Positions 1 through 46,755 of a stretch of 46,755 nt of DNA are shown here, piece after piece. Within the stretch, counting starts at the first letter, position 1. Each line of letters begins with the position of its first letter. Origin of the DNA: Gammaproteobacteria bacterium (lineage in GTDB: Bacteria; Pseudomonadota; Gammaproteobacteria; SZUA-140); the NCBI GenBank assembly GCA_021648525.1, contig JAKISP010000031.1, positions 1-46,755 on the forward strand, given 5' to 3'. The position numbers were made by a program, and so were the translations under genes. The notes under the pieces are model-generated. The model was not told the DNA's origin. It searched no databases and worked only from the letters and a program-made list of their open reading frames with translations.

Positions 1-20
1 GGGTGAGTCGCATGCCTAAT

Positions 21-79
21 CCTCTTGGTTTGTGGTTTTTTGTTCAAACTCTAAACTTAACAAATCCAAGAGGGTTTTT
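21..79 (+). terminator. Rho-independent terminator of a plus-strand gene left of the window
   Basis: CCTCTTGG (21-28) pairs with CCAAGAGG (66-73); TTTG (29-32) pairs with CAAA (61-64) across a one-base bulge, giving about 12 bp with a 28-nt loop. The right arm is followed by GTTTTTT on the plus strand, and no T-run follows on the minus strand. It therefore most likely ends a transcript entering from the left. Confidence 0.55.
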
Positions 80-193
80 TAACCGATTACAAGAATATTT
101 CTTTATTTTTCATGGTATTGAAGATTTCTGGATGGGCACTAACTATACCTCATCTCAATGAGGCACGTTTGACAGCTAAAACTAACAAAACAC

Positions 194-230
194 CCATCAT
201 AATGTCTTAATTCCCTCGTTCTTATGATGG
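194..230 (-). terminator. Candidate terminator of the Fic gene
   Basis: The 9-bp inverted repeat CCATCATAA (194-202) / TTATGATGG (222-230) has a 19-nt loop. On the minus strand it lies just past the Fic stop codon and is followed by a T-rich stretch (TGTTTTGTTAGTTTT). The stem is AT-rich, so its strength is uncertain. Confidence 0.45.
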
Positions 231-248
231 CCGTTCTGTTTGTTCATT

Positions 249-1388
249 TTAATTAAACAGATCAATATAAGAGCCATAACGAAACTGGCGGTTACGTGCC
301 TGACCGGTCACTTCCATCAGCAAGCCATGATCGACAAACTTGATCATCAAGTTATTGGCTGCCGGATAGGAGACATTAGTTAGCTCTATAATGTCCTGCA
401 CTTTAATAAAGGGGTGTTGGTAAAGTGTTTCCAATACCTGCATGGCGTTACCTGCCACACGGCCAAAATGTTTAGCAATCAATTTACGGTGGGCTTCGCG
501 CAGATCGACGATTTTACGTGAGGTCTCGGTGGCTTCCTGTGACACTTCGTATATGCCTTGCAGGAAAAATTTGAGCCACGCCTCCCAACTGCCATTTTCG
601 CGCACCGATTGCAGTTGCTCGTAATATTGCTGGCGATATTTTTTGAAGTAGTGGGAGATGTAGAGTACAGGGGTCTCTAATATCTCGCGCTGATAGAGCA
701 TAAAGGCGATCAGTAGACGTCCGACACGGCCGTTACCATCCAGAAAGGGATGGATGGTTTCAAACTGGGCATGGGCCATACCAATTTGCAGCAGGACGGG
801 TAAGCTTTCATCATGCAGAAATTTTTCAAATTGGCCGAGTATCTCTTCGAGCTGTTGCGGCGGTGGCGGGACGAAAGTGGCTTCTTTCAACGTGCAACCT
901 TGTGGCCCGATCCAGTTTTGAATTTTTCGCAGTTCGCCTAGTTGGGCGTTACCGCCTCGCACGCCATTTAGCAGAACATTGTGAATCTCACGGATCAGTC
1001 TATTGGAGAGTGGCAGTTCAGCCAGGCGCTCCAGACCGTAGTTCGTGGCACGCACGTAGTTAAGCACTTCATTCACATCACGCGGATGTTCGCTGTCGAA
1101 GATTTTGGCTTCCACTTCAAGGATGTCATTCAACGAGCTTTGGGTGCCTTCAATTTGGCTGGAGAGCACTGCCTCTTTGCGCACGTACATAAAGACAAAC
1201 AGGTCGGGATTGGGCAGGGTGCGGATGGAACCATCCAGCCGCCCGAGGGCACGGTCTGCCCTGGATAGCAGCGCCTGCATCTCGGCATCGATCTCCAGCG
1301 CAGGCGTTGGCGGCAGCGGCCTGGGGATAAACGCCTGATGGCCGCCCGGCTGAACGGCAAATTCACCTGATCGGGTTTGGCTATTCAT
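249..1388 (-). CDS. Fic family protein (predicted AMP-transferase) with C-terminal winged helix
   Basis: Fic proteins usually transfer AMP from ATP to a hydroxyl side chain of a target protein. The catalytic motif HPFLDGNGRVGR is complete at residues 213-224. Upstream, SSQIEG at about 76-81 fits the inhibitory helix (S/T)xxxE(G/N); its Glu normally blocks ATP, so this is an N-terminally self-inhibited (class II-like) Fic. Residues about 20-90 look like the Fic N-terminal domain, and 300-379 look like a winged helix that could bind DNA. Length (379 aa) is normal for solitary Fic-wHTH proteins. No partner antitoxin gene is adjacent, as expected when inhibition is in cis. The start follows a weak AGGT-type ribosome site inside a palindrome (1392-1408), which suggests autoregulation. 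The target protein cannot be deduced. Confidence 0.9.
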   Translation of the reverse strand: MNSQTRSGEFAVQPGGHQAFIPRPLPPTPALEIDAEMQALLSRADRALGRLDGSIRTLPNPDLFVFMYVRKEAVLSSQIEGTQSSLNDILEVEAKIFDSEHPRDVNEVLNYVRATNYGLERLAELPLSNRLIREIHNVLLNGVRGGNAQLGELRKIQNWIGPQGCTLKEATFVPPPPQQLEEILGQFEKFLHDESLPVLLQIGMAHAQFETIHPFLDGNGRVGRLLIAFMLYQREILETPVLYISHYFKKYRQQYYEQLQSVRENGSWEAWLKFFLQGIYEVSQEATETSRKIVDLREAHRKLIAKHFGRVAGNAMQVLETLYQHPFIKVQDIIELTNVSYPAANNLMIKFVDHGLLMEVTGQARNRQFRYGSYIDLFN

Positions 1389-1500
1389 GTGTTAAAGCTT
1401 ACCTTTAAATAAATGATGCAGCACGCAATTTATTAAAGGTAGACTTTATCATAGTGATAAGTAATGTCTATATGTAAGGTAGCATTTAGTAAATGCTGAT
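1389..1500 (-). promoter_or_regulatory. Palindrome-rich control region of the Fic gene
   Basis: Four dyads lie in about 110 bp. Two share the form TTAAAG-N5-CTTTA: 1392-1408 and 1433-1449, with centres 41 bp apart (about four helical turns). A third is TTATCA-TAG-TGATAA (1446-1460). A fourth is a perfect 17-bp palindrome with arms AGCATTTA / TAAATGCT (1481-1497). The first overlaps the ribosome-binding region of the Fic gene. The repeated pair looks like an operator, possibly for the Fic protein's own winged helix (inference). No clear -35/-10 pair was recognised. Confidence 0.5.
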
Positions 1501-1777
1501 AGATGATACTGGCTCTCATATTGGGGAGCAGGTCGAAAAAAGCCCGCTATTTCGATATGTCAGGCTTAACCTGTCGGCCTTTCCGGCAGATTGAGCAGAT
1601 CATCACCCCAACTCCTTGTGGTCGGTGATGATGGAAACCACCATCATCTCCAGTCCCAATTCAAAAAAGCAACTGGTGGCGCAGACCATGAAACAATAGG
1701 CCTTCGATCCTGGCATTTTGATAAAGATAGATGAAGGCTGAACTATTTTCAGGGGCCCTAAAAGGACAAATCAGAGA
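1501..1777. other. Intergenic stretch without a recognised gene
   Basis: Between the Fic control region and the tRNA I see no open frame of convincing length and no strong terminator. This is the side of the tRNA 3' end, where islands tend to insert, but no second copy of the tRNA tail was seen in the window. Confidence 0.4.
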
Positions 1778-1854
1778 TGGCGCGCCCGACAGGATTCGAA
1801 CCTGTGACTTCCACCTTCGGAGGGTGGCACTCTATCCAGCTGAGCTACGGGCGC
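1778..1854 (-). tRNA. tRNA-Arg (anticodon CCG)
   Basis: A 77-nt minus-strand cloverleaf. The acceptor stem GCGCCCG / CGGGCGC is perfect, with discriminator G and an encoded CCA end (1778-1780 on the plus strand read TGG). The D-arm contains AGCTCAGCTGGATAGAG. The anticodon stem CCACC/GGTGG encloses the loop CTCCGAA, giving anticodon CCG (plus-strand 1818-1820), which reads CGG Arg codons. The T-loop GGTTCGAATCC is canonical. Confidence 0.97.
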
Positions 1855-2058
1855 GTGGCCTGATTATATCAGCACTGAACATTTAACGTCATGTAATGGC
1901 AGCACTATTCACGCCATTGTTGAAGAAAGTGGCCATAAAACACACCACCACGTTCACCACAGGTTGCCGTTACGAAACCGTCCGCACGCTTAACGATCTG
2001 CGGCCGCTGCCAGGGTTCTCTTCATCACACTTTTATTCCTGAGGTTTTAGTCGTCAAC

Positions 2059-3891
2059 TTATTCAACCGTGACTGACTTTGCAAGGTTTCTTGGTTGATC
2101 AATATCAGTGCCTTTCAATACCGCCACATGGTAAGAGAGTAGCTGCAATGGAACCGAATAAACAATCGGCGCAATGGCATCGTCAACCGATGCAACCGAG
2201 ACGACTTCTATTCCGTCTTCCGCTTCCACATGCACCGATTCATCTGCAAATACCAGCAGTTGCCCACCACGCGCACTCACTTCCTGGAGGTTCGATTTGA
2301 GTTTCTCCAATAGTTCATTATTGGGTGCGACTGCAATCACCGGCATATTGGCATCAACCAGTGCCAAAGGGCCATGCTTTAATTCACCAGCCGGGTAGGC
2401 CTCAGCATGTATATAGGAGATCTCTTTAAGTTTTAGTGCGCCTTCCATTGCCACCGGGTATTGCGTGCCACGCCCCAGAAACAACGCATGGTTTTTATCA
2501 CCAAACTGCTCGGCAACTTCTTTGATTTTATCATTAAGGGCAAGCACATCTTCAACCTTCGCGGGCAATGATATCAGGTGTTTTACCAATGCCTCTTCGA
2601 CATGTTCTGGCATCGCATGACGTCTACCCAGTGTGATCACTAGCAGCATCAATGACACCAGCTGAGTGGTAAATGCTTTGGTTGATGCGACGCCGATTTC
2701 TGGCCCAGCACGTGTCATTAGAAAAAGGTCTGACTCTCTCACCAGCGAACTCTCTGGCACATTACAGATTGCCAGTGAATGGCCAAAACCTCGTTTCTTC
2801 GCTTCTTGCAGTGCTGCCAGGGTATCGGCTGTTTCACCTGATTGTGAGATGCTGATGATCAGTGAGTTATTGCGTACGACCGGGTTGCGGTATCTGAACT
2901 CACTCGCCACCTCAACGCTACACGGCACACCCGCCAGTGATTCAAACCAGTAACGCGCAATCATCCCCGCATGGTAACTCGTACCACAGGCTATGATGTG
3001 GACACCCTTTACCTCGTCAAAAATTTCACTGGCACCAACGCCAAACGCCCCTTCAAGTACCCGCTTTTTACTAATACGCCCTTCAAGGGTTTCTGCAATC
3101 GCATTTGGCTGCTCATGAATCTCTTTCATCATGTAGTGGTTGTATTCACCTTTGCCCACTGAATCTGCGGTTAGCTGGCTGATAGTAACAGGGCGTTCAA
3201 CGACCTCGCCATTCACATCATAGATCGTTACTTTATCTTTGGTGATATCGGCGACATCGCCATCTTTAAGAAAAATGAACTGCTGGGTGACAGGCAACAG
3301 CGCGGCAACATCAGAGGCAATAAAATGTTCACCAATGCCAACGCCAATAACCAGCGGACTGCCTAACCTTGCCGTAATTAAACGGCCGTCATCTACATTA
3401 CTGATCACACCCAGTGCATAGGCTCCTTCTAGTTTTGTTGTCGCTGCGCGCACAGCGTCCAGCATGCTTTTGCCCTGCTCCATATATTGATGGATCAAAT
3501 GTACAATCACTTCTGTGTCAGTTTCTGAGGTAAATTCATAGCCACCCTCAGTCTGTTCACGACGCAATTTTTCATGGTTTTCAATGATGCCATTATGCAC
3601 AACAGCCACTGTTTTACGGCAAACGTGAGGATGGGCATTGGCAGTGGTCGGCTTGCCGTGTGTGGCCCAGCGTGTGTGGCCAATCCCAACGCGACCTTTC
3701 TGAGGGTCTTTGGCAAGCACGACTTCCAGGTCATTAATCTTACCTGGTGCACGCACTCTGCCGATACAACCTACTTGATCGAGTACTGCGATACCTGCGG
3801 AATCATATCCACGATATTCGAGACGCCGTAGCCCTTCTAATAGAACAGGTACAATATCTCGCTCAGCAATTGCTCCGACGATTCCACACAT
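2059..3891 (-). CDS. glmS: Glutamine-fructose-6-phosphate aminotransferase (isomerizing)
   Basis: Makes glucosamine-6-phosphate from fructose-6-phosphate and glutamine, the first committed step to UDP-GlcNAc for peptidoglycan and LPS; cytoplasmic. The protein starts MCGIVGAI, so after Met removal the catalytic Cys is N-terminal, which fixes the start. Residues 1 to about 220 are the class II glutamine amidotransferase domain; two SIS sugar-isomerase domains follow (about 290-420 and 460-600). The C-terminal DQPRNLAKSVTVE is the typical GlmS tail. The full length of 610 aa is standard. It lies 46 bp downstream of glmU on the same strand, the usual gammaproteobacterial order, so co-transcription is likely. 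No ribozyme-type leader fits in the short gap. Confidence 0.98.
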   Translation of the reverse strand: MCGIVGAIAERDIVPVLLEGLRRLEYRGYDSAGIAVLDQVGCIGRVRAPGKINDLEVVLAKDPQKGRVGIGHTRWATHGKPTTANAHPHVCRKTVAVVHNGIIENHEKLRREQTEGGYEFTSETDTEVIVHLIHQYMEQGKSMLDAVRAATTKLEGAYALGVISNVDDGRLITARLGSPLVIGVGIGEHFIASDVAALLPVTQQFIFLKDGDVADITKDKVTIYDVNGEVVERPVTISQLTADSVGKGEYNHYMMKEIHEQPNAIAETLEGRISKKRVLEGAFGVGASEIFDEVKGVHIIACGTSYHAGMIARYWFESLAGVPCSVEVASEFRYRNPVVRNNSLIISISQSGETADTLAALQEAKKRGFGHSLAICNVPESSLVRESDLFLMTRAGPEIGVASTKAFTTQLVSLMLLVITLGRRHAMPEHVEEALVKHLISLPAKVEDVLALNDKIKEVAEQFGDKNHALFLGRGTQYPVAMEGALKLKEISYIHAEAYPAGELKHGPLALVDANMPVIAVAPNNELLEKLKSNLQEVSARGGQLLVFADESVHVEAEDGIEVVSVASVDDAIAPIVYSVPLQLLSYHVAVLKGTDIDQPRNLAKSVTVE

Positions 3892-3937
3892 AACTCACCT
3901 CTTTACCTGTTTTCTAGCAGATCCATCCAGTCAAAAA

Positions 3938-5302
3938 TTATTTTTTCTTGTGCGGACGCGTCCATGAATCAATCGATCGTTGTTTAGTCCGTGTCAACGT
4001 TAATGCATCGGCTGGCGTATCATGTGTAATCGTTGAACCCGCGCCAATGGTCGCGCCAGCACCTATTTTTACCGGTGCCACCAGCTGACTATCAGAGCCA
4101 ATGAAAGCACCATCACCAATCTCAGTAAGATGTTTATTAGCACCATCATAGTTACAGGTAATAGTACCGGCACCAATATTCACATCCTTGCCAAGAATGC
4201 TATCACCAACATAACTAAGGTGGTTGATCTTAGACCCTTCACCCACTTGCGCTTTTTTCACTTCAACAAAATTGCCGATCTTTACGTTGTCTGCCAGTTG
4301 GGTATCGGGCCGGATACGTGCAAACGGGCCAACCATGCAGTGACATCCCAACACTGAATTCTCAATCACACTGTTAGGCAGGATGATACTTCCCTCACCA
4401 ATGGTTGCATTGATAATCACACAGTTTGCACCTATCTCAACATTGTCACCCATGACAACATCGCCTTCTAAAATAACGTTGATATCAATAATGACATCGG
4501 TGCCTGTTGCAACCGTTCCTCGTAGATCAAAACGTGCCGGGTCTTTTAATGTGACGCCAGCGGCCATCAGCTGTTCTGCCTGTTGTCGTTGATAGTATCG
4601 TTCGATGCGCGCTAACTGGCTCCGGTTATTAATGCCTTCAACTTCTTCTACTGCACTTGCCTGTGAAGTCTTTACCTCAATACCATCACTAACGGCCATC
4701 GCAATGATGTCTGTCAGATAGTATTCACCTTGTGCATTGTTATTTTTCAGACGGCCAAGCCACTCTTTTAGCTTTCCGCCTGAGACAGCAAGGATGCCTG
4801 TATTGACTTCGGTGATCTTACGAATCGCTTCAGTCGCGTCTTTCTCTTCTGTAATGCACTGCACGACACGGTCACTATTGCGAACAATTCGCCCGTAGCC
4901 ATGGGGGTTTGGCAAGTCTGCCGTCAGTAATCCCATACGGGTAGTAGAGACCTGTTCGAGTAGCTGTTGAAGGGTCTCTCTGGTCGTTAATGGCACATCA
5001 CCATAAAGCACCAGCACCACATGGTCATCAATCAAATGCGGTACTGCCTGCGCAACGGCGTGGCCAGTGCCAAGCTGTTCTTCCTGCTTAACCCAGCTAA
5101 CGTTGCGCGTGGAGAGGGCATCTCTGACAACTTCACCACCGTGGCCATAAACAATATGAATATCCTGAGCAGAAAGTTGCTCTGCAACATCAATCACGTG
5201 AGTCAATAACGGCTTATGTGCCAGCTTATGTAACACCTTGGGGAGTTTCGATCGCATCCGCGATCCCTGACCTGCTGCGAGAATAACGACACTTAAATCC
5301 AT
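3938..5302 (-). CDS. glmU: Bifunctional GlcNAc-1-P uridyltransferase / glucosamine-1-P acetyltransferase
   Basis: Catalyses the last two steps to UDP-GlcNAc. The N-terminal pyrophosphorylase motif LAAGQGSRMRSKLPKVL (residues about 8-24) binds UTP. Residues about 250-440 are a left-handed beta-helix of hexapeptide repeats (for example IGANCVI, IGAGTIT) that carries the acetyltransferase site. At 454 aa it is full length. It follows atpC on the minus strand, separated by a strong terminator (5371-5399), so it probably has its own promoter in the 68-bp gap before its start. glmS lies directly downstream. Confidence 0.98.
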   Translation of the reverse strand: MDLSVVILAAGQGSRMRSKLPKVLHKLAHKPLLTHVIDVAEQLSAQDIHIVYGHGGEVVRDALSTRNVSWVKQEEQLGTGHAVAQAVPHLIDDHVVLVLYGDVPLTTRETLQQLLEQVSTTRMGLLTADLPNPHGYGRIVRNSDRVVQCITEEKDATEAIRKITEVNTGILAVSGGKLKEWLGRLKNNNAQGEYYLTDIIAMAVSDGIEVKTSQASAVEEVEGINNRSQLARIERYYQRQQAEQLMAAGVTLKDPARFDLRGTVATGTDVIIDINVILEGDVVMGDNVEIGANCVIINATIGEGSIILPNSVIENSVLGCHCMVGPFARIRPDTQLADNVKIGNFVEVKKAQVGEGSKINHLSYVGDSILGKDVNIGAGTITCNYDGANKHLTEIGDGAFIGSDSQLVAPVKIGAGATIGAGSTITHDTPADALTLTRTKQRSIDSWTRPHKKK

Positions 5303-5370
5303 TTGGTCTCTTTTTGATGAGTTAGCTGAAGTAACGGTTTAGTTTTCACATTTGTAATGTAGCAATAACA

Positions 5371-5399
5371 ACAAAGGCCGTCTATTAAACGGCCTTTGT
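5371..5399 (-). terminator. Terminator of the ATP synthase operon
   Basis: A perfect 11-bp stem, ACAAAGGCCGT (5371-5381) / ACGGCCTTTGT (5389-5399), has a 7-nt loop. On the minus strand it is followed by TGTTATT. It sits 31 bp past the atpC stop codon and before glmU, so it separates the atp transcript from glmUS. Confidence 0.85.
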
Positions 5400-5430
5400 C
5401 GATGCAATTTATGTTAAAAAGCGAGCTAAT

Positions 5431-5850
5431 TTAACGAGCGCGACCCTTTAATTTTTTGATCGCCTGTAACTGTGCAACGGCTTCTGCTAGTTCAGACTGT
5501 GCTTTGGCGTATTCGAACTCTGAAGTTTTATCTTGCAATGCATCTTCAGCTTTCTGTTTCGCTTCCAGTGCTGCCGCTTCATCTATGTCTTTAGCACGTA
5601 ATGCCGTATCAGAAAGCACGGTTATTACATGAGGCTGAACCTCAAGCATGCCGCCAGAGACATAAAATGACTCTTCGCTATCACCATTTTTCACTCGCAC
5701 TTCACCGGGCTTGAGCTGCGTCAGCAGTGGCGCGTGGCCAGGAAGAACCCCCACCTCACCCATCACTGCGGGTGCAAATACCATCTCGGCAGTACCAGAG
5801 AAAATTTCACTCTCGGCACTTACGATGTCTACATGTATTGTCATTGCCAT
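5431..5850 (-). CDS. atpC: F1Fo ATP synthase epsilon subunit
   Basis: Central-stalk subunit that couples gamma rotation to the c-ring and can inhibit ATP hydrolysis. The N-terminal beta-sandwich ([34 protein letters not shown]) and the C-terminal helical hairpin (residues about 90-139, Ala/Glu/Lys-rich) are both present. The ATG at 5850 is preferred: AGGA lies 7 nt upstream. A GTG one codon earlier is only 4 nt from AGGA. Last gene of the operon, followed by a strong terminator. The length of 139 aa is normal. Confidence 0.97.
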
Positions 5851-5926
5851 CACTTAATCCTGCCAAATATACAAATGCAATTATTAAAGGGGCTTAAATT
5901 TAAACCCCTGGTATTTCCCTGCAGCG

Positions 5927-7327
<1,401 letters not shown>

Positions 7328-7357
7328 TTAATATTTTGGGAGCCTCTAATTTATTCT

Positions 7358-7394
7358 GCGGCAGCGAGATTGGTGGTTGAAATCTCGCTGCCGC
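7358..7394 (-). other. Intercistronic hairpin between atpG and atpD
   Basis: GCGGCAGCGAGATT (7358-7371) is a perfect 14-bp inverted repeat of 7381-7394, with a 9-nt loop, in the 157-bp gap between atpG and atpD. On the minus strand it is followed by AGAATAAATTAG rather than a T-run, so it is not a standard terminator. It may stabilise or process the mRNA to tune subunit ratios (inference). Confidence 0.7.
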
Positions 7395-7460
7395 TGGTAT
7401 AAATCAAAGGTTCCCTTATCTTGCAAAAATTCTGAACAACAATCTCAGCCAGGTGTCACG

Positions 7461-8321
7461 CTATACAGCGGATGCACCACTAACGATCTCGGAGATCTCC
7501 TGAGTGATCGCTGCCTGACGTGCTTTGTTGTAAATCAGCTGCAAATCACCAATAAGATCACCTGCATTATCAGAAGCCGACTTCATCGCTACCATGCGTG
7601 CCGCCTGCTCACAGGCGAGGTTTTCAACCACACCCTGATAGACCTGCGATTCGATAAAACGAACCAGTAAGGCATCCAGTACTTCTTTCGCTTCAGGCTC
7701 GTAAAAATAATCCCAGTGGTGCGCTAGCTCTTTGTCTTCTTTCTTCTCAACCGGCAACAACTGCTCAACCGTTGGTGCCTGGGTCATGGTATTGACAAAC
7801 TCGTTGTAAACCACATAAAGGCGATCAATCTTGCCTTCATTAAAGGCATCCAACATCACCTTAACGGAACCAATCAAGTCTGTGATCTCAGGTCGATCAC
7901 CTAAGTTTGCAGTCTGAGCAACCATATTACCGCCAAGACGAGCAAAAAAAGCACCACTCTTACTACCAATAGTGCAGAGATCAATCTCTTTACCCTGGTC
8001 ATGCCATTCTTTCATCGAAACAACAGTGCGTTTAAACAGGTTACTGTTCAAACCACCACACAGACCACGATCTGAAGAGATCACGATGTAACCAACACGG
8101 CTTACATCACGCTCTTCCATATAGGGGTGCTTATACTCAGGATGCGCATGAGCCAGATGGTCAACAACATTGCGCATTTTTTGCGCATAGGGGCGTGAAG
8201 CCCCCATCCGATCTTGCGCTTTACGCATCTTACTCGCAGCGACCATTTCCATCGCACGCGTGATCTTTTGCGTATTCTTAATGCTATTGATCTTGGTGCG
8301 TATCTCTTTGCCTACGGCCAT
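7461..8321 (-). CDS. atpG: F1Fo ATP synthase gamma subunit
   Basis: The rotating central shaft of F1. The conserved N-terminal helix ([20 protein letters not shown]) and the C-terminal helix (residues about 240-286, ending [12 protein letters not shown]) form the coiled-coil axle. The segment [10 protein letters not shown] (about 83-92) is characteristic of the Rossmann-like part. 286 aa, normal length. It lies 16 bp downstream of atpA. Confidence 0.98.
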
Positions 8322-8337
8322 TACAACTCTCCCGTCT

Positions 8338-9879
8338 TTACCAGACGTTGTTTGCCTTGAATGACTCGATAGCGGATGTCAGGCCTGCTTTGATATCGCC
8401 ATTGAAATCACCAGAGTCATTGATGGTCGCCACTAGATCCGCGTGGCTGCTATTCATGTAGCTAATCAGTGCCGCTTCAAAGGCTCCCACCTTGTCCAGA
8501 TCAACATCATCAAGAAAGCCTTCATTAGCAGCGAATAGCGAGGTTGCCTGATCCGCAACACTCATCGGCGCGTACTGCTTCTGCTTCATTAACTCGGTAA
8601 CACGCTGTCCACGTTCCAGCTGTTTACGTGTTGTTTCATCAAGGTCAGACGCAAACTGAGCAAACGCAGCCAGCTCACGATACTGTGCAAGATCAAGACG
8701 TACGCCGCCACCCAGTTTCTTAATGATTTTGGTCTGTGCTGCACCACCAACACGAGACACTGACAAACCCGCGTTGATCGCAGGACGAATACCCGAGTTG
8801 AACAGATCGGTCTCAAGGAAAATTTGTCCATCGGTAATCGAAATCACGTTAGTGGGTACGAATGCCGATACATCACCACCCTGAGTTTCAATGATTGGCA
8901 ATGCGGTCAAAGAACCGGTTTTACCTTTCACTTCACCATTGGTGAACTTCTCAACGTAATCAACGTTTACACGCGCAGCACGCTCTAACAGACGGGAATG
9001 AAGATAGAATACATCACCGGGATACGCTTCACGACCTGGCGGACGGCGTAGCAGCAGTGAAACTTGGCGGTAGGCCCAGGCTTGCTTGGTCAGATCATCA
9101 TAAACAATCAGTGCATCTTCACCGCGATCACGGAAGTATTCACCCATGCTACAACCCGCGTAAGGTGCGATGAACTGCATCGATGCTGGATCAGATGCGG
9201 TCGCTGCCACAATAATGGTATGAGCCAGTGCATCATGCTCTTCCAGTTTGCGCACTACATTGGCAACCGAAGAGGCTTTCTGACCAATTGCAACATAAAT
9301 ACAGGTAACACCCGTGCCTTTCTGATTGATGATCGCATCAATTGCCACCGCGGTTTTACCGGTCTGACGATCGCCAATGATCAGCTCACGCTGGCCACGG
9401 CCAATCGGCACCATCGCATCGATCGCTTTCAAACCCGTTTGAACTGGTTGGTCAACACCCTGGCGTGCAATCACACCTGGCGCTACTTTTTCGATAGGGG
9501 AGGTACCATCTGACTCAATCGGCCCTTTACCATCAATCGGCACACCAAGGGAGTTTACCACTCGGCCTAGTAGCCCTCTGCCGACAGGAACCTCAAGGAT
9601 TCGACCGGTACATTTTGCGTTATCCCCTTCAGAGATGCTTTCGTAAGCGCCCATGATAACGGCACCGACAGAGTCACGCTCAAGGTTAAGTGCCATACCA
9701 AAGGTGTTGTTGGCAAATTCAATCATTTCGCCCTGCATCACATCGGCCAGGCCATGAATACGAACAACACCATCTTTAACGCTGACCACGGTACCTTCGG
9801 TACGTGCTTCGCTAACTGCATCGAAGTTTTCGATTCGTTGCTTAATCAGCTCACTGATTTCTGCTGCATTTAACTGCAT
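8338..9879 (-). CDS. atpA: F1Fo ATP synthase alpha subunit
   Basis: Non-catalytic nucleotide-binding subunit alternating with beta in F1. The N-terminal [17 protein letters not shown] binds delta. The P-loop GDRQTGKT is at residues 169-176. The arginine-finger region ([18 protein letters not shown]) lies around 360-380. 513 aa, the usual proteobacterial length. Fourth of the F1/stalk genes after atpF and atpH, with short gaps, indicating one operon. Confidence 0.99.
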
Positions 9880-9928
9880 GTTTATATCCTCTATAACGAA
9901 TTGTTTTCAGTGGGTCTTAAACCAACAT

Positions 9929-10465
9929 TTAATGGGTCAGGGCATGGGTCAATTTTTCTAACTGACCAACCACCGAACCGTCGATAACCATATCGCCTGC
10001 GCGAATAATGGCACCACCCACTAGAGAGTTGTCTGTTGTGCAGACGAGCTCGACCTCGCAACCCAAACGCTTTTTCAACGCTTTTTTGATGCTGCTCTGC
10101 TGCGCACTGGTCACCGGAAATGCGGAGATCACCTGCGCCTGAACTGTTTTTTCAGCCTCAGCACGGTATTCTTCGTACAACGTTGTGATTTCAGGCAGAA
10201 CGGTTACCCGCCCATTTTCGACCAGCAACTTAATCAGGTTTTTTGCAGCATCATCAAATTGCTCACCACAAACACCAATAAAAAGGTCAACTAGTTGTGT
10301 ATTGCTCACCCGTGGATTACCGACCACGGACTGCATTCCACTGTCCTGTGCGACAACAGATGCCAGCGCCAGATTGTCAGACCACTGCGCAAACTGCTTG
10401 CTTGCCATCGCCTGCTCAAAAATGGCCTGTGCGTAAGGACGTGCGATTGTGCTTTTTTCAGCCAT
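9929..10465 (-). CDS. atpH: F1Fo ATP synthase delta subunit
   Basis: Peripheral-stalk subunit that ties the top of F1 to the b dimer. The N-terminal helical domain begins MAEKSTIARPYAQAIFEQA, a typical delta start. The C-terminal part contains the family signature DNSLVGGAIIRAGDMVIDGSV (described at residues about 146-166). 178 aa, normal. Only 15 bp separate it from atpF. Confidence 0.97.
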   Translation of the reverse strand: MAEKSTIARPYAQAIFEQAMASKQFAQWSDNLALASVVAQDSGMQSVVGNPRVSNTQLVDLFIGVCGEQFDDAAKNLIKLLVENGRVTVLPEITTLYEEYRAEAEKTVQAQVISAFPVTSAQQSSIKKALKKRLGCEVELVCTTDNSLVGGAIIRAGDMVIDGSVVGQLEKLTHALTH

Positions 10466-10480
10466 GCTCGTTTAGCCCCC

Positions 10481-10951
10481 TTAAATCTGGCCAACCAGAT
10501 CTTTCAACAGATCGGCATGCGTCTTTTCGTCCACTTCACGACCAAGAATACGGCCCGCACCAGCAGCAGCAATAGATGCCACCTTACCGCGGAGCTGCTC
10601 TTTGGCACGATTCGCTTCCTGCTCAATCTCAGCTTTAGCAGCAATGATCAGACGATCACCTTCTGTCCGTGCCTTCTCTTTTGCCTCTTCGACAATTTCG
10701 TTGCCACGTTTTTCTGCCTGAGCCATGATCTCGGCTGCCTGAGATTTCGCCTCAACCAAGTGCTCTTTAGCGCGCTTTTCAGCAAGTTCAAGATCATGCT
10801 TGCCCTTGTCCGCAGCGGCCAAACCGTCAGCAATGCGCTTCTGCCTTGCCAGCAGAAGATCATTCATCGGGTTCCACAGCACTCGATTGACGAACCACAA
10901 CAGCGTAACGAATGCAATAATCTGCGCAATCAGTGTTACGTTAATATTCAT
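10481..10951 (-). CDS. atpF: F1Fo ATP synthase b subunit
   Basis: Peripheral stator. One N-terminal membrane helix (residues about 4-26; LIAQIIAFVTLLWFVNRVLW) is followed by a long charged, Ala-rich coiled coil (about 30-140) that dimerises and reaches delta on F1. 156 aa, the typical gammaproteobacterial length. Only one b gene is present, so a b2 homodimer is expected. It sits 50 bp after atpE. Confidence 0.97.
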   Translation of the reverse strand: MNINVTLIAQIIAFVTLLWFVNRVLWNPMNDLLLARQKRIADGLAAADKGKHDLELAEKRAKEHLVEAKSQAAEIMAQAEKRGNEIVEEAKEKARTEGDRLIIAAKAEIEQEANRAKEQLRGKVASIAAAGAGRILGREVDEKTHADLLKDLVGQI

Positions 10952-11001
10952 CTAAGTCTCCTAAATAAATAAGGGATTACCAACCAGGGGCCGGTTAAAC
11001 C

Positions 11002-11298
<297 letters not shown>

Positions 11299-11409
11299 CT
11301 ATTTAAAAAATATTAAATCAAAACGCTAAAAATTAAACTACTAAATAAATCAAACAAGAATTAAAACGTAATGCATCTCGCTCTCTATACTTCTAAAGAG
11401 CGCGACGAA

Positions 11410-12270
<861 letters not shown>

Positions 12271-12287
12271 TTATTACTAAATTCTTA

Positions 12288-12698
12288 TTATTCAGCACTT
12301 GTCTGTTTCTCGCGGCCCTGTCGGCCAGCCATCAAAACAAACACTAGTTGCGTAATTACAAAACCGATAATCAACGCCAGCGGCGCCATCTCGAGCGCGC
12401 CTAATCCTGTTCCAAACAGGACCAGGACCAGTACAAAACGTACCACTGCGCCCAAATATAAAATCATCTGGCTCGTTTGAGCACTTTTTTCGGCGGCAAT
12501 GGTGGCGCGATTAATCCCGCGGCTCAACATTGCGGCCGATGCAACACTCACTAAACCGCCATAAAAAGCAGAAAGCGCCGCCCATGATCCATCTTTCAGG
12601 AAAAATCCAGCTGCTATCACAAGGCCAATGCCTAGCTGCATCAATATGATTTTCCTGGCATTATCTGCCAACTCAGCTGGTTTTGCAGAATCGTTCAT
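12288..12698 (-). CDS. atpI: ATP synthase assembly protein I
   Basis: AtpI helps assemble the c-ring and is usually the first gene of proteobacterial atp operons. This 136-aa protein shows four hydrophobic segments (residues about 18-36, 38-56, 77-97, 101-121) and the AtpI-like region GGLVSVASAAMLSRGINRA. Its start overlaps the stop of the 66-aa upstream gene (ATGA at 12695-12698), indicating translational coupling. The Glu/Lys-rich tail is cytoplasmic by the positive-inside rule. Confidence 0.85.
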   Translation of the reverse strand: MNDSAKPAELADNARKIILMQLGIGLVIAAGFFLKDGSWAALSAFYGGLVSVASAAMLSRGINRATIAAEKSAQTSQMILYLGAVVRFVLVLVLFGTGLGALEMAPLALIIGFVITQLVFVLMAGRQGREKQTSAE

Positions 12699-12895
12699 CC
12701 GAGCTTACTCAACAGTCCATGCACCTTAATGATCCCGCCCACTATACCAAGGCCGCCGAATATTAGCATAAAGAGCGGCTGAGTATCCAGCCAGTAATCA
12801 ACGAATAAACCGAGGCCAAAGCCAGCGACAGTCATTGATGTCAGCATCGTACCAACACCAATCAGCAAAAGTCCGGGGCCCTTCTGTTCGCTCAT
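12695..12895 (-). CDS. AtpZ-like small membrane protein (AtpZ/AtpI family)
   Basis: A 66-aa protein with two predicted membrane helices (residues about 8-30 and 38-60) separated by the short loop DYWLDTQP. The pattern GFGLGLFVDYWLDTQPLFML matches the AtpZ type found upstream of atpI in other bacteria, where it has been linked to divalent cation transport or to ATP synthase assembly. It opens the atp operon and shares an ATGA overlap with atpI. The family assignment rests on size, topology and position. Confidence 0.75.
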   Translation of the reverse strand: MSEQKGPGLLLIGVGTMLTSMTVAGFGLGLFVDYWLDTQPLFMLIFGGLGIVGGIIKVHGLLSKLG

Positions 12896-12932
12896 GCGCT
12901 ATATTACCTGGCTCATCCAAAACAGGGAGGAC

Positions 12933-12941
12933 AGTATATCA
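12933..12941 (-). promoter_or_regulatory. Possible extended -10 promoter of the atp operon
   Basis: The minus strand reads TGATATACT (TG-N-TATACT, an extended -10) about 38 bp before the 66-aa AtpZ-like gene. No good -35 is seen. The short gap after parB makes read-through also possible. Confidence 0.3.
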
Positions 12942-12981
12942 AAAATAGATTCAGTGGGTTAGGGCTGAATGACAACAAATT

Positions 12982-13857
12982 TTATTTGATGTGCTCAAGG
13001 ATACCTTCCAGCTCATCAAGACTATTATATTGAATCACCAACTTCCCTTTGCCTTTTGCAGAGTGCTGAAATTTAACCGCCGCCCCCAGTCGCGCCGACA
13101 AATCTTCCTGTAAACGACGTACATCAGGATCGTTTTCAATGCTCTTCGATGATTTTGCCTTAACCGCCGGTGATTGTGCCCGCCTGACAAGCTGCTCGGT
13201 TTCACGCACCGACATCCCTTTTTTAACGATGCGTCGCGCCGCCTCAATCTGTGCATCACCCTGCAGCCCCAATAAGGCACGCGCGTGCCCCATCCCCATA
13301 TCACCAACCTGTACCATCTGTTTCACTTCGGCACTAAGGTCAAACAGGCGTAATAAATTAGAGACCGCCACACGAGAACGACCTACCGCCTCGGCGGCCT
13401 CCTGATGAGTCAGCTCAAATTCCAGAATCAGGCGCTGCAATGCCGTTGCTTCTTCCATCGGGTTCAGATCTTCACGCTGAATGTTCTCAATCAGCGCCAT
13501 CGCCATCGCGGTCTGATCGGGTACATCACGTACCACCACCGGTACTTCATGCAGCCCCGCAATCTGCGCCGCGCGCCAGCGACGCTCACCCGCGATGATC
13601 TCGTATTTGTTCTCTGAAACAGGGCGTACAACAATTGGCTGCACCACACCCTGTGCGCGAATCGACGCGGCTAACTCATCCAGCGAATCGGTATGCATAT
13701 CAGTACGCGGCTGATACTTACCACGCTGCATCACATCAACCGGCAGATGACGTAGATCTGATGTCCTGGCCGCCGCCTCTGTGGTAGTCGGCACAGGAGC
13801 CGCGCCGCCCAATAATGCATCAAGCCCGCGTCCTAAACCGCGCTTTTTAGTCGCCAT
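12982..13857 (-). CDS. parB: Chromosome partitioning protein ParB
   Basis: DNA-binding CTPase that loads at parS and segregates the origin with ParA. The N-terminal basic stretch (KKRGLGRGLDALLGG) contacts ParA. The CTP-binding box GERRWRAAQ is near residues 85-93, with ENIQRED following. A helix-turn-helix (TALQRL...THQEAAEAVGRSRVAVSNLLR, described at about 135-170) recognises parS, and the C-terminal ~50 residues dimerise. 291 aa, normal. It follows parA by 71 bp of very AT-rich DNA. I did not find a clear parS 16-mer in this window by eye. Confidence 0.97.
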   Translation of the reverse strand: MATKKRGLGRGLDALLGGAAPVPTTTEAAARTSDLRHLPVDVMQRGKYQPRTDMHTDSLDELAASIRAQGVVQPIVVRPVSENKYEIIAGERRWRAAQIAGLHEVPVVVRDVPDQTAMAMALIENIQREDLNPMEEATALQRLILEFELTHQEAAEAVGRSRVAVSNLLRLFDLSAEVKQMVQVGDMGMGHARALLGLQGDAQIEAARRIVKKGMSVRETEQLVRRAQSPAVKAKSSKSIENDPDVRRLQEDLSARLGAAVKFQHSAKGKGKLVIQYNSLDELEGILEHIK

Positions 13858-13928
13858 CGATTACTCTCTAAAAATAGTGTTAACTAAATTATTGTTATTA
13901 ATCTTTTGAATTTTATAAATAAAATTTT

Positions 13929-14711
13929 TTATGCGACCTGCGCCGCCTTTGATTCACGACGCAATATCTCGCCCGCCAACGCGAGGTAGGCAAGGGCACC
14001 GCGGGATGTCCTGTCATACTGAATTGCTGGCAGACCATGACTAGGGGCCTCCGCCAGGCGTACATTTCTTGGTACGACGGTACGATAAACCTTATCGCCA
14101 AAATGGCTGATCAACTGCGCCGAGACTTCATTCGACAGGTTGTTACGCGGATCAAACATGGTGCGCAGCAACCCCTCGATTGAGAGACGCGGATTAGCGG
14201 TCGAACGCACCTGTTCAATCGTCTCAACCAATGCGGTCAATCCTTCCAGCGCATAATATTCACACTGCATCGGGATGATCACCCCTTCAGCTGCCACCAG
14301 CGCATTAACCGTCAGCATATTGAGCGTCGGCGGACAATCGATCAATATATAGTCAAACTGACCATCAATTGATTGTAGTGCCTTAGCTAAACGACTCTCG
14401 CGACCATCAACATTGAGCAACTCAACCTCTGCGACAGTCAAATCACTATTCGATGGCAACAAGCTATAACCAATATGCTCCTGATGAATCATCACCTCAC
14501 TGGCGGTTGCCTCATTAAGCAGCAGGTCACAACATGAGCGCTCAAGCGAATTTTTATCGACACCACTACCCATCGTCGCATTGCCCTGCGGATCGAGATC
14601 AATCAACAACACACGACGCTTAGTCGCCACCAATGAAGCGGCCAGATTAACCGTGGTAGTGGTTTTACCCACGCCACCTTTCTGATTGGTAATTGCAATA
14701 ATTCTGCTCAT
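13929..14711 (-). CDS. parA: Chromosome partitioning ATPase ParA (Soj)
   Basis: A deviant Walker-type ATPase that forms the moving gradient pulling ParB-parS complexes. The deviant Walker A KGGVGKTTT is at residues about 10-18, the Walker B-like ILIDCPPTLNML lies near 120, and LDPQGNAT follows the first switch. The start at 14711 is preferred because AAGGA is 7 nt upstream; the ATG at 14717 is only 1 nt from AAGGA. 260 aa, typical of chromosomal Soj. It lies between rsmG and parB, the standard order near oriC. Confidence 0.97.
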   Translation of the reverse strand: MSRIIAITNQKGGVGKTTTTVNLAASLVATKRRVLLIDLDPQGNATMGSGVDKNSLERSCCDLLLNEATASEVMIHQEHIGYSLLPSNSDLTVAEVELLNVDGRESRLAKALQSIDGQFDYILIDCPPTLNMLTVNALVAAEGVIIPMQCEYYALEGLTALVETIEQVRSTANPRLSIEGLLRTMFDPRNNLSNEVSAQLISHFGDKVYRTVVPRNVRLAEAPSHGLPAIQYDRTSRGALAYLALAGEILRRESKAAQVA

Positions 14712-14750
14712 AAACATTTCCTTAAACCGGCTCGCCTTCCGAACGGCTTT

Positions 14751-15416
14751 TTAGTCAATCTTTGGCTTTAACTGCACAATATGACGCGCCGCATCATCGC
14801 CTGGCACCGTCACTGCCGACACTTCTACTGTCTCACATAATGCTTCCAGTACGGCCAGTTCAGCCGTCGGATACTGCCCCTTCATCGCCAACCATTCGCC
14901 CTCAGGGGCAAGCAGGTGCTTTGTTAATGTCACCATCAACGACATTTCAGCAAAGGCACGCGATGCAATCTGATCAAATAGTCCCTCAGGTTCGGCTCCA
15001 GTCAGGTACGCCTCAACCCGGCCATTGTGCACCTCGACATTGCCAATTGCCAACGTCCCGATCACTTGCGTCATAAAACGGGTCTTTTTGCTGCTGCTAT
15101 CCAGGAGTACAAACTGGATTTCGGGGAAGAGAATTGCCAGCGGTATCCCCGGCAGTCCCGGCCCAGCTCCCACATCCAGAATCCGGGCCCCCTTAATGTA
15201 CGGCACCACGGTGAGACTGTCGAGCAGGTGTCGCGTCACCATCTGCAATGGATCACGTACTGCGGTCAGGTTATAGGCCTTGTTCCATTTTTCGAGCAGC
15301 TCCAGATAATCGAGCATCTTTTGCTGCCGCTCATCGTTGATCGACAATCCTAGTTCAGCGATACCCTTTTTTAACAGCGCTGCCTGTTGCGCGCGCAGCG
15401 CATCATTAATAGCCAT
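14751..15416 (-). CDS. rsmG: 16S rRNA (guanine527-N7)-methyltransferase
   Basis: Methylates G527 in the 530 loop of 16S rRNA using S-adenosylmethionine. The SAM-binding motif ILDVGAGPGLPGIPLAI is at residues about 77-93, preceded by the family segment WNKAYNLTAVRDP. The ATG at 15416 overlaps the mnmG stop codon by one base (TGATG), so translation is coupled; the codon before it is a TTG. 221 aa, slightly longer than the E. coli protein. Loss of this gene is known to give low-level streptomycin resistance. Confidence 0.97.
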   Translation of the reverse strand: MAINDALRAQQAALLKKGIAELGLSINDERQQKMLDYLELLEKWNKAYNLTAVRDPLQMVTRHLLDSLTVVPYIKGARILDVGAGPGLPGIPLAILFPEIQFVLLDSSSKKTRFMTQVIGTLAIGNVEVHNGRVEAYLTGAEPEGLFDQIASRAFAEMSLMVTLTKHLLAPEGEWLAMKGQYPTAELAVLEALCETVEVSAVTVPGDDAARHIVQLKPKID

Positions 15417-17311
15417 CAAGCAGACCTCGGCCCAGCGAGCGCCGAACGTTTTTTCAAATGAACCAATAACAGTGAAATTGCCGCTGGAGTCACGCCCGGC
15501 ACCCGGCCCGCCTGGCCAACGGTTGCGGGGCGCTGCGCCATCAATTTCTGCTGTACCTCTATCGAAAGGCCACGTACCTGATCATATTGAAAGTCATCTG
15601 GCAGGGCCGTTTCTTCATGACGACGGTGTCGTGCAATCTCTTCCAGCTGACGTTCAATGTAGCCCGCATATTTCGCCTGCACCTCAACCTGTTCGGCAAC
15701 AATCGCGTCAATTTCAACGGGGTTTGAACAAGAAAGCTGCATGATCGACGCATAGGTTACCTGCGGCCGACGCAGCAGATCAATCAATTTCTGTTCTTTT
15801 GTCAGTGGCCCACCGAGGATATTCTGCGATTCTTCTTCACCCAACTGGCCCGGGCGCACCCATGTTTCGCGCAGGCGTTGTTGTTCTTTTTCGATCGCCT
15901 CGCGTTTTTTCTCAAATGCAGCCCAGCGCTCATCATCAACCAAACCCAGCTCCCGTCCTTTTTCGGTGAGACGCAGATCAGCATTGTCTTCACGCAATAA
16001 CAGGCGATACTCGGCACGACTAGTAAACATGCGATAAGGTTCTAATGTGCCCTGGGTAATCAGGTCATCAACCAACACACCAAGATAGGCCTCATCGCGA
16101 CGCGGGCACCACGCGGCTTTTTCCTGCACCTGCAACGCCGCGTTCAGGCCTGCAAGTAACCCCTGTGCCGCCGCCTCTTCATATCCGGTTGTACCGTTAA
16201 TCTGTCCGGCGAAGAAAAGCCCAGCCATATGTTTTGTCTCAAGTGACGACTTCAATTCACGCGGGTCAAAATAATCATATTCGATCGCATAACCAGGGCG
16301 AATGATGTTGGCTTTTTCAAAGCCCTTCATCGAACGCACCAGCTCAACCTGCACATCAAATGGCAGACTAGTCGAAATCCCATTGGGATAGACCTCATTG
16401 GTGGTCAACCCTTCCGGCTCCACAAAGATCTGGTGAGAATTTTTATCGGCAAAACGGACGATTTTATCTTCGATAGAAGGGCAGTAACGTGGCCCTGTGC
16501 CCTCAATCACCCCGGTATGCATCGGTGAACGATCAAGAGCCGCACGAATAATATCGTGTGTTTTTTCATTGGTATGGGTGATGTGACAGGAGATCTGACG
16601 TGGATGATCTGTCACCTTTCCCATATAGGAAAACACCGGTAGCGGGGTGTCACCCGGCTGTTCGGTCAATTGTGAATAGTCAATCGTACGGCCATCGAGA
16701 CGTGGCGGCGTGCCGGTTTTGAGGCGATCAACGGTAAAAGGCAGTTCACGTAGACGGCGGGAGAGGGCATTGGCTGGCGGATCTCCCGCGCGGCCACCCT
16801 GGTAATTTTGCATCCCAACATGAATCAGACCACCCAGAAATGTCCCTACCGTTAGCACCACGGTTTTGGCGCGAAAGCGCAACCCCATCTGGGTCACAAC
16901 ACCAACGATACGCCCGCTTTCGACAACCAGATCATCAACCGACTGCTGAAACAGGGTGAGATCAGGCTGATTTTCGAGGGCAGGGCGCACCGCCTGACGA
17001 TACAAAACACGATCCGCCTGTGCACGCGTGGCGCGAACTGCCGGCCCTTTACGTGCATTCAGGGTACGAAACTGAATCCCCGCCCTGTCCGCCGCCTTGG
17101 CCATCAGACCACCCAGTGCATCAACCTCTTTAACCAGATGCCCCTTGCCAATCCCGCCAATCGCCGGATTACAACTCATCTGCCCCAGAGTATCGATATT
17201 ATGGGTCAGCAACAGCGTCTTTACCCCCAGCCGCGCAGCCGCTAGCGCAGCCTCCGTACCGGCATGGCCACCGCCTACTACAATTACATCGAAATTGTCT
17301 TGATAAAACAT
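15416..17311 (-). CDS. mnmG: tRNA uridine-5-carboxymethylaminomethyl modification enzyme
   Basis: An FAD-dependent enzyme that, with MnmE, builds cmnm5U at the wobble base of several tRNAs. The N-terminal FAD-binding motif [19 protein letters not shown] (residues about 11-29) is intact, as are the conserved [22 protein letters not shown] region (described at about 47-68) and the [12 protein letters not shown] block. 631 aa, full length. First gene of the mnmG-rsmG-parA-parB run. In many gammaproteobacteria oriC or mnmE lies upstream; here the AT-rich dGTPase/NTase pair lies there instead. Confidence 0.98.
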
Positions 17312-17453
17312 GTCGTGCTCACTTAAAACTAACCACCCGACCGATTTTCGGGGGAACCAGGTATTTTACGCGAGAACGAGGGGTTAACCAAGAGGGGCAG
17401 CTAGCGGTAAGCATACCGCCATCAATAAACAACCGGCACCAGAACCAATAGTC

Positions 17454-17481
17454 ACCATTTTACTCAACTCAACAAAATGGT
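17454..17481. other. Inverted repeat in the mnmG / nucleotidyltransferase gap
   Basis: ACCATTTT (17454-17461) and AAAATGGT (17474-17481) form an 8-bp stem with a 12-nt loop just after the nucleotidyltransferase stop codon. No T-run follows on the minus strand, so it is at best a weak terminator. Confidence 0.3.
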
Positions 17482-17512
17482 TTTCTGCTTGCTCATCTGA
17501 GTTTACACATGA

Positions 17513-18433
17513 CTATTTTGAACTTTCTATGCTCCAAAAGGGATCTATCCCAAATAAATGCAAACCAAGCTCCCCCTCAATTATATTTTTTGCAATACCA
17601 AACTGATGCTTAATATTTTTATCATTCGACGTATTTATCTGAGCAAAAAACCGATATAAGGGCGGCTGAATAATATTGTTTTTGTAACTACTAAACTCCA
17701 CCTTCCTCATTTCTTCAAAGCTATATAAATTTGCGCAATGCGCCATGTATTTTGCAGTCGATGGCGTCAGCTTCCTTGCATCCTTAGAACACAAATGCCT
17801 AAAAACCCGGACAGCCATCCCTAGCGGATTGGGATTCTTCTCTAAAACAATATCAAGCACTCTTGATTGCATCTCTTTAAAGTAGTTATCCCTATATATA
17901 AACTGCTGAGTTCTCCAGTTCATAAGAATTGCATCCCAGTTCAACACAGTGGTATCGGTTAAAGAACTTATACCATCATAAGAAACAAGCCCTTGTTTGA
18001 TTGCCCACGTATCTTCTGCATTCCAGATATCAACAGGCCATCCGCCAACCATAAGTCGGTAGCCACCAAATTTATTTTTTTGGGCCTTTAAAGACTGAAG
18101 GTAAGTAACAAAATGAGACCAATTTCCTTCCACAACCAAATCAATATCAGAGTTAAACCCATTGCGACCAAAAAGAGCAAGATCACGAAGAACGCCCCCA
18201 AACAGATACACATCACCATCTGGCATTGCATCAGAAATAAAACTTAGGAACTCACCTATATTTTGACTTGGATATTTGACTTTATTCTCATTCTTTTCTA
18301 TAAAAGATAAACTCAGCGATAATTGATCTTTATTTTTTTCAGCCTTTAAAGGCTCTTTAAATAGTCGACCGACTCGTCGCCTTAGGTTTTCAGTGGTTTC
18401 TACAGGTTGTAACTTAGGTTGGTGCATTTTCAA
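17513..18433 (-). CDS. CCA-adding-enzyme-like nucleotidyltransferase
   Basis: Pol-beta superfamily nucleotidyltransferase with the layout of the poly(A) polymerase/CCA-enzyme head. It has GG at residues 79-80 in YLFGGVLRDLA, the metal-binding pair D96/D98 in SDIDLVV, and a third carboxylate D135 in WPVDIWNAED. The stretch MAVRVFRHLCSKDARKLTP (about 206-224) resembles the following neck helix of CCA enzymes. All three carboxylates are present, so it should be active; the acceptor and the nucleotide added are unknown. At 306 aa it lacks the long RNA-binding tail of housekeeping CCA enzymes, and the N-terminal ~55 residues are charged and of unknown role. It overlaps the dGTPase gene by 20 bp, so they are co-translated. 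The DNA is markedly more AT-rich than mnmG, suggesting transfer. Confidence 0.75.
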   Translation of the reverse strand: MKMHQPKLQPVETTENLRRRVGRLFKEPLKAEKNKDQLSLSLSFIEKNENKVKYPSQNIGEFLSFISDAMPDGDVYLFGGVLRDLALFGRNGFNSDIDLVVEGNWSHFVTYLQSLKAQKNKFGGYRLMVGGWPVDIWNAEDTWAIKQGLVSYDGISSLTDTTVLNWDAILMNWRTQQFIYRDNYFKEMQSRVLDIVLEKNPNPLGMAVRVFRHLCSKDARKLTPSTAKYMAHCANLYSFEEMRKVEFSSYKNNIIQPPLYRFFAQINTSNDKNIKHQFGIAKNIIEGELGLHLFGIDPFWSIESSK

Positions 18434-19784
18434 GGGACTTCAGTTCGTTATGTTTCTTAATCAAATATGACTCCGTCATTCCCGATATAGTATCGCACAG
18501 CAACTGACACTTATCATACATCGTTTTATCCGAGGCATTATAGACTCGTCGATAATTCTCAGAAATCCCCCCAAATGCATATCGTTCGAACGGCTTATCT
18601 GGTTTCTCATCATTTTCAATCGCTTTCCATAGCATACTCATCATATTTTTTATATAGTTATTCCCCTGAAGCTCAAGCCTTAAAACCTCCTTATGTTGAA
18701 AACCATAACGAAAGTCAAACTTTTTTGAGGCCTTGCATAACTTTGCACAATTAGAATTTTCAATCAGTTCAAAGCCCGGCTTGATGGTGCCATTCATCAT
18801 CTTATCTATATTTTCTACAAAAACATTTGTAGCAGCTTCTACCATTACAGAAATTGCTTTAACCCTAAACATCTGCATAGAAATATCATTTAGCTCAGCC
18901 GAGCTCAGCGAGTCTTGCTTAAAAATTTCGTTTTTTCCCCTTGCAGTATTTACCACATCATCAATAACACCATCTTCAGAATCAAAGCTCGTCAAATAAT
19001 CCATCAAATCATAAAACGATGCATAACCCTTCTTTACCGTATCTTCAGCATCAATGATTGAATACGCAATGTCATCACAGGCTTCCATAACATAAGCAAG
19101 AGGATGCCTTATTCCCTCTTCAAGACCGGTGTGCTTCCATACGTCACTAATAATTGCCTTTTCACTCTTAAAAATACCAAACTTCTTAAATCCGCCTTTA
19201 TTTGACGACCCATATATACTCGGGTATTTAATAAGACCAGCGAGGGTGCCAACTGTTAAATTCAATCCATATTGGTCATTCAATACTTGCAAGCACGTCA
19301 CCAACCTGAATGTCTGCGCATTTCCATCAAACTTAGTAAAATCTATATCAACCTCTTCCTTAAATTCATTTTCAACGAACCATTGCTGAATTGCAATTTC
19401 ACCTTGATGGCCAAAAGGCGGGTTCCCTAAATCATGGGCTAACCCAACAGCAGCCAATAAAGAGGGGACATTTCTTTTAACGCCAAGCTTCTCATGGTTT
19501 TCCCCAAAAACTTTTTCGGCATGCTCAAAAGCCAGACGGACACCAATACTTCGAGCTAAATTACTAACCTCATGAGAATGAGTGAGCCTCGTTCGAATTG
19601 AGTCATTTTCTTCCATGGGAAACACTTGTGTTTTATCTGATAACCTACGAATAGGTGCCGAAAATAAGATACGATCATAGTCGCGTTCGGACTCTGTTCG
19701 GCCGATACCACTCCCCATAGACTCCCCACCTCCATGTATAGCCTTACGCCTATCTTGATTCAGTAGTTGCTCCCAGGTAAGCAT
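18414..19784 (-). CDS. HD-domain dGTP triphosphohydrolase-like protein
   Basis: dGTPases split dNTPs to nucleoside and triphosphate. The HD metal site is complete: H69 in RLTHSHEV, H117-D118 in LAHDLGNPPFGHQGE, and D238 in EACDDIAYSIIDAEDT. The family blocks RDYDRILFSAPIRRLSDKTQ (about 34-53) and FDGNAQTFR (152-160) are also seen. 456 aa matches the dGTPase family. It is the first gene of a two-gene unit with the overlapping nucleotidyltransferase. dGTPases that drain dNTPs are known anti-phage effectors, and the AT-rich composition and unusual partner fit an accessory role. A housekeeping role in nucleotide balance is the alternative. Confidence 0.9.
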   Translation of the reverse strand: MLTWEQLLNQDRRKAIHGGGESMGSGIGRTESERDYDRILFSAPIRRLSDKTQVFPMEENDSIRTRLTHSHEVSNLARSIGVRLAFEHAEKVFGENHEKLGVKRNVPSLLAAVGLAHDLGNPPFGHQGEIAIQQWFVENEFKEEVDIDFTKFDGNAQTFRLVTCLQVLNDQYGLNLTVGTLAGLIKYPSIYGSSNKGGFKKFGIFKSEKAIISDVWKHTGLEEGIRHPLAYVMEACDDIAYSIIDAEDTVKKGYASFYDLMDYLTSFDSEDGVIDDVVNTARGKNEIFKQDSLSSAELNDISMQMFRVKAISVMVEAATNVFVENIDKMMNGTIKPGFELIENSNCAKLCKASKKFDFRYGFQHKEVLRLELQGNNYIKNMMSMLWKAIENDEKPDKPFERYAFGGISENYRRVYNASDKTMYDKCQLLCDTISGMTESYLIKKHNELKSLENAPT

Positions 19785-19972
19785 CCCTTATCCTCTATGT
19801 GTTATCAACAGGTTTGAGGCATACTCCTAAAGAAAAGAGGGAAGAGGTTTTTTATCTTCCTTTTTATATGCCTATTACTTAATCCAGCATACACAATAAA
19901 ATGAACAGACTGTGTGAAAAAATCACAATCATATAAAAAATGGAGGATTAGCATTTAAGCGTGAAAGAGAAA

Positions 19973-20302
19973 TCAGTGCAGCTCCACTGGCGACTCCGCA
20001 GAATCATCAACTGCCTGAATCACCACCCAGGGTGCGATCACTACTGCCCAGAAGAGTGGCTGGGTTTTAACCCACGCCTCAGCATCCGCGGTTTCAGCGC
20101 GACGCACGGTACCGGCACTGAACCACTTTTCAAGCCCATCCTTGTCATCATTCACCATCGTAAGCGCGACATCAATCAGATCGATGCCCGGATTCACCGC
20201 CACCACCACGCCGCGCGCAAAATGGCGTTCTAGCTCATGCCACTCCATCTTGCCGGTTTCACCAATCAGCCTGGCACGTAACGCGTCCACCTCTTCACTC
20301 AT
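19973..20302 (-). CDS. DUF2288 family protein
   Basis: A 109-aa soluble protein. The sequence pattern (WHELERHFARGVVVAVNPGI near residues 21-40; QPLFWAVVIAPWVVIQAVD near the end) matches the DUF2288 family common in gammaproteobacteria and cyanobacteria. Function unknown. No signal peptide or membrane helix is convincing; the hydrophobic WAVVIAPWVV is probably a buried strand or helix. It stands alone on the minus strand, separated by about 190 bp from the dGTPase gene. Confidence 0.8.
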   Translation of the reverse strand: MSEEVDALRARLIGETGKMEWHELERHFARGVVVAVNPGIDLIDVALTMVNDDKDGLEKWFSAGTVRRAETADAEAWVKTQPLFWAVVIAPWVVIQAVDDSAESPVELH

Positions 20303-20386
20303 ACTTTATTAATCCACTATCAGAAACAAAAGAGGCCGGACAACCTACACCTACAGGCTGCCCGGCCATCGAAACTGTTTAAGAAT

Positions 20387-20806
20387 CTATTTTACTACAA
20401 TCGTCACCACAGCGGAAACCACCGGTGGTTGATGCGGCACATGGCCTTTATCACCCAGTATCAGCTGCAGCGTATGTTTTCCAGCAGCAAGTTCAAACGT
20501 GGTTTCAGTCTGCCCTCCACCAAAGTGTTTCACCTCTTTACCCATGCGCTTATCCATCGCCGGCAGTTTTTTGCCATTAACCAGTAGGTGGTGATGGCCA
20601 GTGTTCTTTGTCTCCGTGCCAGCAGGGGCAACACCCATGCCACTCAAACCAAATACTACTTTAACTGGAGAGGTGACGGTCTCGCCATTGGCCGGTGATA
20701 CGATATAAACCGCAGCCCCTTCAGCCGATGGTGTTCTATCATTCGCCAGTGCGTTAAATGAAATCAATGTCACTGCACAAATCATTGCTGTCTTAAAAAG
20801 TCTCAC
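20387..20806 (-). CDS. Periplasmic DUF4399 protein
   Basis: 139 aa with a signal peptide (residues 1-21, cleavage after NALA). The mature part is an Ig-like beta domain: VYIVSPANGETVTSPVKVVFG, then GTETKNTGHHHLLVNGKKLP and a C-terminal LILGDKGHVPHQPPVVS. The HHHLL motif and GHVPH are hallmarks of DUF4399 (described at residues about 31-51 and 116-130). The conserved histidines suggest metal binding, but the role is unknown. Not obviously part of an operon. Confidence 0.8.
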   Translation of the reverse strand: MRLFKTAMICAVTLISFNALANDRTPSAEGAAVYIVSPANGETVTSPVKVVFGLSGMGVAPAGTETKNTGHHHLLVNGKKLPAMDKRMGKEVKHFGGGQTETTFELAAGKHTLQLILGDKGHVPHQPPVVSAVVTIVVK

Positions 20807-20860
20807 TGCATTCTCCCTGATAAAGTAAGGTTAAATAATCGATTACATCTTTACGCACGC

Positions 20861-21070
20861 TCACTCTACCACAATCTGCCGACCATCAAATTCCACAGCT
20901 TGTCCAGGGCGAATTTTACAACGCTTGCGCAGCTCCACCTCACCATCAACGGTGACATTGCCATCGGCAATAATCGTCTTGGCCATGCCGCCACTATGGC
21001 ATAGGCCAGCTAACTTCATCAGGTCACATAGCGCCACGTATTCACGTCCTTCCAGATCAAATTTTTCCAT
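20861..21070 (-). CDS. Small S4-domain RNA-binding protein (YbcJ-like)
   Basis: A 69-aa protein that is almost entirely one S4 RNA-binding domain: YVALCDLMKLAGLCHSGGMAK, then VTVDGEVELRKRCKIRPGQ (residues about 11-57). This matches the E. coli YbcJ type, with GG-A-K where the domain grips RNA. Its RNA target is unknown. Monocistronic on the minus strand, and divergent from the His-rich periplasmic gene that starts at 21179. Confidence 0.88.
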   Translation of the reverse strand: MEKFDLEGREYVALCDLMKLAGLCHSGGMAKTIIADGNVTVDGEVELRKRCKIRPGQAVEFDGRQIVVE

Positions 21071-21178
21071 CGCGCCATTTATACCTTTAAATATGGTTAA
21101 TCTCTCTCAAAGCACTATTCTATGAATTTATGGGGATATAGGCTATCTTCAATTTTACTACCTGGAGGAATAAACCTG

Positions 21179-21688
21179 ATGAATCACAAATTACTCGGAT
21201 CACTGCTGCTGTCTTCAATCTTCGCGATTGCCAACCCTTCGTTTGCAGAGGAAAACCACAAAGAGGGACATCATGGTGAGGGTGCCACAAAAGGTCACCA
21301 CGATAAATCAGACAAAACTGACCACCACAAGAGCACACACAAAGAGGGACATAAAAAGAAAAAAGGGCACCATTTCTCACCTCACTGGGCCAAAACCCTT
21401 AGCGATAAGCAACGTGTTGCCGTCGACAAGATGCACCTTAAGCTAGGCACACAACATGCGATATTAAAGGCACAGGCAACACTGCTGCAAAAAGAACTCA
21501 ATGTGATGACGGCAAAAGATGGTGCGGATCAAACGACGATTCATACCAGGATCGATGAGCTGATGGCGGTCAAAGCAGAGATTATGAAGCGTCGCTATGA
21601 CCACCTGACCGAGATGCGTGATGCACTCACTGAACAGCAACGTATTTCATACGACATGTCGATTCTCAAACGAGAAGGGGCTAAATAG
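21179..21688 (+). CDS. His-rich Spy/CpxP-like periplasmic protein
   Basis: The start at 21179 is chosen because GGAGGA (21164-21169) lies 9 nt upstream and the product then begins with a clean signal peptide (MNHKLLGSLLLSSIFAIANPSFA). The mature N-terminus (about residues 24-70) is extremely rich in His, Lys, Glu and Gly and looks like a metal sponge. The rest is helical and carries the LTxxQ-type elements LSDKQ and LTEQQ, as in Spy/CpxP/CnrX-like metal-stress proteins and chaperones. 169 aa with this start. A periplasmic metal-buffer or envelope-stress role is inferred. No sensor kinase is nearby. Confidence 0.75.
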   Translation: MNHKLLGSLLLSSIFAIANPSFAEENHKEGHHGEGATKGHHDKSDKTDHHKSTHKEGHKKKKGHHFSPHWAKTLSDKQRVAVDKMHLKLGTQHAILKAQATLLQKELNVMTAKDGADQTTIHTRIDELMAVKAEIMKRRYDHLTEMRDALTEQQRISYDMSILKREGAK

Positions 21689-21709
21689 TACGGTTAAATA
21701 TCTCACCTG

Positions 21710-21860
21710 GGAGGCTGTCGGGCTTGCATAATCGTAGCGAGGTAATGCCATTTTGCACCCGGAGGGCATAGTCAACGAAGGAGCTGACAAACGGGTCGAA
21801 ATGGTTTTGCCCAAAGGGCACCATGTCCGCAGTAGATTCACCCTGAGCCCGACAGTCTCC
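21710..21860. repeat. Roughly 150-bp element with terminal inverted repeats (MITE-like)
   Basis: GGAGGCTGTCGGGCT (21710-21724) is matched by AGCCCGACAGTCTCC (21846-21860), with 14 of 15 positions complementary and a GU pair at the mismatch. The 121 bp between hold further short dyads (ATGCC/GGCAT; TGCCC-AAA-GGGCA) and no credible gene. It lies exactly between two converging genes, and its right end includes the last base of the outer-membrane gene's stop codon. A non-autonomous mobile element or a bidirectional structured terminator both fit. Confidence 0.55.
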
Positions 21861-23053
21861 TAGAAATAACGAGCCAGTTCCAGTTGCAGGTAGTCATCGT
21901 CACGGATACCGGCAAGCAGGTCGTTGTCTGGTATATCCAGAAAGGCGCGAGCTTCGAGGGTGATTTTCCAGGCATTGCCGAGGCGGCGACTGGATTCAAG
22001 GGTCAACAGCTGGCTGGAATCGTCAATGTCAGTGATGATTCCGAACAAGAGCTCGCTGGATTGCTCGTCGTTGAGGGTCAGGCGTGCGCCCAACATGATG
22101 TCGTCAGCGAAGGGGGTGAGCGCATTGTCGCCGCGTTCGTCGTAGAGGACTTCGCTGAGCATGCCAAGATCAGCGGCCCCCTCCATGATACCGACAAAGG
22201 TGTATTCAAAGCCGGCGGTGAGAGCAATATAAGATTCAAGTTGGCCTGAACGACCGATAATTTCGGCCTTCCATAGCCAGTCGCCAGAGGTCGCCTGCAG
22301 GTCGAGGCCCCATTGTTCGATGAGATCGTAAACCGGGAGCAGTGCCTGGCCGTCGGGCCGGATTTCGAAACGAGGTTCACGGCTGGTACCATTGAAGTAG
22401 CTCAGCCCCATATCCCACTCACCGATGGCGCTTTCCCAGCGCACCGCATAATCGATATTGCGCTCTTTACGAGAGGATTCGTACCGGGCATTGTTAGTAT
22501 CAATGGGTAAGGTAAAACGCAGGCGACCATCAACTCCCGGGAAACTGCGTTCGCGGAAATAGGGGAGGATAAACAGGTCGAGGGTACCCCAGTCACGGAT
22601 CAGCGCCAGATTAAGCATCGGCTGGCCAAATTTTTCTTCACCGTCAGGGGCCTCCACCAGGTCAGTCTGGTTGATAATATCGACCAGATGTTGCGATTCA
22701 GTGACGCCCCAGAAGAGTTTGCGTATACCCGCGCGCAGTTCCCAGTCATCAGCAGCCTTGAGCCAGGTCAGTTCGCGGATGTCGGTATGGCTACGTTCAC
22801 TATCGTTCTGATCCCAGCGAAGAAAAGGGACAAAGGTGAAACTCTGGCGGCCGCCACCCCACTCCCGGTAGTACTCGGGTTGGGCAGCGAGGGAGAGATT
22901 ATTGCCGTGTTGACGACGGTCTACTGGTTTGTACAGAAAAGCACGGTATTCGCTGCTCACATAGCCGGACCATTCACCTTCGCCGGCACTGGCCGGCAGG
23001 ACGCCACCAGCGAGGGTGCCGTACAGGAACGTAATCAGCAAGCGGTGTATCAC
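21860..23053 (-). CDS. Predicted outer-membrane beta-barrel protein
   Basis: 397 aa with a signal peptide (residues 1-23, PASAGEGEW). The body alternates polar and hydrophobic residues with many aromatic girdle residues (for example WELRAGIRKLFWGVTESQHL; YFNGTSREPRFEI), as in barrels. It ends LELARYF with a terminal Phe, the standard BAM recognition signal. It is the third gene after an RND transporter and a LolA-like protein, with a 9-bp gap, so it probably provides the outer-membrane step for the same cargo. It resembles DUF1302-type or porin-like barrels only in general character, so no family name is given. The cassette reads GC-richer than its surroundings. Confidence 0.75.
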   Translation of the reverse strand: MIHRLLITFLYGTLAGGVLPASAGEGEWSGYVSSEYRAFLYKPVDRRQHGNNLSLAAQPEYYREWGGGRQSFTFVPFLRWDQNDSERSHTDIRELTWLKAADDWELRAGIRKLFWGVTESQHLVDIINQTDLVEAPDGEEKFGQPMLNLALIRDWGTLDLFILPYFRERSFPGVDGRLRFTLPIDTNNARYESSRKERNIDYAVRWESAIGEWDMGLSYFNGTSREPRFEIRPDGQALLPVYDLIEQWGLDLQATSGDWLWKAEIIGRSGQLESYIALTAGFEYTFVGIMEGAADLGMLSEVLYDERGDNALTPFADDIMLGARLTLNDEQSSELLFGIITDIDDSSQLLTLESSRRLGNAWKITLEARAFLDIPDNDLLAGIRDDDYLQLELARYF

Positions 23054-23062
23054 TTCGCCTGC

Positions 23063-23890
23063 TCAGCGAGCGCGCTTAAGACTGTTGCGGTCAAAATCAC
23101 GTCTGTTGAGAGCAGTTTTAAGGTGGTAGTCCGTCCAATAGAGATCCGTGCTTTTTTTCGTCTGATGGTTAACCATATGCATCTGCCTGGGTCGCCAGTA
23201 TTGCCCGAGGTATTGCTGGTAGTCGGAAAGTGTGAGCGTTTTGAGAAGACTCTTTTTGCGGTCATAGAACTCCACTTTCAAGGGTTGGTACATCTCTTTG
23301 TCCAGCCAGGTGAGAAGGCGTGTATAACCAGAGTATTTATAGACTGGATAACGTTCGATGACGAAAGTGTCACGGCCGTCGAGGGTCTCGTCGCGAATGT
23401 ATTGGTAGCGATATTTTTTCACTTCTTGAGAGGTGAAATCTTCATAGGCGAATTCGCTTCCCATGAAGGGGCCGGACTTGTTGTTGGACGAGATCCGTTT
23501 GACACGCTTTAGCGCGGGCAGATAGAGCCACTGCTCATCCGGTTTGAGGGCATGCGTGTAGCTCAGAAAGGCGGTGCCTTTAATGTCCCGCGGGCTATCG
23601 AAGATGTTGAGGCTCTTGTCACCATCACCATCCACTTCCAACGCCTTATTGCGAATCTGACGTACGCTCTCCTGACCGTGCCGATTGCGCAGCACCATTT
23701 TCAGGCTGGCGGTCTGGTTTTGCCAGCCGGTATCGCGGCGATCGGCTTCCAGGGCGATGGCAAGGCCCTTTTGTTGCGGTGTTTCCGCCTGGGCCACCAT
23801 GGGTAGCAGAGCGAAGAGCAAGCAGGCTGCCCTTAATCCTGGCAATGATATATTCACCGCAGATAGCTTTCCAGTTTTAGTTTTACGCAT
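23063..23890 (-). CDS. Outer membrane lipoprotein-sorting protein (LolA-like)
   Basis: 275 aa with a signal peptide (about residues 1-35, ending VAQAE). The mature domain fits the LolA/LolB-like fold family annotated as outer membrane lipoprotein-sorting proteins that travel with MMPL transporters: PDEQWLYLPALKRVKRIS, GSEFAYEDFT, and a run of beta-strands (DTFVIERYP; YQPLKVEFYD). Such proteins hold a lipid or acyl chain in the periplasm. Its start overlaps the end of the RND gene by 8 bp, so the two are translationally coupled. It would carry cargo from the RND pump toward the outer-membrane barrel (inference). Confidence 0.85.
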   Translation of the reverse strand: MRKTKTGKLSAVNISLPGLRAACLLFALLPMVAQAETPQQKGLAIALEADRRDTGWQNQTASLKMVLRNRHGQESVRQIRNKALEVDGDGDKSLNIFDSPRDIKGTAFLSYTHALKPDEQWLYLPALKRVKRISSNNKSGPFMGSEFAYEDFTSQEVKKYRYQYIRDETLDGRDTFVIERYPVYKYSGYTRLLTWLDKEMYQPLKVEFYDRKKSLLKTLTLSDYQQYLGQYWRPRQMHMVNHQTKKSTDLYWTDYHLKTALNRRDFDRNSLKRAR

Positions 23891-26219
23891 GACATAGCTC
23901 CTTAACCGAAGCAGTGGCTGGTTGTTTTTTGTCGTATTGCATCAGCAGCGGCAGCAGTAGCAAAAAATCGGCCAGCAGAGCGAAGGTGATGACGATGGCA
24001 GTCAACAGGCCCATGTTCGCGTTGAGTTGAAAGCTGGATAGCGCCAATATCAGAAAACCGCAGACCAATACCATAGAGGTGGTAAACAGGGCCACGCCGG
24101 CATCGCGGAAGGCGTAGCGTACGGCACCTTCACCATCGAGGTTCTTTTCGCGCCGCGCTCGCAGGTATTTGCTGAGAAGATGTACCGTATCATCCACGAC
24201 AATACCCAGGGTCATACCGGCAACAATCGAAAGACCGAGGCCAACCTCCCCCACCAGCAGGCCCCACAGACCGAAGCCCATAGCAGCGGGCACCAGATTG
24301 GGAAGCATGCTGATCAGACCGATTTTCAGCGAGCGCAAGGCGAAGATCAAGATCAGCGAAATACCAATCAATGCCAGCGTCGTGCCCGTGAGCATGCTAA
24401 TGATATTGCGTTCGCCGATGTGAGCAAACATGAGTGAAGTGCTACTGCCACCAGGGTTGATGATGTGGGGGGCGTTGGCCGCCAGCCAACCACTGGCACG
24501 TCTTTCCAGCGCCAGCAGTTCGTTGCTGGAAAGGGTCTGCAGGGAGGCCGTGAAACGGATGGCGGATTTATCAACGTTGATCTGATTGTTGAGATCGAGT
24601 CCGTAAGGCAGCGACATTTCATACAGCAGCAAGTATTGAGCCGCCAATTCACGCTCCTGCGGCAGACGAAACCAGCGAGGATCATCGCCGTGCATGTTTT
24701 TGTTCAGCCGGCGCATGATATCGGTGATACTGTTAACGTGGATAGTTTCCGGTTGGGCACGAAACCAGTTGGCAAAGGCCTCCACTTCTTGCAGGAACTG
24801 CGGGTCGCTGATGTTGCCGGGCTGTCCAGAGTTTAACGAGTAGTCGATGACATAGAGACCGGTGAGGTTTTCGGCCATGAAATCGGCATCCTGGCGGAAT
24901 TCGATACTTTGATCGAAATAGTGCACGAATACATCATTAAGTTCATTGCGTGGGATTGCGGCGACCAGCAGTAACACAGCCAGCGTCATACCCCAGATCA
25001 GTTTATGTTGCTGGCGAACCACAAAATCACTCAAACGGTGCATAAGATGGGTTTCATCGTTCTGGGTCTCGCATACACGTGCTGGCAACAGGGACATAAC
25101 TGCGGGTAGCAGACTAATGGCAAGGATAAACGAGGTGACCACGCCCATAGCAACCATATTGCCAAGATGTTGAAAGGGCGGCACGTCAGAGAAGTTCATG
25201 CTCAGGAAGCCCAGTGTGGTAGTGATGCTGGTGATGAATACTGGTTGCATGTTGATGCGCAGGCTTTCTACGATGGCGCTCTTTTTGTCGAGCCCAGTAC
25301 GCATTTCATGCAACATAGTGACTATGATGTGTACACAGTTGGCGATCGCGATGGTGAGGATGATGATAGGTGATGAGGCTGACGGTGGGGTAACAGGGAA
25401 ACCTATGTAACCGCCCAGCCCCATACCCACGATGATGGATGAAATGATTACCAACAGTGTACTCAGGGTGCCGCTGATGCTGCGAGTCATCAGCCCGAGG
25501 ATCAGAATCATCACTCCGAAACTGAGTGGGATCAGGCCCTTCATATCCTGTTGTGAGGCCTCGGAAAAGGCGTTGTTCATAAACACCATGCCGTTAAGAC
25601 GGATCTCGATGTCAGGATATTGAGTCTCGATTCTGCTGGCGAGATCACGGGCGAAGGCGGCGACCTGCAAAACTTCAGCGGAGTTCTCTCCGGGCAATTG
25701 CACAGTGACGTTAACGCCAGTGACATGAGCGCGCTGTGACACCAGGCGATTAAGCAGGATGGGCTCGGCGAGGGCAATGTCGCGGATTTTGCGGCGCTGG
25801 GAGACGTCGCCCAGGTCGGTTTCGTCATCAATAAGGTGGCGCACGACCAGTTCGTCGCCGTTGGCTTCGGTATACTGGAAGTTAGATAGTGAATCGACGC
25901 GCGTGGAGTAGGGCAGCTGCCAGGCCTCTTCGCTGAGGATCTTGATGACCTCAAGGGTCTGTTGATTGAAGACGTCGCCACCCTTAGGCACCAGCATAAA
26001 CATGACGTTATCGTTCTTGCTGTACTGTTCCTCCACGGCATCGAAAGCAAGCATTTGAGGGTTATCATCACTGAAAAACACTCGATAATCGGTATTGAAA
26101 ACGAGGAGACGTCCACCGCTGGCAGCAGCCATAACCAATAGTAGTGTGATCAAAATGACGATCCAGGGATGTCTCACTACCCAGCTGGCATAACGGACAA
26201 CGGCGGCTGGATCTTTCAT
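23883..26219 (-). CDS. RND-family transporter, MMPL type
   Basis: 778 aa with the duplicated RND architecture. TM1 is at about residues 17-37. A periplasmic loop (about 40-215) precedes a cluster of five helices (about 220-385). TM7 (about 406-424), a second loop (about 425-615) and five more helices (620-765) follow. The SSD-like stretch HIIVTMLHEMRTGLDKKSA fits MMPL/HpnN-like exporters of lipids, hopanoids or other hydrophobic molecules. It heads the three-gene cassette. It is preceded by a 547-bp gap with a good promoter (26493-26521) overlapped by a sequence shared with the TetR promoter. The substrate is unknown. Confidence 0.9.
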   Translation of the reverse strand: MKDPAAVVRYASWVVRHPWIVILITLLLVMAAASGGRLLVFNTDYRVFFSDDNPQMLAFDAVEEQYSKNDNVMFMLVPKGGDVFNQQTLEVIKILSEEAWQLPYSTRVDSLSNFQYTEANGDELVVRHLIDDETDLGDVSQRRKIRDIALAEPILLNRLVSQRAHVTGVNVTVQLPGENSAEVLQVAAFARDLASRIETQYPDIEIRLNGMVFMNNAFSEASQQDMKGLIPLSFGVMILILGLMTRSISGTLSTLLVIISSIIVGMGLGGYIGFPVTPPSASSPIIILTIAIANCVHIIVTMLHEMRTGLDKKSAIVESLRINMQPVFITSITTTLGFLSMNFSDVPPFQHLGNMVAMGVVTSFILAISLLPAVMSLLPARVCETQNDETHLMHRLSDFVVRQQHKLIWGMTLAVLLLVAAIPRNELNDVFVHYFDQSIEFRQDADFMAENLTGLYVIDYSLNSGQPGNISDPQFLQEVEAFANWFRAQPETIHVNSITDIMRRLNKNMHGDDPRWFRLPQERELAAQYLLLYEMSLPYGLDLNNQINVDKSAIRFTASLQTLSSNELLALERRASGWLAANAPHIINPGGSSTSLMFAHIGERNIISMLTGTTLALIGISLILIFALRSLKIGLISMLPNLVPAAMGFGLWGLLVGEVGLGLSIVAGMTLGIVVDDTVHLLSKYLRARREKNLDGEGAVRYAFRDAGVALFTTSMVLVCGFLILALSSFQLNANMGLLTAIVITFALLADFLLLLPLLMQYDKKQPATASVKELCHA

Positions 26220-26492
26220 TTTTATTACCTGTCGATTATCCCGCCACTTCGCTAAAAATTATTTGGCGTTCATACCCGAAGGTGCACCCCGTGCCAATAA
26301 TTCACTCATTTACACGACAAATGATCCCTTTTGCCCCCCGGCCACCCTGTGCAACAGGGGCTTCATACAATCTTGCACACTTCGTTCTCTCGTCCGTACT
26401 CAATTGCTACCATTGTGTCTCTACGGCCACTAAAGAATGCACAGGCGGGCTTCATCGCTGAATTGAGTCATCCTGGCACCCATAATGGCGGG
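26220..26492 (-). other. Long leader of the RND operon
   Basis: About 265 bp separate the predicted transcription start (near 26486) from the RND start codon. I see no convincing gene or known riboswitch. The ribosome site before the RND gene is weak (AGGT). Confidence 0.35.
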
Positions 26493-26523
26493 ACTATAGC
26501 GAATTAACAGTGAACATTCAACA
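26493..26523 (-). promoter_or_regulatory. RND operon promoter with candidate TetR operator
   Basis: On the minus strand TTGAAT (plus 26516-26521) and TATAGT (plus 26493-26498) are spaced 17 bp, a good sigma-70 promoter. The overlapping 23 bp (26501-26523) match the TetR gene's promoter in 17 of 23 positions, including a GAAT-N11-ATTC dyad. Confidence 0.65.
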
Positions 26524-26766
26524 CAATATTTACTATTAAGTAATCACATCAGGAACAGACAAGTTTGGCGGGATAAACCCGGGAGTGTTAACAATCACCC
26601 CTGGAACCCGCAGCGGGATGGGTTGAAGGGTGCGTTTGTGGTAGTACGAGTCAAGGCGTAACGATGAAAAATATTATTTTATTACAATAAGTTACAGCAT
26701 GGGAATGCGCAGCCACCAAGAGATGATTCGGCTCGTAGCGGCAGACCCTGGTATGGATCGAAATTT
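26524..26766. other. Gap between the RND promoter and the TetR gene end
   Basis: About 240 bp with no credible gene. It contains GC-rich short dyads around 26575-26630 and an AT-rich stretch around 26665-26690. No clear terminator for the TetR gene was recognised. Confidence 0.35.
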
Positions 26767-27432
26767 CTAGGAATTGATGATACGGAAGGGGCGTGAAGAG
26801 GGCGTGGAAACCTCTCGGTCCGTGCTGGACTGATTGCTCAGCAAGCCATTAAGTATGAGTCGTACCACGCATTTTGCCCGTTGATGTAAGGTTTCTAGCG
26901 GATACAGGGGCATAAGTAGTGGCATATTGAAGGAGCTGGTAGCACTGGCAATGGCGGTGGCAGTGACGTCAATGTCGCTAATCTGGAATTCGCCCCGTGC
27001 GTTGCCATCCTCAAGTAACTCCACCAACAACTGGTGTTCGCCCTGCTCATGCTCATCGACAATGTCCATACGCGCATCACATATGGCATTAATCATTTCG
27101 GTCATGCGCGGACTGCCTGACCATTGCTCGTGGGTATGATCCAGTGCCAGCAGAACGACCGCCTGCAGGCGTTCTGCAGCGCTGCGTTCGCGCTGGTGAA
27201 CCACGGCCAGCATCCGTTCACGCTTGACCCTCAGGCAGTTGCAAGCCAGGGTGGCACCGATATCCAGTTTGTTTTCAAAATAGCGGTAAAGGTTAGCCGC
27301 AGACATACCACAGTCCTGCGCCACTTCGGCCATGGTGGTCTTGTTGTAACCAAACTGGGTGAAACGTTGGGCTGCGGCCTCAAGAATACGCAGGCGGACT
27401 TTGTCACTGGATTGTGTCATCTTGGCATTCAT
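26767..27432 (-). CDS. TetR/AcrR family transcriptional regulator
   Basis: 221 aa. The N-terminal helix-turn-helix at residues about 15-60 (ILEAAAQRFTQFGYNKTTMA; CGMSAANLYRYFENK) is a textbook TetR DNA-binding domain; the remaining ~150 residues form a helical ligand domain with no recognisable ligand. It lies upstream of, and on the same strand as, the RND/LolA-like/barrel cassette. Its own promoter carries the same operator-like sequence as the RND promoter, so it probably represses itself and the cassette. The start may be the ATG at 27432 (leaderless) or the ATG at 27420. Confidence 0.92.
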   Translation of the reverse strand: MNAKMTQSSDKVRLRILEAAAQRFTQFGYNKTTMAEVAQDCGMSAANLYRYFENKLDIGATLACNCLRVKRERMLAVVHQRERSAAERLQAVVLLALDHTHEQWSGSPRMTEMINAICDARMDIVDEHEQGEHQLLVELLEDGNARGEFQISDIDVTATAIASATSSFNMPLLMPLYPLETLHQRAKCVVRLILNGLLSNQSSTDREVSTPSSRPFRIINS

Positions 27433-27441
27433 AGCATCGTG

Positions 27442-27472
27442 ATTATAATGAATTAATTTCGTATATTCAACA
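27442..27472 (-). promoter_or_regulatory. TetR gene promoter with candidate operator
   Basis: On the minus strand TTGAAT (plus 27465-27470) and TATAAT (plus 27442-27447) are spaced exactly 17 bp. The operator-like 23 bp (27450-27472) contain TGAAT-N11-ATTCA. The -10 ends 9 nt before the ATG at 27432, so the transcript would start at or almost at the codon. Confidence 0.7.
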
Positions 27473-27651
27473 TAAAGCCTTACCTTGATGCCCTCATTAC
27501 GAGAAGCTAAGCAACTGCAGCAGCCTAACTGAGTTTGAACTGTTTACCCTGAACCAATCATGAAGTCCCAGCTAAACATCTGCTAAACTTGGCGCTCTTT
27601 CTATAAACCAACTATGTAACGCGGCACAAACCGCCAAAGACCAACACCGCT

Positions 27652-28716
27652 ATGAGTAAATTCTGGAGCCCGATCGTTCACCAACTCACCCCCTATGTGC
27701 CGGGTGAGCAGCCGAAGATCAGCAATCTGATCAAACTTAATACGAACGAAAACCCATACGGGCCATCCCTAAAGGTGCTCAATGCAATTGAGATTGAAAC
27801 CGGGAACTCCTTACGCCTCTATTCCGACCCAACCTCAGAACGACTCGTTAATGCAATCGCACAATATTACCAGCTCAAACCACAACAGATCTTTGTCGGC
27901 AATGGTTCTGATGAAGTGCTAGCACACACCTTTCAGGCGCTGTTTCAACATGGTAAGCCACTGCTCTTTCCCGATATCACCTACAGTTTTTATCCGGTCT
28001 ATTGCAAACTCTACGGGATTGAGGCTAAAACGATTCCACTCAACACCCATTTTGAAGTTGACCTAAGTGACTACCTTCGCCCCAATGGCGGCATCATCTT
28101 TTCAAACCCCAATGCGCCCACTGGCCACGGGGTCGGGCCTGGTGAGATCGAGATGTTACTCAGGCAAAATACCGACTCAGTGGTTGTGGTCGATGAAGCC
28201 TATATCGATTTTGGTGGTGAATCAACAGTCGCATTGATTAACGAATACCCCAACCTGTTAGTGATACAGACATTTTCAAAATCACGTTCACTAGCTGGTT
28301 TGCGCGTTGGTTTTGCAATGGGCAGTGAAGCGTTAATCGCTGGGCTTATTCGCGTTAAAGATAGCTTTAACTCATACCCGCTCGATAGTATTGCGATCAG
28401 TGGTGCGGCAGCGGCCATGCAGGATAGAGTCCACTTTGAATACACTCGCAAGCGCATTATTACTTCACGTGAACAACTCACTGCGGAACTTGAAACACTC
28501 GGCTTTGATATCATTCCATCGCAAGCAAACTTTCTGTTTGTCACCCATCCACAGCATGATGCCGCTGCGTTAGCAGGTGATCTCCGCATAAAAAATATCA
28601 TTGTCCGTTATTTCAATAAACCACGGATTGATCAATACCTGCGCATCACGATCGGTACCGATGATGAATGTAAAATACTGGTTGATGCATTAAGAAATAT
28701 TGTTAACACCCCCTAG
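27652..28716 (+). CDS. hisC: Histidinol-phosphate aminotransferase
   Basis: A PLP enzyme converting imidazole-acetol phosphate and glutamate to histidinol phosphate in histidine synthesis. The family N-terminus ([28 protein letters not shown], described at residues about 12-39) is present. Asp in [11 protein letters not shown] binds the pyridine nitrogen, and Lys210 in [16 protein letters not shown] forms the Schiff base. 354 aa, typical. It stands alone rather than in a his operon, so it could be a second copy (hisC2 type) or act on aromatic amino acids; family members do both. Confidence 0.92.
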
Positions 28717-28845
28717 TACACCGTCCAGGTTATATTGACAGGTTCGGTTGATCTGTCAGTTTCAGGGTAAGATGTGTCGCTTATGTAGAGTGACTACACG
28801 GCGCTTTCTCGCCTGACAGTGGTAAAAATAAAATGTCAACCGGCC

Positions 28846-29376
28846 CTAGTTTTTCATATGATTGTTTTTCAACGCCACATAATGGCCAGACGAATATTCC
28901 AGCCATGCCAGCTCTTTCTCTTTAAGTGGTCGTGCCTGCCTTGCGGGACTGCCCACATAGAGATAACCACTCGCTAACGTTTTTCCCGGTGTAACCAATG
29001 CACCCGCCCCCACCATCACATGCGCTTCAATAGTCGCGCCATCCAGCACCGTCGCCCCCATCCCTATCAGCGAAAAATTGCCAATGGTGCAGGCGTGCAG
29101 AATGGCGCCGTGACCTACGGTAACATCCTCACCAATCACCAGCGGGCTACCACCGGGATTATATTCATTGTCTGCCGTGACATGTATCACCGAACCATCC
29201 TGTATATTAGTACGTGCACCAATCGTGATCGCGTTTACATCACCACGCGCAACCACCATCGGCCATAGTGAAGCATCTTCACCGATGGTGACATCACCAA
29301 TCACCAGCGCCATCTCATCAATAAAAGCACTTTTGGCAACGGCAGGGGTGATATCTAAATATTTTCTGATGGCCAT
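28846..29376 (-). CDS. Gamma-carbonic anhydrase-like hexapeptide protein (YrdA type)
   Basis: A left-handed beta-helix protein of 176 aa. The start at 29376 is chosen because AGGAG lies 8 nt upstream, giving MAIRKYLD. Conserved features of the gamma-CA/YrdA family are PMVVARGDVNAITIGARTNIQDGSVIHV and VTVGHGAILHACTIG, with the three zinc-ligand histidines expected in VIHV, VGHG and LHAC (described at residues about 39-107). Many such proteins show little anhydrase activity. It is 36 bp downstream of the glutathione reductase gene and probably co-transcribed. Confidence 0.88.
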   Translation of the reverse strand: MAIRKYLDITPAVAKSAFIDEMALVIGDVTIGEDASLWPMVVARGDVNAITIGARTNIQDGSVIHVTADNEYNPGGSPLVIGEDVTVGHGAILHACTIGNFSLIGMGATVLDGATIEAHVMVGAGALVTPGKTLASGYLYVGSPARQARPLKEKELAWLEYSSGHYVALKNNHMKN

Positions 29377-29412
29377 GATGGTTACTCCTGTAATGAACAA
29401 AATAATTGTCTA

Positions 29413-30759
29413 TTAACGCATCGTCACCAGTTCTTCAGCACTGGTCGGATGGATCGCAATGGTGTTATCAAAGTCTGCCTTAGTTGCCCCCATCTTGATC
29501 GCCACCGCAAAGCCCTGCAACATCTCATCTGCTCCGTCACCGATAATATGGCAACCCACTATTTTTTCAGTGGCACCAATCGTCACTAGCTTCATCGCAC
29601 TGCGAGGCTTGCGTGCCGTCATCGCATAATACATAGGAACAAAGCGTGATTGATACACCTTCACGTCATCACCAAACTGTTCCCGCGCGTCATCTTCTGT
29701 CATACCAACGGTACCAATCGGCGGATGACTAAACACCACCGATGGGATATTACTTTCATCCAGCCTGGCATCAGGCTTGCCGCCAAAAAGGCGATCCGCT
29801 AGTTTTCGCCCAGCCGCAATCGCAACGGGGGTTAATGCGGCCTGACCGGTCACATCACCAATCGCATAGATACCTTTCACTGCACTGTTCTGAAATTCAT
29901 CCACTGGAATAAAACCGGCATCGTTAATACTCAGACCCGCCACGTCGAGGTTCAAACCATTCACCTTGCTTTCACGTCCAATTGCCCAGATCAGGGTATC
30001 ATAGCCATCCATTACACCATCATCTGTACGCAGCGTAATTGTTTGATCATCTGCGCGCTCAACGCTCGAAAAACTAACACCGGTAGTGATGCGAATGCCA
30101 TCATCCTGCATCTGTTCCATCAGCTCTTCACGTAACATCACATCAAAACGGGCAAGCAGGTGCTGGCGTCGCAACATCAGACTAACCTCACTACCGAGTG
30201 CATTCAATACGCCTGCCAGTTCCACAGCAATGTAACCGGAACCCACTATCGCCACCCGGCGTGGTAATGACGCTAGCTCAAAAAAACCATCGGAGGTAAT
30301 ACCATGCTCAGCGCCTGGGATATCGGGAACAGCAGGGCGGCCACCGCAGGCAACGACAATGTGATCCGCATGATAGGTTTCACCATTAACCATGACGCTA
30401 CTGTGCGATGCAAACACAGCGTGCCCTGCAATCATCGTTACCTCTGAATTCGCCAGGTTACGCGCATAAATATTATTCAACCGTTTAACATAAGCATCAC
30501 GCCCCGACTTCAATTGCGGCCAGTCGACCGTCGTCAGCGTAGCATCAAAGCCGTATTCAGGGGCATCGTGCAGTGCATGGTTAAGTTGTGCGGCATACCA
30601 CATCACCTTCTTGGGCACGCAACCAACATTAACGCAAGTACCACCTAAACGACTTGACTCAATGACCACGCATTTCATACCGTATTTCGCCGCACGCCGC
30701 GCCACCGCCATACCGCCACTACCACCACCGATAGCAATTAAATCAAAATGCTGTGCCAT
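29413..30759 (-). CDS. gor: Glutathione-disulfide reductase
   Basis: Reduces GSSG with NADPH; a cytosolic flavoprotein. The FAD motif [17 protein letters not shown] (residues about 8-24), the redox disulfide CVNVGC (C42/C47) and the C-terminal catalytic HPTSAEE are all intact. The second Rossmann motif [15 protein letters not shown] precedes an NADPH-binding region. The start at 30759 is preferred because GGGAG is 5 nt upstream; an in-frame GTG at 30780 precedes it. 448 aa, normal. The order gor then YrdA-like suggests a two-gene operon. Confidence 0.95.
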
Positions 30760-30876
30760 CTCTACTCCCTGTTTGATCACATGCTGAATACGCTGCCTTC
30801 GTTACCTATTCTTTTTTACATGGTACATTAGATGGCGCTAATGCGTGAATGAACAATTAAAGGTACCTTCAAAACC

Positions 30877-32922
30877 ATGAATAACCCATTGCTTGATCTC
30901 AGTGGCCTGCCACGATTCAGCCTGATAAAACCGGAACATGTTGAACCTGCGATTAACCAGGTACTAGCCGATTGCCGTACACAAGTGGAAACATTGCTTG
31001 CCACCAACACGGCCTACACCTGGGACAACCTGATTCAGCCACTGGAAGATATAGATGAGCGCCTGTCGCGCGTCTGGTCGCCAGTCAGCCACATGAACTC
31101 GGTTATTAACAGCGATGAACTACGCGCCTCTTATAATGCCTGCCTTGGCAAACTCAGTAACTACGGCACAGAGATGGGGCAGCATGCGGGTCTATTCAAG
31201 GCCTATCAATCAATCGCGAAGGGTGAGGAATATCACAAACTTGATCGTACGCAGAAAAAGATCATCGATAACTCGATCCGTGACTTCCGCCTCTCAGGCA
31301 TCGACCTCAATGAGAAACAACAAGCGCGCTACAAAGCATTAATGGAAGAGCTCTCTACCCTTACCAGTAAATTTGAAGAACATATTCTTGATGCGACCCG
31401 TGAATGGAGCAAAGTCATCACTAATGAAACAGACCTTGCCGGGTTACCCGACTCAACCCGCGCAATGGCACAACAAAGCGCTACGCAACGAGAGCAAAAA
31501 GGGTGGCTCTTCACCCTCGAGTTCCCATCATATCTGGGCGTGATGACCTATGCCGATGATCGTGATTTTAGAAAAGAGATGTACACCGCCTTTGTGACCC
31601 GCGCCTCGGATCAAGGGCCACATGCTGGCAAATGGGATAACACCCCGCTGATGGAAGAGATCCTGGCACTGCGCTTTGAAGCGGCACAACTACTCGGTTT
31701 TGAGAATTACGCCGAGCGTTCAATCGCCACCAAGATGGCAGTTTCGACATCACAGGTGATGGCGTTCCTCTCTGATCTCGCCGAACGCTCGCTGCCGATC
31801 GCTAAAAGCGACCTCGATGAACTACGCACCTTTGCCAATAAACAGCACGGTATCGCAGAACTGGAGGCGTGGGATGTCGTCTATTACGGCGAAAAATTAC
31901 GCCAACACAAATATTCAATCTCACAGGAAGCGATCAAACCTTATTTCCCGGAACACCGCGTAATTGCGGGTATGTTTGGCGTGGTCGAAAAGCTCTACGG
32001 CCTTAACATCACCGAATCACGCCGCGTTGAAACCTGGCACAAAGATGTACGTTTTTTTGAAATCTTTGATAAAGATGGCCAGCTGCGCGGACAGTTCTAC
32101 CTCGACCTCTACGCACGCCAGTTCAAACGTGGCGGCGCGTGGATGGATGAGTGCATCGTGCGAAAACTAACCGACAACGGCAGCATACAAACCCCGGTCG
32201 CCTATCTCACCTGTAATTTCTCGTCGCCGATTGGCGATGACCCGGCTCTCTTCACCCACGACGAAGTATTGACACTGTTCCACGAATTTGGTCACGGCCT
32301 GCACCATATGCTGACCAGGGTGGACTACCCAAGTGTCTCCGGCATCAACGGCGTGGCATGGGATGCAGTCGAACTGCCGAGCCAGTTTATGGAAAACTGG
32401 TGCTGGGAACGTGAGGCACTGGCGCTGATTTCTGGTCATTATCAAAGCGGTGAAACCTTGCCGGATGAAATGTTCGACAAGATGATAGCGGCGAAAAATT
32501 TCCAGTCGGGGATGCAAATGGTACGTCAACTGGAATTCTCAATCTTTGATTTCCGTATCCACCTGGAATTTGATCCTGATAAGGGCGCTGCAATCCATGA
32601 AATTCTGGATGATGTGCGGCAACATGTTTCAGTGATCAAACCACCCTCGTTTAATCGCTTTCCACACAGTTTTTCTCATATCTTTTCAGGTGGTTACTCA
32701 GCAGGTTACTACAGTTACAAATGGGCAGAGGTACTCTCTAGCGACGCCTTTTCACTATTTGAAGAGAAGGGAATTTTCGACCGTGAGAGCGGCCTTAACT
32801 TTCTGTCGATGATTCTGGAACGGGGCGGCTCGCGTGATCCGATGGAACTTTTTATTGATTTCCGCGGCCGTGAACCTCAAATCGATGCGCTACTCCGCCA
32901 TAGCGGCATCGTTGCAACATAG
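30877..32922 (+). CDS. prlC: Oligopeptidase A (M3 metallopeptidase)
   Basis: A cytoplasmic zinc peptidase that degrades signal peptides and short peptides. The catalytic HEFGHGLHHML begins at residue 469, with the third ligand Glu in the downstream ELPSQFMENWCWE block, as in the M3 family. 681 aa matches E. coli OpdA/PrlC. It is divergent from gor, and the intergenic region (30760-30876) must hold both promoters. Monocistronic as far as seen. Confidence 0.96.
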   Translation: MNNPLLDLSGLPRFSLIKPEHVEPAINQVLADCRTQVETLLATNTAYTWDNLIQPLEDIDERLSRVWSPVSHMNSVINSDELRASYNACLGKLSNYGTEMGQHAGLFKAYQSIAKGEEYHKLDRTQKKIIDNSIRDFRLSGIDLNEKQQARYKALMEELSTLTSKFEEHILDATREWSKVITNETDLAGLPDSTRAMAQQSATQREQKGWLFTLEFPSYLGVMTYADDRDFRKEMYTAFVTRASDQGPHAGKWDNTPLMEEILALRFEAAQLLGFENYAERSIATKMAVSTSQVMAFLSDLAERSLPIAKSDLDELRTFANKQHGIAELEAWDVVYYGEKLRQHKYSISQEAIKPYFPEHRVIAGMFGVVEKLYGLNITESRRVETWHKDVRFFEIFDKDGQLRGQFYLDLYARQFKRGGAWMDECIVRKLTDNGSIQTPVAYLTCNFSSPIGDDPALFTHDEVLTLFHEFGHGLHHMLTRVDYPSVSGINGVAWDAVELPSQFMENWCWEREALALISGHYQSGETLPDEMFDKMIAAKNFQSGMQMVRQLEFSIFDFRIHLEFDPDKGAAIHEILDDVRQHVSVIKPPSFNRFPHSFSHIFSGGYSAGYYSYKWAEVLSSDAFSLFEEKGIFDRESGLNFLSMILERGGSRDPMELFIDFRGREPQIDALLRHSGIVAT

Positions 32923-33112
32923 CAAACCTCTGCTCTAAATTCTTTTTCGCCCTTCATTCTGGGGGGCGCTTCATTACCATATCGCTGATCTGCCATTAGT
33001 GGCACATTTAATGCTGTATTAATTGACAGATGAAAAGTGCAATTTTTTTGACGCTGGCAGGCGACCACATGCGTAAATTCTAATATCATAGTTTGACAAG
33101 GATCTGACAGAC

Positions 33113-35137
33113 ATGACCACATCGACAGCAGGTACTAGCTCCCTGCAAAAAAAACTAACTATTTCATACGCCATGATGACTAGCATCATCGTGTTAATTT
33201 CAATCGTAACCATCTGGCAAGTCAATGGTACTAAACAACTTGCCCATAAAGTTAGCGAACAACGAACCCCGGCCGCATTCGCGAGCATAAATTTGCTCAA
33301 TGGGATTAATCACGATATCTCTTCATTAAGGGGCTGGATAATTACTGGCGAAGAGCACTTCAAAGAAGAGCGACACTCCTCGTGGCAAAACAAAGTAAAA
33401 CCGGCAATGGCAACACTTCGAGCCAAATCAGAAAACTGGAGTAACCCAGAAAATATTGAACAGCTCAATAGTATTGAGCAGTTATTAAGCGAATTCGACA
33501 CCGAACGCCAAAAGATCGAAGATATTGCACAAACTCAAAATAATACCCCTGTGATTAAACTGTTACACGATAAGGCAGTACCTCTTACTAATAGCATGAT
33601 CAAACAAATTACGCGCATCATCAATCTTGAGTTAACGGTTAAAGAAGATATTGGGCGCAAAGCACTGCTTGGCATGATGTCTGATGTACGAGGTACCACC
33701 GCATTGGAGCTCGCAAATATTCATGCATTCCTATTATCCGATGAACAAAAATACCGTATTGCATACGATAAAATAGCAGCAAAGAATAATAAACGTTTCT
33801 CCGCGCTTAAAAACAATACGAAGCAACTCACTAAAAAACAGCGTCAAGCATTTTGGGTATACGCCGAAGCACGTAAAAAACTTGCCCCTTTGCAGAAAAA
33901 ATTACTCTCAATGCGAGCACAGCCTGACTGGAACCTGGCTAATTACTGGTTAAAAACTAAATTAGAACCCATCAGTGCTCAGATCCAGTCGCTATTAGTT
34001 GATATGTCAAAAGAGCAGCAGAGGCTATTAATTGATGACAGTACAGCAATCACAGCTAAAGCAGATCGCCTCACGCTTACAATGTGGGTCATGCTGATAC
34101 TGGGTGTTTCAATCGCCATTGCCCTCGCCAGGCTTGCAATCAATACTATCTTCAATCCACTCGCCAACCTACGTACCACATTAACTAATATTGAACAAAA
34201 CTCAGACCTTTCTATCATGGCGAATATTGAAGCCAATAATGAGATTGGGCAAATGGGCAACGCCCTGAATAAGATGCTCTCAAAAATAAAAACCGTCATG
34301 TCACAGGTCACTGGTGCAAGTACACAGCTTGCTGCTGCATCCGATCAAATGTCTTCTATCAGCGCTCAATCTAATCAGGGAATTCAAACCCAATTACAGA
34401 AGAGTGAGCAAATAGCAACAGCGATTAATGAGATGAGTGCCACTGCACAGGAAGTTGCCCGCAGTGCTAACACCGCATCACAGGCAGCCCATGATGCCGA
34501 TAGTCAGGCGAAAGAAGGCGAGACAGTGGTTAGTCGTGCCGTAGAATCCATCAATGAACTAAATGGTGACGTACAACGCATTTCCGATGTCATCAACATG
34601 CTTTCTTTAGAATCTGAAAATGTCGGTCGCGTACTTGACGTCATTAAAGACATCGCCGAGCAAACTAACCTGCTCGCACTTAATGCTGCCATTGAAGCAG
34701 CAAGGGCAGGCGAACAAGGGCGTGGCTTTGCGGTAGTCGCCGATGAAGTCCGTACTCTTGCCGGCCGGACTCAGGATTCAACGCTTGAAATTCAACAGAT
34801 GATTGAGAAGTTTCAAAAAGGCACACAAGATGCCGTTTCGGTAATGGAAAGTGGTAAAGAAAAGGCTGACTCAAGTGTTGCTCAGGCTGGACAGGCAGCT
34901 AGTGCACTAACAGAGATCACTCATATGGTATCAAAAATTAACGACATGAATACCCAGATTGCCAGCGCAGCAGAAGAACAAACCACGGTCGCAGAAGAAA
35001 TTAATAAAAACATTCTCTCTGTTAACACCATTACACAACAGAATAGCCAGGGGGCACAACAAACTGAAAATGCTAGCCGTGAACTTTCAAAACTTGCAGT
35101 AGAATTGCAGTCGCTGGTACAGACATTTAAAACCTGA
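33113..35137 (+). CDS. Methyl-accepting chemotaxis protein
   Basis: 674 aa. TM1 is at about residues 17-38 and TM2 at about 322-346, enclosing a ~280-residue, mostly helical periplasmic domain, long enough for a bimodular four-helix (HBM-like) sensor rather than a single 4HB. HAMP (about 347-400) leads to the signalling coiled coil, whose hairpin tip [20 protein letters not shown] is perfectly conserved. No C-terminal CheR-docking pentapeptide is evident (ends QSLVQTFKT). The ligand is unknown. No chemotaxis kinase genes are adjacent, so it is an orphan receptor. Confidence 0.95.
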
Positions 35138-35449
35138 TGACGCTTTTTTGATCAGCTGAAAAAACGACTGCACCGAACTCAGCTGCTAAAATGAAATATC
35201 AATTAATCACCATAATCGATGCACTCTTTGGTAAAAGCAGGCAATCGCGTCAGTGGCCTTAATTTTGGCTTCTTTGAAATTGAGGATTATATATCCATGT
35301 TTTACTGTCGCGTATTTTTTCTAAATTAATATTTTTATGTCAAGATTATGAAACCGTTATTTTATACGCTTTATCAGAATACTGGGATAGTCTAGAGTTT
35401 CCTTGTATGATCGCTTCAACACTTATCGTATTCAATTGAAAAAACCGTC
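35138..35449 (+). promoter_or_regulatory. Gap before the diguanylate cyclase gene, with a possible promoter
   Basis: 312 bp, AT-rich, with no gene seen. TTGGCT (35265-35270) and TATATA (35288-35293) are spaced 17 bp and could drive the cyclase gene, leaving a ~150-nt leader. A T-rich/A-rich dyad just after the receptor stop is too imperfect to call a terminator. Confidence 0.35.
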
Positions 35450-37087
35450 GTGATATCGATTAATAGCATCAAGAATAAAATTTTGATCTTCGCAATCCTT
35501 GCCACGCTTATCCCGTCCACCGGGCTAGGGCTACTTTCATTCTGGCAAAATGAGGCGATGCTCACTGACAATGTCACCCACCAACTACACACACTAGCAG
35601 TTGATGCTAATCGCGAGCTGGAATACTGGCTCGAAGAACGCATTGAAGAGGTACGCACGCTATCCACTTCAAACACGGTTATTAATGGACTCTCCCATCA
35701 AGCCGGTTCATCATCAAATAACAGATCACAAACTTCGCAGGCACTGCCATACTACCTGCAACTGGTACAGGATAAACTCAGCCCGCTACTTCAACTGGCA
35801 GTGCTCAATACCAGCGGGAAAATAGTTGCCAGTAGCGGCGCCGCCCCAGCGCCGGTTATCTTGCCAAACCCATGGCCTCAAAGCGCAACAACCGACGGCA
35901 TCATTATTGAACCACCCCACTGGAATCAAAGCCATCACACCACCACACTCACTCTGGCCGTTCCGGTACTTTCGCTCGACAATGAGATCCTCGGCGCTCT
36001 GGTCGCAGTCGTCGACCTTGGCACGATACTTCCCTCGCTAAAATACGCTGCAAAACTATCATCGGGCGATGTGCTGCTGATCGACCTCGCAGGTAATCCA
36101 CTGCTTGGCACCCACCACCGGGACGCTGTATTCACGCCAATCGCAAGGCAGGTACTACAACGCCTACGCACAGAGGAGGGCAAGCCCCTCACCTTTGAAG
36201 GGCATTTGCAGAATACCGTACTCGGGCTCGCGCTGATACCCCAGACCCTACCAGTGATTGTGGTGGTGGAACGTGATCGAGCTGATATCTACGCAGCGTG
36301 GTCCGCCTTTCGTAATCTATTCCTGGCCCTGATGGGCGGACTCACGCTACTGGTAGCAATCATCGCCTGGCGCATGGGGCACTCAATCGTCATCCCACTT
36401 GAACGCCTGACGAGCGCAGCAGACCGTATCGCCGCTGGCGATCTCGAGATCCAGCTACCAGTAGCGCGACGTGATGAACTCGGACACCTGACCCAGGTAT
36501 TCAACCAGATGACCGGTAATCTACAACGCAGCCGCGACGAATTCGAGGCCGCCAGCCAAACCTTGCAAAAACAGAATAAGCTACTTGAAACACTCTCCAT
36601 TACCGACAGCCTCACCGACCTTTATAACCGTAAAAAGCTCGATGATATCCTCGCCGATCAACTTGCTCGCTTTAAACGCAACCAACGTTCCTTTGCCATT
36701 CTCATGCTAGATATCGACCGCTTCAAAAAATTGAATGATACCTATGGCCATCTCGCAGGTGACCAGGTACTGGCAAGCGTCGCTAGAACACTTTTCAGCT
36801 CGATCCGCAATATCGATTTTGCGGCGCGCTACGGCGGCGAAGAGTTTGTTATCGTTCTACCCGAGACTACACTATCTGCCGCCCGAGACATGGCAGAACG
36901 TATCCGTATCCAGGTACACGGCGCTACCTATCAGTTCAACGACCAGTCGATAGCGGTCACCCTGAGCATCGGTGTTGCCAACAGTCGCAGTAGTGATGAA
37001 TCAGCAGATGCGGTGCTAGCGCGTGCCGACCAGATGCTCTATGAAGCCAAGCGCTCCGGCCGTGATCGGGTACATTGCACGGATTAA
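35450..37087 (+). CDS. Membrane diguanylate cyclase (dCACHE-HAMP-GGDEF)
   Basis: Makes cyclic di-GMP in response to a periplasmic signal. TM1 is at residues about 11-30. A ~240-residue periplasmic sensor of double-CACHE size follows. TM2 is at about 285-305, HAMP at about 306-360, and GGDEF at about 375-545. The active site reads RYGGEEF with LDIDRFKKLND upstream. The product-inhibition site RxxD (RNID) sits exactly 5 residues before GGEEF, so feedback control is expected. The start is a GTG at 35450 with no visible ribosome site, but it is needed to include TM1. Confidence 0.93.
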   Translation: MISINSIKNKILIFAILATLIPSTGLGLLSFWQNEAMLTDNVTHQLHTLAVDANRELEYWLEERIEEVRTLSTSNTVINGLSHQAGSSSNNRSQTSQALPYYLQLVQDKLSPLLQLAVLNTSGKIVASSGAAPAPVILPNPWPQSATTDGIIIEPPHWNQSHHTTTLTLAVPVLSLDNEILGALVAVVDLGTILPSLKYAAKLSSGDVLLIDLAGNPLLGTHHRDAVFTPIARQVLQRLRTEEGKPLTFEGHLQNTVLGLALIPQTLPVIVVVERDRADIYAAWSAFRNLFLALMGGLTLLVAIIAWRMGHSIVIPLERLTSAADRIAAGDLEIQLPVARRDELGHLTQVFNQMTGNLQRSRDEFEAASQTLQKQNKLLETLSITDSLTDLYNRKKLDDILADQLARFKRNQRSFAILMLDIDRFKKLNDTYGHLAGDQVLASVARTLFSSIRNIDFAARYGGEEFVIVLPETTLSAARDMAERIRIQVHGATYQFNDQSIAVTLSIGVANSRSSDESADAVLARADQMLYEAKRSGRDRVHCTD

Positions 37088-37219
37088 CAATGAATCAGGT
37101 TTAATCACGCAGAACCTGTGTACGCATCACCCAGGCAGGGTCATTGAAATTTGTTCAGGAGGGTGCAAGACTAATTTTAACGCCATATCGTACCGTCTGA
37201 GTAGCATTTTAAATGCCTG

Positions 37220-37969
37220 TCAAGGTGCTTCAAGTAATTCGATCATAACCCAGCCGAAATCACCGACCTCAGTCTGCACATATAACCATTGCCCCTGATA
37301 GGCACGCGCTACGACCGGTGTCGTCTTCTTTAGCACCTTGAGAACAGTAGCACTGCTATTCGGTTCACGACGCAGGTGACTATCAACCTTTATTTTTAAC
37401 GGGATAGCCACTTTAAAGGGAACTTCAGATGTCGCTTCCGTCGCCGCTGTCAAGTGATTATCCATTAACATGGTAATGAATTGCTCTGCCTGTGCGACAT
37501 GATCTGCGGCGATGCTGTGTTCATCTCGTTTGAAAGAAGTTCTAGCAATATCAAGAAGCCGCTGCGCTAACGCCTGCAGTGATGCCTTGCGCTCTGTTCC
37601 CAGCGTGGAACGTAACATTTCCATGGCCACCTCTACCTCGGCAAGCTGTGAAGCCACATCTGCCTCAGTGGCAAACCGACGCAACTTAATCTCTGCCCTC
37701 GCCGCCTGACTGGTCGTCTCTTTCAGTTCCTTAACCTGGCTCTGCTGGTGAGCTCGTAGTTGGCTGATTTCCGTCTCCTTCTGCGACAGAACCTGCAGCA
37801 AATGCATGATCATTTGCTGTTGTTCATCAAAGGACATGGGTAACGGGTCTAACGTGGGTATAGGCGGAGGAGGGAGCGCCGTTGATCTGGAAAACGGCTG
37901 GTGGGTACAACCAACTATGATTAGACTACATAACATCAATGTAAACCACCGCACCAAACGATGTGTCAT
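37220..37969 (-). CDS. Lipoprotein with coiled coil and C-terminal SH3b domain
   Basis: The start at 37969 is preferred because it places a lipoprotein signal (MTHRLVRWFTLMLCSLIIVGC) at the N-terminus, with lipobox IVGC. A Pro-rich linker (PPPPIPTLDPLP), a helical, probably coiled-coil region (about residues 45-165) and a bacterial SH3 domain (about 190-249; KVDSHLRREPNSSATVLKVL, YVQTEVGDFGWVMIELLE) follow. SH3b domains often bind peptidoglycan or peptides, so a cell-wall-linked role is inferred. Length 249 aa. It is convergent with the diguanylate cyclase gene. Confidence 0.8.
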   Translation of the reverse strand: MTHRLVRWFTLMLCSLIIVGCTHQPFSRSTALPPPPIPTLDPLPMSFDEQQQMIMHLLQVLSQKETEISQLRAHQQSQVKELKETTSQAARAEIKLRRFATEADVASQLAEVEVAMEMLRSTLGTERKASLQALAQRLLDIARTSFKRDEHSIAADHVAQAEQFITMLMDNHLTAATEATSEVPFKVAIPLKIKVDSHLRREPNSSATVLKVLKKTTPVVARAYQGQWLYVQTEVGDFGWVMIELLEAP

Positions 37970-38349
37970 GCAGCCAGGCCTTTTAGAAAGCGGCGAACCC
38001 AGCAAGTACTGTCTCTCAGCGTAATACTGGTGATGCCAACGATAACCACGCTCATTCTCCATCCTCATACTGTTTTATGATACCCGTAATCAGAATTAAT
38101 TCTGAGAACACTGGTTCAGTGTAATAACTATTTTTGACGTTAACGCATATCACTCTTACATTTTCGGTACTGCACCACAAACATAGTAATTAAAACGGTA
38201 ATATCAATACTGGAAAATCCTTTTTTATTTATAGAGACCTTTTAACAAGAAAGGGTTTTATGCGTTAGTAAGGCAAAAATACAGATGACCTTATCCTCCG
38301 ATTGTTACCTTCGGGTTACCTCAAAACAAATGCCGAGGTACCTGTTCAC
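37970..38349. other. Intergenic stretch between the SH3b lipoprotein and CvfB-like genes
   Basis: 380 bp, AT-rich in the middle. An upstream in-frame extension of the lipoprotein (to 38068) lacks signal-peptide character and is probably untranslated. No RNA gene, riboswitch or convincing terminator was recognised. Confidence 0.4.
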
Positions 38350-39186
38350 TTATTTTTTAACTAAGCGAATGCCCTCTTTTTCAATCGTGATCACTTTCTG
38401 TTTATATAAAATACCAAGCGCTTTTTTAAAGGCTCCTTTGCTAATGCCAAACAGTTCTGAAATTCTGGCAGGATCAGATTTATCATGGACCGGTAGAAAG
38501 CCATCATTTTCATTTAGTTTTTTTTCTATCAAAAGCGCATGTTTACTGCGTTCACCAGCACCACCCCGCAATGTCAGGTCAATCTTGTTATCAGGCCTTA
38601 TTTTTTTAATAAAACCCTCTTTGTATTGGCCAAAGCTCAGACGTTCGTGTACATCATTGGTATACAACACCCCCCAGTGGGTATTATTAATGATCGCCTT
38701 AAAACCCAGATCCGTGGTATTGGCTATGATCAGTTTCACCGCCTGCTTCTCTTTAAATTCATGAGGCCGTTCATCATCCAGAAATTTATCCACCTTTGAT
38801 GAAGCAACAATCCGATTGCTTGCTTTATCAAGGTAGAGGTAAACCAGATATGAGCGCCCCGTTACCATCGGCAGGTGCTGCTCACCAAAGGGAACCAGGA
38901 TCTCTTTCTCCAGCCCCCAGTCTATAAAGGCCCCCACTTTAGTTGTCGCCATCACTCGGAGATAGGCGAACTCACCCACCTGTGCAAACGGCGTTTCGGT
39001 CGTCGCCACCGGACGGTCTTCGGAATCTAAATAGAGAAACACATCGATATAGTCGCCAATCGCTAGATCATTATCTGCATATTTACCAGGCAACAATACC
39101 TCTCCAAGGTTTTTAGCATCCAGATAAAATCCAAAATGGACGCTTTTTACTACTTCTAAATTGTAGTGCTTTCCAACTGTGATCAT
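38350..39186 (-). CDS. S1-like RNA-binding protein (CvfB/YitL family)
   Basis: 278 aa. Successive S1-like OB domains (residues about 1-65, 66-130, 140-215; for example GAFIDWGLEKEILVPFGEQ and GVLYTNDVHERLSFGQYKEG) end in a winged helix (about 222-278; SELFGISKGAFKKALGILYK). This is the CvfB architecture, an RNA-binding regulator of virulence in Staphylococcus; in gammaproteobacteria its role is unknown. Monocistronic, preceded by a 46-bp hairpin at 39234-39279. Confidence 0.88.
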   Translation of the reverse strand: MITVGKHYNLEVVKSVHFGFYLDAKNLGEVLLPGKYADNDLAIGDYIDVFLYLDSEDRPVATTETPFAQVGEFAYLRVMATTKVGAFIDWGLEKEILVPFGEQHLPMVTGRSYLVYLYLDKASNRIVASSKVDKFLDDERPHEFKEKQAVKLIIANTTDLGFKAIINNTHWGVLYTNDVHERLSFGQYKEGFIKKIRPDNKIDLTLRGGAGERSKHALLIEKKLNENDGFLPVHDKSDPARISELFGISKGAFKKALGILYKQKVITIEKEGIRLVKK

Positions 39187-39233
39187 TTTTATTCCAAATA
39201 GTCGATATTATACAGATAGGAAAATAATTTTCT

Positions 39234-39279
39234 CCGGGTTTGTGGTTATAGCCTGAGCTGAGCTTATAACGTAACCCGG
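39234..39279. repeat. Long imperfect hairpin, REP-like
   Basis: CCGGGTT (39234-39240) pairs with AACCCGG (39273-39279), and GTTATA-GC pairs with GC-TATAAC inside, with small bulges: about 15 bp in 46. It lies between kdsC and the CvfB-like gene (both minus strand). It could be a kdsC terminator, a structured leader, or a REP-type repeat. Confidence 0.45.
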
Positions 39280-39399
39280 CTGGAGTCTCACTCTACCTTT
39301 ATTAGCTTTTGATATTTCACTATAAAGCATGCCTGTTATTTAAAAAAAATATTGTTTTTCATGTTCCTGCCACCGCAGAAATGACGGATAGAACAGCAG

Positions 39400-39930
39400 T
39401 TAAGTTTGGTTTAAAAAAGAAGCCTCAATCTCATCCAGACGCCCCTGTGCGGCTAATAAAGTATTCAGCATCTCTCTTACCGCACCATGACCACCCCTAG
39501 ATTCTGTTATCCATTCGGTTTTTTCACGCACACGCAATGGTGCATTAGCAGGTGCAACAAATATTCCAACATGCGGCGCACAGGCGAGATCAACAATATC
39601 ATCCCCCATGTAAAGCACCTGCTCTGCCGATAGACCGCTCTCATTAATCATTGCCTTAATATGTTCAATTTTGTAAATATGACCACTCTTATAAAAGTCG
39701 AATTTAAGTTCACTGATACGCCGTTCAACCGCCTGACTCACTCGGCCAGTTAATGCACCAAAATGCAGCCCTGCCTTTTGCGCCATATTGATGCCGAAGC
39801 CATCCTGGGTATTAAACCCCTTTGACTCGGAACCATCCGTACTATAGATAACAGTACCGTCGGTCATCACACCATCGACATCCAGGATGACCAGTTTGAT
39901 CACCTGCATTTTTTGTTCTAATGTTGCCAT
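39400..39930 (-). CDS. kdsC: 3-deoxy-D-manno-octulosonate-8-phosphate phosphatase
   Basis: Dephosphorylates KDO-8-phosphate for LPS core synthesis. HAD-superfamily motif I is DVDGV (nucleophile D17, acid/base D19), followed by MTDGTVIYSTDGSESKGFNTQDG, the loop typical of tetrameric KdsC (described at residues about 22-44). Motif III is KIEHIK, and motif IV is YMGDDIVDLACAPHVG. 176 aa, the standard length. Unlike the usual kdsD-kdsC-lptC neighbourhood, no transport gene adjoins it; a periplasmic protein gene lies 21 bp upstream and may share its transcript. Confidence 0.93.
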   Translation of the reverse strand: MATLEQKMQVIKLVILDVDGVMTDGTVIYSTDGSESKGFNTQDGFGINMAQKAGLHFGALTGRVSQAVERRISELKFDFYKSGHIYKIEHIKAMINESGLSAEQVLYMGDDIVDLACAPHVGIFVAPANAPLRVREKTEWITESRGGHGAVREMLNTLLAAQGRLDEIEASFLNQT

Positions 39931-39951
39931 GATTGATTTAAGCGTTAACTG

Positions 39952-40440
39952 TTATTTCTGACATTCGGTGATGATATCAATCAATAACTGCTGTGCCTGG
40001 GTCACCTCCTCAAGCTCATTAAACATAAAAATAAAATAGTCATCGTCTCGTTCATAGACCATACCGGGCATAGAGGCACTGGTCACATTGTAATGAATCA
40101 AGGATCGGGTCAAGGTGGCGTGAACCTGGTATTTCACATTAAGCCAACTCCCGCCATCACGATGAGCGGCGTACATCTCCTGTATGGGGATGTTTGTAAA
40201 GTCGACCGTCATCACATTTTCATTTTCAAACGCTTTATCGGCTTTGGCAAATGTTGTGCTTTTACTAACCAGAACACAGTGGTTATCTTTATTAAAAGCC
40301 GACTCCACCGTGGTAAAAGAGCGGCTACTCTCCAGCGTACCATTCAACGGGTTAAAGGCCAGTAATTTAGCACGGGTATCATCGGCCGCCATCGCATTCA
40401 TGGTCAATAGCGCACAACAAATTAATAGTAATGATCGCAT
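39952..40440 (-). CDS. Periplasmic protein of unknown function
   Basis: The start at 40440 is preferred because it gives a standard signal peptide (MRSLLLICCALLTMNAMAADD); the upstream extension does not look like one. The mature part (about 160 aa) contains the segments KLLAFNPLNGTLESSRSF and VDFTNIPIQEMYAAHRDGGS and ends LLIDIITECQK. I do not recognise the family. Its stop is 21 bp before kdsC, suggesting co-transcription and perhaps an envelope role, but this is only positional. Confidence 0.65.
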   Translation of the reverse strand: MRSLLLICCALLTMNAMAADDTRAKLLAFNPLNGTLESSRSFTTVESAFNKDNHCVLVSKSTTFAKADKAFENENVMTVDFTNIPIQEMYAAHRDGGSWLNVKYQVHATLTRSLIHYNVTSASMPGMVYERDDDYFIFMFNELEEVTQAQQLLIDIITECQK

Positions 40441-40523
40441 TGGGTATCTCAATCCTGTCTCTGTTTTATTCTGCAAATGAGTATAACATTGCAATAAATT
40501 CGGGATGTAGCTATAAATAGCGC

Positions 40524-41363
40524 ATGTTAGGATTTTTTAAACGCGAACCGTTACTGGATGAAGAGTCGGTCGAATGGCTCTTTGAAGCCTTCGGCTGGTC
40601 GCTACGCAGTTTTGGCAGTGCACCTTTTTACCAAAACACTATTCTCGTGACCCCCACACCCAGGCACTTCCCTGGTAGCGGCACGAGTATTGAAGCGATG
40701 GCTGATTTGATGATGAACCGCGTCAAGAGCTACGCAGGCCTGAGCTACTGGCCAACCCAGGCCGTTGATCACCATCAATTTCGAGGCGACCCGAGTGATC
40801 TGCCATCGGTTCATCAAATGTTATCAGCACTAGCAGAGGAGAGTGATTCCCAGCAACTAATGGATGCATCGCAAGGAGAGCTCATACTCTTTTATGAACC
40901 CAGACAGGTCGGCAACCCAGAGGTGATGATTGCCAATTTTTCCCATGCACTGATGGTACATCTCGCCGTCCTCGCGGAACTAGCGCCGCCCTGCGAACAG
41001 GATTTATTGCCTCACCTCACCGAAGTGATGGCAGTCACGCATGGCTTTGGTTTGATGTTTGCTAATACCGCGACGCCATATCGCGGTGGCGGTTGTGGTA
41101 GTTGCCGTTCTCCGGCAATGGAGCGAGTGGGCAATCTATCCGAACGTGAAGTTGCTTATGCGTTAGCGATCTTCTGTGTATTAAAAGAGGTGCAGGAGAA
41201 GGAGGTGACACACCACCTGAAAAAAACACTAAAAGGGTTTTTCAAAAAGGCGCTGAAGGATGTCAGTGGTCGCGAAGCAATGCTTGCCGATTTGAAAGCA
41301 ATTGATGCGCCTTCGCATTTTAATAAATATGAAAGTGTCATTCCGACGGTGAGTGGAACCTAG
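40524..41363 (+). CDS. Conserved hypothetical protein with a GGCGSC motif
   Basis: 279 aa, no signal peptide or clear membrane helix. It contains EEESVEWLFEAFGWSLRSFG-like N-terminal text (residues about 12-33), then HLTEVMAVTHGFGLMFANTAT (about 165-185) and RGGGCGSCRS (about 187-196), then EREVAYALAIFCVLK. The pattern T-x-x-x-GFG-x-x-x-AN followed by a glycine stretch recurs, from memory, in unannotated bacterial proteins. The two cysteines in GCGSC could bind a metal. Function unknown. It is divergent from the periplasmic protein gene. Confidence 0.65.
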   Translation: MLGFFKREPLLDEESVEWLFEAFGWSLRSFGSAPFYQNTILVTPTPRHFPGSGTSIEAMADLMMNRVKSYAGLSYWPTQAVDHHQFRGDPSDLPSVHQMLSALAEESDSQQLMDASQGELILFYEPRQVGNPEVMIANFSHALMVHLAVLAELAPPCEQDLLPHLTEVMAVTHGFGLMFANTATPYRGGGCGSCRSPAMERVGNLSEREVAYALAIFCVLKEVQEKEVTHHLKKTLKGFFKKALKDVSGREAMLADLKAIDAPSHFNKYESVIPTVSGT

Positions 41364-41589
41364 CTTTAATAGTGATCCTTTAATGCGTTCTCATACGCCG
41401 CTTCTTAGCTCTCACGCCGCGTTTTAGTGGACATCCTGCGTTATTGAGATGAAGGATAAGTGCCTGCATGGCTACCGGACGATGGGGTATCGTATTACTG
41501 AAATAAACAACTTACTGAGTCCTAATCAAGCAACGGTCAAGCAAATTTACTATGCGTCAATACAGCACGTAGTATCGTTTAACGAGTAG
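41364..41589. other. Intergenic stretch beside the DarG remnant
   Basis: 226 bp. A plus-strand frame at 41449-41589 could encode 46 aa, but it has no ribosome site and no recognisable family. The region is probably debris from the rearrangement that cut the DarG gene. Confidence 0.3.
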
Positions 41590-41913
41590 CTAAGTGCTTA
41601 CCCAATGCACCGAGGCTAGCAGCTCCATGCTATAAGGGGTTTCAAAACCTTCAATCAATGCCTCCACTTGCGCCAGACGTTGGCTGGCATCCACATCGTT
41701 GGTCAGAAAAGCATCGGCATCGGGCATGAGATGAATCTGCGCATCTTTACTGCGATCACCATAACCACGGATAAAGTGGCCCTCAATGCGCTGCAACACA
41801 TGGTTGAGGTTTTCAGCATAAGGGCCGAAGTGGTGTTTTACATACTTTAGTCGCAATACTTCTCCGGCCTCTTGCAGGAAATATCCCAACTTTTGCACCT
41901 CCAGTAAATTAAG
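41590..41913 (-). pseudogene. Remnant of a DarG-type antitoxin (C-terminal part)
   Basis: About 107 codons resemble the C-terminal domain of DarG, the macrodomain antitoxin that reverses DNA ADP-ribosylation by DarT. The matching segments are LLEVQKLGYFLQEAGEVLRL, KHHFGPYAENLNHVLQRIEG, HFIRGYGDR and ETPYSMELLASVHWV. The macrodomain expected before it is missing. The open frame instead begins at 42009 with about 32 codons of unrelated sequence, and the product stops right after HWVST, where the family continues. No darT toxin gene is present. It is therefore truncated at both ends and non-functional as an antitoxin. The family call is from memory of the motif order. Confidence 0.75.
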
Positions 41914-42141
41914 GAGAATCCATGCGGAAAAACAGGCCAATGTTGACTCACTGTGAACACTTGATGTAAAAATGTCGGGTCTGCAGAAAGGAAGGGGGCA
42001 GATGTTCACGCTTCACAAAAATCAGTGTTCATAGTTGCAGTAATACGCAGCAGCTGTGACCAGACATTAATTCCCCAGCTTAGTACCTGCGGGGCACTAT
42101 TCGAGATTATTTTTCAGATGCCTCTAAACACCCCGACACGC

Positions 42142-43053
42142 TTATCCCAACAGCAACGTATGCAATTTATCCAGCGCTTCACGTCTCTTTTGGTCTCCCA
42201 TTTTCTCCAAATTCTGTAGCTTCCATTGGATGGCAGGAAGATTTACCGCCTGGGGGAAAACAAAACGCGACCAATCCGCATCTCCCCGCTTAACAGACAA
42301 CAAAAACTCCTTATCACTGTTGCTCAGCCGAGCATGCAGAGCTTTCACTAAATCTGAACGAGCATTCAATAGCACCGGCAAACTCACCGCCTCATTCACC
42401 ATGCCTTCAAATTCGGCATGGTAAAGATCCGTTATATCTATCTCATTGGGGGCCAACAACTCCACCATCGGGCGATTATGGCCCATCAGATAGACCAGAA
42501 ATGCATTTTTCAGGTCTTCCGTGATGCCTTCGTTTTCCAGCAATAACTTCACGTCAAACAGATCGCGAGGGTGCTGCCGATCCAAAGCGGCACAGATTTT
42601 CCCTGCATACAGCTCTTCAAAGGAGAGCACTTGCATTTCGGCATAACCAAATCTCTGCTGGACGCTAGCACTCAACACCTTCACCGCAGGCGGAAACAAA
42701 CTGCCACGCAACACTGGCGTGACCTCTATCTTCACCGTGGTATTACCACGTTGCACCACCAGCCGTTGACGAAATGTGGTACCGCGCAATACTCGGCCAG
42801 TCACTCGCGAACCTGGCAGCAGTTGCTCAATATCTTCACCAATGCTGGCCAGCGCCGCATCAATCGCCGTCAGGCTGGTGTTTCTATCCTCAACCGGGAG
42901 ATAGACCAGGTCAATATCCACTGACAAGCGCGGCATATCGCGCACAAACAGATTGATCGCCGTGCCGCCCTTGAGTGCAAAACATGACTGCTTTGCCGCC
43001 AAAGGCAGCAACTGCACCAGCAGTTGAACCTGATCAGAAAAATTCGTCGTCAT
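42142..43053 (-). CDS. abiEii: AbiEii/AbiGii-type nucleotidyltransferase toxin
   Basis: Toxin of the type IV AbiE toxin-antitoxin and abortive-infection system. The DUF1814 nucleotidyltransferase motifs are complete: LKGGTAINL (residues 28-36), DIDLVYLP with D46/D48, KIEV (108-111), and AGKICAALDRQHPRDLFDV with K152 and D164/D167. 303 aa, typical. Family members transfer nucleotides to tRNA or related acceptors and stop growth. The start overlaps the antitoxin gene by 20 bp, giving translational coupling. All catalytic motifs look intact, unlike the neighbouring broken defence genes. Confidence 0.92.
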   Translation of the reverse strand: MTTNFSDQVQLLVQLLPLAAKQSCFALKGGTAINLFVRDMPRLSVDIDLVYLPVEDRNTSLTAIDAALASIGEDIEQLLPGSRVTGRVLRGTTFRQRLVVQRGNTTVKIEVTPVLRGSLFPPAVKVLSASVQQRFGYAEMQVLSFEELYAGKICAALDRQHPRDLFDVKLLLENEGITEDLKNAFLVYLMGHNRPMVELLAPNEIDITDLYHAEFEGMVNEAVSLPVLLNARSDLVKALHARLSNSDKEFLLSVKRGDADWSRFVFPQAVNLPAIQWKLQNLEKMGDQKRREALDKLHTLLLG

Positions 43054-43810
43054 GCTTTACCATCTCTCTGGGCACAGTGATTTGATAACGCTTATCCAAT
43101 ACACCACCCGATACGATCATTCGCTTACCACTGCCCAAATCAACCCCATCAACATTCAACGCATTAAACCAGGCGTGATGATGACGCTGGGCAAACCACA
43201 AAAATATCCGCTTGGCCTTCACCTGACCACAACTCGACAATAGCGACTGCAACAACACCGGGCGCAGATTGACGGCGGAGTCGAACAGTTTATCCAACTG
43301 ACTGAAATCAGCCTTGCTACTCACCTCCACTGCCAGCTCCAACAATGCCAATTCCGACGTAGCATAGGGGACGGGCCAATCCCAGTGGCCAAAAGGCTGA
43401 TTCAACAATGCGGATTCAGGCAATACTTCAAACAGTTTTAGCTTGTGCTGTGTAAATGTGAAGTCCCCCTCCACCTTGGACAACCAGTTCGGCAAGGCAG
43501 AGAGAGAGTAAAGCTGTATGACATTTTTATCACTCAAGGCCAGATAGTGACTCAAGCCCTGCTGTTGCAAAGCGCTGATGCCACCCACATGCAGATCATG
43601 CCCCAATTCCCGCAAGGAGTAGAGCAAGTGCTGCCACTTCAAAGGCGGCCCAGGCCGCCGGTAGACCCCACGCGCCACCGCCTGTAAAACTCCATTACGG
43701 ACAAAAGCATCCACCCGGTGCCTGGGAAAGCCTTTTTCCAGCAGCCAGGCGCGGTCTACCACCTGCCCTTCTGGCAGTTGGCTGACAAGATCAAAAGGGG
43801 GAGAGTTCAT
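43034..43810 (-). CDS. abiEi: AbiEi-type antitoxin / autorepressor
   Basis: 258 aa. The N-terminal winged helix (residues about 15-55; RAWLLEKGFPRHRVDAFVRNG, then GVYRRPG) binds DNA, and the C-terminal domain neutralises the toxin, as in AbiEi. The region GISALQQQGLSHYLALSD and the block PYATSELALLELA are family-like. It is first of the two-gene unit and overlaps abiEii by 20 bp. Two matching palindromes (43837-43855, 43903-43921) flank its promoter, fitting the known autorepression of AbiEi proteins. Confidence 0.9.
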   Translation of the reverse strand: MNSPPFDLVSQLPEGQVVDRAWLLEKGFPRHRVDAFVRNGVLQAVARGVYRRPGPPLKWQHLLYSLRELGHDLHVGGISALQQQGLSHYLALSDKNVIQLYSLSALPNWLSKVEGDFTFTQHKLKLFEVLPESALLNQPFGHWDWPVPYATSELALLELAVEVSSKADFSQLDKLFDSAVNLRPVLLQSLLSSCGQVKAKRIFLWFAQRHHHAWFNALNVDGVDLGSGKRMIVSGGVLDKRYQITVPREMVKHDDEFF

Positions 43811-43836
43811 GATAAAAGTTTATCTCTGCTAGACTT

Positions 43837-43855
43837 TGCATATCCATGGTATGCA
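43837..43855. promoter_or_regulatory. AbiEi operator 1 (proximal)
   Basis: TGCATA-N7-TATGCA, covering the expected transcription start just after the -10. It is identical in half-sites and spacing to operator 2. Confidence 0.75.
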
Positions 43856-43883
43856 TTATGGCTGCCAGGCAAACCACAATCAA
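43855..43883 (-). promoter_or_regulatory. Promoter of the abiE pair
   Basis: On the minus strand TTGATT (plus 43878-43883) and CATAAT (plus 43855-43860) are spaced 17 bp. It lies between the two palindromes, and about 40 nt would be untranslated before the AbiEi start. Confidence 0.6.
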
Positions 43884-43902
43884 GTTTATCTTTTGTGTTT
43901 TT

Positions 43903-43921
43903 TGCATACTAAGCATATGCA
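43903..43921. promoter_or_regulatory. AbiEi operator 2 (distal)
   Basis: TGCATA-N7-TATGCA, extendable to TTTGCATA / TATGCAAA (43901-43923). Its centre is 66 bp from operator 1, upstream of the -35. Confidence 0.75.
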
Positions 43922-43965
43922 AATTGAGGTAATTTCAAACCATGAGAGCATAATCAATAGCTTGT

Positions 43966-43994
43966 AAGAAGTATTAGCACTGCTAACACTTCTT
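43966..43994. other. 29-bp near-perfect palindrome in the abiE-XRE divergent region
   Basis: AAGAAGT-AT-TAGCA-C-TGCTA-AC-ACTTCTT: 12 of 14 arm positions pair. It sits between two divergent promoters, so it may be an operator or a terminator of a small transcript. The rest of 43924-44120 shows no gene. Confidence 0.5.
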
Positions 43995-44124
43995 TTCGTT
44001 GCATAGGGACGCGAGTTACAGGTGTTCGCAGTGCGGACACTGTCAACAGCAACATAAATCACCATATGATTTTGCTCTACGGAATGAAAAACACCCTGGA
44101 TTTTCTCCCTCAACTGGCCGATAC

Positions 44125-44162
44125 TTGAAAAAACTTGATTTCAATAATGGTCTCACTATAAT
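44125..44162 (+). promoter_or_regulatory. Promoter and candidate operator of the XRE gene
   Basis: TTGATT (44135-44140) and TATAAT (44157-44162) are spaced 16 bp. The dyad TTGAAA-N8-TTTCAA (44125-44144) overlaps the -35. The -10 ends 8 nt before the ATG, so the mRNA is probably leaderless. Confidence 0.65.
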
Positions 44163-44170
44163 GCACCGCA

Positions 44171-44467
44171 ATGCGTAAGGTCATCAATCAAACAACACTC
44201 CAGTCAGCTCTTAAAACAAAAGGCTGGACCCAATCCAAACTGGCCGACGAGGTGGGTGTCTCTGCCCAATCAGTCACCAACTGGATACAGGGAGAAGGCT
44301 TTCCACGCCCCGCGACATTATTGAAACTCGCCACATTACTGCGCCTCAGTTTCGAGCAATTAGTCAAAACCGACGAGAGTGATCGTCCGGTGGTCGCTTT
44401 CCGCAAAAAAGCCAACGCCAAAACGCCCCGTCCATCATCCACCAATACAATAAAGTCTGGAATATAG
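44171..44467 (+). pseudogene. XRE-type regulator, truncated (lost ImmA/IrrE-like part)
   Basis: The helix-turn-helix at residues about 17-65 (KGWTQSKLADEVGVSAQSVT, NWIQGEGFPRPATLLKLATL) is intact. The following RPVVAFRKKANAKT is, from memory, the linker that in full proteins leads into an ImmA/IrrE metallopeptidase domain. Here, right after AKT (44425), the frame runs for 14 unrelated codons and stops, because the DNA from about 44426 on is the 3' part of the helicase gene in antisense. The remaining 98-aa product may still bind DNA. It is divergent from abiEi. Confidence 0.7.
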
Positions 44468-46644
44468 GTACGTGTGATGGAGCCATATTGATAGGGCACT
44501 TCCAACCCAAGGTTGTGATTTTTAACATAGGCTTTCACACTTGAATGGCCTTCTGCCACGCGGCAAAATTCAGCTTCCCAGTCGCTATCCAGCACTACCC
44601 AGTTGATATGACATCTGCGTGAGTCCGTTTCCCAGCGGTCTGTTTTTGATGTGTTGAAGCTAACATTTTTAGTGGTGCCTACCGGATTGTAGGCATCAAG
44701 GATGGCTTTAATAGGGCGCTCTTTTTTGGATTCTGCTTTGGTAATGGCAGCGGTGATTTTTTCGCAGGCCATATCTGCCAATTCCAGATACATGAGCTGG
44801 GCAGGATAGGTACCGCCCTTACATTCCAGATAGTTATCCAGCCACTGTTTGACGATGCGTTTCACCGGCCCAAAAAGATTGGTTCGCGGCGGCTGCCCCT
44901 GCTCACGCCATTTTTTGTAAATGAGGTGGGTTGCCAGATAAAACACCAGGGATGAACGGCGCAGGTCTTTCAGATGCTCGACCGTAAGATCGATGGTCTC
45001 ACCAATGATGCCGGATTGCAGAACGTGGGAAGGGCCTGTGAGTTCGGGTGTCAATATCAACGCTGAGTCAGTGTTAAACTCTGCTTCGATTTTATCTTCT
45101 GGTAGCTCTACGCGGTAACCCTCTACGCGAGGAAAACGAATTTCCAAGTGATCGCGCTCTGGTCGCATGGCCTTAATCTGTATCGTTTCTCTGGGACGCT
45201 GTGGCGGAGCAATAACGGGCTTGGCATTAAAATCAAAAGGGATACCCAGCACATCGGCATATTCAACATCGAATTTTCCATCACTGTTAAGAGTGTAAGA
45301 TTGCCGACGCAGTGCACGACCAATCACTTGTTCACAAAGCAGCTGTGTTCCAAATGCTCGCACACCTAAAACATGAGTCACGGTATTGGCATCCCATCCT
45401 TCGGTAAGCATGGAGACAGAAACCACACAGCGCACTGTTTCACCTAACCGCCCCTCTTTACCAACCGTGTTCATAACTTCGCGCAGCAGTTCTTGATCTG
45501 TTATGGATTCTGCTTGTTTGATATCACCGGTACGCTCGATAACCTCCTTACGATAGCGTTCAAGTTCGTCAGCCGCCATTTCACGAAAATTTTTGTCCAG
45601 TGCTTCGCCAGATTCCAATTGCTCACTATCGATCAACAGTGTGCGAGGTCTGGCATAACGCTCACCATTGGCATCGAAATTTCGGAATAGCTCCAAGCGC
45701 CCATCAACCAGCTGGGTGTTTCCATCTGCATCTTTTTGAAAAAATCCTGAAATATAGTCGTGTACCAGTTTCGAGGTAGCGGTGTTGTTACAAACCAGGA
45801 TAAAACAAGGCGGGACTTTAATACCGCTGGACTGCCAAAGTTCGTAGGTTTTTTTGTAATGTCCATACAAAGCATCAAGTGCTGTAATCAGATCGAGAGG
45901 CAATTTTAGCGGATCAATATTATTTGCTTTTCCACGCCCCTTTTTTGGCATTTGAGTGCGAATGTGATCCCATAAATTTCTGAACTTAGGCATCTCCCCG
46001 CCGGGGATATTGTCAGCAATAGGAACCCGAGGTAGTTTAACAATGCCACATTCAATGGCGTCCATGAGAGAGAAGTCGCTCATCGTCCAGGGAAACAGAG
46101 TACCTTCTGCATAACCCGACCCCTGTAGAAAAAATGGTGTCGCCGATAGATCAAGCACTCTGGAGACACCTATTTTTCGGTTGATGGCTTCCAAACCTGA
46201 GATCCAAAGTCTGGCTGCTTCGCTGTTCTTTTCCGCCTCTTTTTTGTCGTCGCCCTTTAGCCCATCATCGTCCTTTGTCTCTGGCTTTTCTCTATAACAG
46301 TGATGGGCCTCATCATTGATGACCATGACGTTCTTTATTCCCATCAATGCAGGCATCACGCGCTGAAGCATTTGACCTTCGGTCTCAAGGGTGTTGAGTG
46401 CTTCACCACGGCCTTGCAATAAAGAGCGGCCACCTTTAGATATGTCTACCCGTTCGCGTAGCTTGAACGCATGATAGTTGGTGATAACAATTTTGGCCTT
46501 TTCCAAATCAGGCAACATATCGTTAGGCACAAGCTCACGGCTAGCGTAGTAACTGTCTGGATCGTTGGGCAACAAAACACGAAGCCTGTCTTTAATCGTC
46601 AGACCTGGTGCAACAATAAGAAAACCTCGGTAAGCGCAAAACAA
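44188..46644 (-). pseudogene. Type III restriction / DEAD-like helicase subunit, truncated at both ends
   Basis: An SF2 helicase-nuclease of the large BPTD_3080-like restriction family. Seen: RGFLIVAPGLTIKDRLRVL, the DEAH box NDEAHHCYREKP, the SAT-like DLSATPFFLQGSG, motif V/VI region MLTEGWDANTVTHVLGVRAF and EQVIGRALRRQSY, and the nuclease-side TYIPDFIVLVDDG. Missing: the N-terminal segment with the Walker A loop. Translation could begin only at a TTG (46644), and a stop lies in frame at 46690-46692. Real homology ends near 44427 (VDDGRG); the last ~80 codons are XRE antisense. Without Walker A and the end of the nuclease domain it should be inactive. Further upstream sequence (46693-46755) has stops in every minus frame. 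Confidence 0.8.
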
Positions 46645-46680
46645 ACGACACTCTAGCCAGCGGATAACCGCTAATGCAGG

Positions 46681-46704
46681 CTCTGCTTTTTAAATACAGC
46701 AGAG
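46681..46704. other. Hairpin at the broken 5' end of the helicase gene
   Basis: CTCTGCT (46681-46687) and AGCAGAG (46698-46704) form a 7-bp stem with a 10-nt loop, next to the in-frame stop that truncates the helicase. It may mark an insertion or recombination edge. Confidence 0.3.
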
Positions 46705-46711
46705 AGCACGC

Positions 46712-46755
46712 ATGGATCATTCACCCGACATTCAACTCACAAAACGGCAACGTTA
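46712..46755 (+). CDS. Possible start of a gene running off the window
   Basis: An ATG at 46712 opens a frame (MDHSPDIQLTKRQR) that is still open at the end of the window. No strong ribosome site precedes it, and 14 codons are too few to identify a family. Confidence 0.2.
   Translation, partial: MDHSPDIQLTKRQR

Follow-up and report, generated by a model that had tools for sequence, protein, structure and literature searches.

A duplicated tetR promoter with a conserved candidate operator upstream of an RND export cassette in a gammaproteobacterium

The tetR gene and the export cassette

We analysed a stretch of 46,755 nucleotides (the window; contig JAKISP010000031.1) from a gammaproteobacterium, in which a tetR gene lies before an export cassette on the minus strand. 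This gene, here called tetR1, is intact (26767..27432). Its product contains the TetR_N and TetR_C_27 domains (Pfam PF00440 and PF17935), both above their gathering scores (48.9 bits versus 24, and 54.2 versus 26.1). Among the TetR proteins that we compared, that of the window included, the recognition helix MSAANLYRYF and the KTTMAE before it show almost no variation. A search for a close relative of solved structure gave general TetR matches only, the best having an E-value of 2e-7.

The first cassette gene (23883..26219, minus strand) encodes an RND/MMPL transporter (Pfam MMPL, 7.3e-28; TIGR00921, 8.5e-41). Its score against TIGR00921 is 139.8 bits, which is under the curated cut-off of 351.9, and we therefore call the transporter only HAE3-like. 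It is followed by a gene for a LolA_like, DUF1329-related periplasmic protein (23063..23890, minus strand; Pfam PF17131, 4.3e-62). The third gene (21860..23053, minus strand) has no Pfam match and probably encodes an outer-membrane protein; it adjoins the LolA_like gene in relatives too.

Two similar promoters

Two promoters on the minus strand resemble each other. P1, the tetR1 promoter (27442..27470), consists of TTGAAT (27470-27465), a 17-bp spacer and TATAAT (27447-27442). P2, before the RND cassette (26493..26521), consists of TTGAAT (26521-26516), a 17-bp spacer and TATAGT (26498-26493). A first-pass annotation of this DNA had noted the pair and described it correctly: the promoters share the form TTGAAT-N17-TATA(A/G)T, face the same way and lie 949 bp apart (given there as nearly 950 bp), and the 23-mers at 27472-27450 and 26523-26501 are identical at 17 of 23 positions. 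Both contain the dyad GAAT-N11-ATTC, which occurs in the window at exactly these two places. The annotation took the shared 23 bp for an operator through which TetR would repress both itself and the cassette by occupying the promoter spacers.

The dyad by itself is not striking, because it is common in the genome. The two occurrences in the window compare with 1.04 expected by chance, and the 3.36-Mb genome has 58, versus 16 for the reversed control. The more specific TTGAAT-N8-TTAATTC occurs twice in the whole genome, at P1 and P2 only. Over the full 29 bp, the promoters are identical at 20 positions; unrelated sites in the window match at up to 18/29. That the similarity is clearly not due to chance is apparent mainly because it extends far past the 23 bp.

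The surroundings of P1 have two further properties. A divergent sigma-70-like promoter (27422-27449, plus strand; TTGGCA-N16-TATAAT, 11/12) overlaps P1 and is directed at an aminotransferase gene at 27652. A similar divergent promoter, TTGGTA-N16-TATAAT, was seen by eye in a contig of a related species (described below). TetR bound at P1 could influence tetR1 and the aminotransferase promoter alike. In addition, only ~6-10 bp separate the end of the −10 box of tetR1 from the annotated ATG (27432-27447). Inspection by eye revealed a similarly short distance in several relatives (upstream of tetR in L006, L015, L018 and L021), and the tetR transcript may thus be leaderless across the family.

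Duplication and decay of tetR

When the minus strand of 26220-26600 was aligned with that of 26700-27620, positions 26526-26421 matched 27475-27372 with 76/106 identical (E 7e-15). The homology spans the promoter, the start codon and about the first 17 codons of tetR. Local alignment scored 119 at best; shuffled sequences had a mean of 46 and a maximum of 74.5 (0/1000 as high). Downstream of P2 lies the remnant of a second tetR copy (26430..26483, minus strand), consisting of 17 codons, MGARMTQFSDEARLCIL, and a stop. The counterpart in TetR is MNAKMTQSSDKVRLRILE, and the other ~650 bp of the copy are deleted.

A whole-genome search found a contig of a species in the same genus that has tetR1, a second tetR and the RND gene in that order. 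By position and identity, this contig (L014) is QIHH01000132.1, from a gammaproteobacterial metagenome genome labelled SZUA-128. Its tetR1 is intact and has 90% amino acid identity to that of the window (dN 0.050, dS 0.392); tetR1 is evidently under purifying selection. The sister's tetR2 (L014:2029-2625) lies directly before the RND gene. It is nearly full-length with 49% identity, is interrupted by stops and frameshifts, and lacks the KTTMAE and MSAANLYRYF residues. Compared with this contig, the window jumps from L014 position ~2082 to ~2736, and so lacks ~650 bp of tetR2.

The window also has ~170 bp additional between tetR1 and P2. This segment (26540..26766, minus strand) corresponds to ~55 bp in the sister. 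It is unique in the genome, and the absence of a second copy rules out a mobile repeat.

Because the homology continues into tetR and the sister has a frameshifted second tetR, we attribute the promoter pair to a tandem duplication of promoter plus tetR. P2 is, in origin, the promoter of tetR copy 2. All informative sites (11/11, over 92 positions) place the two P1 sequences together and the two P2 sequences together, and no site supports another grouping; the duplication therefore predates the split of the two species. The same evidence disposes of the idea that two AT-rich sigma-70 promoters resemble each other by chance. The 20/29 match within the promoters, little above that of unrelated sites, would fit such a coincidence, but the homology in tetR codons and the sister's second tetR refute it, and we regard its probability as negligible. 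Judged from the alignments, the similarity of P1 and P2 reflects the duplication followed by decay of copy 2. Shared sequence between them is then to be expected, since it was inherited.

Decay of tetR genes also affects L017 (G008:C141, 1501-2244), from a third genome of the genus, where a tetR frame has four stops. Directly behind this frame lies the outer-membrane gene's C-terminal end, and the RND and LolA_like genes have seemingly been deleted.

A conserved palindrome in related loci

We gathered 40 loci with orthologous genes from the best 30 of 42 matching genomes; the 12 weaker genomes lie outside the sample. Four loci were dropped, namely L002 and L014 (both the sister record), L016 (its contig ends before the promoter) and L017 (its tetR is a pseudogene), leaving 36. 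Analyses A1/R1 used 33 loci, further without L061, whose site is the same as that of L005, and L070, the weakest. L005 and L061 are apparently one species and several families give two or three loci, so the counts below do not represent independent lineages.

A seed-free inverted-repeat scan revealed that many orthologues have a long palindrome immediately before tetR. A profile seeded with the resulting consensus finds a 36-bp palindrome, TGAATAATGAATATT-N3-TTG-AATATTCATTATTCA, upstream of tetR at 35/36 gammaproteobacterial loci. Leave-one-out scores were 10.0-52.8, and shuffled upstream regions reached at most 3.7. The exception is L019, where the profile scan found no operator upstream of tetR. 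In L017, the genus member with the tetR pseudogene, the operator is degraded (score 2.1). By eye, a TTGAAT within the palindrome sits as the −35 hexamer.

The arms of the palindrome covary. We counted 29 double-changed cells versus 12.9 in shuffles (0/500 as high), and arm positions were paired in 80.4% of cases, versus at most 46.3% for slid arms. The number of pairs with a double change, taken alone, was not significant (197/500 shuffles). The first-pass annotation had proposed that its motif should be conserved upstream of the orthologous genes, and at the level of the family a conserved motif is indeed present there in the form of this palindrome.

The RND gene lies close behind tetR on the same strand in 34/36 loci; L060 (a stretch without RND) and L007 (nearest RND at 870 bp) were left out when second operators were counted. 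Among these 34 relatives, 14 have a further operator (score above 10) between tetR and RND, and 0/6800 shuffles exceeded the threshold. The best scores in coding parts were −8.2 (tetR) and 3.3 (RND). The 14 relatives belong to seven family groups plus Methylophaga, and 13 of their second operators score best in reverse orientation. In the remaining 20, either tetR alone has an operator before it or no operator was found. The wider family thus does contain the two-site arrangement proposed by the annotation.

The second operators of L062, L065, L070 and L075 have a centre without TTG that is often TATA-like, which points to a −10 box, not a −35 box, as the covered element. L007 (5001-10579) has one tetR and two different RND genes downstream, from ~6449 and ~9475.

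The operator in the window

We searched the window and its genome with this profile and with a covariance model, both built without the window or the sister. The best profile match in the window lies in P2 (26504..26539, minus strand), overlapping the −35 hexamer, and scores 32.5 versus −6.2 for the best unrelated site. It is also the top match of the covariance model in the whole genome (37.6 bits, E 2.6e-4), and P2 of the sister matches as well (31.0 bits). The centre of this palindrome, 26521.5, is about 11.5 bp from that of the GAAT-N11-ATTC dyad, 26510.

P1 scores −23.9 on the full 36-bp profile; the left arm has been lost and the right half scores 3.8. When only the inner arms were used, with a free gap, P1 was second in the window (14.3), after P2 (19.0) and before the next site (10.2). 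The sequence responsible is TGAAT-N11-ATTCA (27449..27469, minus strand), which is centred in the −35/−10 spacer. Given that it occurs 7 times in the genome, it is weak evidence for a site in P1. The dyad in P1 may be a re-centred, weaker candidate site, about one helical turn downstream.

These results bear on the proposal that, in both promoters, the 23-bp repeat with its dyad serves as the operator, under selection for co-regulation and bound by TetR in the spacers. In its favour, TTGAAT-N8-TTAATTC is confined to P1 and P2, the P1 dyad is kept in the sister's P1, and TGAAT-N11-ATTCA, which ranks second among the inner-arm matches, resembles TGAAT-N12-ATTCA, the inner part of the family operator. 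However, the duplication already predicts the shared sequence and the dyad is frequent in the genome. Moreover, the N11 dyad is present in 0/12 other orthologue upstream regions scanned (L003-L007, L015 and L017-L022; L016 has no upstream DNA). Most of these regions have the longer palindrome, set in a different register that P2 fits far better. We therefore consider this proposal improbable. Of the annotated model in which TetR represses the cassette and itself, what is supported is an operator overlapping the RND promoter in P2, together with the operator before RND in 14/34 relatives; the reading of the shared 23 bp or the dyad as that operator is not supported.

The second-best covariance-model match in the genome (C54:39312-39347; 26.4 bits, E 0.12) is the sole other notable one. 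It has no obvious target gene nearby, and we rejected a wider regulon on this basis. The genome contains a second RND cassette gene (L104; G000:C44:43624-45900) with 52% identity, and several genomes of the genus have RND relatives of similar identity to it. The model has no match near L104 in the stretch examined. Up to an E-value of 1, it also has none among the paralogous cassettes (L099-L106), some of these loci having short upstream regions.

P2 lies ~270 bp from the RND start in the window and ~930 bp before the RND gene in the sister. Between tetR1 and P2, a scan found no intrinsic terminator, and 26536-26770 folds no more stably than shuffled sequences do (z −0.75). Read-through from P1 may therefore also express the cassette. 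Between the two species, P2 is conserved at 26/29 positions versus 27/29 for P1, and the 18 bp upstream of P2 at 15/18. Since P2 is conserved no better than P1, this comparison of two genomes does not demonstrate that selection acted on P2 once tetR2 was dead.

Accordingly, P2 could be a fossil of the duplication without a present role, the RND gene being read from P1 as in a presumed ancestral tetR-RND operon. The apparent lack of a strong terminator and the modest conservation of P2 are consistent with such a fossil, as are the position of RND directly behind tetR in most relatives and the 20/34 with no second operator. On the other hand, P2 retains a good −35/−10 pair and the best operator of the genome. 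The palindrome scores higher here than in the sister despite the decay of the gene behind it, and an operator stands right before RND in the 14 relatives described above. On balance, a fossil P2 seems unlikely.

Comparison with known systems

AcrR, MtrR and similar proteins belong to the TetR family and repress RND efflux operons locally. The window resembles these systems in that a TetR-type regulator adjoins an RND transporter on the same strand and a palindromic operator overlaps the promoter. Against the AcrR and MtrR models, the protein scores 29 bits (cut-off 271) and 32.1 bits (cut-off 280), which lies far below both cut-offs and only in the range of TetR proteins in general. In addition, the transporter is HAE3/MMPL-like rather than AcrB-like, and the operator is a specific 36-bp one.

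QacR has a 36-bp operator, IR1, that is bound by a pair of dimers. The window operator is also ~36 bp, which is longer than one TetR dimer needs, and it has two TGAATA-like elements per arm. The likeness rests on operator length and arm elements; the pump belongs to another class.

AmeABCD of Castellaniella defragrans comprises an HAE3 RND transporter, a DUF1329/LolA-like protein and an outer-membrane protein, and export of apolar monoterpenes has been proposed for it (PMC6394551). The window cassette, with an HAE3-type RND transporter, a LolA-superfamily periplasmic protein and an outer-membrane protein, is similar in composition. By contrast, AmeABCD has four genes, and the parts of its description that we consulted do not mention a TetR regulator (PMC6394551). 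By analogy with this composition, the substrate and the inducer of the window pump would be hydrophobic.

Searches of the open-access literature returned no report of a TetR operator for an HAE3 transporter, or of a palindrome with TetR, RND and an outer membrane lipoprotein-sorting protein. Among the matches listed, there was apparently nothing related to a TetR with GAATATTCA, judging by title and the start of the abstract, and nothing relevant on duplicated or pseudogene TetR with autoregulation.

Proposed regulation and its origin

We consider it likely that promoter and tetR were duplicated, that tetR2 decayed, that the operator of P2 was kept, and that TetR shuts the pump off there. A tandem duplication in an ancestor would have given the order P1-tetR1, P2-tetR2, RND. 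The second gene would then have decayed, by frameshift in the sister and down to 17 codons in the window. P2 kept its operator and, of the recognisable promoters, now lies closest to the pump genes. TetR made from copy 1 would probably bind P2 over the −35 box and turn the pump off, until a ligand, probably hydrophobic, lifted the repression.

The duplication, the decay, the conserved palindrome and its presence in P2 can be read from the compared genomes. From these we infer binding by TetR, repression, a ligand and the role of P2 as a working RND promoter. Because P2 carries the conserved operator, there is good inferential support for repression of the pump at this promoter. Whether tetR represses itself at P1 is uncertain; with half of the P1 operator lost, such autorepression would act weakly or about one helical turn away, or would not occur.

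We tentatively raise a further possibility, for which the case is less than even. The operator-promoter of a dead, self-repressed regulator copy may have been kept as the pump's private promoter. This could have uncoupled the pump from tetR and freed the living tetR to lose its own operator or to shift the centre of it. An auto-repressed operon would thereby have become a steady-level repressor acting on a separate pump promoter. The second operators before RND in 14/34 relatives could be further cases of such rewiring.

A TetR-repressed RND pump is itself of a known kind; the origin of the second promoter is unusual. The 36-bp palindrome is a conserved candidate operator for an uncharacterised TetR-RND-LolA cassette in many gammaproteobacterial families. 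The locus also offers a concrete case in which matching operators would have arisen through duplication and decay of a regulator gene, and not through independent evolution of sites. The two related genomes may thus represent intermediate stages of regulatory rewiring.
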